Positions 1 to 64,000 of a stretch of 64,000 nt of DNA are shown piece after piece. Where the stretch lies: assembly GCA_020852835.1 (NCBI GenBank), contig JADZAC010000045.1, forward strand, positions 1 to 64,000, given 5' to 3'. Under the pieces are notes generated by a model. The model was not told where the DNA came from. It saw only the letters and a list, made by a program, of their open reading frames with translations, and did not search any database. Made by a program: the position numbers and the translations under genes. Within the stretch, counting starts at the first letter, position 1; the number at the start of each line of letters is the position of its first letter. Source of the DNA: Flavobacteriales bacterium (GTDB lineage Bacteria; Bacteroidota; Bacteroidia; Flavobacteriales_F; PHOS-HE28).

Positions 1-3000
1 CCGCTGTTGCGATCGCCGCTGATGGTGGCGCCGCTGCAGTTGTCGCTGACGGTGGGCGCGGCCCAGGTGGCCACGGCATCACACCCCGCACCGGCGCTCA
101 GGCTGATGTCGCTGGGGCATCCGCTGATCACGGGGATGAGGTCGTCAAGTACGGTGACCGTAGCTGTACAATCGTCGGTCAATCCGCCGTTGTCGGTCGC
201 TGTAAGCGTTACGGTCACTTGGCCCAGGTTACTGCAATCAACAGAATTGGGGGAAACGGACAGGGTGATGGTGCCGTCGGGGTCATTACTGCCGTTGTCC
301 ACTAAGGCCGGGGTGATCGTGGCGTTGCCGGTACCGTCCAAATAGATGGTGGCGGCTTGGCACACGGCCACGGGAGGTAGGTTCTTGGCAATGGCGGCCG
401 AGAACTCCGAGGTGTTGTTTGTGGAAAGGCTCGTGGCAGTGGCGGTCACAACGTGCCCATCGGTCAAGCTCACTCCGGTGAGCACCGCCGTGAAACTCGC
501 GTCGCCGGCTGCATCGGTGTTTATGCCGAAAGATCCGAGGTAGTTCGCACCCTCCCCGTATCCACTGGGGTCGGCCGTGGGGGAGGAGAAGAATTCAATG
601 CGGAAATCGCCTAAGGCGGTGCTGTTCAAGGTGCCGACAATGGTGGTGTTGCCGCCCGCCGTGGTGGCGGTGGTCAGCACGGGGAAGTTCTGCAGGGCAT
701 TGGGCCCGCTGTCGGGATCACCGGCATCATTTGCCGTCACACCGTCCGCGTTCAGGTCGATGCCCAGGTCGCCGTTGTCGAAGATCCGGTTCCCCAGCAG
801 GCCGTTGCCCGAACTGTTGGCGGAGCTCACGCGTAAGCCCCTGAATTGGTTGTTGGCGATGGTATTGCCATCGCGGGCCCCCGTGCCTCCGATCAGATTG
901 TTCACGGGGCCGCCGAGGATGCGCACGCCGTCGAGCCCGTTGCCTGCAGCACTGGCCCCGTCGATGAGCACTCCGATGTAGTTGCCCTGGATCCGGTTGT
1001 TCGTGCAAGGTGTATTGGCGAGCTGGATCCCGTTGCCGGCATTTCCGGAAACAACGTTCCCCTGGAACGCGCCGCCACCGCCGATCTGGTTGTTGGAGCA
1101 GCCATTAATAATAATGCCATTGCCATTGGCTATGCTGCCCGTACCTGCTGCATTGATGCCGATGTAATTGCCCTGTATGGAAGAGTTTCCCGAGCCTGAG
1201 CTGCAGTTGATGCCGACCTCTGCGTTTCCGCTGATGATGTTCCGCCCTGCTGCGGAGCCGTTGCCTATCACGGTCCCTGTGGAGTTGTTCGAGCAGCGGA
1301 TGCCGCCGGTGCCATTGCCTATGGCAGCCGTGCCTGCTGCGTTGGTGCCGATCCTGTTGCCCAGGATAAGGGTGCCGGTGGCAGCAAGGTTCATGAGCAC
1401 TCCGTTGCCGCCGTTTCCGCTGATCACATTGCCGGCGGTTTGCGCCGTTCCGCCGATGGTGTTGTTCATCGATCCGGAGCGCACGTAAATGCCGTGATCG
1501 GCATTGCCCAAGGCCGCATTTCCGGCGACGTTGGTGCCGATGTAGTTGCCGATGATGGTGTTGTTCCGGGCATCGTCCTGCAGGTTGATGCCGGATTCCC
1601 CGTTCGCGCTGATCACGTTGCGCTCCGTCGGAGTGGTGCCGCCCACGGTGTTGTCGTGGGCCGCATTGCCGAGCCAGATGCCGTGTTGGGCATTGCCGAG
1701 CGCCCCGTTCCCCGAGGCATCCGTTCCGATCAGGTTGCCCTTTACGATCGTTGTGGTGACATCACTTCCGTCCAGCACCACTCCGTGCCCGTTGTTGCCG
1801 GAGATCTGGTTGTCGGCCACCTCGGTGCCGGAGGCAATACCCTCCACATAGACCCCGTGTACGTTGGGCAATGCCGTATTGCCGCCCAAGGCCGTACCGA
1901 TGGTGTTGTGCCGGATGATGTTGCCCGTGCAGGCGGAGCCTTGGCCATAGACCCAGACTCCTGCACCCAAATTGCCTGCGATCAAATTGCCCGCAGCAGC
2001 CGTGGTGCCGCCGACCATGTTGCCCGATCCGTCGCGGATCAGGATCCCGTGGCTTCCGTTGCCCATTCCGGCAAGTCCGGTGGGGTCCGTGCCGATCCGG
2101 TTCGCTGTGATGGCGTTGCCGGTGCTGGTGGGTTCCATAAGGTACACACCATTGAAGGTGTTGGCGCTGATCACATTGCCCGGGCCGATGGTGTTGTCCT
2201 GGGCGTTCTCAATAATCAAGCCCTGTTGGTTGCCCAGGGCATTGCCGGCGGTGTTCAGCCCGATGTAGTTGCCCTGAACGCTGTTGTTGTTGGCTGCGCC
2301 GCCAATGTGGATGCCCCAGCCGGTATTGCCCGCCACGATGTTCCGTTCCCCTGCGGTGCTTCCACCAACGGTGTTGTGGTGCGCTCCGGATGCCAGGGTG
2401 ATGCCTTCACTGCCGTTTGCCAACGCCGCAGTGCCGTTTGCCTGTACACCGATGAAATTGGCCTGGATGCTATTTGCACTGCTTCCGGAACCCCTTATGA
2501 AGATCGCGTCACCGCTGTTCCCGGACACCAAGTTGCCCTTGCCGGGTTCTCCGATGATGTTTCCGCTTGAACCATCTTCCGCAAAGATCCCGGTGCTTGC
2601 ATTCGGGATCGCCCCGGTTCCGGCGAGGTCGGTGCCAACATGGTTGCCGATGATCAGGTTGTTCTGGGAGTTGTTAAGCCATATACCGCTGTTGCCATGC
2701 CCGCTCATTACGTTGCGCATGGTTGCCGTGGCGGTGCCAATGGTATTGTCATGTGCGCCGTTCTCCATTACCACGCCGTAAGGCTGGCTGCACAGTGCGG
2801 CGGTACCTGCGGGGTTGGTGCCGAAGAGGGTGCGCACCACGATGGCGTGATGTGTTCCGGTGCCATGGAGCACCAATCCTCCGTTCGCGTTCCCGACGAT
2901 CACATTGTACGGGTCATTTGCTTCGTTCACTCCACCGATATCCGCATTGGCGGCATCGTCCACATAGATCCCGGCACCGCCGTTGCCGCCGCATGCACCA

Positions 3001-4748
3001 CCTGGGGTTATCCCGATGTAGCATCCGGTCAGGGTCATCTCTTGTTCGTTGACCAGCACGCCGTTCCCCTGGAAGTTGGTGATGCTCACTCCGTACAAGG
3101 CACACCACCCGGTGCTGAACTCAAGGCCGTTGGCACCGGCACCAGCGCTGGTGCCGTCCACATGGATCACGGGTGTACCGCTGAAGTCCGGCTCCGAGAA
3201 GCCGTCAATGCAGGTGGACGTGTAGAGGGGCGGGTAGGCGCTGCCTGGCATGATCACGTGCGGCCCGGGGCCGGGAATGTCGAAGTAGATGTAGTTGGGC
3301 GTCCAGGCATCGCGGTTGTTGTTGGCCGCCAGGATGGCCTCGCGAAGGCTGATGCCATCGCCCCCTTGGTTGCCCACCAGGGCGATCACCGAGCTCACAT
3401 CACCGTTGACCAGATCAGTGGGGTTGGTTACCGTAAGGCTGCCCGCGAAGCAGTTGTAGTTCTGGGAGAATTCGGAGGTGCTGAAGTCGCCCAGGTGGCT
3501 GGCCGTCATGCTGATGGCCGTGCCTGCGGGGATATCGTACCAGTTCCCGGGCGTTGCCGAGAAGGTCCCGGTGCCCGCACCGTCGGTCACGGCGGAGCTT
3601 AAGCCCAGCCAGGTCCGGCCTTCCCCATGGCCGCTGGGATCAGGGCTTGCATCCGCATAGAAGTCGAACCGGTACCAGGTATTGGGTGCTCCGTTGTATG
3701 TGAAATTCACGTAGACACGGCCGTCCCCGTCGGTCATGGCCGCAGTGATCACGGGGGCGTTCAGGTATTGGTTGGGGCCTGCCGGGCCGGAACCGTTCGG
3801 GGTAATGCCGTCTGCACCCAGGTCGATGCCCAAGCCACCGTTGTCGAACACGTTGTTGCCATTGACCATGAGCCGTGTGGCTCCATCGGTCACGGCTACA
3901 CCTTCTGCACTGCAACCGGCAATGCGGTTTGCGGTATAGGGGTCATCACCCAAGGTGTTCTGTATGGAGCCCGCTTCTGCCCGCACGCCTTGCTGCAGGC
4001 CGCCGATCACCGTGGTGCCGTCATGGGCCAGCCCGAAGAAGTTGTTGTAGATCAGGGTTCCTGAGCAGGTTGCCCCGGTGAGCAGCAGGCCCGGCGATGC
4101 TGTTGCCCCGCTGAACAGGTTGCGGTCGCCTGGGTCAGTGCTGCCCACTTCGCTGCCGTCCCCGGCGATCAACACCCCGTTGCCGGTGCCGCTGGCTGCG
4201 GTGCCAGCCGCGTCGATGCCGATGAAGTTGCCATAGATGCCAGTGCCCGAGGCCGTGGCTTGTACTTCAATGGAGTTGGTGGTGAAGCGGTTGATCACCA
4301 AACCCTGTACCGAGCAGTTGCTGGCAGCGATCGTGAAACTGGTGGCCACGGTGTTGTTGCCGTTCACTTCCAGGAGAAGCACGGCATTGCTGGAGGGGTT
4401 CCAAACATCAGTGTCGGTATTTTTTAAGCTGCCGGGCTGGCTGTAGCCGTCAATGAAGAGTTGTTCCGTGATGGTCGGCAGGCTGCTGGCCAAGGTGATG
4501 GTACGCACCCCTGCACCGGGAATGTTGAACTGGATGGTGTCCGCGCCCGGCGCCGCGTTGGCGTCCACTATGGCCTGGCGCAAGGAACCAGGGCCGTTGT
4601 TTCCGGTGCTCGTTACGATGAAAATTGCCGCATCGGCCTCCGGGGCGAAGGCTCCGGACAGCATGATAACAACTGCTCCGAATGCAAGCAGCTTGTTTCT
4701 TGTTGCACCTGGGTTGCTCACGGGGCTTGGGGTCATATCGGTCGGCAT
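1..4748 (-). CDS. Giant secreted right-handed beta-helix protein with HYR-like domain (partial, 3' end off window)
   Basis: The frame stays open from an ATG at 4748 to the left edge, giving 1582 visible codons; a second in-frame ATG lies at 4736. After a hydrophobic signal or anchor segment (residues about 20-40) comes a helix-entry motif SLRQAI (about 55-60). A second module starts with SLREAI (about 467-472). Between and after these run dozens of Asn/Gly-rich turns of the type NxIxGNxIGT, the signature of parallel beta-helix surface proteins. A segment ending [10 protein letters not shown] closes the helix region. The visible C-terminal part (about 1400-1582) is Cys-containing and Asp-rich, of the HYR/PKD kind (CPSDIS, VSDNCSG). 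The missing end would probably carry a T9SS sorting domain; that is inference. Function is unknown; such proteins are usually large extracellular adhesins or polysaccharide-active proteins. Confidence 0.85.
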
Positions 4749-4934
4749 GCACCTGAAGCGCCATGCCGATCGCGGAGCTTTAAACTGGATATTTGCCTTA
4801 GGTGGAGCCTTATACTGGTTTCGTCGATATTAGTTGCGGTTGTGTCGATGCCGCGCCCAGGGGCCATGCCCCATAGATGCCTCACTCGCCAAGGGGGCGG
4901 TTTTTCCATGGGTGGTTCACCGCACCAAAGCAGC

Positions 4935-4964
4935 CAGCGGCAACACCCGAAGGGTGCGCCGCTG
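4935..4964. terminator. Hairpin downstream of the siaC operon
   Basis: CAGCGGC pairs with GCCGCTG, and CACCC-GAA-GGGTG pairs inside it. It lies about 40 bases past the siaC stop codon, in the gap before the beta-helix gene. There is no clear T run, so termination activity is a guess. Confidence 0.4.
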
Positions 4965-5005
4965 CACAAGGATCGCTGAAGAAGGACGCCTCGGATGTAC
5001 CCGGT

Positions 5006-5392
5006 TCAGACCACCGGGGCGCCGGTCCGTACATGGATCGGCATGTTGGTCAGCTCGATGAATGATTCAGCGGCTTCCTCCATGAATTCGTCTCCCGATT
5101 CCGTGTACCATGCTATGTGGAACTGCTTTCCGGCTGCCTCGCCACGCCTGATCTCCATCAACAACAAGTAGATGGCCTTCAGCGAGCTGGAATTGAAATA
5201 GGGCAGGTTGAACTCGAACGTGCACAGCTTCGGGAGCGCTTCCAGATTGCGGTCAAGCCACTCCATGATGGGCCTGAAGAAGTTGTTCGCGTTCTCCGGT
5301 ATGGAATTGCCGGTCACCAGGAACCGCGATTGCTCCGAGGAGAAACTAACGGCCGGTGTATTGGCTGTGGCGGGGATGTTCAGTGTTTCCAT
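5006..5392 (-). CDS. siaC: SiaC-family regulatory phosphoprotein (DUF1987)
   Basis: A 128-aa cytosolic protein matching the SiaC/DUF1987 family in length and motifs (FLVTGNSIPENA, WLDRNL, FEFNLPYFNSSSLKAI). In Pseudomonas, SiaC is phosphorylated by SiaB, dephosphorylated by SiaA, and in its unphosphorylated form activates the diguanylate cyclase SiaD. The known phosphorylated threonine falls in the Tyr-Phe-Asn-Thr-Ser region; here the corresponding stretch is N67-S68-S69-S70, so a serine would be the acceptor. It is the last gene of the operon, with a 3-base gap after siaB. No SiaD-like cyclase lies in the window, so the target of SiaC here is unknown. Confidence 0.88.
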   Translation of the reverse strand: METLNIPATANTPAVSFSSEQSRFLVTGNSIPENANNFFRPIMEWLDRNLEALPKLCTFEFNLPYFNSSSLKAIYLLLMEIRRGEAAGKQFHIAWYTESGDEFMEEAAESFIELTNMPIHVRTGAPVV

Positions 5393-5395
5393 GGC

Positions 5396-5917
5396 TTAGG
5401 CTCTATGGCGTGTTAAAGGTGCGGATACTTCGGAGCGGCAGAGGTAGACCCCGTTAGTTTCGGGTTCTGCGTATGCGCGAATGCTGTTGCCCACCTTCCG
5501 GGCGATCTGCAGCATGCCAAGCCCCGCGCCTCCTTTTTCACCGTAGCCTTCTTCGGTCAGTTGCCTTCGGAAGGCTTTCGTGATCTCTTCGGGGCTCATG
5601 CGGGCGATTTCTCCAACGGATTTGAGCAGGCGTTCTGCATCCGTGCCTATGGCACGGTTCGTTACGCGCACCACCAATTCGCCTCCGGCAATGTGCCAGG
5701 CAAAGTCCACGTCGCTGCCCACGTTGTAGCGCTGGGCATTGTCCAGCAGTTCCAAAGCCACGCCAACGAGTTTCTTGAGGTCGTTGCGCGGGCCCAGGTT
5801 GCACAGGGCGATGCACTGCAACAGGCTGATCAGCTGTATGCGCACCTCGCTGCTCAGCTGGCCTTGGTAGTCCAAGAGGCTCTTGTCCATCTCCGGGTTG
5901 TCCTTAGGGGTGTTCAT
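5396..5917 (-). CDS. siaB: SiaB-family protein kinase
   Basis: A 173-aa single-domain HATPase-type kinase. It keeps an N-box (ELLDNAQRY, residues 56-64) and a glycine-rich ATP lid (GEKGGAGLGML, about 126-136). Both are typical of the SiaB/DUF6272 family, which phosphorylates SiaC, and of anti-sigma-factor-type partner-switch kinases. The start codon overlaps the stop of the upstream phosphatase gene by four bases (ATGA), which implies translational coupling and equal dosage of phosphatase and kinase. The protein has no membrane segment or signal peptide. Confidence 0.88.
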   Translation of the reverse strand: MNTPKDNPEMDKSLLDYQGQLSSEVRIQLISLLQCIALCNLGPRNDLKKLVGVALELLDNAQRYNVGSDVDFAWHIAGGELVVRVTNRAIGTDAERLLKSVGEIARMSPEEITKAFRRQLTEEGYGEKGGAGLGMLQIARKVGNSIRAYAEPETNGVYLCRSEVSAPLTRHRA

Positions 5918-8457
5918 GCCGCGTACCGCATGCCGATGAGCAGTACGTCGTCTGTTTGCGGTTGTCCGTTTTTCCAGTCTTCAAATTCCCGCTCGGCCAT
6001 GGCCTTCACTTCGGCAAGGCCACGGGAGCCGCCTTGTTCCAGAAGTTGGGTGAGGCGCTTCATGGAGAATTTCTTGCCCCCGTCAGGGCCTCCGAACTGG
6101 TGGATGATCCCGTCGCTGAACAGGAACAAGGAGTCTCCGGTTTCGAGCTGGATGTGGTGGGCCTTGTAGCCCTCCTTGCGTTCAAACCGGTCGTCGCCCA
6201 AGGGCAGCAGGTCCCCCTTGAAGCGCTCGACCTCGCCATTGCGCAGCAGCAACAATGGAAGCTGTGCCCCGGCGTAGCACAGTTGGCCGTTGTCCAGGTC
6301 AATGGCGCACAGGCCGATGTCGAAGCCGTCGTTGAAGAGCCCGCTTTCGCTGCGTGCGTTCATGGTTTTGCGGACGTGTTCGTGCAACAAGTCCAGCAAC
6401 TCCGCACTGCCGACCTCAGGGTGTTCCGCAAGCAGGTCGTTCAAGCCGTAGTAGGCAATGAAGGTCATCATGGCGGCTGGCACCCCGTGCCCGGTACAAT
6501 CGATCGCCGCCACGAACAGCCGGTTGCCGATGCGCTTCACGAAAGGCAGGTCGCCGCTCACGTTATGCAGGGGCCGGTACATCAGAAAACTCTCGGGCAC
6601 CAGGTCACGCAGTGCTTGTTCGCCCGGGATGATGGTGGACTGGATGGTGCGCGCGTATTCCAAGCTGCTTTCAATGTCCTTGTTCCGCGCGTCCAGCTCG
6701 GTGTTGATCGCCGTGATCTGCTCGTTCTGCAGGCTCACCATGCGCTTCTTCCGCCGCGCCACAAGCCACGCCCAGTACATCCAGCCGGCAAAGCCGAAAC
6801 CGGCCGCGGCCACTGCGATCATCATGTTCCGCGTGGCCTGCTGCCGGGCTTGTTTGGCCTTGATGGCCTGGCTCTCCATTTCGGTGGCCTTGTTCTGCTG
6901 CTCCAGCAGTTCCATGGTGCGTTGTTGGTCGCGCTGTTCGGCCTTCATCCGGGACAGGTTCAGCGTCTGCATCATGCGGCTATTGTCCAGGTCCTTGATC
7001 TTGCGCTCCTGCCGCTCGCGTTCCAGGGAAGCCTGCACGAGGAGCAGTTCGCGCTTGGTGCGTTCGCTCACCATGGCGGCTTCGCGGGTGGCCGCTTCCT
7101 GAAGCTGTTTTTCGTAGATCAGCAAAGACATCTGCTTTTCCCTGTTCTCCGCGTCCAGCGCGAGTTGTTTCAAGCGGGTTTCCTTGCGTTGTGTACGGTC
7201 GAGCAGGTCGGTTTGTTCCCGCTCGATGCGCTGCAGGCGCAGGAGCTGGCCATCGTGCTCGGAGCGTAGCTCGTTCTGCTTCCGCGCCATGCGCTCCTCG
7301 ATCTCCCCGGCACGGCGCTCGTACTGCCTCGATTCCTGGTCCAGGTGCATGTGCTCAAATACCGCCGCCAGTATGCCGCACGCCTCCGCCTGGTCTTTGT
7401 CGCTGTGTTGCTCCTCAGCACTGGCAAGGGCCTCAAAGGCTGCGGCCTGGGCCTTGGCCAGGTCGTTGAAGCTGAAGTTCATGGCGGCTTCGGTGAGCAG
7501 CACACGGGGCAATATGGCGGGCAGTTGCGATCTGGCAACTTGGCGCTTGGCATCGGCCAAGGAAAGGAAGGCCGCATCGCGGTGCCCGGAGGCTGCCATG
7601 GCATGCACCACGTTGATCGTCATGTTCAGGCGCACCTCCGGCAGGTCTTCCACCAGGATCAGGCCTTGGTTGTAGGCTTCAATGGATTTTTCGCGATCCC
7701 CCAGCCGGTTGTACAGTTCGGCCTTGTTGTTGGCGCTCACGGCCGCATCCTCGGCGCGGTCCTCGGCAATAGCCATGCGCATCAGACGCTCCTCGGTTTC
7801 CAGTGCTTCCGCGTTTTGGCCGAGGGTTGCTTGTGAGGAGGCCAAGTGCGCGAGCAGGCTGTACTGCAAGTCCTTGTCGTCCTGGGCGGCTTTGCCGGAT
7901 AGTATGCGCAGGCAATAGTCTTCCAGTTCCTTAGGGGCCATGATGCCGGCGTTGGCGGCAAGTTCCACGCTGAGCATGCTCGATGGGGGGATCTGGTCTG
8001 CCGCCGTGCTTGTGCGGGCCTCCTGGAGGTGTTCCAAGGCTTTTTGCGGGTGGCCCGCAGCGATGTACAGACTGGCCAAGTAGAGCAGGGCGTTGGTGCG
8101 CAGGCTGCTGTGTACCGTACCGTTCACCAAGGTGGCCCGCACCGCCGCACCGATGGCATTTTCCATGTCACCCTTGGCTTTGTGGGCCCGTGCGAGCTCC
8201 AGCAACCCCCGGGTCTGGTCGAGGTCCTGACCGTTCTTTTCGGCTTCCGCGCTTCCCTGTGTTGCGTATTCCACGGCATTGCGCAGGTGCCCGGCCAGCC
8301 GTTCCTTGGTGGAGAGGTCAATGAGCTTGGCAGCGCGTTCCTTGCCTGCTGCAGGCACTGCTGCAGACGAGAGCAAGGGCTGCTCCTGCGCCAGGCAAGG
8401 CACCATTGCGAAGAGCATGGTGCAGAGGATCAATGCTACGGCCTTACCCCCCCTCAT
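5914..8457 (-). CDS. SiaA-like phosphatase: periplasmic TPR, transmembrane helix, SpoIIE/PP2C domain
   Basis: The chosen ATG (8457) gives 847 aa, a clean signal peptide (MRGGKAVALILC...) and a 4-base ATGA overlap with the receptor stop codon; a longer start at 8490 would overlap it by 37 bases. In order: signal sequence (1-23), TPR-like helical repeats (about 30-390), a Gln/Glu/Arg-rich coiled coil (about 390-540), one transmembrane helix (about 545-566), a linker (SLEYARTIQ), then a SpoIIE/PPM phosphatase domain. Metal-binding aspartates are present in SGD (634-636), DCTGHG (653), FSDG (about 781) and TDDV (about 835). By analogy with SiaA it should dephosphorylate SiaC in the cytoplasm, with the TPR part sensing something in the periplasm. 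The ligand is unknown, and the topology is inferred from the signal peptide and single helix. Confidence 0.85.
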   Translation of the reverse strand: MRGGKAVALILCTMLFAMVPCLAQEQPLLSSAAVPAAGKERAAKLIDLSTKERLAGHLRNAVEYATQGSAEAEKNGQDLDQTRGLLELARAHKAKGDMENAIGAAVRATLVNGTVHSSLRTNALLYLASLYIAAGHPQKALEHLQEARTSTAADQIPPSSMLSVELAANAGIMAPKELEDYCLRILSGKAAQDDKDLQYSLLAHLASSQATLGQNAEALETEERLMRMAIAEDRAEDAAVSANNKAELYNRLGDREKSIEAYNQGLILVEDLPEVRLNMTINVVHAMAASGHRDAAFLSLADAKRQVARSQLPAILPRVLLTEAAMNFSFNDLAKAQAAAFEALASAEEQHSDKDQAEACGILAAVFEHMHLDQESRQYERRAGEIEERMARKQNELRSEHDGQLLRLQRIEREQTDLLDRTQRKETRLKQLALDAENREKQMSLLIYEKQLQEAATREAAMVSERTKRELLLVQASLERERQERKIKDLDNSRMMQTLNLSRMKAEQRDQQRTMELLEQQNKATEMESQAIKAKQARQQATRNMMIAVAAAGFGFAGWMYWAWLVARRKKRMVSLQNEQITAINTELDARNKDIESSLEYARTIQSTIIPGEQALRDLVPESFLMYRPLHNVSGDLPFVKRIGNRLFVAAIDCTGHGVPAAMMTFIAYYGLNDLLAEHPEVGSAELLDLLHEHVRKTMNARSESGLFNDGFDIGLCAIDLDNGQLCYAGAQLPLLLLRNGEVERFKGDLLPLGDDRFERKEGYKAHHIQLETGDSLFLFSDGIIHQFGGPDGGKKFSMKRLTQLLEQGGSRGLAEVKAMAEREFEDWKNGQPQTDDVLLIGMRYAA

Positions 8458-10493
8458 CGCACGAAATTGTAGGTGACGCCTATTTGCCACTGCCTACCGT
8501 TGAGCTGCAATGGGGTTTGATCGATGTGGGCAGGGCTCACGATCAGTTGCGGGGTGTCCAGGATGTTGCCGCACGACAAGTCAACGGACAAGCGCCGCTC
8601 CTTGTCCGGATGAATGCCGATCCCGGCGTAAAGCAGCGCTTGCTCGGCCGTGGTTTCTTGGACAACATGGCCTTCGCTTGTGTAACGCAGGATCTGTATG
8701 CCGCTCTGCCAGCTGCCCCTGCAGCGCAGCGTGAGCCAAGGTGCGGCTTCATATCCGATGGCGCCGATCAGCCGCACCGGGGGAAGACCCTGAAGGCTGG
8801 CGGCATCGCCTGGTGCATCCGTGGCCGAACCGGTTATGCCGTCCATCCTTCTCACCAACCCTGCTGCCACCAACAGGCTCATCCGCTTGGTTTCTATTTG
8901 CAGGCGGGCATCGATGCCTTCCGTTCCCGTGGGCGTGCCGTTCCGGTACACCATCCGGCCGGTGCTATCGATCGTTGCCATGATCGGGTCCGTGATCGTG
9001 GTCTGGTAGATGTTGCCTGTGATGCGCACCGCTTTGCCGATGCGAAGGCCCAGTTCGCCTTCCAAACTGGTCACTTGCGCCCCCAGCAGGCTGCCGGGCA
9101 CTGAAGCATGGTCCAAGGTGAAGAGGGACGGGATCCGGTACGACCGGCCCCAGCCGATCTTTCCGTGGAATCTCCTGGCCACGCGCGTGAATGCAAACCG
9201 GGGCGCGCCGAAGGTGCCCGCCAAGGAATGCTGTTCCTGCCTGAAGCCGGCCAGGAGCACGCCTGCTTTGCTGCGCCAGCTGGCTTCCGCCAGCCACGCC
9301 ATGGAAGGAAAGGGGATGGCGTGGCTGCCATCGAAATGCCGGGCCAGGGTATCGTGCCGTTGCTCAAATATGCTGGTCCGCAGGGATCCGTCCACGCCCG
9401 CGCGCAGGGCCAAGCCTTCAACCGGCTTGTAGATCAAGATCGCCTTGGCGGAGGTGGTGGTGCTGGAAGTGTTGGCGGAAAGGAGTGCCGGAGATCCCGT
9501 GTTGATGTAATTCCAAGGTGCCTGATCCGAATGGCCGGCCCGCCAGTACAGTTCCAAACGTTTGACCAGGGCAGCCCGCTGCTCCAGGCCGAACACCATG
9601 TTGCGCTGAAGAACGGCATGGTCTCCCATGCCGGGATGGAACCGCTCTTCCACGTATGCGGCGCTGGCCTTCAGGCTCTTCCAACGGTATGCAAGTTGGA
9701 AACTGTTGGAGGCGAAGCCGGTGCTGTCGGCCGCGTTCATGCGTGTGCTGTCCGGCAGCAGGTAGTCCGCATTGCTCCTGGTGCCCGTGGATCGGCTGAT
9801 CAGGAAGCTGAGGTCCTGCTGGCCGCTGAGCCGATGGGCACCGCTGGCAGTGGTGGTGGTATACGCGTGCTGGCCGTTGGCGAAACCGGTCTGCATGTCG
9901 ACCGCGCTGCCTGTGCCGTGCTCGGCGGTGCGGGTCACGATGTTCACCACGCCCAACGCCGCCATGCCGCCGTGCATCACAAAGGATGGCCCGGTCAGTA
10001 TCTCAATGCGTTCCACGTTGGCCATGGGAACGCGGTTGCCCAATGCGAAAGACCCGTTGTCGGCTTCGTTCAGCACCTTGCCGTCCAGCATGAACAGGCA
10101 TTGGCCTTCCATGGCCCAGTTGCCGTGGATGCCCGCACCGATGGATGCATCGCGGCCCAAGGCCATGGAAATTCCAGGGACCAGCATCAGCGCTTCTTGA
10201 AGGTTGCGCACGCCGTACGCTTTCAGTTGCCGGGATGTGATCACCTGTACTTGGGCCGGTGCTTCCCGTTCATCGCGGGCCTCCATGTCCGCCAGCCGTG
10301 TGGTGGCGTAGTACGTTCGGGCATCGCTGGAAGTGCCCAGCAGCGAACGCGGGTCGGCTTCCAGCAGGCGTTGTTCTTCCTGGCTGGGCGTGTACTGGCC
10401 TTGCGCCGCAACGTGGTAGGCCCACGAAAGCGCGCTGAACAGCGCCAGCCACTTGATGGAAGCTGGATGAATGATCGAAGGAGAACCCTTCAT
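8454..10493 (-). CDS. TonB-dependent outer-membrane receptor
   Basis: A 679-aa protein with a signal peptide (about 1-30), a plug domain (about 78-190; APAQVQVITSRQLKAYGV, VERIEILTGPSFVMHGG, GVVNIVTR) and a beta-barrel of alternating polar and aromatic strands ending in TYNFVR. Its length is in the usual TonB-receptor range. There is no N-terminal FecA-type signalling domain and no CarboxypepD-like extension. It is first in the operon: its TGA stop overlaps the start of the phosphatase gene by four bases. The substrate cannot be read from the sequence (siderophore, cobalamin or another ligand). No SusD-like partner is adjacent, which argues against a polysaccharide-utilisation pair. Confidence 0.88.
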   Translation of the reverse strand: MKGSPSIIHPASIKWLALFSALSWAYHVAAQGQYTPSQEEQRLLEADPRSLLGTSSDARTYYATTRLADMEARDEREAPAQVQVITSRQLKAYGVRNLQEALMLVPGISMALGRDASIGAGIHGNWAMEGQCLFMLDGKVLNEADNGSFALGNRVPMANVERIEILTGPSFVMHGGMAALGVVNIVTRTAEHGTGSAVDMQTGFANGQHAYTTTTASGAHRLSGQQDLSFLISRSTGTRSNADYLLPDSTRMNAADSTGFASNSFQLAYRWKSLKASAAYVEERFHPGMGDHAVLQRNMVFGLEQRAALVKRLELYWRAGHSDQAPWNYINTGSPALLSANTSSTTTSAKAILIYKPVEGLALRAGVDGSLRTSIFEQRHDTLARHFDGSHAIPFPSMAWLAEASWRSKAGVLLAGFRQEQHSLAGTFGAPRFAFTRVARRFHGKIGWGRSYRIPSLFTLDHASVPGSLLGAQVTSLEGELGLRIGKAVRITGNIYQTTITDPIMATIDSTGRMVYRNGTPTGTEGIDARLQIETKRMSLLVAAGLVRRMDGITGSATDAPGDAASLQGLPPVRLIGAIGYEAAPWLTLRCRGSWQSGIQILRYTSEGHVVQETTAEQALLYAGIGIHPDKERRLSVDLSCGNILDTPQLIVSPAHIDQTPLQLNGRQWQIGVTYNFVR

Positions 10494-11009
10494 GCTGGCC
10501 CGTTATTCGCATTTTTACCCGCTTGGGTTACGCATTGGTCGTTCAAATTGAACTGTTCATGGGGCAATTACACAGGGTTGCCCAGGAACTGCTCCAATTG
10601 CGCACCTTATCACTTGAACACCCGGAGCATGCACGTTTCGAAACCCCGCTTCGGCTCTGCCCGATTGGTTGCACGTAGCTGATGTGCCGAAGGGCACCAG
10701 GGCCATCGGATCTGAACCACCCGTTGAGCCTTCGATCTCGATCAGTTGTTCGTTGCCAGTTGTTAGGGCTGACCCGGCAAACAGCGCACAGTGGCCAATT
10801 CGTTGAGTTTAAACCTACGCCCACGTATGGGGGGCCACGCTGAACTGTGGAGTACCTCGAGAACGCGTTGGAACGGTCCTGACAACGAACAACTTTCTAC
10901 TAACAACCAGTCGAAACTTCAAATTCAGCCGCCCGTTGCGGACTCCAGACCCGATATCCCTGCGAAGGGCACTGCTTCTCCTTGCCCCAAGGTACCTTTG
11001 CGCCCCTTC
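10494..11009. other. Intergenic region between the receptor operon and rimO
   Basis: This 516-base gap separates divergent genes. I see no credible ORF, tRNA or repeat; short reading frames on both strands lack ribosome-binding context and family features. The rimO promoter lies at its right end. No -7 element of the usual form is visible in front of the receptor gene. Confidence 0.6.
10993..11000 (+). promoter_or_regulatory. -7 element TACCTTTG before rimO
   Basis: A perfect TAnnTTTG match ending 9 bases before the rimO ATG, which puts the expected transcription start at or next to the start codon. Confidence 0.6.
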
Positions 11010-12320
11010 ATGAAAGCCAAAACCCTCCGCCCCACCAAGGTCAACGTGGTTACCCTGGGCTGCTCCAAGAACGTGGTGGACAGCGAGGTGCTCATGGCCC
11101 AGCTGCGCGCCAACCACATCGCGGTGGACCACGAGGCCCAAGGCGGCGACCACAACGTGGTAGTGATCAACACCTGCGGGTTCATCGAGAACGCCAAGCA
11201 GGAAAGCATCGACACCATCCTGGCCTACGCCGATGCCAAGGACAAGGGCCTGGTGGAAAAGGTCTACGTCACCGGCTGCCTCAGCCAGCGCTACGCGCCC
11301 GAGCTCAAGGATGGGATTCCGCAGGTGGATGCCTGGTTCGGCACCCGCGACCTGCCCAAACTGCTCAAGACCCTCAACGCAGACTACAAACACGAACTGG
11401 TGGGGGAGCGGCTGCTCACCACGCCGGGCCACTTCGCCTACTTCAAGGTGAGCGAGGGCTGCGACCGCAAATGTTCCTTCTGCGCCATCCCGCTCATGCG
11501 CGGCGGCCACATCAGCGTGCCCATGGAAGACCTGGTGAAGCAGGCCGGCAAGCTCGCCGCCAACGGCACCAAGGAACTCATCCTCATCGCACAAGACCTT
11601 ACCTACTATGGGCTTGATATCTACGGCAAGCGCAACCTGGCCGAGCTGCTCGCCCGCCTCAGCGATGTGGAGGGCATCGACTGGATCCGCCTGCACTACG
11701 CCTTCCCCAGCGGGTTCCCCATGGAAGTGCTCGACGTGATGCGCGAACGCCCCAACATCTGCAAATACCTGGACATGCCCCTGCAGCACGGCAGCACCAA
11801 CATGCTCAAGCGCATGCGCCGCGGCATCACCCAGGAGAAGACCGAAGCCTTGGTGGCCGCCGTACGCGAAAAGGTGCCGGGCATCGCCATCCGCACCACG
11901 CTGATCGCGGGCTTCCCCGGGGAAACCCAGGCCGACCACGAGGACAGCCTGCGCTGGATCGAACGCATGCGCTTCGACCGCCTCGGCTGCTTCACCTACA
12001 GCCATGAGGAAGACACGCACGCCTTCACCATGGAGGACGATGTTCCCGCCGAGGTGAAGCAGCAGCGTGCCTCCGAGGTCATGGAACTGCAGGGTGGCAT
12101 CAGCTTCGAGCTCAACCAGGCCAAGGTGGGCAAGGTGTTCAAGGTGCTGGTGGACAAGGCCGAGGGCGGCAGGTACTACGCCCGTACCGAGCACGATTCA
12201 CCCGAGGTGGACAACGATGTGCTGATACCCACCGCCGCCGGGCACTTGCGCATCGGTGATTTCGCGGAGGTGCGCATCACTGCGGCGCGTGAGCACGAAC
12301 TGGACGCCGTGCCGGCGTAG
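11010..12320 (+). CDS. rimO: Ribosomal protein S12 methylthiotransferase RimO
   Basis: 436 aa, the normal RimO length. It adds a methylthio group to the conserved aspartate of ribosomal protein S12 using SAM and two 4Fe-4S clusters. The N-terminal MTTase domain has three cluster cysteines (C18 in LGCSKN, C56 in NTCGF, C90 in VTGC). The radical-SAM motif CDRKCSFC (C151, C155, C158) follows, and the C-terminal portion fits a TRAM domain. LGCSKN and PLQHGS are typical of RimO rather than MiaB. The frame extends upstream to 10791, but the ATG at 11010 directly follows the promoter and starts the conserved region. Monocistronic. Confidence 0.93.
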   Translation: MKAKTLRPTKVNVVTLGCSKNVVDSEVLMAQLRANHIAVDHEAQGGDHNVVVINTCGFIENAKQESIDTILAYADAKDKGLVEKVYVTGCLSQRYAPELKDGIPQVDAWFGTRDLPKLLKTLNADYKHELVGERLLTTPGHFAYFKVSEGCDRKCSFCAIPLMRGGHISVPMEDLVKQAGKLAANGTKELILIAQDLTYYGLDIYGKRNLAELLARLSDVEGIDWIRLHYAFPSGFPMEVLDVMRERPNICKYLDMPLQHGSTNMLKRMRRGITQEKTEALVAAVREKVPGIAIRTTLIAGFPGETQADHEDSLRWIERMRFDRLGCFTYSHEEDTHAFTMEDDVPAEVKQQRASEVMELQGGISFELNQAKVGKVFKVLVDKAEGGRYYARTEHDSPEVDNDVLIPTAAGHLRIGDFAEVRITAAREHELDAVPA

Positions 12321-12716
12321 CAGGGCAAACGCATCTTCCTTGCAGGGCAGAGCTCCGTGTCCGGAAAACATTTGTGGGCGGTGGAAAAGGCACCCACGGA
12401 TCTTGGCCGGTGCATGTGCCGAACCTTCAGCGCAACTGTCCTACGCAACAAACCGGCGCATGGCGGTACCGCCGGTTTGTTGCCGGACCTTCAGCCCTGT
12501 ACCGTGCATTTGTTTGAGCACGGCGGGCTGAAGGCCCGCCAGCATGCCAGCTCGGGGCGAAGCTCCGGGCTGGCATGCGCCCCATGCGCCGAGCGCTGAA
12601 GGCGCGGCACATGCACTTCACGGCCCAACCGGAGGTTGGGCCGGCGTTAGGCCTATTTCGATGCGTTTGCCCGGGCCGCAATGGTCCGTTCGCCGGGTAT
12701 GCACATATTTGCCCCT
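12321..12716. other. Intergenic region rich in inverted repeats
   Basis: A 396-base gap between rimO and a secreted-protein gene. It is dominated by the hairpin cluster at 12410-12643. No credible ORF or tRNA was seen. Confidence 0.6.
12410..12643. repeat. Nested inverted-repeat cluster (REP/MITE-like or structured RNA)
   Basis: Outer arms at 12410-12433 and 12593-12616 are inverted copies matching at 22 of 24 bases. Inside lie a 13-bp perfect stem (12445-12457 with 12471-12483), a 7-bp stem with a TGAAG loop (12522-12540) and a 10-bp perfect stem (GCATGCCAGC at 12542 with GCTGGCATGC at 12569). A further 10-bp stem with a GGA loop follows at 12621-12643. CTTCAG or CTGAAG recurs at the arms and loops. 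No transposase or ORF is present. Confidence 0.7.
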
Positions 12717-14078
12717 ATGCGTGCCTGGTGGTCCGTTGCAGCCCTTGTCTTGTTCAGCTCCACTGCGGAGGCGCAACATTTCATCGATCTGTCCATGGTC
12801 GATCGCCTCGTCGTTCCGGAAGGCATCTTCCTGGATTCCGTGATCACCAGCTTCAGCGACAGCGCCAGTGTGGGCATGGTGATGAAAGGCATGGGCAACC
12901 GACGGGTGCCGGCGTACATGGCCAATGGCATCCGGGCCTCGGTGCAGGGGCTGCTCGAGCAAGGTGAACCCGCTCCGGGTATGCTCCACTGCACCATGCG
13001 CATCAATGCGTTGGAGGTGGAGGAGCTGGCAGAGTCCTTCTCCGAGAACTGTTATTGTGGATTGAACTTCGAACTGCTGACCCGGACGGACAGCGGCTGG
13101 TACAGGATCTTCGACCGCGCGGCAACCACCATGCTGAAGGGTGGAATGGATGCCACGGCCCAACAGGAGGCCAATGTGGCCGCAGCATTCGCCAGTGGCT
13201 TGGCAGCGTTTTCGGCTGCCCGGCAAACCGGCCAACTTGCCCGCACGCCCCTGCCGGCACCGCCCCAGGCCGGTTTCTTTGATGGGGCCGACCGCAGCTA
13301 TGCGGTGCTGGAAGCGGGAACACCGGCCCGTGGCATCTACGCCAATTACCAGGATTTCCGGGATCAGCGGCCCGATACCACCGTCGGGTTCACGCTCAAA
13401 CCGGCAGGGACCGATCGACAGGCCATGCCGTTGATGAAGTTGAAAACGGACAAGGGCGTTCAAGTACCGGAAACGATCTGGGGGGTAAGTGATGGCCGCC
13501 AAGCGTACATCAACTCCGGAGGAAAGTATCTGGGTTTGGACCGGTCCGGACGGGCGTTCACGTCGGAGTATTCGATACAACCCGGCAGCACGGACGTGGG
13601 GGTTGCCGTCGGGGTGTCCTTCGGAATGATCGGTGCGGCCGTGTACATGGCCTCCACCGCCTCCACGCCCCGTGCTATTCCTGTGGAACTGGACCTGCTC
13701 ACGGGCACGCTCAAACCCCGGAAGACCAGCGATACGAAGACGGAACCCACCAGCGACCACCTCTTCCTGTACAGTCGCTTTTCCGCCGTGGATACCGTAC
13801 TGGAAATGCTCGTGTACGGTGGGCATGAAGCCGACCTGGTGAGCGATGGCTATCGCCGGTTGGCCTTGGTTCCACGGCCGGCCCCTGTTCCCGTGTCATT
13901 TCGAGTGGGACCAGGGGAGCCGGTAACGATCCACATCAATGCCGCCACCACCAGTTCCGATCCGGTGGTGTACTTGGTGAACGTGCGCAAGGGCGACCGC
14001 ATCACCGTGGACAAGGTGAACAGCGAAATGGCCGCTTCCATCCTCCGCAAGCTGGACCCTGCCAAGGAAGCGAGGTAG
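12717..14078 (+). CDS. Secreted protein of unknown function
   Basis: 453 aa. The ATG at 12717 gives a standard signal peptide (MRAWWSVAALVLFSSTAEAQ); a start 12 codons earlier would bury it. The body has a hydrophobic Gly/Ala stretch (GVSFGMIGAAVYMAST, about 300-320) that could be a membrane segment or hairpin. Flanking parts look like beta-rich domains. It contains two close cysteines (NCYC) near residue 115. No catalytic motif or family was recognised. It is probably periplasmic or envelope-associated. It is convergent with the haem-binding protein gene and has no operon partner. Confidence 0.7.
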   Translation: MRAWWSVAALVLFSSTAEAQHFIDLSMVDRLVVPEGIFLDSVITSFSDSASVGMVMKGMGNRRVPAYMANGIRASVQGLLEQGEPAPGMLHCTMRINALEVEELAESFSENCYCGLNFELLTRTDSGWYRIFDRAATTMLKGGMDATAQQEANVAAAFASGLAAFSAARQTGQLARTPLPAPPQAGFFDGADRSYAVLEAGTPARGIYANYQDFRDQRPDTTVGFTLKPAGTDRQAMPLMKLKTDKGVQVPETIWGVSDGRQAYINSGGKYLGLDRSGRAFTSEYSIQPGSTDVGVAVGVSFGMIGAAVYMASTASTPRAIPVELDLLTGTLKPRKTSDTKTEPTSDHLFLYSRFSAVDTVLEMLVYGGHEADLVSDGYRRLALVPRPAPVPVSFRVGPGEPVTIHINAATTSSDPVVYLVNVRKGDRITVDKVNSEMAASILRKLDPAKEAR

Positions 14079-14093
14079 CTGGCAGGTGTGCGC

Positions 14094-14582
14094 CTACTTG
14101 ATCTCGCCGGCCGCCTTCCGTCGCGCCTTCTCCACGTCCCAAGAGCCATCGCGCTTGGCCGCGAAGAAGTCACTGATCAGCTTGCGCTGCGCATCGGTCA
14201 GCCGGGCATCGGCATGGGTCCAGGTATAGCTGTCCAGCGGCATCTCCTTCTTTTCCATCATCTCCATCACCTCCTTGGCCTGGTGGTCGCGCTGGTAGGC
14301 GGGCACCGTGCCCCACGTGGTGGCATCGAAGTGTTTGCGTCCTTCCTTGATGTGCTGGTTGAGCCACCAGTTCACCGGGGTGATGTTGGCGTACCAAGGA
14401 TAGCGCGGTTGGCCGCTGTGGCAATCGTAGCAGGCCACGCGCAGCAGGCCCTCGATCTCCGCAGCGGGCTTGGTCAGTGCGATCAGGTCCGATGCGGGGT
14501 CCACGGGTTCGGCTACCTTCGAAGGGCGGATGAATTGCGCCAGCAGGATGATCGCGGCAAGGATGTACAGGAACCTTTTCAT
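14094..14582 (-). CDS. Haem-binding domain protein with CxxCH motif
   Basis: 162 aa from the ATG at 14582, which yields an N-terminal membrane or signal helix (MKRFLYILAAIILLAQF). The single cytochrome-c-type motif CYDCH (C51, C54, H55) is followed by YPWYANITPVNWWL, the pattern of the small Haem_bd domain family of Bacteroidota. A Lys/Glu-rich C-terminal part (DFFAAKRDGSW) completes it. It is likely anchored in the periplasm, carrying one covalent haem c; its electron partner is unknown. The gap to the upstream peptidase gene is 63 bases, so they may be co-transcribed. Confidence 0.8.
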   Translation of the reverse strand: MKRFLYILAAIILLAQFIRPSKVAEPVDPASDLIALTKPAAEIEGLLRVACYDCHSGQPRYPWYANITPVNWWLNQHIKEGRKHFDATTWGTVPAYQRDHQAKEVMEMMEKKEMPLDSYTWTHADARLTDAQRKLISDFFAAKRDGSWDVEKARRKAAGEIK

Positions 14583-14645
14583 GGGCTTGGCATATTGAAC
14601 ACCGTCCAATGTAACGGGACCGCATTTCCCTGCAGTTGATATATC

Positions 14646-16241
14646 TCAGCGTTTGTCGATCTGCAGCACAATGGCCAGGGTGTTCCTTGCCGCAGGCACT
14701 TTCGCCCCGAAGGTTTTGCCTTCCGTATAGGCGGGTGCATCCGCTGCAGTGAGCTCATCGCCCAGCACGGCCGCCAACTTCGCCTCAAGCCCCTGCACCG
14801 CGTTGGCCTTCATCGCCTCGTTGATCTTGGGGTAGTCCAACGGCTGGTTCGCCACTAGGATGGCCATGACGTCCGTGTTGCCCACCTCGTCCGCGGTCAA
14901 GCTCTGGTCGTGCGGGAACACGCGCGTGCCCGTGATGCCGCAGTAGGGCGAATGCTTGGGCGTATAGGGGAACAGCACATAGGTGCTGCCATCGGTCTCC
15001 AACCCGAAGAGGTAGGTGTAGCACTCGGCGTTGTTGGTCACCTCGATCTTGAAACGGTCGCCCTTGCGGATGGGGGAGGTGGTGCGGAACACGCGCCCCT
15101 GCTCGTGTTTCAGCGCGATGTGCTGGCCCGTGGCCTTGCCCTTGGCGTCCACCTGTGCCAAGCCGAAACGGATGTCGTACTCGGAGGGCTTCACGTCCAC
15201 GCCTTCCCCTTGTGGATACACCGCATAGGCCTCCTTGGCGAAGTGGTCGAAATCGCGGTAGCGCACCCAGGCGATGCCGTTGTTGCCCCACTCCGGGCCC
15301 CAGCTGTTCATGATCTGGAAGGCACCGCCCTCGGCTTCGCCCTGCACCTTGTAATCGTCGTAGCCGATCACGCACATGGCATGGCCGCCGAAGCCCTGCA
15401 TGCGGTAGTCGTTCTGCGTGGGCGTCCACAGGTCGCGGCCCTCCATGTCCTGCATGAAGCTGCCGCCCACCATCATGCCGATCACCACGGGAGCGCCTTG
15501 GCTCAGCTGCTGCTTCATGGCCAGCATGTCCGTGCGCTGGTCGTCCCCGTTGTAGCTCAAGCGCTGAAACCCCTTGATGCGGTAGGGAAGGGCCTGTTGC
15601 CGTTCGGCGGCATTGGGCTGCTTCTGGCAGCTTTGGTCGGTATATCCGAACTGGCTGAAGGGCAGCACACCGCCGGCCTTCATGTTCTCCATGGCGCGGA
15701 AGATGTACGAGCCTTGGCAGTCGTTGCCCAGTTTGATCTGGTTGTAGAGGTAGCTGGGGCTGAAGACCGTGGCGTTGGCTGCCGTGCCGGTGGCTTGTGT
15801 TTGCACGATGGAGCGTGCGGCGTAGGCGCTGGCCCAGGCCACGCAGCTGCCTTGCTGCCCTTGGTTGAGGCGCTTGGGCGCGAACTGCTCGAGCGATACG
15901 CGCTCGGGCAACGGGGCGCTCACATTGTCCGCCAGGGGTTCATACACCTCGGCTTGGTCGTACAGCGCCGGATCGAAGTTGGCGCCGCGCACGGTGAGCA
16001 GCTGGCTGATGGCATCACTGGCACCGCCGCCGGTGGTGCTGCCGCAGTTGCCGCCGAAGAAGTAGTACAGGCCGAACAGCACCAAGGCCACCACCAACAG
16101 CTTGGGGTTCTTGAACAGAAAGCCCAGCAGCAGCGGCAGCAGGCTGCCCAGGCCACCACCGCCGCCGCCGCCACGGGGGCCGGTCGGCGGCCCTTGGCGT
16201 TGCTGGCCGGAACCTTCATCGGGGGTCATGCGGATGGGCAT
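14646..16241 (-). CDS. Membrane-anchored C1 (papain-like) peptidase with DUF4384-like C-terminus
   Basis: 531 aa. The N-terminus is a Gly/Pro-rich cytoplasmic tail (about 1-32, eight glycines in a row) followed by a membrane segment (about 38-62). The catalytic domain has the papain set: Q129 or Q130 and C133 in QGQQGSCVAWA, H287 in GGHAMCVIGYDD and N312 in MNSWGPEWGN. After it, residues about 360-470 (EVTNNAECYTYLFGLETDG, VLFPYTP) resemble the DUF4384 domain found with caspase-like and C1 peptidases. No propeptide of the usual papain type is visible. Its role may be envelope protein processing; substrate unknown. Confidence 0.85.
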   Translation of the reverse strand: MPIRMTPDEGSGQQRQGPPTGPRGGGGGGGLGSLLPLLLGFLFKNPKLLVVALVLFGLYYFFGGNCGSTTGGGASDAISQLLTVRGANFDPALYDQAEVYEPLADNVSAPLPERVSLEQFAPKRLNQGQQGSCVAWASAYAARSIVQTQATGTAANATVFSPSYLYNQIKLGNDCQGSYIFRAMENMKAGGVLPFSQFGYTDQSCQKQPNAAERQQALPYRIKGFQRLSYNGDDQRTDMLAMKQQLSQGAPVVIGMMVGGSFMQDMEGRDLWTPTQNDYRMQGFGGHAMCVIGYDDYKVQGEAEGGAFQIMNSWGPEWGNNGIAWVRYRDFDHFAKEAYAVYPQGEGVDVKPSEYDIRFGLAQVDAKGKATGQHIALKHEQGRVFRTTSPIRKGDRFKIEVTNNAECYTYLFGLETDGSTYVLFPYTPKHSPYCGITGTRVFPHDQSLTADEVGNTDVMAILVANQPLDYPKINEAMKANAVQGLEAKLAAVLGDELTAADAPAYTEGKTFGAKVPAARNTLAIVLQIDKR

Positions 16242-16417
16242 CGATCGTGTTTTTGTGCACGCAAGGTAACGGCTTCAATAGTCCCGCGATCGTAGCACTG
16301 GTGCTTGGTCCACCGTTCGCATCAGGGCACGGCAATAGGCCGGCAGTCACTTGCTCCCGCCTTGGCACCGCCCACTGCCCACTAACAACTACGCCCCTCG
16401 AACCATCCACCCCCACC

Positions 16418-16425
16418 TACCTTCG
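16418..16425 (+). promoter_or_regulatory. -7 element TACCTTCG before bshC
   Basis: Seven of eight positions agree with a TAnnTTTG-type element; it ends 6 bases before the bshC ATG. Confidence 0.5.
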
Positions 16426-16431
16426 CGCTCC

Positions 16432-18012
16432 ATGCAGCGGATCGCCATCCCTTACCGCAATACCGGCAGGTTCTCACCCTTGATCAACGATTACCTCGAC
16501 GGCGCTCCCGGCCTGCGCGGGTTCTACACCTGGGCGCCGGACGCGGAAGGGTTGCAGGCGGCCATGCAGGAGCGGAGGTTCAGCGCGGCCGCGCGCACCG
16601 TGCTTTGCGATGCCTTGGACATGCAGTATGCCGGCATGCCCATGCAAGAGCCCGTACGGGCCAACCTCCAGCGCTTGCGCGGGGCGCGCACCCTTACGAT
16701 CACCACCGGGCACCAGCTCTGCCTGTTCACCGGGCCGCTGTACGTGCCGTTCAAGATCCTCAACGTGGTGCGTTTGGCGCGGGAGCTCTCCACCGTGGAA
16801 CAGCCCGTGGTGCCCGTGTTCTGGATGGCCACCGAAGACCACGACCGGCCGGAGATCGATCATGCCTGGGTCAACGGCACCAAGGTGCAGTGGCCGGGTG
16901 AAACGGCCGGGGCCGTGGGCCGCTTGAAATTGGATGGCATCGGCCCGGTGCTCGATCAAGTGGATGCCCTGTTGGGGCCCGGCACCCATGCCGATGAGCT
17001 GCGGGCGTTGCTGCGCCGATGTTACCGGCCCGAACACGACCTCGCCACGGCCACACGCCTGTTCGTGGATGCGCTCTTCGGCCGCTTCGGCGTGGTGGTG
17101 GTGGACGGCGACGATGCCACGCTCAAGCGCCTATTTGCGCCCATCATGCGCGAGGAACTGCTCAACCAGGTCACTCAACGCACCGTGCACTACGCCGACC
17201 AACAGCTGGCCGCCCATTGGCGCACCCAGGCGCATGCACGCCCGATCAACCTCTTCTACTTGCGGCCCGGCCACCGCAGCCGCATCGAACCCGCCGCTGA
17301 AGGCTTCCGGGTGCTTGAGGGCGGCACCGGTTTCTCAGTGGAGCAAGTGCTTGCCGAATTGGAAGACCGCCCGGACCGCTTCTCGCCGAACGTGCTCATG
17401 CGGCCCCTCTACCAGGAAACCGTCCTGCCCAACATCGCCTACGTGGGCGGGGGCGGCGAACTGGCCTACTGGTTCCAGCTCAAGTGGCTGTTCCAAGCCT
17501 TCCAGGTGCCCATGCCCGTGATGCTGCTGCGCACCTCGGCGGCATTCCTGCAAACCAAGGACATCCGCCGCCTGGCCGGCCTGGGCTTGGAGGCGATGGA
17601 CCTGTTCGCTCCGTTGGAAGAACTGCGGGCCCGCGTGGCGAAGGAAAAGGCCGCGTTTTCCACTTCACTGAACAGGGAACTGCAGGATGCCAAAGCATTC
17701 TATGCCGCCTTGGCCGCGCGGGCCGTGGAAGCAGACCCCACATTGCGCGGCGCGGTGGGCGCGATGGAACAGCGGGCATTGCACCAATTGGAGGCGTTCG
17801 GCAAGAAACTCTTGCGCGCAGCCAAGCGCCAACAAGCTGAACCGTTGGGTCAGCTTGCCCTGTTGCATGAACGGTTCTTTCCTGGAGGTGGCTTGCAGGA
17901 GCGCCGGGAGAACTTCATGCCGTGGTACGCGCGGGAGGGCCCGGCCTTTTTCGATCGCCTGCTGGCAGACCTCGATCCGCTGGACCCCCGGTTCAGCATG
18001 CTGCCGGCGTAG
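16432..18012 (+). CDS. bshC: Bacillithiol biosynthesis cysteine-adding enzyme BshC
   Basis: 526 aa, close to the usual BshC length. It joins cysteine to glucosaminyl-malate in the last step of bacillithiol synthesis. Family features include TITTGHQLCLFTGPLYVPFKI-type core residues (about 92-110; TGHQ and FTGP), VFWMATEDHD (about 133-142), RPLYQE, and YVGGGGELAYWFQLK (about 338-352), followed by a helical C-terminal segment. The reading frame extends upstream, but the ATG at 16432 sits just after the promoter element and starts the conserved part. BshA and BshB are not in the window. It indicates that the organism uses bacillithiol as its low-molecular-weight thiol. Confidence 0.93.
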   Translation: MQRIAIPYRNTGRFSPLINDYLDGAPGLRGFYTWAPDAEGLQAAMQERRFSAAARTVLCDALDMQYAGMPMQEPVRANLQRLRGARTLTITTGHQLCLFTGPLYVPFKILNVVRLARELSTVEQPVVPVFWMATEDHDRPEIDHAWVNGTKVQWPGETAGAVGRLKLDGIGPVLDQVDALLGPGTHADELRALLRRCYRPEHDLATATRLFVDALFGRFGVVVVDGDDATLKRLFAPIMREELLNQVTQRTVHYADQQLAAHWRTQAHARPINLFYLRPGHRSRIEPAAEGFRVLEGGTGFSVEQVLAELEDRPDRFSPNVLMRPLYQETVLPNIAYVGGGGELAYWFQLKWLFQAFQVPMPVMLLRTSAAFLQTKDIRRLAGLGLEAMDLFAPLEELRARVAKEKAAFSTSLNRELQDAKAFYAALAARAVEADPTLRGAVGAMEQRALHQLEAFGKKLLRAAKRQQAEPLGQLALLHERFFPGGGLQERRENFMPWYAREGPAFFDRLLADLDPLDPRFSMLPA

Positions 18013-18126
18013 CGCCCTGGGCGGCCATCCCTCCGGTGCCATCTGCCTTAACGCACCTCGGTCCCGGTGCATCCGTACGCTTCCGCCGATCACGGCCCCG
18101 TAGCAATCCCGTCCAGGGGCAGGCTT

Positions 18127-18519
18127 CTACAGGAACAGCTCCTTCAGCTGCTCCAGGATCCGCCGCTCCTGCTGGCTCTTCCCGCCGAAGGCATCGGCCA
18201 CGGCCTGCGCACTGCGCATCACCATGTGGCGCGTGCTCGGGTCGAACAGCTCGGGCAGCCGGGCGTGCGTGTCCCGGAAGCGCCCGAAGGCCTTGTCGGG
18301 GTCCAGCCCGGCATCGTTGGCATGGTCAAAACCGATCTCGATGTAATAGGCCAGGTCGGTGCCTGCCTCATCCTGCCCGCTCTCAGCGGGCATCCATTGG
18401 CTGCGCACCAGCTTCTTGAGCTTGGCGGATTCCTCCGGCGACACACGGCCGTCGCTGGCGGCAATGCTGTAGAACAAGTGGCCGAGGCCGGTATAAAGCG
18501 CTTCCTTTCGTTCGTTCAT
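18127..18519 (-). CDS. TerB-like helical protein
   Basis: 130 aa from the ATG at 18519 (MNERKEALYTGLGHLFYSI). The opening YSIAASDGRVSPEESAKLKKLV matches the start of TerB-like domains, where an acidic Asp-Gly/Glu motif follows the first helix (ASDGRVSPEE). The rest is predicted all-helical. It has no signal peptide. TerB domains are linked to tellurite or metal stress and membrane-associated sensing, but the role here is unknown. It is a single gene, converging on bshC and divergent from the universal stress protein gene. Confidence 0.65.
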   Translation of the reverse strand: MNERKEALYTGLGHLFYSIAASDGRVSPEESAKLKKLVRSQWMPAESGQDEAGTDLAYYIEIGFDHANDAGLDPDKAFGRFRDTHARLPELFDPSTRHMVMRSAQAVADAFGGKSQQERRILEQLKELFL

Positions 18520-18651
18520 GGCAGGGGGGTATTGGGGTGGTGCGGCCCCGCAGGTCAGCAGTGGCATTCCATTGCGGGGTTTCAGGCAAGTTGGTCATTC
18601 ATTTCGGGCCGGAGGGTGACAATTGTTGCCTCGGCTCCGGCTGGTGAGGCC

Positions 18652-18659
18652 TATTTTTC
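18652..18659 (+). promoter_or_regulatory. -7 element TATTTTTC before the universal stress gene
   Basis: Seven of eight matches to TAnnTTTG, 17 bases before the ATG at 18677. Confidence 0.4.
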
Positions 18660-18676
18660 GCAACAGCAGCAAACCC

Positions 18677-19468
18677 ATGAAGCACATCCTCCTTCCCACA
18701 GATTTCAGCGACGCCTCGTTCAATGCCGCACGGTTCGCCTTGGAACTGCACGGCACAAAGGACGTGGAGTACACCTTCCTCAACGTCTACCTCAAGCTGG
18801 CCTACCGCAATGCGCTGGTGCCCGGAGGGCACGATACGGAGCGCGCCTCGCGCCTTGGCTTGCGCCGCATGGACCGCCGCTTCCGCAAATTGGCCGGCAC
18901 GGTGCGCGTGTCCCTGCGCTCCAGCTTCAGCCCCCTGGCCGATGCCATCAACGAGGTGCATGCCGCCAAGGCGGTGGACCTGGTGGTGATGGGCACCCAG
19001 GGCGAGGGCAACTACGGGCTGGTAGGCCGCAACACGGCGGCGGCCGTCACCGCAGCGGCGCTGCCGGTGATCGCGGTTCCCGCCCAATGGCAGCCTGCCA
19101 AGCTGGACCGCATCCTCTTTGCCGACGATGGCGAAGCGGACACGGCAGAAAGCCTGCAACCCATGATCTGGACCGCCAAGCACGCCCGTGCCCGCATCAC
19201 CGTGCTGCACGTGGGCCCCGCCGGTGCGGTTTCCACCGCGCAGGCCCGCCGCTTCAGCGGGCTCCTGGGCAACATCCAGCACACCTATGCCGCAGTGGAA
19301 GGGGGCGCGGTGGAGCGCACCGTGGAACGCATGGTGGCCGAAGAAGGCATCGACCTGGTGGCCGTGGTGCGCCGCAAGCGCAGCTTCTGGCACCGCCTCT
19401 TCCAAGGCAGTACCTCCAAGCGCATGGCATTGCACACCACCGTGCCGCTGCTGGTGCTGCGCGGCTGA
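18677..19468 (+). CDS. Universal stress protein, tandem Usp domains
   Basis: 263 aa. The first domain begins KHILLPTDFSDASFNAARFAL and contains the nucleotide-binding pattern VVMGTQGEGNYGLVGRNTAAAV (about 97-118), near the canonical G-2x-G-9x-G-S/T motif. The second, more diverged domain starts at KLDRILFADDGE (about 140) and ends VPLLVLRG. Two-domain UspA proteins of this size are common in Bacteroidota. It probably binds ATP or another nucleotide under stress; a specific role is not evident. It converges on the T9SS gene that ends at 19484. Confidence 0.88.
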   Translation: MKHILLPTDFSDASFNAARFALELHGTKDVEYTFLNVYLKLAYRNALVPGGHDTERASRLGLRRMDRRFRKLAGTVRVSLRSSFSPLADAINEVHAAKAVDLVVMGTQGEGNYGLVGRNTAAAVTAAALPVIAVPAQWQPAKLDRILFADDGEADTAESLQPMIWTAKHARARITVLHVGPAGAVSTAQARRFSGLLGNIQHTYAAVEGGAVERTVERMVAEEGIDLVAVVRRKRSFWHRLFQGSTSKRMALHTTVPLLVLRG

Positions 19469-19483
19469 TCGGCTATCCCCGGT

Positions 19484-22400
19484 TCAGTAGGCGAATCGCG
19501 TGCTTTCGGTCCGTACCGCGTCGCTGATGCGCAGCACGTACACGCCGTGGCCCAAGCGCTGCGTAGGCACCGGAGCCAGCCCTTCCGCGGTGATGGTGCT
19601 GCTGGCCACCAAGCGTCCCGTGAGGTCGATCACTTCCAAGGTGCTGCCCGTGCCGAAGTCGTGCAGCACATACGTGCCTTCATGGCCTTGCAGCACGGTG
19701 ATCGGCTGGCGGTCGCGGCCCTGGAAGAACACCGGCACCGCGTTGCTCACGGTGGAGGCCCCGTTGAGGTCGGTTTGCCGCAGGCGGTAGTAGCTCAGCC
19801 CGTTGAGCGGCGCCGGGTCGCGGTCGGCGTAGTGAAGCACCTGCTGGCTGTTGCCCGCGCCCGGCACGTGCAGCAGCTCTTCGAAGTGCACGGCATCTTG
19901 GCTGCGTTCCACGGTGAACAGGGCGTTGTCCTGTTCCGAGGCCGTGATCCAGCGCAGCTCCACCAGGCGCTCGCCGGGGGTGGCCGTGAAGGACAGCAGT
20001 TCGATGGGCAACGGATTGTTCTGGGTAACGGAGGCCAGCGTCCACGGGCTGAAGGCTGTTTCCACGTTGGCCGTGGCCACCGTTCCGCTGGTGGCATTGC
20101 CGGTGATGTCGCTGTTGCCGCGATCGTCCCAGTTGCTGCCGTTCCAGCGCGCCACGCGCAGCTCAGGCAAGGTGGCCAAGGAGGTCACCCCGCAGCTTTC
20201 GGGCGTATCCCACGAGAGCACCACCAAGGCATTGGGCGAGGCCACCGTGCGTTCAATGGTCCAGTACTCGCAATGGCTGATGTGGTGCAGCGGGGTGGGC
20301 TGCACCAACGGGCCGATCGCCGTGTAAGGGTCCGCATCGAAATACTCCGCTTTGAAGGCCACGCCCGCACCGCCGGTGATGAATTGCAGTTCCGCCGGGC
20401 GGAAGCTGCCGTTCTTGCCGATGGGGAACACAAAATCGGCGTCGCCGTACTTCTGCACCGGTCCGTGCACAAAGCTGGCATCGTTGGTGCTGGTGTGGAC
20501 GGCTGCGGCCTGCAAGGTGACCAAGGCGCCCGGCAACGTGTCGTACACGATGCCCTGGGTGAGGTCCAGCACATTGCGGATGGTGATCGGGGCCGTGACC
20601 TCCACCGCGCCACCGGGCTTGTTCACCTGCAGGTCGTAGAAGTATTCCTGTGCATTGCCGTGCACAATGGACTGGTTGCCGCTGCCGTCCAGCACCACCG
20701 AGGTGTAGTTGTCGCTGAAGTGGCTCTCGACCTCCTGGTTGATGAAGTCGCCGCCCAGCTGCAAGGTGCCGCTGGTGCCGGCACCGTTGGCCATGTTAAG
20801 CATGCCTCCGGGGCCGATGGTGAGGTTCCCGCTGATATCGAGCAGGCTGCCGCTGTAGTTGGCGCGCAGGTTGGCGTCGAAATTCCCCAGGACCGCACCG
20901 GCGATCTCCACCGAGCCCGCGGTCAAGGTGGCGTCGGTCATCACTTGCACGGTAAGGCTTGCGGCATTGGTGTTGTCCAAGCGGTACAACCCGCCCACGT
21001 TCAGCGTGCTGTTGTCGCGCACGTTCAGGGCGCGGGGCGCGGTGGAACTGAACTGGTGCAGCACCGAGGCGCATACCGCCGTGCCGCCCGGATTGATGCC
21101 CGGGCTCAGGCCCACATCGCAGGCTTGCAGGGCGCTGCTGTTGATCACCACGGGGGTGGTGGCGTCGGGTACCCGGGCATCATCCCAGTTCTTGCACTCG
21201 AACCAGTCGGTGCTGGTGCCGCCGCGCCACAAGCCGGGCGTCATGGCACCGGCGGTGATGGGCAGAATGGGGGCACTGAGCCAATTCTGGCCGTTGGCGT
21301 AGTACTGCGTGCAACTGGGGTAACTGGACCAGTTCGCCGTGTTGTCGATGCGGATGATCCAGTCGCGCTGGGTGGCCGCAGTGATCGGGCCGGTGTACTT
21401 GCTGAAGTCGGTGGCGGAGGTGGGGGCCATGCTGAAGCACTCCACGCCCGGGGGCAGGTTGCTGCGCTGGTTGGCGTTCGTGGTGCAATGCGCCGTCCAA
21501 GGCGGGCTGGGGTTGGTGCTGAACGCGTAGAGCACCGTGCCGGTGTAGGTGGCGTTGCTACTTCCTGAAGTGCCCGGATTCCACGTGCCGCCTTGCATGA
21601 AGAAGAGCTGCTCACCCCCGGCATTGAACGCCATGCTGGTACCGCCGATGCCGATGTTGGTGCAGGTCCATCCGGCGTCAGGGGCCACGGATGCAACATT
21701 GGTGGGCCCCGGTGCGGCTTTGATCCGGAAGGTGATCACCTGTCCGGCGGGGATCGCGGGCCCGGTGCGGGTCATCAGCAAGGTGCCTTCCTGGTTGCCC
21801 CATTGGCCCGCGATGCAGCGTTCATACCCGTTGTCCGTCAGGATGAGCTCGGTGCCGAAGGTGATCTCCTTGAAGCAGAAGAAGCTCACATAGTCATAGT
21901 TCTCCGGATCACCGCCGTCGCACGCATTGTCGTTGGCATTCACGCCTACTACCACCAGGTCACCCGGCACCAACGCAGTGGGCGGCGAATCATTGTCGCC
22001 GATCATCAAGGTGGCGGCGTTGTTGCTGCCGATGAGCAGGCCGCCGGTGGTGCCGGTGATGGTGAAGGTGATGGTTTCGGTGGATTCCAGCAGCGCATCA
22101 TCGATCACGGTGGCTTGGAAGCTCACGGTGGGAGCGTTGACGCCCACCGGTATGGTGAAGGTGCCGCCGCCGCCGGCGGGGTTCGTGGTGTAATCGCTGC
22201 CGTATACCGCGCCGGGTCCGTTGGCCACCGTGATGGTCACGCTGCCCGAGGGGTGTGTGGTGGGCAACAGGCCCAGCGTGACCGTTTGTACGCCGGCATT
22301 TTCCAGCACGGAAATGCTGGTGGTGCTGAAGCTGATGGTGGGGGTGTTGTCGTCGTTGGTGATGGTGAACACATGGCTCGACGCTCCCCCTATGCTGATA

Positions 22401-23332
22401 CCTCCGGTGGTGCCGGAGATGGAGAGGTTCACCGTTTCATTGGGCTCGGTGAACCCTTCATCCACCAAGTTGAGGTCAAAGCTGGCCGTGGTGGCGCCGG
22501 AGGCCACGTTCACCGTGAACACCCCGGCCACGGCCGCGGGGCTGCTGGTATAGTCCGTGCCGTAAGTGGCGGTGCCGGTGCCGCCGATCACAAAGGAAAT
22601 GGTGCCCGCAGCCACGGTGGCTGGGTTGATCGTCAGGTTTACCGTGTTGGTGCCGGTGTTTTCCATGGCTGAACCCGCGGCGGCATTAAAATTCACCGTG
22701 GGGCCGCAGGTCATGGTGTGGCTGCCCAAGTGGCTGACATCATTTTGGGCATATTGGGTCCATTCAGAAGACAGTGTTGGAAACGGACAGCCTGTATTTC
22801 CAGGATCCGTTGTTACCCCGGCGCAAATGTTCGCATTGCGTACCAAGGTTTGGTCCTCGGTACCAGTGGAACCAGAGGTCCATTCGTTTCCCGGATCGCA
22901 GCCGATATTGCCGAAAATGTCCACGGCAAGGCCCGTGGACACTTTCCACAGCACCATCGCATCGTCACCATTGAATGCAACTGCTGTCGCATTGGTTGCT
23001 GCACCTCCATAGATGGTCGCCGAGGAATTCTTGTACACGATCGTGGCGCCATTGGCCAGCATGCCGCTCAAGGCATTTGTGGTGGTGGGGGTGGTGTTCC
23101 CGTTGGAATAATTCCTGATCTCGTAGTCGCTCAGGTCAATGGCCGCACCGGTCCCGTTGTACAATTCAAGGTACTTATTGTTGCTGCTGCCCTCCACGTA
23201 CTCCGAGATGATCAGGTCGGTGGGCTGGGCCAATAAAAGGGAAGCCAAGCAGCCCGTAGCGGCAAGCACCACACTGCGCAGGGGCCGGAGGCGTTGGAAG
23301 GTTACCCGGGGGGGAAGGCCGATATGGAGCAT
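19484..23332 (-). CDS. T9SS cargo: lamin-tail and Calx-beta domain protein
   Basis: 1282 aa from the ATG at 23332, which gives a signal peptide ending LLLAQ. Order: lamin-tail domain (about 37-210; ISEYVEGSSNNKYLELYNGTG, FNGDDAMVLW), two Calx-beta-like repeats (about 215-445; VNLSISGTTGGI, ITNDD), a domain starting GDLVVVGVNANDN, then an autotransporter-like beta stretch (about 780-1000). A Fn3-like pre-sorting module follows (WITASEQDNALFTVERS, YYRLRQTDLNG), and the C-terminus is a type A sorting domain (VIDLTGRLV, GVYVLRI). It should be exported by Sec, then by T9SS, and attached to the surface. Its function is unknown; the domains are adhesive or structural. The pre-sorting module is shared with the two genes at 23687-25978. 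Confidence 0.85.
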   Translation of the reverse strand: MLHIGLPPRVTFQRLRPLRSVVLAATGCLASLLLAQPTDLIISEYVEGSSNNKYLELYNGTGAAIDLSDYEIRNYSNGNTTPTTTNALSGMLANGATIVYKNSSATIYGGAATNATAVAFNGDDAMVLWKVSTGLAVDIFGNIGCDPGNEWTSGSTGTEDQTLVRNANICAGVTTDPGNTGCPFPTLSSEWTQYAQNDVSHLGSHTMTCGPTVNFNAAAGSAMENTGTNTVNLTINPATVAAGTISFVIGGTGTATYGTDYTSSPAAVAGVFTVNVASGATTASFDLNLVDEGFTEPNETVNLSISGTTGGISIGGASSHVFTITNDDNTPTISFSTTSISVLENAGVQTVTLGLLPTTHPSGSVTITVANGPGAVYGSDYTTNPAGGGGTFTIPVGVNAPTVSFQATVIDDALLESTETITFTITGTTGGLLIGSNNAATLMIGDNDSPPTALVPGDLVVVGVNANDNACDGGDPENYDYVSFFCFKEITFGTELILTDNGYERCIAGQWGNQEGTLLMTRTGPAIPAGQVITFRIKAAPGPTNVASVAPDAGWTCTNIGIGGTSMAFNAGGEQLFFMQGGTWNPGTSGSSNATYTGTVLYAFSTNPSPPWTAHCTTNANQRSNLPPGVECFSMAPTSATDFSKYTGPITAATQRDWIIRIDNTANWSSYPSCTQYYANGQNWLSAPILPITAGAMTPGLWRGGTSTDWFECKNWDDARVPDATTPVVINSSALQACDVGLSPGINPGGTAVCASVLHQFSSTAPRALNVRDNSTLNVGGLYRLDNTNAASLTVQVMTDATLTAGSVEIAGAVLGNFDANLRANYSGSLLDISGNLTIGPGGMLNMANGAGTSGTLQLGGDFINQEVESHFSDNYTSVVLDGSGNQSIVHGNAQEYFYDLQVNKPGGAVEVTAPITIRNVLDLTQGIVYDTLPGALVTLQAAAVHTSTNDASFVHGPVQKYGDADFVFPIGKNGSFRPAELQFITGGAGVAFKAEYFDADPYTAIGPLVQPTPLHHISHCEYWTIERTVASPNALVVLSWDTPESCGVTSLATLPELRVARWNGSNWDDRGNSDITGNATSGTVATANVETAFSPWTLASVTQNNPLPIELLSFTATPGERLVELRWITASEQDNALFTVERSQDAVHFEELLHVPGAGNSQQVLHYADRDPAPLNGLSYYRLRQTDLNGASTVSNAVPVFFQGRDRQPITVLQGHEGTYVLHDFGTGSTLEVIDLTGRLVASSTITAEGLAPVPTQRLGHGVYVLRISDAVRTESTRFAY

Positions 23333-23352
23333 AAATAGCGGCTTGGGGTTTG

Positions 23353-23360
23353 CAAATATC
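23353..23360 (-). promoter_or_regulatory. -7 element GATATTTG before the 1282-aa T9SS gene
   Basis: Seven of eight matches to TAnnTTTG on the minus strand, 20 bases before the ATG at 23332. Confidence 0.45.
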
Positions 23361-23610
23361 GGGAGATCCGGGGCGCCCCATGTAAAGAAATACACGCCTG
23401 TTGGTTAAAACCGATCTGGTTTGTGGACAACTGGCGGGGTTTTACGCAATGGCGCGGCCTGCAGCACGTAAAAGTCGGCCGTGGGCGAGGGGGGCGACAG
23501 GCGATCGGTGCCAAGCACCATGCGCTGCGGGCCAGTGACCGGTTCGTAGTTCGCAGGAATTCGTGCGGAGCGCCGTTGGCAGCGATGATCAACAACCGAC
23601 AACGGCTCTC

Positions 23611-23675
23611 TACGCACTACGCACTACGCACTGCGCACTACTACGCACTACGCACTACTACGCACTACGCACTAC
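23611..23675. repeat. Heptamer repeat tract TACGCAC, copy 1
   Basis: About nine imperfect TACGCAC units, some separated by an extra TAC or changed to TGCGCAC. The tract lies just after the stop codon (23687) of the first duplicated T9SS gene. Confidence 0.85.
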
Positions 23676-23686
23676 GATCATCCCCC

Positions 23687-24673
23687 TCACAGCCTCAACA
23701 ACCGGCACTGGCGCCGAGCGCCGGTGTGCGGATCGATCAGCGCCAGCAGGTAGGTGCCCGGGGCCAGGTCCGGCAGGGTTGCACTGGTGGCCGTTACTGG
23801 TGTGGCATGGAGCAGGGCGCCGGTTGTGGAGCGTACCTCCAAACGCTGGCCCAAGCTGTTCACGGGCAGTTCCAAGGCGCCGCCGGCCCAAGGGTTGGGG
23901 TGCACGGCAAAAGTGCCCGTTCGCCGGTGCTCCACCACCACCATATCCGAAACAGTGGTGGTGCCGTTGAGGTCCGTTTGCCGCAGTCGGTAGTAGGAAA
24001 GGCCGGGCAAAGGAGCGGCATCGGTGGCGGAATAATGCAACATGGATGAGCTGTTGCCTGCGCCCGGCAGTTGCAGCACGGCCTCGAACGTTTCGGCATC
24101 GGCCGAGCGCTCCACGGTAAAGAAGGCATTGTCCTTTTCGCTGGCCGTGGCCCATTCCAGTTGTACGGTGCCAGCCTGGGGCGTGGCGCTGAATTCCACC
24201 AGGGTGATGGGCAGGGGCGTGGGCGGCACGAATACAAATTGGCTGGGAATGCCCGGCCCGGCGATCTCCACGAGCACGTTGTTGCACGCCAGGGAGGCCA
24301 CGCTGGCCGTGGCACAATCGGATACCCCGCGCCAAGCGTTGCTGGAGAGCACCGTGCCGCTGGAAGCATTGTTGGGCAGGTTGAAGTAGATCAGGTTCCA
24401 GCCGCAGCCCACATAACCTTGCATGGTGGACAGGCTGGCCGGGGCGCCCGCCCCGCTGATGGTCACGGTGTAGGTGATCTGCACCCGGTAGTTGTAACCC
24501 CAAGAGCAGCTCATGGAGCCGGGCACAATGGCGGTGGGCGTGGCGTTGATGGTCACATCGTAACCGTTGGTGGAATGTACGGTTACCTGGGCGTTGGCCT
24601 TGGGGGCCAGGGAGAAAAGCAAGATCAAGAGCGGTGCAAGGACGGAAGCGGGCGGACGGGTCGGCTTCGGCAT
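23687..24673 (-). CDS. Small T9SS cargo protein, duplicate A
   Basis: 328 aa. Signal peptide (about 1-28, ending KANAQ), then a unique beta domain (about 29-150) with several cysteines (SMSCSW, YVGCGWN, SDCATA, SLACNN). A Fn3-like pre-sorting module (about 155-245; WATASEKDNAFFTVERSAD) precedes a type A sorting domain (FAVHPNPW, QRLEVRSTTGALL, GTYLLALI). The neighbour at 24995-25978 is a paralogue: the C-terminal two thirds are almost identical while the N-terminal domain has diverged clearly. It is presumably displayed on or released from the cell surface. No enzymatic motif was seen. Confidence 0.8.
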   Translation of the reverse strand: MPKPTRPPASVLAPLLILLFSLAPKANAQVTVHSTNGYDVTINATPTAIVPGSMSCSWGYNYRVQITYTVTISGAGAPASLSTMQGYVGCGWNLIYFNLPNNASSGTVLSSNAWRGVSDCATASVASLACNNVLVEIAGPGIPSQFVFVPPTPLPITLVEFSATPQAGTVQLEWATASEKDNAFFTVERSADAETFEAVLQLPGAGNSSSMLHYSATDAAPLPGLSYYRLRQTDLNGTTTVSDMVVVEHRRTGTFAVHPNPWAGGALELPVNSLGQRLEVRSTTGALLHATPVTATSATLPDLAPGTYLLALIDPHTGARRQCRLLRL

Positions 24674-24994
24674 GAAGATGGGCTTGGTGGAGGAGCGGCT
24701 TCAACGCAGCGCCTGGGCCAAGGGTTACGGGGCCGGATGCAAGAGCATGGCCAATGGAGGAAAGTTGTTCGTTTGCGGCGCGTGGTCCGCGGGAACGGCA
24801 AGCAGGGGAAGGGCTGAAGGCAACCGGCCCCAAACATCAAGCGCCTGGGCCAATGGCCGGTTTGTAGCTCGCAGGAATACGGGCGCGGCGTCGTTGGCAG
24901 CGATGATCAACAACCGACAACGGCTCTCTACGCACTACGCACTACGCACTGCGCACTACTACGCACTACGCACTACGCACTACGATCATCCGCC
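24674..24994. other. Intergenic region between the two duplicated genes
   Basis: A 321-base gap. Its right part repeats the segment seen left of copy 1, including the GTTGGCAGCGATGATCAAC stretch and the heptamer tract. The left part is unique, and no ORF in it is credible. Confidence 0.6.
24929..24983. repeat. Heptamer repeat tract TACGCAC, copy 2
   Basis: About seven to eight TACGCAC-type units, shorter than copy 1 by roughly one and a half units, again directly after the stop codon of the adjacent T9SS gene. Confidence 0.85.
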
Positions 24995-25978
24995 TCACAG
25001 CCTCAACAACCGGCACTGGCGCCGAGCGCCGGTGTGCGGGTCGATCAGCACAAGCTGGTAGGCGCCCGGGTCCAGTTCCGGCAGGGTTGCACTGGTGGCC
25101 GTTACCGGTGCGGCATGGCGCAGGGCGCCCGCAGCGGAGCGCACCTCCAAGCGTTGGCCCACGCTGTTCCTGGGCAGCTCCAAGGCCCCGCCAAACCATG
25201 GGTTGGGGTGCACGGCAAAGGTGCCAGACGCCCGGTGCTCCACCACTGCCATGTCCGATACAGTGGTGGTGCCGTTGAGGTCCGTTTGCCTTAGGCGGTA
25301 GTAGGAGAGGCCGGGCAGGGGATCCCTATCGATGGCCGAATAGTGCAGTATGGCCGAGCTGTTGCCTGCGCCGGGCAGTTGCAGCACGGCCTCAAACGTT
25401 TCGGCATCGGCCGAGCGCTCCACGGTAAAGAAGGCATTGTCCTTTTCAGAGGCCGTGGCCCACTCCAAGAGCACGGTGCCGGCGTTGGCCGTGGCGCCGA
25501 ACTCCACCAAGGTGATGGGCAGAGGGGAGAAGGGCACCTGCACGGTGCGCATGGTGATGCCCGGGCCTTCGATGTCCACGAACACCTTGTCGCAGCCCAA
25601 CGAGCCCACCGTGGCCGTGGTACAATCGGACGCATCGCGCCAGGCGCCCACGGAGTTCACCTTGCCACCGGACGGGGTGTTGGGCAGGTCGAAGGTGGGA
25701 GATGCCGGACTACAGCCCACGCTGCCTTGCAAGGTGTACATGCTGGCCGGAGCGCCGGGCCCGGTAAAGGTGACCTCGTAGGTGAGCTCCACCTGGAAGC
25801 TGTAACCGTAAGGGCAATTCATGCTGCCCGGCAGGATGCCCGTGGGGGTGGTGCTGATGTGCACGTCATACCCGTCGGTGGAATGCACCGTTACTTGTGC
25901 ACGGGCAGTGCTGCCCGGCGTCGCCACCAGCAACAGCACGGCAAGGAGGGTTGCTGGCAAAGGTGTCTGTTCAAGCAT
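24995..25978 (-). CDS. Small T9SS cargo protein, duplicate B
   Basis: 327 aa. Same plan as duplicate A: signal peptide (ending TARAQ), cysteine-bearing beta domain starting VTVHSTDGYDV, pre-sorting module with EWATASEKDNAFFTVERS, and type A sorting domain. Shared N-terminal landmarks (QVTVHST, GYDV, PGSM, GAGAPAS or GPGAPAS, SDC) show that the whole gene was duplicated, with faster change in the N-terminal domain. It reads in the same direction as duplicate A, from a start just left of the M1 peptidase gene. Function unknown. Confidence 0.8.
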   Translation of the reverse strand: MLEQTPLPATLLAVLLLVATPGSTARAQVTVHSTDGYDVHISTTPTGILPGSMNCPYGYSFQVELTYEVTFTGPGAPASMYTLQGSVGCSPASPTFDLPNTPSGGKVNSVGAWRDASDCTTATVGSLGCDKVFVDIEGPGITMRTVQVPFSPLPITLVEFGATANAGTVLLEWATASEKDNAFFTVERSADAETFEAVLQLPGAGNSSAILHYSAIDRDPLPGLSYYRLRQTDLNGTTTVSDMAVVEHRASGTFAVHPNPWFGGALELPRNSVGQRLEVRSAAGALRHAAPVTATSATLPELDPGAYQLVLIDPHTGARRQCRLLRL

Positions 25979-26131
25979 AGGTGCGCCGCGCTAAGGGACG
26001 TGTGGATCGTACGTGCATGCCCCATGAAGGGTTACGCAATAGCTGACAGCCGGTTGCCGCCCCGCAGCTTTTGCAATGGACAACAACCAGGTACGATCGC
26101 CGCCCCTAAGCCCCGGATCAAGCCGCAGCCC

Positions 26132-26139
26132 TAGTTTCG
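26132..26139 (+). promoter_or_regulatory. -7 element TAGTTTCG before the M1 peptidase gene
   Basis: Seven of eight matches to TAnnTTTG, 20 bases before the ATG at 26160. Confidence 0.4.
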
Positions 26140-26159
26140 GCCTTGCTACACCGCTTCCC

Positions 26160-28601
26160 ATGATGCACTCCGCCCGTTCCTGCGCCCTATTGGTCACCCT
26201 GGCCATGGCCCTGTTGGCCACGGCCCAACCGTACAAATTCGGCTGCCGCTATTTCCGGCACCATCCAGCTCCAGCACCCGTGCCCACCGCGGCAGAACGC
26301 GAACTGATCGACGACATCATTGCCCGCAGCGACACCTTCGATATCCTGGACTACGGCATTGCCATCGATGTTACCGATTACGGCGGCCAGCAGATCACGG
26401 CGGCCACCACCATCACCTACGTGCCGCTGATGGCGGACCAGGACTTCATTCGTTTCGAGCTGCGTGACCTTTCGGTGGATTCGGTCAGCTCACCGGAAGG
26501 ACCGCTCACCTTCAGCCACAACGGCCAAACCTTGCGGGTGAACTTCGTAGAGGCACCGGCCTTGGGCGATACAGCCGCGCTCACCGTGCACTACCACGGG
26601 CATCCCACGCGCGATCCCGACTGGGGCGGCTTCTACTTCGAGAGCAACTACATCTACAACCTGGGCATCGGGCTCACCACCATACCGCCCAACTTCGGAA
26701 AAGTGTGGTACCCCTGCTTCGACTCCTTCGTGGAACGGGCGACCTACACCTACCATGTGAAGAGCGCGGGCACCTTCCGCGCACATTGCCAAGGCGAATT
26801 CCTGGGCGAAGTGGCCTTGGGAGGCGATACGGTGGTGCGCAGCTTCCGGCTGGACCAGCGCATTCCCACGCACCTTAGCGCCATTGCCGTGGCCGACTAC
26901 CGCGACAGCAACTACGTGCACACCGGCGCCTACGGCGACATACCCGTGCGGCTCACCGCCAAACCGGCGCACATGGCGGGCATGGCCGCTAAAATGGTGG
27001 ACGTGGGCGCGGCCATCGACGCCTGCGAACATTGGTACGGCCCGTACGCCTGGCAACGCGTGGGCTATGTGCTCACCACCGACGGCGCCCTGGAGATCCC
27101 CACCAACATCGCCTACCCCGACTTCATGCCCGCGCAGCCCCAAGCCGACAACCGCGCGCTGCTCACCCACGAACTGGGCCACCATTGGTGGGGCGACATG
27201 GTAACGCCGCACACCCAGCAAGACATGTGGCTCAAGGAAGGCCCCGCCGAATACAGCGGCCACTTGGTGGAAGAATGGCTCGGCGGGCCTGAGGCCCTGG
27301 TGAATGCGGTGAGCTACAACCAGCTCTACGTGCTGCAACAGGCCCACCTGCAGGACGGCGGTTTCCAGGCGCTTTCGCCCATGCCCGATCCGTACATCTA
27401 CGGCCTCACCACTTATTACAAGGGTGCCTCGGTCATGCACAACTTGCGCGGCTACTTGGGTGATACGCTCTTCAGCCAGGGCATGCACGCCGTGCAAGCG
27501 GCCCATGCCTACAGCACGCTGGACGCCGCCGGCTTCCGCGACGCGCTGGAAACAGCCACCGGCTACGACCTGCACCCCTTCTTCACCGACCAGGTGTTCG
27601 CCCCCGGTTTCTCGGTGTTCGTGGTGCAAAACCTTTCCGCGCAGGCCGGCGGTGGGGCGTGGAACGTGGCGCTGGAGGTCAAGCAGAAGTTGCGCGGGGC
27701 CACGGTCTTCCACCAAGCGGTGCCGCTGGACATCACCCTGGTCGCGGCTGACGGCCAACGGCAGGAATACCTGCAAACCGTGGGCGGTGAATACACTACC
27801 CTTAACCTGGAGTGCTCCTTCGAGCCGGTGATGGCCGTGCTCAACGGCCACACCCGCCTCAACCAGGCGCGCATGGCCTTTGAGCGAACCATGGTGCCCG
27901 GCGAAACCGTGCCCCAGGCCCAGCCTTTGGTGGAGTTCCGCCTTTACGCCGATGCGGTAGTGGACACCTCCCTCATCCGCTTCGAGCACATCTGGGCCGC
28001 GCCCGAGGCCGAACTCGGCGAGGGCATCGACGAGATCTCCGGCACACATTATTGGATCGTGGACGGGGTATGGCCCGAAGGCAATGCCCTGCGCGGGCGG
28101 TTGGCCTATTCCGCCCTCAGCAGTTCCTCCTTGGACCACGACATGCTGGGTGGCGATGAAACCGGCGTGATGCTGCTCTACCGCCCCGATCCCGGCACAC
28201 CCTGGTCCATATGCCCCGACCAGGACGTGCACGCCAACGTGCTTACCGACGGCTCGGGCTACATCGGCATCGACGTGTTGCGCAAGGGGCAGTATGCCTT
28301 CGGCAAGGGCACCTTCACGGGGGTGGCCGAAACCACCGGCGCCGCCAAACCTTTGACCGTGTACCCGGTACCGGCGAACGAGCGGTTGGTGGTGGAGGGC
28401 GCGACGGAAAAGACGGGCCTGGTGGAATACGGCGTATTCAACAGCACGGGTGCCCGCGTATTGCAGGGCTTCAGGCACGCAGTGGCCGGGCAGGCGTTGC
28501 AACTGGACGTTTCGTCACTGCCCGCAGGCGGCTACGTGCTGCACACCCGATCGCGTGGGCAGGGTGCGGCGGGCCGTGCAAGCTTTGTCATAGCCCGCTA
28601 G
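26160..28601 (+). CDS. M1-family metallopeptidase with T9SS sorting domain
   Basis: 813 aa; the ATG at 26160 begins the signal peptide (MMHSARSCALLVTLAMALLATAQ-like, cleaved after about residue 22). An N-terminal beta-saddle (about 60-260) precedes the catalytic domain. Zinc ligands are H337 and H341 in HELGHHWW and E360 in WLKEG, with the correct HExxH-x18-E spacing; E338 is the general base. The exopeptidase loop, GAMEN in aminopeptidases, reads GALEI (309-313), so the N-terminus anchor is altered. The C-terminus is a T9SS type A domain (PLTVYPVPANERL, GGYVLHTRS). It is probably a secreted or surface peptidase for extracellular protein use. Its end overlaps the convergent xerD gene by 4 bases. 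Confidence 0.9.
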   Translation: MMHSARSCALLVTLAMALLATAQPYKFGCRYFRHHPAPAPVPTAAERELIDDIIARSDTFDILDYGIAIDVTDYGGQQITAATTITYVPLMADQDFIRFELRDLSVDSVSSPEGPLTFSHNGQTLRVNFVEAPALGDTAALTVHYHGHPTRDPDWGGFYFESNYIYNLGIGLTTIPPNFGKVWYPCFDSFVERATYTYHVKSAGTFRAHCQGEFLGEVALGGDTVVRSFRLDQRIPTHLSAIAVADYRDSNYVHTGAYGDIPVRLTAKPAHMAGMAAKMVDVGAAIDACEHWYGPYAWQRVGYVLTTDGALEIPTNIAYPDFMPAQPQADNRALLTHELGHHWWGDMVTPHTQQDMWLKEGPAEYSGHLVEEWLGGPEALVNAVSYNQLYVLQQAHLQDGGFQALSPMPDPYIYGLTTYYKGASVMHNLRGYLGDTLFSQGMHAVQAAHAYSTLDAAGFRDALETATGYDLHPFFTDQVFAPGFSVFVVQNLSAQAGGGAWNVALEVKQKLRGATVFHQAVPLDITLVAADGQRQEYLQTVGGEYTTLNLECSFEPVMAVLNGHTRLNQARMAFERTMVPGETVPQAQPLVEFRLYADAVVDTSLIRFEHIWAAPEAELGEGIDEISGTHYWIVDGVWPEGNALRGRLAYSALSSSSLDHDMLGGDETGVMLLYRPDPGTPWSICPDQDVHANVLTDGSGYIGIDVLRKGQYAFGKGTFTGVAETTGAAKPLTVYPVPANERLVVEGATEKTGLVEYGVFNSTGARVLQGFRHAVAGQALQLDVSSLPAGGYVLHTRSRGQGAAGRASFVIAR

Positions 28602-29509
28602 CGGGCAGTGTTGGCGCGCGGGTGGAAGCGCATGATGTTGCTGCGCAGGTACTCGCGGTCCAGGTGGGTGTAGATCTCGGTGGTGGTGATGCTGGCATGG
28701 CCCAGCATCTCCTGCACGGCGCGCAGATCGGCGCCGCCTTCCACCAAGTGGGTGGCGAAGGAATGGCGGAAGGTGTGCGGGCTGATCGTCTTGGTGATGC
28801 CTGCCTTTGCGGCCAGGGCCTTCACCAGTTTGAAGACCCATACGCGCGAGAGGCCCGCGCCCCGGCTGTTCAGGAAGAGGAGGTCGCCGGCCTTTGGCTG
28901 TACGCGCAGGTGCACTCGTTCTTGATCACGATAGATGCCGATCTGGCGCATGGCCTCGGGCCCGATGGGCACCAAGCGCTCCTTATCGCCCTTGCCCACC
29001 ACACGGATGAAGCCCTCGGCGAAACTTAGCCTGCTGATGCGCAGGTTGCACAGTTCGCTCACGCGCAAGCCGCAGCCATAAAGGGTCTCCAGCATGGCGC
29101 GGTCGCGGTGGGCCAAGGTGCGCGCCATGTCGATGGCATGGATCAGCGCATCGATCTCGTTCACGGAGAGAAAATCGGGCAGATGGCGGCCGGTGCGGGG
29201 GCTTTCCAGCAGCTCGGAAGGGTCGGCTTGGATGCGCCCATCGATCAACAAACCCTTGAAGAAGCCACGCACGGCGCTGATCAGGCGGGCCTGGCTGGTG
29301 GCCATCAGGCCCTGCTTGGCCTGATGCGCCACGAAGCCTTGCAGATCGTCCAGTTGTAGGGTGAGCGGGGCCAAGGGCGGCCGGTGCTGCTCGGCGTAGG
29401 CACGCAACTTGCCCACGTCGCGCAGGTAGGCCTCCACGGTGCGGACGCCCAAACCGCGCTCCAGCTTGAGGTAGGTGCGATAGCCCGCCAAGGCCTGCTC
29501 CCAGTGCAT
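28598..29509 (-). CDS. xerD: Tyrosine recombinase XerD
   Basis: 303 aa, the normal XerC/D size; the ATG at 29509 was chosen because it follows the promoter and starts the SAM-like domain (HWEQALAGYRTYLKLERGLG). All catalytic residues are present: R149 (GCGLRVSEL), K173 (VGKGDKER), H245 and R248 (HTFRHSFATHL), H271 (LGHASITTTEIY) and nucleophile Y280. It resolves chromosome dimers at dif together with FtsK. In many Bacteroidota a single or paired Xer acts, so XerC versus XerD is not settled from sequence alone. There is no adjacent integrated element. Confidence 0.9.
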   Translation of the reverse strand: MHWEQALAGYRTYLKLERGLGVRTVEAYLRDVGKLRAYAEQHRPPLAPLTLQLDDLQGFVAHQAKQGLMATSQARLISAVRGFFKGLLIDGRIQADPSELLESPRTGRHLPDFLSVNEIDALIHAIDMARTLAHRDRAMLETLYGCGLRVSELCNLRISRLSFAEGFIRVVGKGDKERLVPIGPEAMRQIGIYRDQERVHLRVQPKAGDLLFLNSRGAGLSRVWVFKLVKALAAKAGITKTISPHTFRHSFATHLVEGGADLRAVQEMLGHASITTTEIYTHLDREYLRSNIMRFHPRANTAR

Positions 29510-29513
29510 GGGC

Positions 29514-29521
29514 CAAAGATC
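29514..29521 (-). promoter_or_regulatory. -7 element GATCTTTG before xerD
   Basis: Seven of eight matches, ending 4 bases before the xerD ATG. The same GATCTTTGGCCCATG-like junction occurs before the gene at 55373-56539. Confidence 0.5.
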
Positions 29522-29557
29522 ATGCACCGCCCGCATGGCCCGAAGCGGGAGATCGTG

Positions 29558-29565
29558 CACTTTTG
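29558..29565 (+). promoter_or_regulatory. -7 element CACTTTTG before aroQ
   Basis: Seven of eight matches, 9 bases before the aroQ ATG. Together with the xerD element it fits both divergent promoters into 65 bases. Confidence 0.45.
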
Positions 29566-29574
29566 CGCAACGCC

Positions 29575-30000
29575 ATGCACATCCGCATCATCAACGGCCC
29601 CAACCTGGACCTGCTCGGTACACGTGAACCAAAGGTGTACGGTACACGCACCTTTCCGGACTTTCTGGCAGAACTGCAGGCTGCATTTCCGGAACACCGG
29701 ATCGACCATTTCCAGAGCAACCACGAGGGCGAACTGATCGAGGCGCTGCGCGCGGCGGGTGCCGGCTGCGAGGGCGTGGTGCTGAACGCCGCGGGCTATT
29801 CGCACACCAGCGTGGCCATCCGCGATGCGCTCGCCACCGTGCCGGTGCCGGTGGTGGAGGTGCACATCAGCAACATCCACGCGCGGGAGGCATTCCGGCA
29901 GGCATCGCTTACGGCGGTGCACTGCGCGGGAGTGATCAGCGGCTTCGGGCTCGAAGGGTACCGGCTGGCTGTGGACTACCTGCTGCGGCGCAAGCCCTGA
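29575..30000 (+). CDS. aroQ: Type II 3-dehydroquinate dehydratase
   Basis: 141 aa, typical for type II enzymes. It converts 3-dehydroquinate to 3-dehydroshikimate in the shikimate pathway and forms dodecamers. Signature INGPNLDLLGTREP (6-19), Tyr22 (VYG), the loop NHEGELIE, the substrate-binding NAAGYSHTSVA and VEVHISNIHAREAFR are all present. The ATG at 29575 starts the conserved beta strand; four extra upstream codons are possible. Its last 25 bases overlap the end of the convergent glycosyltransferase gene. aroC lies about 8 kb away in the same window but is not linked to it. Confidence 0.94.
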   Translation: MHIRIINGPNLDLLGTREPKVYGTRTFPDFLAELQAAFPEHRIDHFQSNHEGELIEALRAAGAGCEGVVLNAAGYSHTSVAIRDALATVPVPVVEVHISNIHAREAFRQASLTAVHCAGVISGFGLEGYRLAVDYLLRRKP

Positions 30001-31025
30001 TCGAAGGCGCGTTGGTCGAGCTGGCTGAACTTGCGCCACCCCAGGATGTAGCGGTCGTAGGCAATGCTGCGGTGGTAGAGGCCGGTAAGGTCGGCGCCCC
30101 GTTCCAAGCGCTGCAGGTGCTTGCGCTGGCGCAACAGGCCGGGCAACCAGCGGAGGTACTGGCGATGGGCGCGGCCCACCTGCCAAGCATGGGCAGCATG
30201 GCCTTCCAAAAGGAACTTGAAGGCTGCGAACACGTCCAGCACCATGCGGTGGATGATGCGGGCGGCGATCCACCGCGATCGGAGGTGCTTGGTGAGCACG
30301 GCCAGGCTGTTGCGGAAGTTGAGGAAGGTCTTGCGCGGTTGGCCGTAACCCAAGGCACCGCCTCCCACATGGTACACGGCCACGGCCGGCGTATAGCCTA
30401 TGCGCCATCCCCGGCGGCGCAGGTTCCAGCACAGGTCGATCTCTTCCATGTGGGCGAAGAGCTTGGCATCAAAACCGCCCACGGCGCGGAAGGCCTCCGC
30501 CCGGATGGCCAAGCAGGCACCGGTGGCCCAGAAGACATCGCGGGCATCGTTGTACTGGCCTTCGTCGGTTTCGGTGGTCTCGAAGATGCGCCCCCTGCAG
30601 AAAGGATATCCGTTGCGGTCGATGTAGCCGCCGGCCGCACCGGCATGCTCGAAATGCTGGCGCTGGCGGTGGCTGAGCATCTTGGGCTGGCAGGCCGCCA
30701 TGTTGGGCTGCGATTCCAGCAAGGCACGCAACCGGTGCACCCATCCGGGGGTCACTTCCACATCGGAGTTGAGCAGCACGAAATACTTGGCCTGGAGCTG
30801 TTCCAGGGCGGCGTTGTATCCACCGGCGAACCCCAGGTTCTCCGCCAAGGCGATGACCTCCACCCCGGGGTGGTGTGCGCGCAGCCAAGCGATGGAATCG
30901 TCGGTGCTGCCATTGTCGGCCACGATCAGGCGGGCATCAGCGCTGCTGTGCGCCACCACCTGGGGCATGAACTGCTCCAGCCATTTCCGGCCGTTCCAAT
31001 TCAGTATCACCACCGCCGTATCCAT
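29976..31025 (-). CDS. Family 2 glycosyltransferase
   Basis: 349 aa. The GT-A fold starts at residue 3 (AVVILNWNG), with nucleotide-sugar motifs ADNGSTDDS (about 36-44), the metal site LLNSDVEVTPG (about 84-94), acceptor region WATGACLAIRAEAF and EEIDLCWNLRRRGW. The C-terminal 90 residues are Arg/His-rich helices that may contact the membrane. This arrangement is typical of GT2 enzymes that add rhamnose-like or other sugars to surface polysaccharide, but substrate and product are unknown. No other polysaccharide gene is nearby. Confidence 0.88.
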   Translation of the reverse strand: MDTAVVILNWNGRKWLEQFMPQVVAHSSADARLIVADNGSTDDSIAWLRAHHPGVEVIALAENLGFAGGYNAALEQLQAKYFVLLNSDVEVTPGWVHRLRALLESQPNMAACQPKMLSHRQRQHFEHAGAAGGYIDRNGYPFCRGRIFETTETDEGQYNDARDVFWATGACLAIRAEAFRAVGGFDAKLFAHMEEIDLCWNLRRRGWRIGYTPAVAVYHVGGGALGYGQPRKTFLNFRNSLAVLTKHLRSRWIAARIIHRMVLDVFAAFKFLLEGHAAHAWQVGRAHRQYLRWLPGLLRQRKHLQRLERGADLTGLYHRSIAYDRYILGWRKFSQLDQRAFDQGLRRSR

Positions 31026-31047
31026 GCTTCACCGTTGCGTGAACGCG

Positions 31048-31055
31048 CAAAAATG
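31048..31055 (-). promoter_or_regulatory. -7 element CATTTTTG before the glycosyltransferase gene
   Basis: Seven of eight matches, 22 bases before the ATG at 31025. Confidence 0.4.
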
Positions 31056-31107
31056 GTGAAGATGCGCGAGGGGCGGTTCCGAAAAGAATTGAACGCGGTC
31101 CGGGGGC

Positions 31108-33522
31108 TTAACGCGGGCTGCGCGTGTGGTTGCCGCCGCCACCGCTGCTGCCCCCGCCGGTATTGCCCCTGCTGGGTGCAGGTGGCGCGGGGGCCGGCTG
31201 CCGGGGGGGCTGGGGGGCGTTGTGCCGCGGTTGCTGCGGAACGGGCCTGTTGTCCTGCTGATAGCCGCGGAAGTCCTTCACGCGCTGTTCCCCGCGGGTG
31301 CGTTCCTGTTGGATGATCCAAGGGTTGGTTGCGCGGTCGGTTGGTGGCATTTTGCCGGGTGCGGCCTGCTGATCGGCCGGGGAAGCGATGCCGCCGTTGC
31401 CGGGCTGCACCCCAGGTTGCCGGGAAGGCGTGGCCGGGGCCCCGCCCTGTGGGGCACGCGACTGTTCTTTCACGGCCGTCCAGCCGCCTTGGCTCAATTG
31501 CTCGGTGCGTCCGTTCTCGGTGCGGTATACGTTGCCGCGGCCGTCGGTGAAGTAGTCGCCGCGCAAGGGAGCCTTAGTGGCTGCGCCCGTGTTGGGGTTG
31601 CTGTTGCCGCGTTCGGCAGTTTGCGGTGCACGGGCCGGTCTGCTCGCCACCGTGGAAGGGGTAACACCCCTGACTTGGTGGTTTTCATACACATTGGTGC
31701 GTGCGCCCCGCAGCGGCTGGTCCGCCAGGCGCCCGGCGGTATTGGTGCGGCTGGCGAAGGCCGGCCGGTGCCCATAATAATGGCCCGTGCCATAGTAGCC
31801 GTGATCATGCCAGTGGCCGTAGTGCGGGGGGCAATAGGCGTAGGGTCCCCACCAGCCCCAGGAATACGGGTGGTAGTAGCCGTAGTAGTTCCAGGAAGGG
31901 TAGAACCAGTTGTAACCCCAGGAGGCACCAAATCCCCATCCGTACCATGGGTTGTAGTACATGTTGAAGCCCCAGGTGTACGGGCGCGGATACCAGTAGG
32001 CGCCGTGCCAAGGGTTGTAGTAGAAGCCGGTGCCGTACACCACCACGCCGCCTTGCACGTAGCTGCCCAAGTAACCCGGGGTATAGCCGATGTACACCGC
32101 GTCCGGGGTATGGTCGTAGATGTACACATAACGCACCTTGTAGGCGGGGTCGGAGGGCGGGATCTCGTTGACCTGCGCAGGCACGGCGGTGCTCACGGTC
32201 CACGGGCCGTCCGGGCTGTCGCCTTCGTACCACACGGCATTGTCGCACACGTGATACCTGCCGTTGATGCGCAGCACGGTGGTGCTGGCATTCTCGGCGG
32301 AGTACACGGCGGTGCCGGGGATCTGGCGGAACTGTGGTGCACCGTCGTAGGTAACGGTCACGTTGGCAGTGTGGCGGTCCACCTTGGCGGTTTGCGGGAT
32401 GCTGGCATCGCGCACGGCTTCACGCGCGGCGGGCGTGCCGGCCACATGCGCCAGGATGCCGTCCTTGGCGGAACCTTCGGGTACCTGGGCGAAGCCCTCG
32501 GGCAAGGCGTCGGATGCCACGTAACGCCATGGTCCGTTGCTGAGGTTTTTGGTGGCATACCAACGGCCTGATGCCAGCAGGTAGTACTCCTGTGTGGGGA
32601 TGTGGAGGAAGAGGTCCTCATCGGTGTTGGTCACGTACATCAACGAGCTGTTGTCGTACGGTTGCATCTGCGGCGGGCCGTTGAGGTCCAGCAGCACGGC
32701 GGGTTTGGTGCTCACCACCACTTCAGGGATCACACCTTGGGGCGTTTCCTTGCCGTACGAACTGTCCACCTGGGCGGCCAGTTCCTGCAAGTATTTGGGC
32801 GCCTGTTGTTGGTGGGTCCACGGTCCAGAGATGTCTTTGCTGCTGTACCACAGGCCCGATCCGTAGAGCCAATTGTTGCCGCCCTTGGGCCGCACCACGA
32901 AGTAGGGCGTGTTCACCACGCGTTCCACGACGGGAGTGTTGGCGGCATACACACCGTCCGAAGAGCGGTCAGTGTTGTCTTTCACGGCCTGGTACATGGG
33001 GTCACCATCGATGTACAGCAACAAACCGGGCTTTTCGCGGTAGATGATCTGAGGGGGAGTGTTGTTGAACGATCCGTTCGAGAGCTCCTCTTCTTCCAAG
33101 GCGGCCACCAGCCAGTCAATGTCGATGGTTGGTGCCTGTGCGGTGATGCCGTCGGCCAGCAGGGTTTTGATGCGGTTTTGCTCATCGGCGGCGGTGATGC
33201 CGGGGAAGCGGATGTCGGTGACCTTGAAGGAGGTGAGCTCCCCCATGCGCGTGGTGCGGTCCACGGCCAGCACGCCGTTGCCCCAGATGGCGCCGAACAC
33301 GGGGCTTTCATCCTGCGGGCGTTGCAGGGCCACGGCGGCCCGGGCGGTGAAGCTGCTGCCGTCGAACGATTCCGGTTGGGGCTTGAACACCTGGACCTGA
33401 TCGGTGCCGGAGGTGAAGACCAACGGCCAGGAGGCGGGTTGTTCCTGGGCGATCGCGGTGGCGGAGCCCAGCAGGGCGATCGCACCGGTGATCAGCAGGG
33501 GCAATTGGATCGCGCGTTTCAT
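31108..33522 (-). CDS. Large secreted Trp/Tyr/Gly-rich protein of unknown function
   Basis: 804 aa. Signal peptide (about 1-25, ending AIAQ), an N-terminal domain (about 30-140; PQPESFDGSSFTARAAVAL, ESPVFGAIWG), then repeated segments of about 100 residues containing WLYGSGLWYSSKDISGPW, YYLLASGRWYATKNLSNGPW and VWYEGDSPDGPW. Next comes a striking Tyr/Trp/Gly/His-rich stretch (about 495-610; for example NPWYGWGFGASWGYNWFYP) and a Pro/Gln/Gly-rich disordered tail ending in an Arg-rich tip. It resembles loosely annotated secreted proteins sometimes called carbohydrate-binding family V/XII, but no such fold can be confirmed here. Likely envelope-associated; monocistronic. Confidence 0.7.
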   Translation of the reverse strand: MKRAIQLPLLITGAIALLGSATAIAQEQPASWPLVFTSGTDQVQVFKPQPESFDGSSFTARAAVALQRPQDESPVFGAIWGNGVLAVDRTTRMGELTSFKVTDIRFPGITAADEQNRIKTLLADGITAQAPTIDIDWLVAALEEEELSNGSFNNTPPQIIYREKPGLLLYIDGDPMYQAVKDNTDRSSDGVYAANTPVVERVVNTPYFVVRPKGGNNWLYGSGLWYSSKDISGPWTHQQQAPKYLQELAAQVDSSYGKETPQGVIPEVVVSTKPAVLLDLNGPPQMQPYDNSSLMYVTNTDEDLFLHIPTQEYYLLASGRWYATKNLSNGPWRYVASDALPEGFAQVPEGSAKDGILAHVAGTPAAREAVRDASIPQTAKVDRHTANVTVTYDGAPQFRQIPGTAVYSAENASTTVLRINGRYHVCDNAVWYEGDSPDGPWTVSTAVPAQVNEIPPSDPAYKVRYVYIYDHTPDAVYIGYTPGYLGSYVQGGVVVYGTGFYYNPWHGAYWYPRPYTWGFNMYYNPWYGWGFGASWGYNWFYPSWNYYGYYHPYSWGWWGPYAYCPPHYGHWHDHGYYGTGHYYGHRPAFASRTNTAGRLADQPLRGARTNVYENHQVRGVTPSTVASRPARAPQTAERGNSNPNTGAATKAPLRGDYFTDGRGNVYRTENGRTEQLSQGGWTAVKEQSRAPQGGAPATPSRQPGVQPGNGGIASPADQQAAPGKMPPTDRATNPWIIQQERTRGEQRVKDFRGYQQDNRPVPQQPRHNAPQPPRQPAPAPPAPSRGNTGGGSSGGGGNHTRSPR

Positions 33523-33543
33523 GGTTCAGCGATTGAAGCTGCA

Positions 33544-33551
33544 CAAAGCTC
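33544..33551 (-). promoter_or_regulatory. -7 element GAGCTTTG before the Trp/Tyr-rich gene
   Basis: Seven of eight matches, 21 bases before the ATG at 33522. Confidence 0.4.
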
Positions 33552-33752
33552 TGCCAAGTTTCATGCCACAAAGCGGTTTGTCATTCCCCATGGATGCGAG
33601 CAAGTGTGGGGAAATTTCCTCATTCACGAAGTTTGGCGATAACAGGGTTACGGCCGTGGGTGGTTGAAGCTCTTGAACTTAGAACTTCGCGGCCCCAAAT
33701 TGCGTGGGGTGGCACCCGATGTGCCACTGGCTGCGTCATGGTAAACGGTGGG

Positions 33753-34712
33753 ATGAAGCGGATGTGGGGCATATGGATGTTGGGGCTGTTGGCCTCGGGG
33801 GCGCAAGCCGATGGGTTGCATGTGGACGGGGTGCTGAAAGTGCAGGGCATGAATATGCAGGGCGCCCGGGTCACGGTGGTGGACCGGAACGGCGGCGCGC
33901 AGGTGCTGGTGGGCGACTTGGATGCATTTGAGCTGGACCTGGAGCTGAACACCGTGTACCTCTGTTCATTTGAACGGCCTGGCTGCGTGGCCAAGGAAGT
34001 ACTGATCGACACCCATGTGCCTGGCGCATTGCCCGGTGCGCAGGAGTATACCTTCCCGTTGAAGGTCACTTTGGCACCGCCGCCCGACGGCCAGGAATTC
34101 AACTATGCGGGGCCCGTGGGCCGCATCCGGTATGACGGGCATGTCGGCGATTTCCGCTATGAAATGGAAGAGCGCGCCCAGCGGGATGCAGTGCTGGAAC
34201 AGCGCTTGGACCAAGTCCGTGCCGAACACGCGGATAGCGCGTTGCAGGGGCGTGGCCGGGAAGTGACTGCCAGCACCAGGGCCAAGGAGGAGGCTCCCGC
34301 CCAACCCGAAGCTGGGGTGCCGGAAACCTTTGTCACCGTGGCGCCCACGGTGGGCCTTTCCGCAGCATTGGTGCAAGTGACGGAAGTACCGGCGGAATCG
34401 GAGGTGGTGCGTGTGCTGCCCCACTTGCCCGAGGTGGTGCGCATGGAACCCGTGGCGGATGAGCCGGAGCTTTTGCTGGATGCCGGAATGCTGCGTATGG
34501 CCACGGAACGTTCGCAATTGCGCGGCCATGCAGTGGTGCGCACCAAGGAGGTCCGCACCGGCAAGTTGTTCCTGGTCACCACCGTGGAGGTGGACAATGG
34601 AACGCGCCGTGATGAGTACCGCCGCGTGGTGAGCTACTATGGGAACATCTCCTACTTCAAGAACGGGCAGCCCTGCTCGAGCCTCACGTATTTGCAAGGC
34701 GTTACGGAGTGA
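33753..34712 (+). CDS. Secreted protein with small N-terminal beta domain, unknown function
   Basis: 319 aa. The ATG at 33753 gives a short signal peptide (MKRMWGIWMLGLLASGAQA); an ATG five codons upstream (33738) is an alternative. Residues about 25-105 form a beta-sandwich-like domain with VLKVQGMNMQGARVTVVDR, a pattern close to CarboxypepD-like or envelope lipoprotein domains of Bacteroidota. A Glu/Ala/Pro-rich linker (about 140-245) follows, then a basic C-terminal beta part (VRTKEVRTGKLFLVTTVEVDNG). No catalytic residues were recognised. Its stop codon abuts the stop of the convergent methyltransferase gene. Confidence 0.65.
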   Translation: MKRMWGIWMLGLLASGAQADGLHVDGVLKVQGMNMQGARVTVVDRNGGAQVLVGDLDAFELDLELNTVYLCSFERPGCVAKEVLIDTHVPGALPGAQEYTFPLKVTLAPPPDGQEFNYAGPVGRIRYDGHVGDFRYEMEERAQRDAVLEQRLDQVRAEHADSALQGRGREVTASTRAKEEAPAQPEAGVPETFVTVAPTVGLSAALVQVTEVPAESEVVRVLPHLPEVVRMEPVADEPELLLDAGMLRMATERSQLRGHAVVRTKEVRTGKLFLVTTVEVDNGTRRDEYRRVVSYYGNISYFKNGQPCSSLTYLQGVTE

Positions 34713-36131
34713 TCAGTGCCGTTCCAGCCGCACCACATTTTCCACGTGTGCGGTGTGCGGGAACATGTCCAAGGGCTGCACGTGGGTGATGCAGTAATTA
34801 TCCTTCAGCAGGGCCAGGTCCCTCGCCTGCGTGGCGGGGTTGCAGCTCACGTATACGATCACCGGCGGTGCCATCTCGCGGATGCGGGCTACCACGGCTT
34901 CATGCATGCCGGCGCGCGGCGGGTCGGTCACCAGCACATCCGGTTTTCCGTGCCGCGCAATGAACTCCGGGTTCAGCAGGTCCTTCAGGTCGCCGGCCTC
35001 GAAGGCCACGTTGTGGATCCCGTTGAGTTCAGCATTGGCGCGGGCGTCCATCACGGCATCGGGCACGATCTCCGCACCGATCACCCGGGCGCAATGGCGT
35101 GCCAGGAAGAGCGAGATGCTGCCCGCCCCGCAGTACAGGTCGTACACCCGCTCATCGCCTTTCAGCCCGGCCAGGCGGCGCACCAGATCGTACATCACCA
35201 GGGTCTGCTCCGGGTTCACTTGGAAGAAGCTCTTGGCGCCGATGCGGAAGCGCAGGGGCTCGAAGCCCTCATCGGGCAGTTGCTCCACGAGGTGGTCACG
35301 CCCGTGGTACAGCTGGATGTCGAGGTCCCAAATGGTGTCGTTCTTCTTCGGATTGATGCACCAGAGCAGGGCGGTGATGGTGGGGAATGCCTCCAGCAAT
35401 GCGGCCATCAGGGCTTCACGGTGCGCTTGCTGCTCCTGGCCGAAGGCCAGCAGCACCATCAGCTCTCCGGTGGTGGTGGTGCGGATGGTGAGGGTGCGCA
35501 GCCAGCCCTCGTGCAGGCGGATGTTGTAGAAGCCCAGGCCGTGCCGGGCCGTGTAGTCGCGGATGAAGTTGCGAACGGCGTCGCTCGGGGAAGGCTGCAG
35601 CCAGCATTCGGCAATGTCAAGCACCTTGTCGAAGCGGCCGGGCAGGTGGTAGCCCAAGGCTTGGCGGTGGGTGGATCGCTCGCCGCTGTCCAGCTCTTCC
35701 TTGGTGAACCAGCGTTGTGCACTAAAGGTGTACTCCAGCTTGTTGCGGTAGTGCCGGGTGCGGGGTGAGGCCAGTGCGGCTGGCACTTCCGGCAGGTCCA
35801 GGCCGCCCAGCCGCTGCAGGTTGTCGATCACTTCCTGCCGCTTGAAGGCGAGCTGGGCGGGGTAGGCCATGTCTTGCCAGGTGCAGCCGCCGCAGGTGCC
35901 AAAGTGCCGGCAGAAGGGCGTTTCGCGATGTGGTGAGGGTGACACGATGCGGATGGCCTCCGCCTCGGCGAAACTCTTTTTCTTGCGGAATACGCGCAGG
36001 TCCGCCACATCTCCGGGCACCGCTCCGGTGATGAACACCACCAGCCCGTCCACTTTGGCCAAGGCCTTTCCCTTGGCGGCCCAACCGGTTACCGGCACAT
36101 GTTCGAGCAGGAAATTCTTCGCTTTTGCCAT
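34713..36131 (-). CDS. rlmD: RNA m5U methyltransferase, RlmD/TrmA family
   Basis: 472 aa. An N-terminal TRAM domain (about 8-62; GWAAKGKALAKVDGLVVFITGAVPGD) precedes a 4Fe-4S cysteine cluster C74, C80 and C83 (CRHFGTCGGC). The SAM-dependent methyltransferase core carries FFQVNPEQ, VYDLYCGAGSISLFLA, DPPRAGMHEAV and the nucleophile motif YVSCNPATQARD. The enzyme makes 5-methyluridine in 23S rRNA (RlmD-type U1939) or a related site; the cluster and TRAM domain favour RlmD or RumA over TrmA, but the exact target is inferred. Confidence 0.9.
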   Translation of the reverse strand: MAKAKNFLLEHVPVTGWAAKGKALAKVDGLVVFITGAVPGDVADLRVFRKKKSFAEAEAIRIVSPSPHRETPFCRHFGTCGGCTWQDMAYPAQLAFKRQEVIDNLQRLGGLDLPEVPAALASPRTRHYRNKLEYTFSAQRWFTKEELDSGERSTHRQALGYHLPGRFDKVLDIAECWLQPSPSDAVRNFIRDYTARHGLGFYNIRLHEGWLRTLTIRTTTTGELMVLLAFGQEQQAHREALMAALLEAFPTITALLWCINPKKNDTIWDLDIQLYHGRDHLVEQLPDEGFEPLRFRIGAKSFFQVNPEQTLVMYDLVRRLAGLKGDERVYDLYCGAGSISLFLARHCARVIGAEIVPDAVMDARANAELNGIHNVAFEAGDLKDLLNPEFIARHGKPDVLVTDPPRAGMHEAVVARIREMAPPVIVYVSCNPATQARDLALLKDNYCITHVQPLDMFPHTAHVENVVRLERH

Positions 36132-36138
36132 CCGGCCG

Positions 36139-36146
36139 CAAAGGAA
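36139..36146 (-). promoter_or_regulatory. -7 element TTCCTTTG before the methyltransferase gene
   Basis: Seven of eight matches, ending 7 bases before the ATG at 36131. Confidence 0.45.
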
Positions 36147-36194
36147 CGCATGGCCACTGCTATTTGCTTCCCGGCACCAGGGCGCCCCGCATGA

Positions 36195-36818
36195 CTACTG
36201 CTTCTTGAATTGCCCGCTCCGCCATGCCTGGATGAACTGCGCCCAAGCAATGGGATTGAACAGGTTCACGGTTGGCGCCATGCCTTGGTTGTAGATCCGC
36301 GTATTGTCCAAGGCCATCTGGTAGTGGGCGGCAAGGCCGGCATCGGGGGGCAGGTTCTCCAGGCGCTGGATGGCTTCCGCGCTATTGAGGTGCTTCAAGG
36401 TGCGCTGGTACTCACTGTCCGAGAGGTCCAAGGCCATGAAGGCCTCGCGGAACTGTTCCTTGCTGGGCCATGGGTACACCTCCAAGGGGCGCAGCATCAC
36501 CGTGTCCGGCATCAGTACATGGATCATGGAGTACTTGTTGTCGGCGAGTGAATCAGGGATCACGTAATTGCCGCGCTTGAACCCCACGGCGGCAAACTCG
36601 ATGGTGTCGCCGGTTTGGGCAACAAAGCTGAAATAGCCGTACACGTCGCTGATGGTACCGCGGAAGCTTCCTTTGGTGAGGATGCTGGTGAACGGAACGG
36701 GGGCCAGGCTGTCGCCGGTGACCACCACCCCGCTGAACTGTACCAAATGGCGCGGGCCGGTTTGGCCCAAGGCAGCGGTGGCCAGCACAAGCAGGGCAGA
36801 AAGGAGCAGGATGCGCAT
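36195..36818 (-). CDS. Secreted CarboxypepD_reg-like protein
   Basis: 207 aa from the ATG at 36818. Signal peptide (MRILLLSALLVLATAALGQ), then a carboxypeptidase-regulatory-like beta-sandwich (about 25-110): FSGVVVTGDSLAPVPFTSILTKGSFRG is the usual start, with GYFSFVAQTGDTIEFAAVGF following. The C-terminal 90 residues are helical (KEQFREAFMALDLSDSEYQRTL) and end in QFKKQ. Such stand-alone domains are frequent in Bacteroidota envelopes; a specific partner is unknown. The 10-base gap to the upstream metalloprotease-like gene would suit co-transcription, but a promoter-like element also lies directly before its own start. Confidence 0.78.
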   Translation of the reverse strand: MRILLLSALLVLATAALGQTGPRHLVQFSGVVVTGDSLAPVPFTSILTKGSFRGTISDVYGYFSFVAQTGDTIEFAAVGFKRGNYVIPDSLADNKYSMIHVLMPDTVMLRPLEVYPWPSKEQFREAFMALDLSDSEYQRTLKHLNSAEAIQRLENLPPDAGLAAHYQMALDNTRIYNQGMAPTVNLFNPIAWAQFIQAWRSGQFKKQ

Positions 36819-36823
36819 CGGGG

Positions 36824-36831
36824 CGAAATTA
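36824..36831 (-). promoter_or_regulatory. -7 element TAATTTCG before the CarboxypepD-like gene
   Basis: Seven of eight matches, ending 5 bases before the ATG at 36818. It overlaps the last codon of the upstream gene. Confidence 0.4.
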
Positions 36832-37446
36832 CGCGTTGGCATCCGGTGGACCGGCGGGCCGCGCGGCGTGTTTGACGCTGAGTTCCGCAAGGTGCACCGA
36901 ATGCGCGGCGCACCATTGGCGCACGTGTTCGGCATGGCCTGAATGCACAGCCTGTACCACCGGGTGCCGTTCGTGGTCCAATGCCACCAAGTCACGCAAC
37001 ACCTGCCGCCCGATGTCTGCCTCCCGTTCCAAGGGGCTTCCATCGTGCACGTGCGGCTGAAGCAGCAGTGCACGCACGGCATATTGCCACACAAAGGCGG
37101 CGGTGTACCGGGCCTTTCCGGGCAGGTGCTGCCCGAAGCGCTCGGCCTGCGGCAGGTGCCCCACTTCGTGCGCCAGATGCAGCAACCAGGCGTAGGTGGC
37201 CTTCAGGGAGCCGCTGCCCAGGCCCTTGGGATCGAACCAGTTGGCGGTGAACCAAATGGTGCGGCCCATGGTGAGTGCACCGCCGCGCCTCCGCCCGTAC
37301 CACGGGGCATGCAGCCAGTTGCTGCGCGAAGGCCGGATGCGGGCCGCGCGCAACAAGGCTTTGTCCACGCCACTTACGGCATGCAACAGTTCCATGGCAG
37401 CTTCGGTGAGCGTACCGTCATGCACCAGCGGGGCGGCTCGCCACAT
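36829..37446 (-). CDS. Putative small HExxH metalloprotease-like protein
   Basis: 205 aa from the ATG at 37446, which leaves a 5-base gap after the DinB gene; a start at 37482 would overlap it by 31 bases. No signal peptide. A zinc-protease motif HEVGH lies in LLHLAHEVGHLPQ, followed about 50 residues later by LEREADIGRQVL, a spacing and pattern reminiscent of DUF4157 or minimal gluzincin domains in which the glutamate gives the third ligand. An Arg-rich segment (GRRRGGALTMGRTIWF) precedes it. It could be an active cytosolic or toxin-like protease, or a degenerate one. No family is certain. Confidence 0.6.
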   Translation of the reverse strand: MWRAAPLVHDGTLTEAAMELLHAVSGVDKALLRAARIRPSRSNWLHAPWYGRRRGGALTMGRTIWFTANWFDPKGLGSGSLKATYAWLLHLAHEVGHLPQAERFGQHLPGKARYTAAFVWQYAVRALLLQPHVHDGSPLEREADIGRQVLRDLVALDHERHPVVQAVHSGHAEHVRQWCAAHSVHLAELSVKHAARPAGPPDANA

Positions 37447-37451
37447 GGGGG

Positions 37452-37940
37452 TCAGATCAGTTGGATGCCGTACAGTTTGCACAGCCAGCCCAGCTGCCCG
37501 CTGTGGCCGCCTTCATGGCGGATGGCATGGCTGATCACATCGCGCACGGTGCCGCCGATGGGCAGCTTGGTGGGGTTGGGCGCGTTCAAAGCAGCTTCAT
37601 TCAATGTGGCCACATGGGCAATGGCCTTTCGGTGCACCGTGTTGAAGGTTTCCCAGACCTCTTCATACGGGGGGCATTGCTCCGGCGGCAACCCATGGGC
37701 ACCCACGGTGAAATGTTTGGCCCACCAGAATTTCTCAAAGGGCCCTTGAGTGGCGGCCAACAGCAGGCCGTTCTCCGAGGTGGCCAAGTGCGCCACTTGC
37801 CAGAATACGGTGTTGAAGGCCTTGCCTTCGCAAACGAACCGCCGGTGCGGGTCCTGCCCGTTGAGCGGGGAGAGGTAATAGCGGGTCCATTCCCGGGTGC
37901 GGTCCATCAGGTGGCTGAGCACTTGTGCTTCAGTGGGCAT
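37452..37940 (-). CDS. DinB-superfamily protein
   Basis: 162 aa four-helix-bundle protein. Candidate metal-binding histidines sit in VAHLATSENG, SHAIRHEGGHSGQLGWL and the first helix, matching the DinB/YfiT pattern in which three histidines bind a divalent metal. Members often act as thiol transferases that use bacillithiol or mycothiol, which would fit the presence of bshC, but substrate specificity cannot be read here. The ATG at 37940 is favoured because it begins the first helix (MPTEAQVLSHLMDRTREW). It leads the short cluster that continues with the HExxH and CarboxypepD-like genes. Confidence 0.78.
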   Translation of the reverse strand: MPTEAQVLSHLMDRTREWTRYYLSPLNGQDPHRRFVCEGKAFNTVFWQVAHLATSENGLLLAATQGPFEKFWWAKHFTVGAHGLPPEQCPPYEEVWETFNTVHRKAIAHVATLNEAALNAPNPTKLPIGGTVRDVISHAIRHEGGHSGQLGWLCKLYGIQLI

Positions 37941-37956
37941 GTTGGGTGTTTGTGCA

Positions 37957-37964
37957 CAAAGGAA
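37957..37964 (-). promoter_or_regulatory. -7 element TTCCTTTG before the DinB gene
   Basis: Seven of eight matches, 16 bases before the ATG at 37940; identical in sequence to the methyltransferase element. Confidence 0.45.
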
Positions 37965-38020
37965 GCGGATGGCCGCGAGGTCCAGGCCGTTGCGGGCACG
38001 GTGTGCAACCGCAGGGCACC

Positions 38021-38028
38021 TACCTTCG
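38021..38028 (+). promoter_or_regulatory. -7 element TACCTTCG before aroC
   Basis: Same octamer as before bshC, ending 4 bases before the aroC ATG at 38033. The 92-base gap to the divergent DinB gene holds both promoters. Confidence 0.5.
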
Positions 38029-38032
38029 CCGC

Positions 38033-39112
38033 ATGGCGGGGAACACCATCGGCACGCTCTTCCGGTTGACCAGCTTCGGCGAGAGCCATGGTGCGGCGAT
38101 CGGCGGAGTGGTGGACGGTTGCCCGGCAGGGCTGCAGCTGGATCTGGCCCGGGTGCAAGAGGAGCTGGACCGGCGGCGCCCCGGCAGTACACCGTTGGGC
38201 ACCGCACGCAAGGAGGAAGACCGGTTGGAACTGCTCAGCGGCGTCCATGAAGGCATCACCTTGGGCACGCCCATCGGCTTTATCCTGCGCAACAAGGATG
38301 TGCGCCCGGGCGACTACGCCCACTTGCAGGATACCTATCGCCCGGGCCATGCCGACCTGGCCTGGGAACAGAAGTACGGCCTGCGCGACCACCACGGCGG
38401 GGGGCGTGCCAGCGCGCGCGAAACGGCCGTTCGTGTGGCGGCAGGCGCGATCGCTCGCCAGCTGTTGGAAAGCGCCGGGGTGCGCGTGCACGGCTGGGTG
38501 GGCCAAGTGGGCGGGGAGCGCCTGCTGAAGCCCTCCAAGGAGCTTGACCTGGCCCGGGTGTACACCAGCGATGTGCGGTGCCCGGATGCGGAAGCCGCCA
38601 CGCGCATGACCGCGCTGATCGAGCAGGTGCGCGCCGAAGGGGACACGGTGGGCGGGCGGGTGTGCGGCGTGGTACTGGGCCTGCCGGCCGGCTTGGGCGA
38701 ACCGGTCTTCGACAAGCTGCATGCCGACCTGGGCAAGGCCCTTTTCAGCATCAACGCGGTGAAAGGCGTGCAATTCGGCAGCGGGTACGAGGCCATCGCC
38801 ATGCGCGGCTCGCAGCACAACGATGCCTTTGTTCAAAAAGGCGTGGCCATCGGCACCGGTACCAACCGCAGCGGCGGGGTACAAGGCGGCATCAGCAACG
38901 GCGAGGACCTGCTCTTTGATGTGGCGTTCAAGCCGGTGAGCACCTTGATGCGCCCCCAGGCCAGTGTTGACCGCGAAGGGCGCAAGGTGCTGCTGGAAGG
39001 CAAAGGGCGGCACGATCCCTGCGTGGTGCCACGCGCGGTGCCCATCGTGGAGGCCATGGCGTGCCTGGTGCTGGCGGACCACCTGCTGCGCCAGCGCTGT
39101 GCCCGGTTGTGA
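38033..39112 (+). CDS. aroC: Chorismate synthase
   Basis: 359 aa, the normal length. It converts EPSP to chorismate with reduced FMN, closing the shikimate pathway. Signatures: GESHGAAIGGVVDGCPAG (18-35), HHGGGRASARETAVRVAAGA (about 122-141) and the end region VVPRAVPIVEAMACLVLADHLL. The ATG at 38033 starts the universally conserved MAGNTIGTLFRLTSFGESHG. A single gene, ending 2 bases from the stop of the convergent thioredoxin gene. Confidence 0.96.
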   Translation: MAGNTIGTLFRLTSFGESHGAAIGGVVDGCPAGLQLDLARVQEELDRRRPGSTPLGTARKEEDRLELLSGVHEGITLGTPIGFILRNKDVRPGDYAHLQDTYRPGHADLAWEQKYGLRDHHGGGRASARETAVRVAAGAIARQLLESAGVRVHGWVGQVGGERLLKPSKELDLARVYTSDVRCPDAEAATRMTALIEQVRAEGDTVGGRVCGVVLGLPAGLGEPVFDKLHADLGKALFSINAVKGVQFGSGYEAIAMRGSQHNDAFVQKGVAIGTGTNRSGGVQGGISNGEDLLFDVAFKPVSTLMRPQASVDREGRKVLLEGKGRHDPCVVPRAVPIVEAMACLVLADHLLRQRCARL

Positions 39113-39114
39113 AC

Positions 39115-40605
39115 CTATTCCTTGGCGGCAGTGCGCTTCTCAAGGCTCTTGATCAGCTCCACCATCTGGTCCACTTCCAGTTGCTTGGCCACGATCTTGC
39201 GCTCCTTGTCCATGAGGAAAAAGCGCGGGGTGCTGTACACGTCCCACGTGTCCGCATAGTTGAGGCTTTCGATGGTGGTGTACTTGGGGATGAACTTCCA
39301 AGAGGCCGTTTTGGCTTCTTGGTACACATGCCAGGTGAGGCCCACGTTGGTCCAGTCCAGGCGGTTGTCCCGGATGAAGGCCTTCCAGTCGTGGAAGAGC
39401 GTGCTGTCGGTGGCCTTGGCCACGGCGAAGACGCCAACGTCCATGGGCTTCAGCTTGGCTTCCCAGTCGGTGTGGATCTGGGGGAGCACCTTCTTGCAGT
39501 GGCCGCAGTGTGGGTCCCAGAAGATGATCAGCACGTACTTCTCGGGCATCTTGTAGTAGCTCAGCCAGTTGGTTTCCGTGGTGTCGGTGAGGATGATGTC
39601 CTTGCCCTGCGCGCCGATGATCAGCGGGGCTTCCTTGCGGGCGCGTTCACAGAGCTTGTCCAGCTTGTCGGCGGTCATCCAGGTGGCCCGGCCCGGCCGC
39701 CCGTCCTTGGGGCAGTAGTACGTCTGCGCCATGTGCACGAAAACGGCATCCATGCCCATCACATCGCTGGTTTCGTACTTGTAGGTAATGGCGTTCACGG
39801 CGAATTTGAAGAGCTCGTCCCCATCGTCCATACGGCGGATCAGCTCATCGGCATAGTGGTTGATGGTGTCGGGGATCTGGGGGATCACCTTGCCGATGTA
39901 CTCGTCGAACTTGTTCTGGAACATGGGGATCCGCAGGTTGCGCACGTCCTTCAGGTCGATGTTGTCCCAGTAGTGCGCCCGGTAGCTGTAGTAGCTGGCC
40001 GCGCTGTCCAAGGCCCCGTCCGCCTTGTATACTTCCGTGCTTTGCACGGGCATGCTCATGCGCAGGATGCGTGCCACCAGGGTGTTGGGGTTCTTGGCGG
40101 CGAGGTCCAACTGGAAGCCTCTCATCAGGGAATCCAGCCCTTTCATGCGCTCGCGCAAGGCACTCTTGGCAATGGGGTCGCTGGTGGCATCCAACTTGGC
40201 CTTGACGGCATCGGCCTCTTGCTTTTTATCGGCCAAGAAGCGGATGTACTGCTGGAACAACTGGTTTTCCAAGGAGCGCTGCACGGTGAGGTGCTCGTTG
40301 AGCGCGGCGGTGTCACTCTGCATCTCCACCACGGGCTCGTTCACGATGAATTCAAAGTACTTCGGCCCCGGCACCACCACGGCATACACCCCGGCCTTGT
40401 AGCCATCCTTGCGGTCAAACACCGCCACCCCCGTGGCGTTGGCCACGGTGGTGTCGGCGTAGTAGAGCTTGTTGCCGTAGTAGTTGGCCAGGTAGATGGT
40501 GTCGTGGGCGGTACCTTCAATGGTGAACTGCAATCGGCGCTGGTCCTGTGCATGGGCCAAGCTGGTGCAGGCCACGGCCACGGCGAGGAGAAGGTTTTTC
40601 TGCAT
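39115..40605 (-). CDS. TlpA-like thiol-disulfide oxidoreductase with DUF4369/DUF5106-type N-terminus
   Basis: 496 aa. Signal peptide (MQKNLLLAVAVACTSLAHAQ), a beta domain of DUF4369 type (about 25-100; IEGTAHDTIYLANYYGNKLYYAD), a helical middle (about 110-330) and a thioredoxin-fold C-terminus with the active-site motif CGHC (367-370) and the cis-proline region STPRFFLMDKER. It is a periplasmic redox protein, perhaps for cytochrome c maturation or general thiol reduction. The ATG at 40605 was chosen because a perfect -7 element lies 6 bases upstream and the signal peptide starts there. Confidence 0.87.
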   Translation of the reverse strand: MQKNLLLAVAVACTSLAHAQDQRRLQFTIEGTAHDTIYLANYYGNKLYYADTTVANATGVAVFDRKDGYKAGVYAVVVPGPKYFEFIVNEPVVEMQSDTAALNEHLTVQRSLENQLFQQYIRFLADKKQEADAVKAKLDATSDPIAKSALRERMKGLDSLMRGFQLDLAAKNPNTLVARILRMSMPVQSTEVYKADGALDSAASYYSYRAHYWDNIDLKDVRNLRIPMFQNKFDEYIGKVIPQIPDTINHYADELIRRMDDGDELFKFAVNAITYKYETSDVMGMDAVFVHMAQTYYCPKDGRPGRATWMTADKLDKLCERARKEAPLIIGAQGKDIILTDTTETNWLSYYKMPEKYVLIIFWDPHCGHCKKVLPQIHTDWEAKLKPMDVGVFAVAKATDSTLFHDWKAFIRDNRLDWTNVGLTWHVYQEAKTASWKFIPKYTTIESLNYADTWDVYSTPRFFLMDKERKIVAKQLEVDQMVELIKSLEKRTAAKE

Positions 40606-40611
40606 GGGGAT

Positions 40612-40619
40612 CAAATGTA
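40612..40619 (-). promoter_or_regulatory. -7 element TACATTTG before the TlpA-like gene
   Basis: A perfect TAnnTTTG, 6 bases before the ATG at 40605. Confidence 0.6.
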
Positions 40620-40699
40620 GAAGGGGCATGAACGACGGACTTGGCTTTAACGATCCTTTTACGCTTGGTGCCGGGAGGCCAAGCAAGCCGCATGCCAGC

Positions 40700-42295
40700 T
40701 CAGGCCATTTGGGTCTTGAATTCGTTGGTTAGGTGGAAAGTGATCTCCGGGTTGTTGCGGCGCTCCAGGTCCAGCATGTACGCCGAGGGGGCCATGAACA
40801 CGGGGTTCTCGTCCTTGTCCAGTACGATCTGGGTGGATTTGGTGCGGATAAAGGCTTGCAGGGCGGCCGGGTCGGTGCTGGTGAGCCAGCAGGCCTTGTG
40901 TGCCTGGATGGCTTGGAACGAGCAGGATGCGCCGTACTCATGTTCCAGGCGGTAGCGGATCACGTCGAACTGCAGGTCGCCCACGCAGCCCACGATCTTT
41001 TTGTTGCCGGGCTGCTGGGTGAAGAGCTGGGCCACGCCTTCTTCGGTGAGCTGCCGGATGCCCTTCTCCAGCTGCTTGCTGCGCATGGGGTCCAGGTTGA
41101 CTAGTTCGCGGAAGAGCTCGGGGCTGAATGCCGGGATGCCGCGGAAGTTGAAGTTGGCGCCTTCGGTGAGGGTGTCGCCGATCTTGAAGTTGCCCGTGTC
41201 GAAGAGCCCGATCACATCGCCGGGCCAAGCTTCGTCCACCAAGGTCTTCTGTGCGGCCAGGAAGGCGGTGGGGTTGGCGAAGCGCAGTTGCTTGCCCAGT
41301 CGAACGTGGTGGTAGAAGGTATTGCGCTTGAAGCGGCCGGAACAGATGCGCAGGAAGGCCACGCGGTCGCGGTGGTTGGGGTCCAGATTGGCGTGGATCT
41401 TGAACACGAAGCCGCTGAACTGGCCGTCGCGCGGCTGCACCATGCCCTGGTCGGTTTCCCGCGGGCCGGGGGGCGGAGCAATGCGCACGAAGGTTTCCAG
41501 CACTTCGCGCACGCCGAAGTTGTTGAAGGCGCTGCCGAAGAATACCGGTGCCACCTGGCCGGCACGGTAGGCTTCCAGGTCCAGCGGGTCGTATACCCCA
41601 TTGACCAGTTCCACGTCGTTGCGCAGCTCCGTCGCCAGGTCGGCGCCCAACAGCCGGTCCAGTTCCGGGTCCTGGAGGTTGTTCACTTGCACCACCGTGG
41701 CCTCTTTTTTGGTCTTGATGGATTCAAAGAGCTTGAGGTCCTGGTCGTAGAGGTCGTACACCCCCTTGAAGGTGGCGCCCACGCCGATGGGCCAGCTCAA
41801 AGGGCGCACCTTGATGCTGAGCTTTTCCTCCAGTTCATCGAGCAGGGAGAAGGGGTCCCTGCCCTCCAAGTCCAGCTTGTTGATGAAGACGATGACGGGG
41901 GTATTGCGCATGCGGCACACCTCCATGAGGCGCTCGGTCTGGGGTTCCACGCCCTTGGTGGAGTCGATCACGAGCACGACGCTGTCCACGGCGGTAAGCG
42001 TGCGGTACGTGTCCTCCGCGAAGTCCTTGTGGCCCGGGGTGTCCAGCAGGTTGATCAGCACGCCTTCGTATTCGAAGGTCATCACCGAGGTGGTCACCGA
42101 GATGCCGCGCTGGCGTTCGATGTCCATGAAGTCGCTGGTGGCGCCCTTGCGGATCTTGTTGCTCTTCACCGCGCCGGCCGTTTGAATGGCACCGCCGTAG
42201 AGCAGGAACTTCTCCGTAAGGGTGGTTTTGCCCGCATCGGGGTGGCTGATGATGGCGAACGTGCGCCGCTTGGCGATTTCTTCTTGCTGGGCCAT
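40700..42295 (-). CDS. prfC: Peptide chain release factor 3
   Basis: 531 aa, matching RF3. A GTPase that recycles RF1/RF2 after peptide release. G motifs: [13 protein letters not shown] (G1), [12 protein letters not shown] (G3), [10 protein letters not shown] (G4). The switch region [16 protein letters not shown] and the C-terminal domain ([19 protein letters not shown]) are typical. The frame extends 128 codons upstream, but the ATG at 42295 begins the conserved [20 protein letters not shown] and sits 16 bases after a perfect promoter element. Monocistronic. Confidence 0.95.
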
Positions 42296-42311
42296 AGCTT
42301 GAAAAGGGCCG

Positions 42312-42319
42312 CAAATGTA
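42312..42319 (-). promoter_or_regulatory. -7 element TACATTTG before prfC
   Basis: A perfect TAnnTTTG, 16 bases before the prfC ATG. Confidence 0.6.
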
Positions 42320-42418
42320 GGCCGGGGGCCACCTGCAAGGCCAACGGGGCAGTGCGCAAACAGCTCCGGCCCCCAGGCACTCCCTAGCACGGCTTTCAAG
42401 GCCCGCTGGGATGCGTCC

Positions 42419-42426
42419 TACCTTTA
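42419..42426 (+). promoter_or_regulatory. -7 element TACCTTTA before the sugar-dehydrogenase gene
   Basis: Seven of eight matches, ending 5 bases before the ATG at 42432. Confidence 0.45.
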
Positions 42427-42431
42427 ACCCG

Positions 42432-44075
42432 ATGTACCCCCGTCCTATGCACCGACCCATGAACAAGATCGTGCTATGTGCACTGGCTGCCCTGCCCCTT
42501 GCCTCCTGCGCCCAACAGAACCCGGTGGAGATCGCCTTGCACCAATGGGCCGTGGTGGCCAACCCCGTGTATGTGACCAACGCCGGGGACGACCGTCTCT
42601 TCGTGGTGCAGCAACAAGGTATCATCCGCATCATTGCGGACAGCATGCAGGTGCTGCCCGTGCCGTTCCTGAACATCACTGACCGGGTGAACGATGGGGC
42701 CAGTGAGCAGGGATTGCTGGGCCTGGCCTTCGATCCCGGCTACTTGGAGAACGGGTTCTTCTACGTGAACTACATCCACGGCAATGATGAAGGCACCAGC
42801 CGCATCTCGCGCTTCCAGGTCACCGCCGACCCCAATGTGGCCGACCCCGCCAGCGAGGTGGTGCTCTATACCGTGGAGCAACCGTACTGGAACCACAACG
42901 GCGGCTGCCTGCAATTCGGGCCCGACGGCCACCTCTATTGCGGCTTCGGCGACGGAGGCAGCGGCAACGACCCCCAAAACAACGCCCAGAACATGGCCAC
43001 GCCGCTGGGCAAGATGATCCGCATCGACGTATCGCAGCACAACGACACCTTCCTCATTCCACCGGACAACCCCTTCGCCGGCAGTACGGACACACTTCCG
43101 GAGATCTGGGCCAGCGGCCTGCGCAACCCGTGGCGCTTCAGCTTCGACCGCTCCACGGGTGATCTCTGGATCGGCGATGTGGGACAGAATGCATGGGAAG
43201 AAGTGGATTTCCATGCAGCCGGCGACAATAGCGGTCCCGATTTTGGGTGGCGCTGCCGGGAAGGCCTGGTGGCCACCCCGGGCGTGAGCCAAACGGGGTG
43301 CGCCGCAGCGGGCCCCTTTGTCGATCCCGTGGCCGTGTTCAACCACACTGGCCAAGGCTGGTGCTCGGTGATCGGCGGCTACGTCTACCGCGGCACCCAA
43401 TATCCACGCTTGCAGGGCAAGTACATTTTCACGGATTACTGCAACGGCGACTTCATCACCTTTGGGGAGAACTATGCGCTGGATACGCTGTTGCTCACGG
43501 GCACCTACGGGTTCTCCGCCATAGGCGAGGATGCCGGAGGGGAGCTCTACGTGACCGACGTGGAGAACAACAAGGTGTTCAAGATCGTGGATGCGTGCCC
43601 CATGGACGCGCCGCAAGTGGGCTTTGACGGCACCACGCTCACCAGCACCCTGGCCGATGCATGGCAATGGTTCCTCAACGGGCTGCCCATAGCGGGTGCA
43701 ACGGCCCAGACGTGCATCCCCGAGGCCAATGGCAACTACCAAGTGGAAGCCTCCTTCGGCGATATCTGCCAGTTGTTGTCGGACACCGTGGTGGTGCTGA
43801 GCGTGGGGATTACCGGCGGCAACGTATTCCAACCGTCGATCTTCCCCCAACCGGCATCCGCGCTGCTCACCTTGCGGGCGGAGGCCGGTGCCCGTCCGGC
43901 GTACACCGTGGAGCTGGCCGATATGTCCGGCCAGGTGCTGCGCACCCGGTTCTGGGCGGCGGATGCAGCCAAGTTGCTGATCGACGTGGCCGGCCTGGCC
44001 GAAGGCACCTACGTGCTGCGCGGCAGGGAGAAAGGACTGTTGCGCTGGGCCAGGCAAGTGCAGGTTGTGCATTGA
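42432..44075 (+). CDS. PQQ-type sugar dehydrogenase-like beta-propeller with T9SS sorting domain
   Basis: 547 aa from the ATG at 42432; an ATG nine codons later (42459) is possible. The signal peptide contains PLASC (C26), which could be a lipobox or just the region before a type I site. The propeller (about 30-400) has soluble glucose/sorbosone dehydrogenase motifs: [65 protein letters not shown] and [11 protein letters not shown]. The C-terminal part has an Ig-like domain and a type A sorting domain ([20 protein letters not shown]). It probably oxidises a sugar at the cell surface, if PQQ is available; some family members lack activity. Electron acceptor unknown. Confidence 0.87.
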
Positions 44076-44132
44076 TCAGGGGCAAGGCATGGCCGGAGCA
44101 TGGCCCGGTTGATCCGGCAAAGCGCCCATGCA

Positions 44133-44164
44133 CGAAGGGCCGCTCCTTGCGGAACGGCCCTTCG
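44133..44164. terminator. Bidirectional hairpin between convergent T9SS genes
   Basis: CGAAGGGCCGCTCC pairs with GGAACGGCCCTTCG (13 of 14 positions) across a TTGC loop. It sits between stops at 44075 (plus) and 44193 (minus). T runs are weak. Confidence 0.6.
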
Positions 44165-44192
44165 GCATGTACACCGGGGTGCCCGGGGACTG

Positions 44193-47100
44193 CTACCTCA
44201 CAATGCTCAACCGTTGCAGGGTGCGTTCACCATGGGCGGTGATCGCCACCAGGTAAACGCCCGTGGCCAGCTCGCCGGGCAGTTGCAGCACCGTGCTGAA
44301 ACGCGCGCCTTCAGTGCTGAATTCCCGGGTGTACACACGCTTGCCGAAGAGGTCCTGCACATCCACGGTGATCTGTTGTCCGGCTTCGGCCAGGCCGGTG
44401 ATGTCCAGGTTCACCGCACCGTCACGCACCGGGTTGGGCCACAGGGTGGCCGCCGGCATGGCCTGCACCAAACGACCGCCCAGCACGGGGTTGTTGTTGA
44501 TGGTGATGGTGCAGCTGCTGGGGCAGAAGCCGGAGTACACGCCGTTCACGTTCACGTTGATCTCCACGTTGTAGGTATAGCCGTCCAACAGGGGCGGTGC
44601 CACGAGGTTCGTCCATTTCAGTTGCAGGATGTAGGTGCTGCGCGTAAAGGTCTGGTCGTAGCCTTCATCCAAGTTGAAGATGCGGAACTGGTACTCATCG
44701 GCGCCCACCACCGGGGTGGCGTAGATGTAGCTGGTGTTGGCGTTGAAGACGCGTTCCTCGTTGCAGCTGTGGCCGTAAGCGGGCGTGGGGATCAGGCCGG
44801 AACAGGTGACCGTTTCGGCAATGCCCAGGCCCATTTCGCAACCACTGCCCCAGTGGGCGCTGGCCACCGGCCCGGCCACGTTGCTGCGCACGCGCACGAA
44901 GTACTTCACGCCGGGCACGGGCGGGTTGGCCGTTAGCTCATCGAAACGCATGTAGTTGCGGCTGGTAGTGAAGCGCCGCACAAAACCTGCATCGGGGTCG
45001 CTGAGCTCGAACTGGTACTGGTTGGCCCCGGCCACCTTGTTGCAGTACACCTTGTTGAGCATGGCGTTGTTGAAGATGCCGCACTCGTTGGCGGCGATGT
45101 TGGCAGGGCCTTCGGGCAGGCAGAAGCTGTGGTGGCTGCCGTAGCCCGGGCTTGCAGCGGGCAACGAGGGCGAACTGTAGCCGGTGGCGAAATCATCGGC
45201 CAGCAGCACCTTGCCGTCCAAGGTGCGCAGTTCCCAGTTGCCCACGCCGCTCAGGCCATCGCCGAAACTGTCGTACAGGTGGAAGCTGTAGCAGGCCACC
45301 TCAGGGGTACTGCCCAGGCAAACGGTTTCGGTCACCAAGGTGTTGTTCTGTCCCGTGTAGGGCCCGCCCGTGGCAATGGACACGTTGCTGCCATCGAGCA
45401 CTTCCCAGGTCAACTGGTCCGCGTTGCCGTCGGTGTTGATGGCCACTACGAAGCTGTTGCCGCCGCAGGGCAGGGTGGTCGCCGCCATGGTGTTGGAGTT
45501 GCCGGAAACGCAAGCGCCGCTTTCCGTGCGCACCCGGTAGTAGTACGTGGTGCTGGTGTTCAGGCCCGCAACGGGTTGCGAGGTGCCGGCCACGGCCAGG
45601 TCGTTGTAGCCGGGCAGCAGGTCGGGCACCAAGTTGTCAAAGGTGTGTGCGCCCAAGTGGGTCACATCATCCTGGTCAAATACCGCCCACTCGGTGTCCA
45701 GTGTGGGGAAGCCGGCAACCGGAACGGCGGCCACGCCAGCCGTTACCGTGGCATTGCGCACCAAGGTTTGGTCGGCAGTGGACCGGCCTCCGGTGCCGGT
45801 CCAGCTGGAGCCGGGGTCTTCACCGATCTTGCCGATGATGTCCGCAAAGGTTGAAGTGCCGGTGTTGTACAGTGCGAAAGCGTCATCTCCGTTGAAGTTC
45901 ACGGCGCTGCTGGTGATCACCGCACCGCCGTATGCCGAGGCGGAGGCGTTGGCGTACACCACTGTAGCGCCATCGGCCAGGGTGCCGCTCAAGGATTCAG
46001 TGGTGGTGGGGGAAGAGGCCCCGTTGGAGAAGAGCTGGAGCTCATACTGCGAGAGGTCGACCGCGGCGCCGGTGCCGTTATAGACCTCTACGTACTTGTT
46101 GCTGCCGCCGCCCTCCACGTATTCAGAGAAGAACAGGTCCGTGGCGGCCACGGTGTTGCCAAAGGTGGGCGAGGTGCTCACGTCCAGGCGGTACCCGATG
46201 GCGCCGCTCACGGCATCCCAGGTGGCGGTGAAGCTGTCCTGGCCGATGGTTCCGGGCGCGGTGGCCACGGGTGCACCGATGGCATCGGTTTCAAAACTGC
46301 TCTCCGCGCCGTAAGCGGTGCCGCCGTTGTTGGTGGCGTAGGCCACGTAGTAGTACACGGTGCATGGGGCAAGGCCGGTGATCACGCTGGAATATGCACC
46401 ACCGCTTTCGTTGGTGCTGGGCACCTGGGTGCCGGTGCCGGGCGTGAAGTTCTCCGTGGTGCTGTACTCGATGCCGTAGCCGGTCACGGCGGAGCAACCG
46501 GCATCATCGATGGTGCCGCCCAGTTCAGCCTGGTCGCTGCCGCCGGCCAGCACGCCGCCAGTGGTGACCGTTGGCGCCGTATTGATGCCGCTGCCGGAAG
46601 CCGCCACCAGTATGCCCGGTGCGCCGCCGCCGCCCACGGGAATGTCCCCGTTGTACGATTGTTCGATCACCGGGGTCAACTTCACCCAGATCGTCTGGGA
46701 GAAGCTGCCGCCGGGTTGGGAGATGCTTTGCGCGGAGCTGTATGTGCCGAACTCGGTGTCTGAGAAGCTGAAGCCGTCCAAGGGGCCCACGGTCACATCA
46801 TCGGCGGTGAGGTTGAAGCCGTCCAAGGTGAAGGAGAGGGGCCCGCCTTCCGCCCCCAGGCAAACGGCGCCATGATCGCCCAATGCCCCCGCTACCAATG
46901 CCGGCGTGATGCCCGCCAAGGTGGTGACATCCGTTACGTTGCTGTTGTTGCCCGTGCTGCAGCCGCCGCTGGAGCGTACGCGGTAGTGGTAGGTGGTCAG
47001 CGGGTCCAAGCCGGTGATCATCGCGCTGGTGGCCACGCCGGCATCGAAGTTCTCAAAGTCGGGCACATACACGGGCGTGCCGCCCAGCACGATGTTGTCC

Positions 47101-48953
47101 AGGTACACGCACCGTGTTGCGGAAGGGCTGCTGAAGTTGGTGTACGCGCCGAAGTAGCTGGTGCTGGAGTAGGTGTTGTCCGTCAAGGTGCCGGCACTGG
47201 TGGTAGGGGTGGCCGCATAGGTGAAACCGGTGGCGGTGAACAATTCGAAGACGCCGGAGCCGGAACGTGTAACACGCGCATCGATGCCATTGGTCAACGC
47301 GTTACCGGTGAAGTTGGGGCTGGCCGGAAAGCTGCCCACCATCGTTTTGGTGGTGCCGTCGCTTCGCCACAATTCCACGGGGTCCACAGCGCCGTTCACG
47401 CCCACTTTCAGGTAGTAGCCGTTGAAGGATTCCGAGATGTCGGAGACGATGTTGGACGCCATGAGCACCACACCGAAATAGTTGCCACCTGAAGGATCGA
47501 AGCCGGGTGATGCCAGGCTGAACTTCCATTCCGCCGTTTCGGAGGAAGGCATCAACAAGGCGGTGTTGGCCGAGCTGGCGTTCGATCCCAGGTAGGAGCC
47601 GTCCGTAACGGCCGACCCGCCGGGAACGGTCGAATTGGTCAGCACCGCGTAGTTGCTTGTTTGGCCCCCCCACGTGGGGCTCCCGGTGAAGTCGCCGTCA
47701 TTGAAGTCATCCTCGTTGGTGGGAGAGGCGGTGTACACGTCCAAGTAATGGTTCGTGGCACCGTTCACCGCGTTCCAGTTCGCGGTAAAGCCGTCGCTGG
47801 CAACGGCCGTTCCTGCGGTGGTCACCGGGTCTGCGGGAGCTTCGTTGTCCTGCACTTCCAGCGCATAGCCATCATTGGCGCCGATGTGGGCCGTGCCTTG
47901 GCCGCCGGTTATGTTCTGGATCTGGAAGCTCAATGGCGCATTACCATCGCAGTCGCCATTGTCGGTCACGGTGATCGTCACCGTTTCATCCGAGGCGCTG
48001 CCCGCCGGAAAGGTCACGGTTTGCGTGGTATAGTTGTTGATGCGTGCGGCGTTCCCGCTGAGCAGCACCACGTCCACGGTAGTGGCGTTCAGGGCATCGG
48101 GGTCGGTGATGGACAAGATGAGGCTGGTACTGCCTCCGTTCTCGGCCATGCTGCCGGAGGTGGTTGCGAATTGCACGGAGGTGTTAGGCCCGCCCGCGCC
48201 AAAGCCGGTTACGCTGATGTCGTCCAGGGCGAACTCGTCGCGGCTGCCGCTGCCACCAACATCATCACCGTTCCAGCGCAGGTAGATATAGGCGTTGTTC
48301 GCCACGTTCAAGCCGCTGATCGTGCTGGCGCGGTTGACCACCACGTAACCCAAACCGTCACTGGCCGCAGGACTGGTAAAATTCAATGCGGGCACGGTGG
48401 TGTAGGATGCATCATCCGTGCTCCATGAGAAGTTGAAGCTGTTGGACCGGGCTTGGCTGTTGTTGTTCCACAGTTCATAGGCCACGTCCAAGCTGGTGAT
48501 CGCGGCACCCGTGGTGTTCTGTAGGCGCAGCGTTACTGTTCCCGGGGTCCAATCATCGCTTCCGGGCTTGATGCCGAACGAGCTGCTGCCGATGTTGGGT
48601 GCCGTGAAGGCATAGAAGCCGCCCGTGCTGGTGCCCCCGGCCGCGCTGTTTGTTCCTCGGGCATTGTCGCCGCTGGTACGAGCACCTCCGAAGGCGAGCG
48701 CACCATCGCTCATGCCGGTGGTGGCCCACGCATTGGAGTTCAACTGGCCCGCGGTGGGCGCGGCCTGGAAACCGGCACCGGTGTAGGCCCCGTTGTTCAC
48801 CCCGGCCACCGTGGCATCAAAGGTGATGGTGTAAGGCGTGTTGAGCGCGGCCACGTTCAACTGCGCCTGTGCCGCATGCGGCAGCAGGGCGCACAGCGCA
48901 AGGCCGGCAATGGCCGGCCGCCAAGCGCAAAGCGGGATCAGGGGTCTTCTCAT
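44193..48953 (-). CDS. Giant T9SS cargo with Calx-beta, nested Fn3 and lamin-tail domains
   Basis: 1586 aa; the ATG at 48953 gives a signal peptide ending HAAQAQ. Order: N-terminal jelly-roll-like domain (about 31-250), Calx-beta-like domain (255-370), Fn3 (about 373-679) interrupted by a jelly-roll or LamG-like domain (about 416-631), a domain of about 680-790, a second Fn3-like domain (795-890), and a third Fn3 (896-1162) interrupted by a lamin-tail domain (937-1106). Then come a beta domain with CYSFHLYDSFGDG, two domains around CGIFNNAMLNKVYCN, and a type A sorting domain (ATLWPNPV, VQDLFGKRVYTREF, GVYLVAI). It should be secreted by T9SS and attached to the surface. Function unknown; the domains suggest adhesion. 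Confidence 0.85.
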   Translation of the reverse strand: MRRPLIPLCAWRPAIAGLALCALLPHAAQAQLNVAALNTPYTITFDATVAGVNNGAYTGAGFQAAPTAGQLNSNAWATTGMSDGALAFGGARTSGDNARGTNSAAGGTSTGGFYAFTAPNIGSSSFGIKPGSDDWTPGTVTLRLQNTTGAAITSLDVAYELWNNNSQARSNSFNFSWSTDDASYTTVPALNFTSPAASDGLGYVVVNRASTISGLNVANNAYIYLRWNGDDVGGSGSRDEFALDDISVTGFGAGGPNTSVQFATTSGSMAENGGSTSLILSITDPDALNATTVDVVLLSGNAARINNYTTQTVTFPAGSASDETVTITVTDNGDCDGNAPLSFQIQNITGGQGTAHIGANDGYALEVQDNEAPADPVTTAGTAVASDGFTANWNAVNGATNHYLDVYTASPTNEDDFNDGDFTGSPTWGGQTSNYAVLTNSTVPGGSAVTDGSYLGSNASSANTALLMPSSETAEWKFSLASPGFDPSGGNYFGVVLMASNIVSDISESFNGYYLKVGVNGAVDPVELWRSDGTTKTMVGSFPASPNFTGNALTNGIDARVTRSGSGVFELFTATGFTYAATPTTSAGTLTDNTYSSTSYFGAYTNFSSPSATRCVYLDNIVLGGTPVYVPDFENFDAGVATSAMITGLDPLTTYHYRVRSSGGCSTGNNSNVTDVTTLAGITPALVAGALGDHGAVCLGAEGGPLSFTLDGFNLTADDVTVGPLDGFSFSDTEFGTYSSAQSISQPGGSFSQTIWVKLTPVIEQSYNGDIPVGGGGAPGILVAASGSGINTAPTVTTGGVLAGGSDQAELGGTIDDAGCSAVTGYGIEYSTTENFTPGTGTQVPSTNESGGAYSSVITGLAPCTVYYYVAYATNNGGTAYGAESSFETDAIGAPVATAPGTIGQDSFTATWDAVSGAIGYRLDVSTSPTFGNTVAATDLFFSEYVEGGGSNKYVEVYNGTGAAVDLSQYELQLFSNGASSPTTTESLSGTLADGATVVYANASASAYGGAVITSSAVNFNGDDAFALYNTGTSTFADIIGKIGEDPGSSWTGTGGRSTADQTLVRNATVTAGVAAVPVAGFPTLDTEWAVFDQDDVTHLGAHTFDNLVPDLLPGYNDLAVAGTSQPVAGLNTSTTYYYRVRTESGACVSGNSNTMAATTLPCGGNSFVVAINTDGNADQLTWEVLDGSNVSIATGGPYTGQNNTLVTETVCLGSTPEVACYSFHLYDSFGDGLSGVGNWELRTLDGKVLLADDFATGYSSPSLPAASPGYGSHHSFCLPEGPANIAANECGIFNNAMLNKVYCNKVAGANQYQFELSDPDAGFVRRFTTSRNYMRFDELTANPPVPGVKYFVRVRSNVAGPVASAHWGSGCEMGLGIAETVTCSGLIPTPAYGHSCNEERVFNANTSYIYATPVVGADEYQFRIFNLDEGYDQTFTRSTYILQLKWTNLVAPPLLDGYTYNVEINVNVNGVYSGFCPSSCTITINNNPVLGGRLVQAMPAATLWPNPVRDGAVNLDITGLAEAGQQITVDVQDLFGKRVYTREFSTEGARFSTVLQLPGELATGVYLVAITAHGERTLQRLSIVR

Positions 48954-49040
48954 CGATAGGGTGTTTAGGTGGGAAAGGTTTTTCGTTCGGGAGGGGTGGC
49001 CAGGTGCGCGATAAAAGGAAGCGCATTTTTCAGGGCCGAA

Positions 49041-49048
49041 CGAAAGTA
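49041..49048 (-). promoter_or_regulatory. Possible -7 element TACTTTCG before the 1586-aa T9SS gene
   Basis: Seven of eight matches on the minus strand, 87 bases before the ATG at 48953. Weaker candidate than the others because of its distance. Confidence 0.3.
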
Positions 49049-49203
49049 TCGGAAATGGTGCGTCCGCAGCAAGCTGCAAGGCCTCCGGTCAAAAAAATGA
49101 TCGGATGGTAATGGGGCGGCCAAGAACATGGCCAAATGTTAGGACAGGGGCAAGGCCATGGCAATGATCGACTTTCCGCGCGGCATGCCGATGGCATGGC
49201 GCC

Positions 49204-49263
49204 ACGGCCCGCCCGGTGGTGCCGGGAGGGCATTCATGGCGTCGATCGGCACGGGCGGGCCGT
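49204..49263. repeat. 12-bp perfect inverted repeat with inner hairpin
   Basis: ACGGCCCGCCCG at 49204-49215 pairs with CGGGCGGGCCGT at 49252-49263. A smaller CCCGG/CCGGG hairpin lies inside. It is downstream of the transhydrogenase operon and could end its transcription, but there is no T run. Confidence 0.55.
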
Positions 49264-49318
49264 ACGGCCGTTCGTACAGGAGTTGCCGCAGTGCGCGGCA
49301 GCAGGCGGTTTTGGCCGG

Positions 49319-49714
49319 CTACGCCAGCACGTGGGAGTTGTCCACCTTTTCCAAGTGGATGATCTCCTCGCCCTTGGGCAGCAACCAAGTGATGTCGGTG
49401 CCTTGGCGATAGCCGATAAGGGCCGAGCCCATCACGGTGAACACCGAGAGCTTGTTGGCTTTCAGGTCGGCGTCCTTGGGCAGCACCAGTTGCAGGTTCT
49501 CCTTGCGGATGGAAGGGGAGCGGAAGGTGACCACGCTGCCCACGCGCACCACGTCGGCGGGCAAGGCGCTTTCCTCGCGCACATCGGCTTGTTTGAGTTC
49601 CTCGCCCAGTTTGTTCAGGCTCGTTTGCGTAGTGAGGTCGGGCGGGCTGAAGCCGGCGATCCAGGAAAGGATCAGTTCTTTCTCCTTGGCGGAAATGATC
49701 AGCTTGGGGTTCAT
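49319..49714 (-). CDS. Rnk/GreA-GreB C-terminal domain protein
   Basis: 131 aa. The C-terminal half (about 55-131) is the FKBP-like GreA/GreB fold: VRVGSVVTFRSPSIRKENLQ, LVLPKDADLKANKLSVF, MGSALIGYRQGTDITWLLPKGE. The N-terminal 50 residues form a shorter helical region, not the full GreA coiled coil, as in Rnk-type regulators that bind RNA polymerase. It may modulate transcription or nucleotide metabolism. It is the last gene of the GDH-transhydrogenase operon, 2 bases after pntB; the frame continues upstream inside pntB, but this ATG begins the recognisable part. Confidence 0.85.
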   Translation of the reverse strand: MNPKLIISAKEKELILSWIAGFSPPDLTTQTSLNKLGEELKQADVREESALPADVVRVGSVVTFRSPSIRKENLQLVLPKDADLKANKLSVFTVMGSALIGYRQGTDITWLLPKGEEIIHLEKVDNSHVLA

Positions 49715-49716
49715 GG

Positions 49717-51092
<1,376 letters not shown>

Positions 51093-51093
<1 letters not shown>

Positions 51094-51419
51094 CAGCCTT
51101 TGGTTTCTTTGGCAGGCTTGCGCTTCACCACGAACATGGAGAGCATGCGGTGGGTGACAAAAAAGCCGCCTGCCAGGTTGATGGTGCCCAGCACCACGGC
51201 CACGGAGGCTGCGGCAATGGTCCAGATGTCGGTGATCGGGGTGACCAGCAGTTGGGTGATGCCCCCGAAGAGGATGATACCGCTGATGGCATTGGAGCCC
51301 GACATCAACGGTGTATGCAGCACGGCCGGTATGTTCTTGATCACCTCGAAGCCCACCAGCAGGCTCAAGGCCAGTACGAACAGGCCATCAATGGGGGTAA
51401 TGGAATAGCTCATGTCCAT
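51093..51419 (-). CDS. pntAB: NAD(P) transhydrogenase subunit alpha part 2
   Basis: 108 aa with three to four hydrophobic helices (FVLALSLLVGFEVI, GIILFGGITQLL, SVAVVLGTINLAGGFFVTHRML). This is the membrane portion that is fused to the dI domain in E. coli PntA but encoded separately in many Bacteroidota and alpha-proteobacteria. It sits between the dI and beta subunit genes, 12 bases after pntAA, and its stop overlaps the pntB start by one base. Confidence 0.93.
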
Positions 51420-51431
51420 GGCGTGGGGGCG

Positions 51432-52553
51432 TTATTGGGCGGCGCCTTGCAAGGCAAGGATACGCTCATTCACCGGTCGCCCATCACGCACCACCGCCGT
51501 GGCGCCGAGGATGGGGTCGCTGTCCTGTTGTTCCTGGTGCTCCATCAGGTACTGGATGAAGGAAACGTAGTTGTTGGACAGCAGAAAGGAAGTGCTGTGG
51601 GCACAGCTGGATTCGATGTGCGAAGGACCGAGGATGGTGACTTCGTTGCGCATCACCGTTTGGTCGGCCTCGGTAAGGGCGCAGTTGCCGCCGGTGGCCG
51701 CGGCGATGTCCACGATCACGGCCCCGGGCTTCATGCCGTTCACCATGTCCTCGGTGATCAGCAAGGGTGCGCGTTTGCCGGGGATGCGTGCGGTGGTGAT
51801 CACCACGTCGGCGGCAGCGGCTTCTTCATGGATGCGTTGGCGCACGCGCTGGAGGAATTCTTCCGATTGTTGGGTGGCGTAGCCGCCGGCGCTGCGGTCG
51901 TCCACCGACCCCTCGATCTCAATGAACGTGGCGCCCAAGCTTTCCACTTCCTCGCGGGAGGCTTTGCGCACGTCGTAGGCTTTTACCACGGCCCCGAGCC
52001 GTCGGGCCGTGGCAATGGCTTGCAGGCCGGCCACGCCGGCGCCCATCACCAGGAACTTGGCCGGGCGCAGGGTGCCTCCCGCACTGGTGATCATCGGTAC
52101 GGTGGCCAAGGAGCGCTCGGCCGCAAGCAATACGGCTTGGTAGCCCGAGATGGAACCCACGGATGAAAGCACGTCCATGGACTGCGCCAGCGTGCTCCGC
52201 GGAATGAGGTCCAGGCTGTGCACGCCCACGCCGGCCCGTTGGTAGTGGGCCACCAAATGGGGCTCCCACAGGAAATTGAAGATGCCGATGAAGGTCTTGC
52301 CGTCGATGTGCCTGTTGCGCAGATCGCGGTAGCCGTAGCTCAGCACCAGGTCCGAGCCGGCCAGCAAGGCTTCTTCGCTGTCCACCAATTGGGCACCGGC
52401 GTCTTCGTATGCTTTGTTGGTGTATCCGGCGGCCCGTCCGGCATCGCGTTGCACCAGCAGCACGGCCTTCCCCTTCAGGCGTTCCACGCCTGAAGGGGTT
52501 AGCACCGTCAATTTCCGCTCGTCGGATTCCTTGAAGACGCCGATACGTACCAT
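51432..52553 (-). CDS. pntAA: NAD(P) transhydrogenase subunit alpha part 1 (NAD-binding dI domain)
   Basis: 373 aa soluble subunit of the split alpha subunit. N-terminal domain (IGVFKESDERKLTVLTP), then a Rossmann fold with VMGAGVAGLQAIATARRLGA (about 170-189), KAYDVRKASREEVESLGATF, the mobile loop, and PGAVIVDIAAATGGNCALTEAD. Related to alanine dehydrogenase, but the RQDRR loop of alanine dehydrogenases is absent and transhydrogenase neighbours are present. It binds NAD(H) at the cytoplasmic face. The gap to the upstream GDH gene is 3 bases. Confidence 0.94.
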   Translation of the reverse strand: MVRIGVFKESDERKLTVLTPSGVERLKGKAVLLVQRDAGRAAGYTNKAYEDAGAQLVDSEEALLAGSDLVLSYGYRDLRNRHIDGKTFIGIFNFLWEPHLVAHYQRAGVGVHSLDLIPRSTLAQSMDVLSSVGSISGYQAVLLAAERSLATVPMITSAGGTLRPAKFLVMGAGVAGLQAIATARRLGAVVKAYDVRKASREEVESLGATFIEIEGSVDDRSAGGYATQQSEEFLQRVRQRIHEEAAAADVVITTARIPGKRAPLLITEDMVNGMKPGAVIVDIAAATGGNCALTEADQTVMRNEVTILGPSHIESSCAHSTSFLLSNNYVSFIQYLMEHQEQQDSDPILGATAVVRDGRPVNERILALQGAAQ

Positions 52554-52556
52554 GGG

Positions 52557-53846
52557 CTAGGGGAAAATGCCGCGCTCCATGTAGGTGGTTTCCAAGCGGC
52601 GCAGGGCCACGATGTACGCACTCATGCGCCAATCCACCTTGAACTCGTTGGCCGTGGAGACCACTTGTTCAAAAGCGGTCTCGATCTTGTCGTGGAGCAT
52701 CACCAGCACCTCGTCGATCTTCCAGATCTCGCTGCGTTTGTTCTGGAGCCACTCGTAGTAGCTGCCGATCACGCCGCCGGAGTTGCAGAGGATGTCGGGG
52801 ATGATGTCCACGCCGTTCTTGCGCAGAATGGCTTCCCCGCCAATGTTGGTAGGACCGTTGGCCCCTTCGGCCACCACTTTTGCGGTGATGCCGCCGGCGT
52901 TTTCCTCGGTGATCTGGTTGCCCAGGGCAGCCGGTACCACGATGTCGCACTTCAGCGACCAGAAGGCCTTGGGGTCCATCTCCTGGGCCCCGGCGAAGCC
53001 GTTGATGTTGCGGCCGTTGGCATCGCTGTGCGCCAACAGGGCCTCGGGATCGATGCCCTTTTCATTGTACAGGGTGGCCGAAGCGTCCTGCACGGCGATC
53101 AGCGTGGCGCCCTCCTTGAGCAGGAAGTGGGCCGTCCAGTAGCCTACGTTGCCGAAGCCTTGCACAATGAAGCGCATGCCTTTGAGGGGCTGCTTCTTCA
53201 GGGCGGACCAGGATTTGAGCGTGGATACCACGCCGAAGCCGGTGGCGCGGTCGCGCCCGGCCAGGCCGCCGGCGCCCATGGGCTTGCCTGTAACCACGTG
53301 CAGGTTGGCGAAGCGCGTGGAGGGCGACTTGGTGCTGGAGAACGTGTCGGCGATCCAAGCCATGATCTGGGCGTTGGTGTTCACGTCCGGGGCCGGGATG
53401 TCCAGGTCGGGTCCGATGTTGTCGCCCAGGGCATAGGTGAAGCGGCGCGTGATGCGCTCCAGTTCATTCTTGGAATACTCCTTGGGGTTGAGCTGGATGC
53501 CGCCCTTGGCGCCGCCGTAGGGCAGGCCTGCCAATGCGGTCTTCCAGGTCATCCAAATGGCCAAAGCGCGTGCCGCGTCGATGTCCACCGTGGCATGGTA
53601 GCGCAGGCCGCCTTTGTAAGGCCCGAGCGCGTTGTTGTGCTGTACGCGGTAGCCGGTGAAGACCTCGATCTTCCCGTTGTCCAGGCGTACCGGGAAGTGG
53701 ACCACGATCTCCGTGTTGGTCTTGCTGAGGATCTTGCGCACGCCGGGATCCAGGTTCATAATGTCGGCAGCGTGCTCGAACTGCTTCATGACCACATCAT
53801 ACATGCCTTCCTTGCGGACGGGTTTATCTTCGGTTGTAGTTGCCAT
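52557..53846 (-). CDS. Glutamate dehydrogenase (Glu/Leu/Phe/Val family)
   Basis: 429 aa, the size of GudB/RocG-like hexameric enzymes. It deaminates glutamate to 2-oxoglutarate. Residues: YRVQHNNALGPYKGGLRYH (about 67-85), catalytic region MTWKTALAGLPYGGAKGGI (about 98-116), PAPDVNT, nucleotide fold VQGFGNVGYWTAHFL (about 226-240), and DGDIVVPAAL-type CDIVVPAALGNQITEENA. First of five tightly packed genes: transhydrogenase subunits follow, so NADH from glutamate could be converted to NADPH or the reverse. NAD or NADP preference is not clear from the sequence. Confidence 0.92.
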   Translation of the reverse strand: MATTTEDKPVRKEGMYDVVMKQFEHAADIMNLDPGVRKILSKTNTEIVVHFPVRLDNGKIEVFTGYRVQHNNALGPYKGGLRYHATVDIDAARALAIWMTWKTALAGLPYGGAKGGIQLNPKEYSKNELERITRRFTYALGDNIGPDLDIPAPDVNTNAQIMAWIADTFSSTKSPSTRFANLHVVTGKPMGAGGLAGRDRATGFGVVSTLKSWSALKKQPLKGMRFIVQGFGNVGYWTAHFLLKEGATLIAVQDASATLYNEKGIDPEALLAHSDANGRNINGFAGAQEMDPKAFWSLKCDIVVPAALGNQITEENAGGITAKVVAEGANGPTNIGGEAILRKNGVDIIPDILCNSGGVIGSYYEWLQNKRSEIWKIDEVLVMLHDKIETAFEQVVSTANEFKVDWRMSAYIVALRRLETTYMERGIFP

Positions 53847-54320
53847 TTGGTTTGTTGTGGAAAACGGTTGCTCTGAGGAGCGTGTGTGAAAATGGCAGGA
53901 AGGCGAGATGCTCCCTGCCGGTCAGGTTGTTCGGGTTGTTCAGGAGGTTGGCGGCGTTGGTACGCTTGGTTGTGCTGGCAGGTTGCCCGCCACGGTGCCG
54001 ATCACTGATCGGCGCTGGCTTCCGTGGGGTCGACCGCTGTTGATCATCCTAGGTACAGGACTTCTCGATTTCCGCTCGTTCCGGTGGCAAATGTATGCTT
54101 CTTGGATCCATCCGCAAGGATCCTCCGCAGGGCCGCGGCCACCGGTCTCTTCCGGTGATCCCCGGCGGCGGCCGCTGGTGCAATTACCCTGCAGGACCGG
54201 TACCGGAGCGTGGTTGCCAGGCTGGAGCAATGTGCGATACCTTCGGCCGCCCGCCTGTTGGATGCACCTTCCGGCTTGGTACAAGCCGAAGGGTGATCAA
54301 AGCGGGGTTAACATTGTCTG
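53847..54320. other. Intergenic region upstream of the GDH operon
   Basis: A 474-base gap between divergent genes. It holds a perfect TACATTTG on the minus strand that would give GDH a leader of about 235 bases. A 137-codon plus-strand frame at 53908-54321 lacks family features and is treated as chance. No tRNA was recognised. Confidence 0.55.
54088..54095 (-). promoter_or_regulatory. -7 element TACATTTG, candidate GDH operon promoter
   Basis: A perfect TAnnTTTG on the minus strand about 240 bases from the GDH ATG, unusually far compared with other genes in this window. Confidence 0.45.
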
Positions 54321-54593
54321 ATGGAAAAGAGCTTGCAACGTGTGAACCAGGGTTTGGCCACCCGGTGGAAGGTGAAGGCAGCCAGCCCGGCAGTGCCTTT
54401 GCGCGGGATCGCCAATTTCCACGTGGATACCGAACATGAAAGCGGCGTGCGCATGGCCGCGATGAAGCTGGATGCGGACGTGAGCCGGTCGCGGATCTAT
54501 ACCGGCCATGGCGACCAGCCCAACAACAAAGGCGGCTCGCGCTTCGGCACGGCCTCACAAATGGAGGTGGGCGTGAATGTAAAAGGCCGGTAG
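54321..54593 (+). CDS. Small basic protein of unknown function
   Basis: 90 aa. No signal peptide or membrane helix. Basic (RWKVKAAS, KGGSRFG), with an Asp/His/Glu patch (HVDTEHESG) and a C-terminus VNVKGR. The stop codon lies inside the left arm of the terminator stem, so the gene ends where its RNA structure begins; this supports a real, compact transcription unit. Nothing in the sequence indicates function. The call rests on codon pattern, terminator placement and absence of an alternative frame. Confidence 0.5.
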   Translation: MEKSLQRVNQGLATRWKVKAASPAVPLRGIANFHVDTEHESGVRMAAMKLDADVSRSRIYTGHGDQPNNKGGSRFGTASQMEVGVNVKGR

Positions 54594-54612
54594 CAGCGGC
54601 TACCGGCCTTTT
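54581..54612. terminator. Strong bidirectional intrinsic terminator
   Basis: AAAAGGCCGGTAGC pairs perfectly (14 bp) with GCTACCGGCCTTTT over an AGCG loop. It separates the convergent 90-aa gene and the YceI gene, with T tracts on both strands. Confidence 0.85.
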
Positions 54613-54645
54613 GTCATTGGGTTGCTGCAGGCATGTTGGCCGGGC

Positions 54646-55290
54646 TCACGCTTTGGTGCCCTTGAGTTCCACTTTCAGCACAATGTCGTCGGAGAGGATC
54701 AGGTCCTTCATCGGGGCCTTCCAGCTAACGCCGTACTTCTGGCGGTTGAAGGTCAAATCGCCGATGGCCGACACGTTGCTGCCCTCCTGGGTCACCACGA
54801 TGTTGGTCACTTTTTCCTCGTGGGTGCGCCCGCGCACGGTGAGGTTGCCGGTGGCGGTGTTGCCTTCCACCTTGGTGATGACGAATTCCGCGGTGGGGAA
54901 ACTGTCCACGGCGAAGAAGTCCGGGGACATCAGGTGGCCCATCAGTTTTTCACGGGTGCCTTGGGGCGAACCGTCGGCGGCATAGTTGGTGTCCGTGAGC
55001 AGGTAGCTGCGCATGTCCACCGTGAAGGAGCCTCCCGTTACTTGGTTGCCGCCCAGGGCCAGTTCGCCCTTGGTGAAATTCAGTTTGCCGGTGTGTGTTT
55101 TCACTCCGATCATGCTACCGCTCCAGTTCACGGCGCTCACGGCAGGGTCCACGGTGAGGGTGAAGGCGGCGGTGGCGGCGGAATCCACGTTGGCGTTGTC
55201 GGTGGCGGGAGCCTCGGCCGTGCCGCAGGAAGCTAGCATCAAAACGCTGGCCATGGCGCCAAGCATCAACGAATTGTTCAATTTGCTCAT
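54646..55290 (-). CDS. YceI-family lipoprotein
   Basis: 214 aa from the ATG at 55290. Lipoprotein signal (MSKLNNSLMLGAMASVLMLASC; lipid cysteine C22), then an Ala/Thr-rich linker and the YceI lipocalin-like barrel (about 45-214): VNWSGSMIGVKTHTGKLNF, GGSFTVDMRS, LMSPDFFAVDSFPTAEF, YGVSWKAPMKDLILSDDIVLKVE. These proteins bind polyprenyl or other isoprenoid lipids in the periplasm and often respond to stress. A frame extending upstream to 55497 is spurious because the lipobox requires this start. It is preceded by its own promoter. Confidence 0.9.
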   Translation of the reverse strand: MSKLNNSLMLGAMASVLMLASCGTAEAPATDNANVDSAATAAFTLTVDPAVSAVNWSGSMIGVKTHTGKLNFTKGELALGGNQVTGGSFTVDMRSYLLTDTNYAADGSPQGTREKLMGHLMSPDFFAVDSFPTAEFVITKVEGNTATGNLTVRGRTHEEKVTNIVVTQEGSNVSAIGDLTFNRQKYGVSWKAPMKDLILSDDIVLKVELKGTKA

Positions 55291-55316
55291 CAAGAGGGGT
55301 GTGGTGTTTAGGGCGG

Positions 55317-55324
55317 CAAAGGTA
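55317..55324 (-). promoter_or_regulatory. -7 element TACCTTTG before the YceI gene
   Basis: A perfect TAnnTTTG, 26 bases before the ATG at 55290. Confidence 0.55.
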
Positions 55325-55372
55325 ATTCGATATCTTACATGGAAGATATCAGCCTGTGCAAATTCACCACTT

Positions 55373-56539
55373 TTAGTAAAACGTGGTTCCCGTGCGGGCC
55401 ATGCGCCGCAGCAGGGGCGAGGCCCGGTACCGGTCTTCACCATACTCTTGGTAAAGATCGTCCAGCACTGCGGCCCAGTGTGCGGCTCCCTGTTCATCGG
55501 CCCATGCCAGCAGGCCTTTGGGATAGTTCACGCCTTTGCGCATGGCCAAGTCCAGGTCTTCCTTGGTGGCCACTTGAAGAAAGAGGGCATCGGCAGCCTC
55601 ATTGATCAGCATGGCCAGCACCCGCTCGGTGATCGCGGTGGCCAATTCCGGGCCGGGCTGTAGCGTGGGCACTGCCGCAGCACCGGAATAGTCGAAGAAG
55701 CCGCGGCCGGTCTTGCGTCCCAATCGGCCACTTTCCACTTGGCGCTGCTGGATAAGGCTGGGCTTGTAGCGCGGGTCATTGAAGAAGGCTTCCCACACGC
55801 TGCGGGTCACGGCGAAGTTGATGTCGTTGCCGATGAGGTCCATGAGCTCGAACGGGCCCATGCGGAACCCCCCTTGCTGTTTGAGCACGTGATCGATGGT
55901 GGCCATGTCCGCCACACCTTCTTCAAACAGGCGGAGACTTTCCCCGTAGAACGGGCGGGCCACGCGGTTCACGATGAAGCCGGGCGTGTCCTTGCACACC
56001 ACGGGGCTTTTACCCCATCGCAGCATCAGCGCGTGCAGCTCCAAGGGCAATGCAGGGGCGGTGGCCAGGCCGGGAACCACTTCCACCAGCGGCATCAAGG
56101 GCGCCGGGTTGAAGAAGTGCAGGCCGATGACCCGTTCCGGCCGGGCACTGGCAGCGGCGATGGCCGTGATGGACAAGGAGGAGGTGTTGCTGGCCAACAC
56201 GGCCTGCGGGCCCACCATGGAGCCCAATGCGCGGAACAGCTCCTGCTTCACGGGCAGCTGTTCCACAATGGCCTCGATCAGCAGCCCGCAGGATGCCATT
56301 GCGCCCAATTCCTCCGCCGGTACGATCCTGCCGTGGACGGTACGGGCCTGCTCCTCGGACAGCTTGCCTTTGGCCACCAGTCTGGCCAGCGTATCCCCAA
56401 GGTTGGCCAACGCGGCGGGCACGGCATCCTTGCGTGCATCGAACAATACCACGCGGTGGCCGGCTTGGGCGGCAACCTGTGCAATGCCCAAGCCCATGGT
56501 GCCGGCACCGATAACGCCGACGATAAGATCTTCGCTCAT
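55373..56539 (-). CDS. 3-hydroxyacyl-CoA dehydrogenase
   Basis: 388 aa. NAD-binding GAGTMGLGIAQVAAQAGH (about 10-27), the catalytic-His region GLHFFNPAPLMPLVEVV (about 140-156), then two helical C-terminal domains (FIVNRVARPFYGESLRLFEEG, GFRMGPFELMDLIGNDINFAV). The extra C-terminal repeat makes it longer than single-domain enzymes and similar to PaaH/PaaC-type dehydrogenases. It oxidises 3-hydroxyacyl-CoA with NAD+. It lies 33 bases after the hydratase/isomerase gene and has its own -7 element, so it may be transcribed both alone and with that gene. Confidence 0.9.
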   Translation of the reverse strand: MSEDLIVGVIGAGTMGLGIAQVAAQAGHRVVLFDARKDAVPAALANLGDTLARLVAKGKLSEEQARTVHGRIVPAEELGAMASCGLLIEAIVEQLPVKQELFRALGSMVGPQAVLASNTSSLSITAIAAASARPERVIGLHFFNPAPLMPLVEVVPGLATAPALPLELHALMLRWGKSPVVCKDTPGFIVNRVARPFYGESLRLFEEGVADMATIDHVLKQQGGFRMGPFELMDLIGNDINFAVTRSVWEAFFNDPRYKPSLIQQRQVESGRLGRKTGRGFFDYSGAAAVPTLQPGPELATAITERVLAMLINEAADALFLQVATKEDLDLAMRKGVNYPKGLLAWADEQGAAHWAAVLDDLYQEYGEDRYRASPLLRRMARTGTTFY

Positions 56540-56543
56540 GGGC

Positions 56544-56551
56544 CAAAGATG
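56544..56551 (-). promoter_or_regulatory. -7 element CATCTTTG before the hydroxyacyl-CoA dehydrogenase gene
   Basis: Seven of eight matches, ending 4 bases before the ATG at 56539. Confidence 0.45.
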
Positions 56552-56572
56552 ACGATGCGGGCAAGTGTGAGT

Positions 56573-57352
56573 TCAATGCCCGGTGTAAACGGGCTTTCGT
56601 TTTTCCAGGAAGGCGGCCACGCCTTCCTTGCTGTCATGGCTGCGGCCGGCAATGGCCTGCAGCTCTCCTTCCACCAGCAGCTGCTGTTCCATGTTGCTGC
56701 CTTGGGAGCGGTTCAAGGCATATTTGGTGAGGGCGATCGCCAAGGTGGGCATGGTGGCCAGTTGCTCGGCCACGGCATTCACTTCATCGGCCAAGGAAGC
56801 ATCGGGCACGGCTTTCCAGATCATGCCGAGTTCCTCGGCGCGTTTGGCGGTGACCTTGCCGGCCAGCACCATCTGGCCGAAGGCCTGTTGCATACCCACC
56901 AGGCGCGGCAGGGTGAAGGTGCCGCCGCTGTCCGGGATCAGGCCGATGTTGATGAAACTCTGCACGAACACGGCGCTTTCCGCGGCAAAGGCCAGGTCGC
57001 AGGCATAGGCCAAGTTGGCACCGGCACCTGCGGCAATGCCGTTCACGCCGGCCACCACCGGCTTGGGCATTTGGCGGATGGCACGGATCATGGCGTTGTA
57101 TTGGCGTTCCACCACGTCTTCGATGCGTACGCCGGGTGCCGTGGCTTCCGCCAGGTCCTGGCCGGCACAAAAGGCGCGCCCTGTGCCGGTGATCACCAGG
57201 GCGCGCACGGCCGCATCCGCTTGGGCGGCCGCCAGGGCATGGAGGGTTTCTTCCGCCATACGCGCCGTAAAGCTGTTGAGTTTGTCCGGCCGGGCCAAGG
57301 TGATGGTGGCCACGCCGGCGGACACAGTGTATTGGATCTGTTCGTAGGTCAT
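56573..57352 (-). CDS. Enoyl-CoA hydratase/isomerase, PaaG-like
   Basis: 259 aa crotonase. Oxyanion-hole segments FCAGQDLAEA (about 63-72) and NGIAAGAGANLAYACDL (about 104-120), then IGLIPDSGGTFTLPRLVG (about 135-152), ending in FLEKRKPVYTGH as PaaG does. Two activities are possible: beta-oxidation hydration or the ring-epoxide isomerisation of phenylacetyl-CoA breakdown. The dehydrogenase downstream fits either. No ring-oxygenase genes lie in the window, so a complete phenylacetate pathway is not shown. Confidence 0.85.
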   Translation of the reverse strand: MTYEQIQYTVSAGVATITLARPDKLNSFTARMAEETLHALAAAQADAAVRALVITGTGRAFCAGQDLAEATAPGVRIEDVVERQYNAMIRAIRQMPKPVVAGVNGIAAGAGANLAYACDLAFAAESAVFVQSFINIGLIPDSGGTFTLPRLVGMQQAFGQMVLAGKVTAKRAEELGMIWKAVPDASLADEVNAVAEQLATMPTLAIALTKYALNRSQGSNMEQQLLVEGELQAIAGRSHDSKEGVAAFLEKRKPVYTGH

Positions 57353-57386
57353 TGTGTATCGTAGCGGATCGGTGAATTGGAGCTGC

Positions 57387-58445
57387 TTACCACAAGAAGC
57401 GTTGAACCCTGCGGCCCCTGGCGGTGGATACGGCGGCGATGTACACGCCGCGGCCGGCCTGGAAGGCGATGTGGCTTTGCCCTTCGCCCACCGGCGCTTC
57501 CAAGATCAAGCGCCCGGAGAGGTCGTGCACTTGCAGCCTGCCTTCCAGGTCGGTACCACGGTCCAACAGCAGTCCCGTGGCATCGGTGCGCAGGTGCAGG
57601 CCTTGTTGGTGCGGCTCCTCCAAGCCCAGGATCAAGCCCCAGATGGCGTGGACCCATTCGGGCCGGTCGATGTACGGATTCCGGTTGTCCTGCAAAGCAA
57701 ATACGGCATTGTTGCGCGCCGTCTCCTTGGAGCTCACGGGGTCCTGGTCGTGCCAATCGATCAGCAAGGCCATGGCCCAAGGGGAAAGGTCGCCGCCCTG
57801 CAGCATGTCCGAGTTCCAGCCGGACATTTCCCCGTAGTAACGGGTCATCATGTAGAAGTAGGTGCGCGCCAGGTCGCCCTTGTATTCATCGATGGGTTCG
57901 AACACCGTGCCGTTGTAGCCCGGGCTGATGCACAGGCCCACCTTGGAGCCGTTCTGGCTGGTCCAGTCCGCACTGCCCACCTCGCCGTAAGGCAGGTTGC
58001 CGCGCTTGTTGTTCACCCAGCCGTCGGTGGGGTAAACGTGGAAGAGGTCCGTGCGCATGGGGTTGGCGTCGTTGAACCAGCTTTGTGGAAAGCTGTGCTC
58101 GCGGTTGTAGCAGTCGCCCTCGCTGTTGTAGCTGCCGCATTGGTCGCTGAAGAGGGTGTACACGTATGGCGGCGTGCCGCCCGGCACATCGCTGTACATG
58201 TCCCACACCTTGTTGCCCGGCTTGGCATCGGTAGTGGCATAGGCATCCCACAGGTCGCCGTAGGAGAGCACGGTGTGGTTGTCGATGATGTTGTGCAGCG
58301 CCACGCGCAAGGGTTGGCCGGAGAGGCCTTCGGCACTGGCGTAGTAGCCTGCGGGAGGTTGGGCCGATGCGCAGGAGGTGAGCAGTGCGCCCAGGGCGCC
58401 AACGGCCCATGTGCGGGTTCGGGAGAGGTAGGAATGCTCGGTCAT
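57387..58445 (-). CDS. Endonuclease I family nuclease with T9SS sorting domain
   Basis: 352 aa from the ATG at 58445, giving a 4-base ATGA overlap with the rhodanese stop and a signal peptide (about 1-29, ending CASAQ; LLTSC could also be read as a lipobox). The nuclease domain (about 45-260) has the EndA/NucA core with the catalytic-His region CYNREHSFPQSWF, DLFHVYPTDGWVNNKRGNLPYG and ARTYFYMMTRY. A type A sorting domain ends it (LQVHDLSGRLILEAPVG, GVYIAAVSTARG). It should degrade extracellular DNA at the surface for nutrient use. Confidence 0.9.
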   Translation of the reverse strand: MTEHSYLSRTRTWAVGALGALLTSCASAQPPAGYYASAEGLSGQPLRVALHNIIDNHTVLSYGDLWDAYATTDAKPGNKVWDMYSDVPGGTPPYVYTLFSDQCGSYNSEGDCYNREHSFPQSWFNDANPMRTDLFHVYPTDGWVNNKRGNLPYGEVGSADWTSQNGSKVGLCISPGYNGTVFEPIDEYKGDLARTYFYMMTRYYGEMSGWNSDMLQGGDLSPWAMALLIDWHDQDPVSSKETARNNAVFALQDNRNPYIDRPEWVHAIWGLILGLEEPHQQGLHLRTDATGLLLDRGTDLEGRLQVHDLSGRLILEAPVGEGQSHIAFQAGRGVYIAAVSTARGRRVQRFLW

Positions 58446-58825
58446 TGCGTGATCACCGGTTTGCCATCTTGTTGCCATGCCTGAATGCCTCCCTGCAGAT
58501 CATACACCTTGGGGAAACCGGCCTGCAACAATACAGCTTTGGCCTTGGCGCTGCGCACGCCCGAGCCGCAATACAGCAGCACGGGCGCTGACCTGTCGAT
58601 GGCGGAAAGGTCCCGGAGCAGGGATCCGCCCGCTTGGTCCAGATTGACCGCACCTTCCAGGTGGCCCGCTGCAAACTCTTCCGCGGTGCGCACATCCACC
58701 ACCAATGCGTGCTTCTTCTTCATCAACTTGGCAAACGGCCGGGCGTTCAAACTGGCGCCGTTGGGTTGGGCCAACACGGCCATGGCCGCCAACACCAGGC
58801 CGAAGGAAAGCAACAAACGCCTCAT
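58442..58825 (-). CDS. Periplasmic rhodanese-domain protein
   Basis: 127 aa from the ATG at 58825, chosen for its signal peptide (MRRLLLSFGLVLAAMAVLAQ) and the promoter 4 bases upstream. A single rhodanese domain with catalytic C86 in LLYCGSGVRSAKA and the substrate loop VDVRTAEEFAAGHLEGAVNLD. It is exported, so it may act in periplasmic sulfur or thiol transfer. Translationally coupled to the endonuclease I gene, an unusual pairing without an obvious shared function. Confidence 0.87.
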   Translation of the reverse strand: MRRLLLSFGLVLAAMAVLAQPNGASLNARPFAKLMKKKHALVVDVRTAEEFAAGHLEGAVNLDQAGGSLLRDLSAIDRSAPVLLYCGSGVRSAKAKAVLLQAGFPKVYDLQGGIQAWQQDGKPVITQ

Positions 58826-58829
58826 GGCG

Positions 58830-58837
58830 CAAAGTTC
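58830..58837 (-). promoter_or_regulatory. -7 element GAACTTTG before the rhodanese gene
   Basis: Seven of eight matches, ending 4 bases before the ATG at 58825. Confidence 0.45.
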
Positions 58838-58873
58838 GTGATCCGGGCGCGAGCACGGCCCGACCGGGCGATA

Positions 58874-59035
58874 ATACCAATTGGACATTCAATTCCGGCC
58901 AAAGATGCGCAGCTATTTTTTCGTAGGGCGATCCGAGACGGGCATTGCGCAGCGGTGCCTACGGAAGGCTTGGCACGGAGAAGCCATGCGGAAAAAGAGC
59001 AAGCAGATCGGCTGATAATGAATGTCCGATTGGTA
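58874..59035. repeat. 162-bp segment with 20-bp terminal inverted repeats
   Basis: ATACCAATTGGACATTCAAT (58874-58893) and the reverse complement of 59016-59035 agree at 18 of 20 bases. The interior codes for nothing recognisable and its arms are AT-richer than the surroundings, as in a miniature transposable element. No second copy or transposase is in the window. Confidence 0.6.
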
Positions 59036-59138
59036 TAGCTTGTTGGGCGGCCTTTCCCATCAGCAGGGGGCAGGCACCTTGCTGCCGCGGGGGGAAGGCC
59101 CGCACCGGAAGGTGCTTGCGACCATCGCAGCCAAGGGT

Positions 59139-59504
59139 TCAGTGGTGCGGACCGCCCTGGTCCAGATCTTCGAAATGCAGATCGTCATACAGTGAGCCCG
59201 GTACCGGGCCTTCATCCGTTCGGGTGTTGGCCGGGTGTGCATGGGGGCGTTCGCCGGTGGTGCGGATCTGCTCCAGCATGGCCAAGGTTTCTTGGAGGCC
59301 TTCCACGAACTTTTCGAAATCTTCCTTGTAGAGGAAGATCTTGTGCTTTTCGTAGCTCACCCGCCCGTCGGGATGGCTTTGTTTCTTGCGCTCCGTTATG
59401 GTGAGGTACAGGTCATTGCCCCGGGTGCTGCGCACATCGAAATAATAGGTGCGCTTGCCCGCACGGACCACCTTGGAATACACATCTTCGCGTTCATCCT
59501 CCAT
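59139..59504 (-). CDS. DUF3276/PUR-family nucleic-acid-binding protein
   Basis: 121 aa. An N-terminal PUR fold (about 5-75): YSKVVRAGKRTYYFDVRST, NDLYLTITERKK and KIFLYKEDFEKFVEGLQ. The C-terminal 40 residues are acidic and probably disordered. Members in Bacteroidota and Spirochaetes bind single-stranded DNA or RNA and are highly expressed. A perfect -7 element lies 22 bases upstream of the ATG. Monocistronic. Confidence 0.9.
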   Translation of the reverse strand: MEDEREDVYSKVVRAGKRTYYFDVRSTRGNDLYLTITERKKQSHPDGRVSYEKHKIFLYKEDFEKFVEGLQETLAMLEQIRTTGERPHAHPANTRTDEGPVPGSLYDDLHFEDLDQGGPHH

Positions 59505-59526
59505 CGTAGACCCCGGCTTTGATTTT

Positions 59527-59534
59527 CAAATATA
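59527..59534 (-). promoter_or_regulatory. -7 element TATATTTG before the PUR gene
   Basis: A perfect TAnnTTTG, 22 bases before the ATG at 59504. Confidence 0.6.
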
Positions 59535-59708
59535 GCAGGGTAGGGATGTTCCATGGAGCCTGAAGGGATGCGCCAGCCGCAGCGGGCAACTTCCATAGTT
59601 TGCCCGATCGGGGCCAGGGCCATGGAACAGCAGTCAGCATCCACCGGGCTGCACATGGCCCGTTCCCCGGAACCGGGGCCGTTTGGATGGCACGCGCGGT
59701 GCCTTGGC

Positions 59709-61589
59709 CTACTCCTGCCTGGCCTCTTCCAGCAATTGTTCCTCGTACATGGCGGCATAGCGCCCCGCATGCGCGAGGAGCTGCGCGTGCGTGCCCTCTT
59801 CCACCACGCGGCCATGCTCCAGCACCAAGATATGGTCGGCGGCCTGCACCGCGCTGATGCGGTGGCTGATGATCACCGTGGTGCTCCCGTGCATCACCTC
59901 CTTGAGGCCGGTGAGGATGGCGTCCTCGGTGGCGGTATCCACCGCGCTCAGGGGGTCGTCGAAGATGAGGATGCGCGGTTTGCGCACCACGGCACGGGCA
60001 ATGCTGACGCGCTGTTTCTGGCCGCCGCTGAGGGTGATCCCCCGCTCGCCCAGAATGGTTGCGTAGCCGTGCGGAAATCGGCTGACATCGCCGTGGAGCT
60101 GCGCGATGCGTGCCGCTTCCTCCACGCGTTGCTGCACCTCGGGGCCGGGTTCCAGGCTGAAGGCGATGTTTTCCCGGATGGTGCCGCTGAACAGGAACAC
60201 ATCCTGAGGCACCACGCCCAGGTTGCTGCGCAGTTTTTCCAGGTCCACCTCCGGGAGCGGCACATCGTCCAAGAGCACCACGCCCGCCGTAGGGTCGTAC
60301 TGGCGCGCGATGAGGTCCACCACGGTGCTCTTGCCGCTGCCGGTGTGGCCCACGATGGCAAGGCTCCCGCCGGCGGGCACATGGAAGCTCACGTCATCCA
60401 AGGCTTGAATACCTGTTTCCGGATAGGTGAAGCCCACCTTGCGGAAAGTGATGCTTCCCTTTACTTCGGCCAAGCGGTCGTGCACCGGGCGGATCGCCGG
60501 CTGCGTGCCGAGGAATTCGTTGATGCGCTCCATGCTTACCGCGGCTTGTTGCACTTGGGAAGTGATCATGCCCAAGCTGGCGTAGGGCCAGGTAAGCTTG
60601 GTGACGTAGAGGGTGAACTCGGCCAAATTGCCCACGGTAACCCCGTTGTCGCCTTGGATCAGCAGGATGCCCCCCACAAAGATCACCAAGGTGGTGCTCA
60701 GGCCCACCAGCAGCATAATGGCCGGCATGAAGAGCGCATCCACCTTCGCCTGGGCCAGGCTGGTCTTGCGGTAATCCTTGGCCACCTGGCGGAACCGGGC
60801 GGCGACCTGCTCCTCCTTGGCGTAGGCCTTCACCACCCGTATGCCGCTGAAGGATTCCTGGGCCATGGTGCTCAGCCGGCTCTGCTCCTGCTGGGTGGCC
60901 ATGCTGCGCCGGTTGATGGTTTCGCTCACCAAGTAGATGGCCACGCTCAGCAACGGCAAGGGTGCCAGGGACCACAGGGTAAGCTCCATGTTCACGTCCA
61001 TCATCACCCACACGATCATCACCGTCAGGGCCACCAGGTTGGTGATGTACATCACGGCCGGGCCGATGAACTGGCGCACCTTGCCCACATCCTCGCTGAT
61101 GCGGTTCATCAGGTCGCCGGTGCTGTTGCGCTTGTAGAAGGCCCGGTCCAGCTGCTGGTAATGCGCGTACACCGCATTCTTCATGTCGTACTCGATCAAC
61201 CGGCTGACGACGATGATGGTTTGGCGGGTGAGGAAGAGAAAGAAGCCGCTGAGCAAGGTGAACACCAGGAACAGGCCCGCATGGAAAATGGCGAACCAGA
61301 GCACCTTGTCCTTCAGCGAGGCATCGTCCATGGGGCCTTGCAATCTGGCCTGCAGGTCAATGCCGGTCCATGCCGTCCAACTGAGCAGGCGCTCGGACAC
61401 CACCAAGTGGCGCTCTGCCACCGGCAGGTTCAATTGGGCGATGCCTTCACCGATCAGGTTGAATGCCTCGCGTACCACCTGCGGCGTGTAAACGGTGAAC
61501 AGGCAGGAGAGCGTGATGAAGAGGAAGCCGAGCGCCATACGGCCCCAATAGCGGCCGAAATAGGGCATCACGGAAAGAAGGGATCGCAT
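59709..61589 (-). CDS. ABC exporter half-transporter with non-canonical Walker B
   Basis: 626 aa, transmembrane domain (about 1-340) fused to an ATPase domain. Walker A is GHTGSGKST (414-422), Q-loop VVPQDVFLF, signature LSGGQKQR (520-527). Walker B is ILIFDDPLSAVD (540-551), with Asp where the catalytic Glu normally stands. This substitution is typical of one subunit of heterodimeric exporters (YheI or TM287 type), yet no partner is adjacent. It may export lipid, peptide or drug; substrate unknown. Single gene, divergent from leucine dehydrogenase. Confidence 0.9.
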   Translation of the reverse strand: MRSLLSVMPYFGRYWGRMALGFLFITLSCLFTVYTPQVVREAFNLIGEGIAQLNLPVAERHLVVSERLLSWTAWTGIDLQARLQGPMDDASLKDKVLWFAIFHAGLFLVFTLLSGFFLFLTRQTIIVVSRLIEYDMKNAVYAHYQQLDRAFYKRNSTGDLMNRISEDVGKVRQFIGPAVMYITNLVALTVMIVWVMMDVNMELTLWSLAPLPLLSVAIYLVSETINRRSMATQQEQSRLSTMAQESFSGIRVVKAYAKEEQVAARFRQVAKDYRKTSLAQAKVDALFMPAIMLLVGLSTTLVIFVGGILLIQGDNGVTVGNLAEFTLYVTKLTWPYASLGMITSQVQQAAVSMERINEFLGTQPAIRPVHDRLAEVKGSITFRKVGFTYPETGIQALDDVSFHVPAGGSLAIVGHTGSGKSTVVDLIARQYDPTAGVVLLDDVPLPEVDLEKLRSNLGVVPQDVFLFSGTIRENIAFSLEPGPEVQQRVEEAARIAQLHGDVSRFPHGYATILGERGITLSGGQKQRVSIARAVVRKPRILIFDDPLSAVDTATEDAILTGLKEVMHGSTTVIISHRISAVQAADHILVLEHGRVVEEGTHAQLLAHAGRYAAMYEEQLLEEARQE

Positions 61590-61602
61590 GGGCCGGGGTT
61601 GC

Positions 61603-61610
61603 TACCTTTG
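61603..61610 (+). promoter_or_regulatory. -7 element TACCTTTG before leucine dehydrogenase
   Basis: A perfect TAnnTTTG on the plus strand 185 bases before the ATG at 61795, so it would give a long leader. It begins 13 bases beyond the ABC start codon. Confidence 0.45.
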
Positions 61611-61794
61611 CGCGCTTCAAAACAGCAACAAGCGGCAAAGCCCCCGCAAAAGTAGACCGGTAACGTCCGCTGGTGCGCCATGCAAGGAAATCCGTCAACG
61701 GTGCGGCCCCGACCGGTACCGGCCGCATGATCGGCCTGCCTGCAGGCAAACTGCATTACAATACGACCAACCCACAGAACCTCATCCGAATCCC

Positions 61795-62895
61795 ATGACA
61801 GCGGTATCCGAAAAGCTCGCCAACACCGGTCTGGTCCTTGAACGTATGAAGGACCATGGCCATGAAGAAGTGCTGTTCTGCAACGACAGCACCACCGGCC
61901 TGCGCTGCATTATCGCCGTGCACGACACCACCTTGGGCCCGGCCTTGGGCGGCACCCGCATGTGGCCCTATGCCAGCGAAGCGGAAGCCTTGCAGGATGT
62001 GCTGCGACTGAGCCGCGGCATGACCTACAAAAGCGCGCTGGCCGGCCTGGACCTGGGCGGGGGCAAGGCCGTGATCATCGGCGATCCGCGCAAGGACAAG
62101 ACCGAGGCCATGTTCCGCCGCTTCGGCCGTTTTGTGGACAGCCTCAACGGCCGGTACATCACCGCCGAGGATGTGGGCATGACCACCACCGAAATGGTGA
62201 ACATCCGCAAGGAGACCGGCAATGTGGTGGGCCTGCCGGTGAACATGGGCGGCAGCGGAGACCCTTCGCCGGTAACGGCCTACGGTGTTTTCTGCGGATT
62301 GAAGGCCGCCGCCAAGACCGCCTACGGCAGCGATGAGCTGCACAAGCGCAAAGTAGCCGTGCAAGGTGCGGGCAACGTAGGGCGCAACCTGGTGGGCCAT
62401 TTGCTGAAGGAAGGTGCCACGGTGTACCTCACGGACATCCACGACGACAAACTGGCCGCCGTTAAGGCCGCTCATCCGGCGGTGAACCTGGTGAAGCCCG
62501 ATGAACTGCTCGACTTGGACATGGACATCTACTCACCCTGCGCCTTGGGCGCCACGGTGAACGACCAAACGATCCCCCGGCTGAAGTGCAGCGTGATCGC
62601 CGGTGCGGCCAACAACCAGTTGGCCGAGGAAGCCAAGCATGGCAAGGCCCTGATGGACAAAGGCGTGCTTTACGCCCCCGATTTCCTGATCAACGCAGGC
62701 GGCATCATCAACTGCGCCTGGGAACGTATGGGCTATAACAAGGATGCCGCCCTCGCACAGACCGAAGGCATCTATCGTACGGCCTTGGCCATCTTCAAGC
62801 GCAGCCAGGAAGAAAACATCCCCACCTACCTGGCCGCCAATGAAGCGGCCGAGCAACGGATCCGCAGCGTGCGCCAGGCGGGCCTTTCATTCTGA
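61795..62895 (+). CDS. Leucine dehydrogenase (Glu/Leu/Phe/Val family)
   Basis: 366 aa, the leucine-dehydrogenase size. LGPALGGTRMWPY (about 47-59), catalytic-Lys region GMTYKSALAGLDLGGGKAVIIGDPRKDK (K85 in MTYKSA by family analogy), and the dinucleotide fold VAVQGAGNVGRNLVGHLLKEGA. It deaminates branched-chain amino acids with NAD+. The frame extends upstream, but the ATG at 61795 starts the conserved domain. The gap to nusB is 11 bases, so they are probably co-transcribed. Confidence 0.9.
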   Translation: MTAVSEKLANTGLVLERMKDHGHEEVLFCNDSTTGLRCIIAVHDTTLGPALGGTRMWPYASEAEALQDVLRLSRGMTYKSALAGLDLGGGKAVIIGDPRKDKTEAMFRRFGRFVDSLNGRYITAEDVGMTTTEMVNIRKETGNVVGLPVNMGGSGDPSPVTAYGVFCGLKAAAKTAYGSDELHKRKVAVQGAGNVGRNLVGHLLKEGATVYLTDIHDDKLAAVKAAHPAVNLVKPDELLDLDMDIYSPCALGATVNDQTIPRLKCSVIAGAANNQLAEEAKHGKALMDKGVLYAPDFLINAGGIINCAWERMGYNKDAALAQTEGIYRTALAIFKRSQEENIPTYLAANEAAEQRIRSVRQAGLSF

Positions 62896-62906
62896 CCGCT
62901 CCTTCC

Positions 62907-63854
62907 ATGCTCAACCGCCGATTTCTCCGCACCAAGGTCTACCAGGCGCTCTACGCCCATGAGCAGAGCGCCGGGGGCAGTGCGGCGAGGAACGAGAAGG
63001 AATTGCTGCTGGGCGTAGCCCGCACGTACGACCTGTATGTGCATCTGCTGATGATCTTCGGCGAATTGCGGCGGGCTGCGGAAAATCGCATTGAGGAGCG
63101 CAAAGCCAAGCGCCTGCCCACCCAGGAAGACCTGGCGCCCGATCGCCGCTTCGCGGACGATCCCTACCTCGTCCTGCTCAGTGAAAGCCGGAGCTTGCTG
63201 GCCGAGGCCGAACAGCGCAAAGTGGGCTGGGTGGGGGAAATGCACCTGATGGCCCAGTTGTACAAACAGGTGGAATCCAGTCCGCAGTACAAGGCGTTCA
63301 TGTCAGCGGACCAGGTGACTGAAGCCATGCAGCGCACCTTGCTGGTGGACCTGTTCGTGGAGCACATCGCCCAATCGGAGCATTTGCATGAGCATGTGGA
63401 AGCACGCTCGATCCATTGGCTGGAGGATCTGGACCTGGCCTGCGCCATGGTCAAACGTTTGTTGGAGCACATGAACCTGCAAGCCATGGACCTCGATCTG
63501 CAGGAGCTGGGCGCCGATGCTGCCGAGGAAAAGGCCTTCGTCACCACGCTCTACCGTGAAACCATCGGGAACAAGGCGCAGGATGAGGCGTTGATCGCCG
63601 AACGTGCGAAAAACTGGGAAGCCGACCGGATCGCATTGAGCGACATGTTGCTCATGCGCATGGCCCTCACCGAAGTGCGCAGCTTCGAACAGATCCCGGT
63701 GAAAGTGACGCTCAACGAATACATCGAGATCGCCAAGGCCTACAGCACCCCCAAGAGCAAAAGCTTCATCAACGGCATCTTGGACAAGCTCTTTGCCGAG
63801 ATGAAGGCAGACGGAACCATCCGCAAGGTGGGTCGGGGCCTGCTCGAAAATTGA
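62907..63854 (+). CDS. nusB: Transcription antitermination factor NusB (long Bacteroidota form)
   Basis: 315 aa, about twice the length of E. coli NusB. The N-terminal opening MLNRRFLRTKVYQALYA and the C-terminal domain (KNWEADRIALSDMLLMRMALTE, FEQIPVKVTLNEYIEIAKAYS, SKSFINGILDKL) are NusB signatures; about 120 residues inserted between them are helical. It binds boxA RNA with NusE in rRNA antitermination. The lipoprotein gene starts 5 bases after its stop. Confidence 0.93.
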   Translation: MLNRRFLRTKVYQALYAHEQSAGGSAARNEKELLLGVARTYDLYVHLLMIFGELRRAAENRIEERKAKRLPTQEDLAPDRRFADDPYLVLLSESRSLLAEAEQRKVGWVGEMHLMAQLYKQVESSPQYKAFMSADQVTEAMQRTLLVDLFVEHIAQSEHLHEHVEARSIHWLEDLDLACAMVKRLLEHMNLQAMDLDLQELGADAAEEKAFVTTLYRETIGNKAQDEALIAERAKNWEADRIALSDMLLMRMALTEVRSFEQIPVKVTLNEYIEIAKAYSTPKSKSFINGILDKLFAEMKADGTIRKVGRGLLEN

Positions 63855-63859
63855 ACATC

Positions 63860-64000
63860 ATGTGCACTTCACCCAGGACACGCCAAAGCACGGGGGCCAT
63901 GCCGCTCATCACTCCGGTGCTGCTGCTGGCGCTGGTCTCATTGCCGGGCTGCCTGCTTACCGATCACAGTGAAAACACGGACGGGATCTCCACCACCGAT
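63860..64000 (+). CDS. Lipoprotein, 5' part only
   Basis: 47 codons to the window edge, starting 5 bases after nusB. A basic N-region leads to a hydrophobic segment (MPLITPVLLLALVSLPGC) with lipobox LPGC, then a Ser/Asp/Thr linker. An internal ATG 13 codons in could be the true start. In Bacteroidota a DUF1573 lipoprotein often follows nusB, but the visible part is too short to tell. Confidence 0.55.
   Translation, partial: MCTSPRTRQSTGAMPLITPVLLLALVSLPGCLLTDHSENTDGISTTD

Follow-up and report, generated by a model that had tools for sequence, protein, structure and literature searches.

We found that a gene for a TonB-dependent receptor leads directly into the genes of a SiaABC-type partner switch, and that this gene order is conserved far beyond what chance would give, in 12/12 receptor-bearing genomes of the genus and in another family. 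The window, i.e., the whole stretch of DNA analysed (64,000 nt of contig JADZAC010000045.1, assembly GCA_020852835.1, positions 1 to 64,000 of the forward strand), carries all four genes on its minus strand at 5006-10493, where both the sequence and Pfam matches place them. Because the pairing of receptor and SiaABC recurs in relatives that lack c-di-GMP, the receptor probably signals across two membranes. The reading that we favour, if only by a modest degree, is that the operon performs trans-envelope signalling, in which the receptor would act on the periplasmic TPR domain of SiaA and thereby on the phosphorylation of SiaC. No published description of a receptor-SiaABC operon was found in the open-licence literature searched.

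The row consists of the receptor (8454..10493, minus strand, 679 aa; identified by Pfam, AlphaFold2 and orthologues), a SiaA-type TPR-SpoIIE phosphatase (5914..8457, minus strand, 847 aa; Pfam, NCBIfam and AlphaFold2), a SiaB-type kinase of the DUF6272/HATPase kind (5396..5890, minus strand; Pfam, with an ATG start supported by orthologues) and SiaC (5006..5392, minus strand, 128 aa; Pfam and alignment to PDB 6k4f/6kko). The original prediction of such a row was borne out, as were two of the junctions that it described: the ATGA overlap at 8454..8457 (minus strand), in which the receptor stop TGA lies within the phosphatase start ATG, is read from the sequence and kept in 9/11 genus operons, and only 3 bases separate the kinase gene from SiaC. 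The phosphatase start was taken as ATG 8457, and not as GTG 8490 of the mechanical ORF list, because the former yields a proper signal peptide and agrees with the relatives. Another ATGA overlap had been proposed between phosphatase and kinase; the letters exist at 5917-5914, but their use as an overlap is doubtful. Four relatives (L101, L102, L103 and L105), the nearest of which has a 96% identical kinase, show no phosphatase-kinase overlap of that kind, and in most of them the kinase begins at the counterpart of window ATG 5890 (MDKSLLDYQG), which leaves a 23-base gap after the phosphatase stop. ATG 5917, the source of the overlap, is not conserved. Since the relatives use the counterpart of 5890, the overlap is probably unused and probably the product of a mis-called start. 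Scans for sigma-70 promoters and for terminators gave nothing helpful above shuffles, and the TAnnTTTG motif was not found upstream of the receptor; the linkage of the four genes suggests that they are transcribed as one unit. A gene for a probable surface or secreted beta-helix protein (3..4664, minus strand, cut at the window edge; Pfam NosD/Beta_helix) follows 341 bases downstream of SiaC on the same strand; it is conserved in the closer relatives, and may or may not be a member of the operon.

In the predicted layout of the phosphatase, a signal peptide (~1-24) and a periplasmic TPR solenoid of some 330 residues (~38-370) come first; an extended coiled coil with a single membrane span (~547-570) follows, and the SpoIIE/PP2C domain (~620-847) lies in the cytosol. 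The AlphaFold2 model has a pLDDT of 79.6. The SpoIIE domain is matched by Pfam at 2.3e-23 and the TPR matches are weak; the NCBIfam SiaA match (1.8e-42) is limited to the phosphatase part. The candidate metal-site aspartates D636, D653, D782 and D836/D837 are invariant in 9 SiaA orthologues, and it is the combination of a SpoIIE/PP2C domain bearing these aspartates with a membrane anchor, the span being predicted, that makes the protein SiaA-type. The kinase matches DUF6272 (PF19788) at 3.2e-13, and its ExxxN motif (E56 and N60 of the long form) and the glycine-rich box GGAGLG are invariant among orthologues. SiaC matches PF09345 at 1.2e-30 and aligns to the solved Pseudomonas SiaC (PDB 6k4f/6kko), with N67-S68-S69 here at the place of the Pseudomonas N67-T68-S69 phosphosite (Thr68 of 6k4f). 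Ser68 is kept in every SiaC of the genus operon copies; Thr is kept in two SiaC paralogues of the same genome, as well as in the second-family SiaC with a readable motif. An acceptor of the PF09345 family with a hydroxyl residue at position 68, next to a SiaB-type HATPase with ExxxN and a glycine-rich box, is what defines a SiaABC-type module. The original prediction of a complete SiaA-SiaB-SiaC thus stands in this sense, but not in the sense of an orthologue of the Pseudomonas system, given that all three proteins score below the NCBIfam equivalog cut-offs (SiaA 145.7 of 700 bits, SiaB 36.8 of 225, SiaC 73.3 of 150).

In Pseudomonas, SiaC Thr68 is phosphorylated by SiaB and dephosphorylated by SiaA, and SiaC residues Asn67, Thr68 and Ser69 bind SiaD (PMC7647112, PMC8457831). 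By analogy with this literature, SiaB would be the kinase, SiaA the phosphatase and Ser68 the phosphosite in the window. The likeness to the SiaABCD system of Pseudomonas aeruginosa extends to an inner-membrane PP2C phosphatase, a HATPase kinase, a SiaC with N67-x68-S69 and the location in one operon, whereas an outer-membrane receptor leads the operon only here, the sensor part is TPR with one span instead of HAMP with two spans, Ser68 stands for Thr68, and the genus has neither SiaD nor any GGDEF protein (PMC7647112, PMC8457831).

Receptor orthologues occur in 12/45 genomes of the genus, and the phosphatase adjoins the receptor in each of these 12. There are ten complete four-gene rows, including that of the window; the row of G017 has an in-frame stop in the phosphatase. 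A contig break splits the row of G006, and a contig end cuts that of G015, in which the partial next gene matches the SiaA profile. The linkage is unbroken although the receptors diverge down to 26-37% identity across the genus. The operon adjoins rimO in the receptor-bearing genomes and is therefore inherited vertically, with loss or non-gain elsewhere; it is missing from 33/45 genomes of the genus and is thus dispensable, which counts against the trans-envelope reading. It should be noted that the genus copies are not independent events, that the loci were chosen from best matches and not at random, that the gene calls beyond the window come from a simple script, and that the genome-wide counts rest on family searches. 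Several relatives also keep the gene for a haem-binding domain protein (PF14376; window 14094-14609, minus strand) next to rimO and the operon.

The flanks of the genus operons bear on the direction of the putative signal. In 7 operons (the window, L101-L105 and L109), the gene after SiaC encodes a large protein of secreted type, and in three divergent copies (L108, L109 and L110) genes for a LuxR-type regulator and a propeller histidine kinase stand ahead of the receptor. These features would suit a reverse flow, in which SiaABC controls the receptor or the downstream surface protein within an output operon that has its own regulator. We regard this as improbable, because the surface gene is 250-530 bases off and is missing after SiaC in L108, L110 and L111, and because the signal peptide of SiaA is followed by a large domain resembling a sensor, as expected of an input. 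These two regulatory genes, of which the LuxR-type one encodes a response regulator, sit immediately before the receptor, at L108:13170-16894, L109:11344-15056 and L110:8146-11864, and a second SpoIIE gene follows SiaC in L108 and L110.

Outside the genus, the class sample (395 genomes) contained two most similar receptors (L143 and L149), each leading straight into a TPR-SpoIIE gene, two SiaB genes and SiaC. The family search and the remaining class matches yielded six further loci, where the receptor gene has SiaC on one side and a TPR-SpoIIE gene on the other; in several of them the TPR-SpoIIE protein is fused to a SiaB kinase. The second family therefore has, in total, 8 receptor-SiaABC loci in two layouts. 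L208 was dropped as a separate lineage and counted once with L311, to which its receptor is identical. In some second-family loci the row continues with genes for a FIST protein, a histidine kinase and a receiver; for example, L312:166-13969, as well as L310, L313, L314 and L296, reads PAS/GAF-SpoIIE, SiaC, receptor, TPR-SpoIIE(-SiaB), SiaB, SiaC, FIST, histidine kinase and receiver. In a third family, one receptor falls within the SiaABC-linked clade, and its next gene is cut by the contig end. This partial gene matches a profile of several SiaA N-termini (7e-9 as a single-sequence search) and does not match one SiaA in a direct BLAST comparison, so that the locus is a candidate for the same pairing.

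The survey of TonB receptors upstream of SpoIIE-SiaB-SiaC, which the original prediction had proposed as its check, thus shows an order conserved within the genus and recurring in a second family, so that the prediction withstands its own refuting condition of an order lost even among close relatives. It could be argued that the genes are chance neighbours, inasmuch as all genus copies go back to a single ancestral locus by rimO and represent one formation event. However, the arrangement is kept over deep divergence, it reappears in the second family at different loci and with a different layout, a single receptor clade is involved, and none of 30 general SiaC loci has a TonB-dependent receptor within 1.5 kb. 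We therefore assign chance adjacency a negligible probability and consider it ruled out by the survey of the genus, the second family and the general SiaC loci.

The predicted parts of the receptor are a signal peptide, a disordered segment of ~36 residues, a plug and a beta-barrel (Pfam Plug 1.5e-15, barrel 6.7e-8). Its AlphaFold2 model (pLDDT 77.8) shows a barrel closed by a plug, with the N-terminus disordered, and the closest PDB folds are BtuB, Cir and PfeA, and searches of Pfam and NCBIfam detected no STN signalling domain. In the receptor tree, the SiaABC-linked receptors form one clade (98/96; SH-aLRT 91 in a tree with more rows), sister to a clade of YfiR-linked receptors (98/95). YfiR acts in the periplasm, where it regulates a cyclase of the inner membrane. 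A YfiR/HmsC-like gene (DUF4154) is the same-strand neighbour of the receptor in 42/45 other loci of the receptor family in the class (18/19, without the clade member L196, plus 24/26), often with the same 4-base overlap at the junction, and SpoIIE or hybrid histidine-kinase genes lie near these YfiR-linked receptors. Conversely, YfiR is beside the receptor in 0/20 SiaABC-linked loci. Since the sister clade pairs with YfiR and the SiaABC-linked loci do without it, the TPR domain of SiaA appears to take the place of YfiR. The plain reading is that the receptor family serves signalling, with a periplasmic module encoded in second place, mostly YfiR and here the TPR domain of SiaA. Among open-licence papers, we found no description of YfiR or DUF4154 with TonB receptors, nor of SpoIIE or partner switches with them.

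YfiR is present in 43/45 genomes of the genus and lies near HAMP-SpoIIE in most of the cases listed; the sole YfiR of the genome studied here sits in a separate operon (YfiR, TPR-S and HAMP-SpoIIE, L010:8453-11739). More distant receptors from Proteobacteria head a YfiR gene together with a GGDEF-motif gene or a kinase-sized gene, as judged by motif and size only. In one cluster with a more distant TonB-dependent receptor, YfiR, PAS and SpoIIE phosphatase are parts of one protein (L280:5061-7421), and L029 (G095:C6) has a row of SpoIIE, SiaB, SiaC and YfiR, with the receptor not in view.

The genes could also be kept together if a transporter is co-expressed with a signalling module unrelated to it. 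Specifically, the receptor may be an ordinary nutrient importer, while the TPR domain of SiaA senses something else, such as the imported ligand or the state of the envelope, without receptor contact. The fold shared with the importers BtuB, Cir and PfeA is consistent with this explanation, as is the lack of an STN domain, which equally counts against the trans-envelope reading, and uptake and regulation are often joined in operons. Nevertheless, the receptor clade immediately adjoins the TPR-bearing SiaA across families, its sister clade is tied to YfiR and not to transport genes, and in the genus and wider loci surveyed, genes for transport, substrate binding or metabolism do not recur next to the receptor. 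We thus consider a plain importer to be unlikely.

In the trans-envelope reading, the receptor would bind its ligand at the cell surface, and its periplasmic face (the plug and the short disordered N-terminal segment) would be read by the TPR domain of SiaA. SiaA, crossing the inner membrane once, would convert this reading into the activity of its cytosolic SpoIIE/PP2C domain; SiaB would add and SiaA remove the phosphate on SiaC, most likely at Ser68, and unphosphorylated SiaC would bind and switch a target other than a diguanylate cyclase. The following evidence supports this reading: (i) SiaA and SiaB retain their catalytic motifs, and SiaC retains a hydroxyl residue as acceptor; (ii) the linkage outlasts receptor divergence and recurs in the two second-family layouts; (iii) the sister clade of receptors pairs with YfiR, and SiaA has the predicted layout of TPR domain, single span and phosphatase. 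The same evidence lends weight to the chain from receptor through the SiaA sensor to SiaC that the original prediction had outlined, whereas the receptor-TPR contact, the direction of the signal, the ligand and the SiaC target are what we infer from linkage. A more specific claim, that the operon represents a distinct signalling class, in which an STN-less TonB receptor reports directly to the TPR domain of a PP2C phosphatase that replaces YfiR and drives a c-di-GMP-independent SiaABC, is plausible, albeit rather less than probable.

To our knowledge, sigma/anti-sigma systems are the main case in which ligand signalling from an outer-membrane receptor to the cytoplasm has been worked out in detail. 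FecA and FpvA exemplify transducing TonB receptors that work with sigma/anti-sigma pairs. As in that type, the TonB-dependent receptor would report its ligand through the periplasm to an inner-membrane protein; in contrast, the inner-membrane partner here is a phosphatase, the STN domain is absent, and the gene content of the genus loci includes no ECF sigma/anti-sigma pair (small genes were assessed from their N-termini and not all of them with Pfam). In YfiBNR and HmsC-type systems, control is exerted by a periplasmic YfiR protein. The receptor-YfiR loci resemble the operon in having a sister-clade receptor and a periplasmic module between the receptor gene and an inner-membrane enzyme, and differ from it in that the TPR domain of SiaA stands in place of YfiR and the output is a SiaABC switch instead of GGDEF, a histidine kinase or a lone SpoIIE. 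The partner switches SpoIIAA/SpoIIAB/SpoIIE and RsbVWU also consist of a phosphatase, a kinase and a STAS-like acceptor with Ser, whereas SiaC here belongs to the DUF1987 family and the operon has no sigma factor. Together with the YfiR-linked sister family, the operon points to TonB-dependent receptors as inputs of phosphatase, histidine-kinase and cyclase pathways.

On the output side, the absence of a cyclase, originally noted for the window, extends to the whole genome and the genus: no GGDEF protein was detected in the genome studied here (99% complete) or in the 45 genus genomes, and control genomes matched as expected. The same searches leave no match for a SiaD diguanylate cyclase. The output is therefore not c-di-GMP, and the target of SiaC must be something else. 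A candidate non-cyclase effector is a TerB-ABC2 transporter: the other SiaB-SiaC pair of the genome is tail to tail with such a gene (1024 aa), the neighbourhood recurs in 12 of 30 class-wide SiaC loci, and two of the class loci encode a fusion of SiaC with a TerB-ABC-like segment. The window SiaC might share this target with the paralogous pair, which would make the operon an extra input to a widespread Bacteroidia system. The recurrent neighbourhood, the two fusions and the lack of any GGDEF protein speak for this sharing; however, the two SiaC are only 30% identical, and the change to Ser68 may mark separate partners, so that we put it forward tentatively, as somewhat doubtful. It concerns the output side only and is compatible with the trans-envelope reading. 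The operon is a clean setting for the role of SiaC in bacteria that make no c-di-GMP, and since SiaC is present in 81/98 related genomes searched, that role, once answered, would apply widely in Bacteroidia. TerB-ABC2 genes (~1020 aa) lie beside SiaB-SiaC at L005:8979-12053 (the same genome), L147, L148, L151, L152, L159, L144 and L156, and many Bacteroidia carry clusters of the form CheR-CheB-(GAF)-SiaA-SiaB-SiaC-TerB/ABC.
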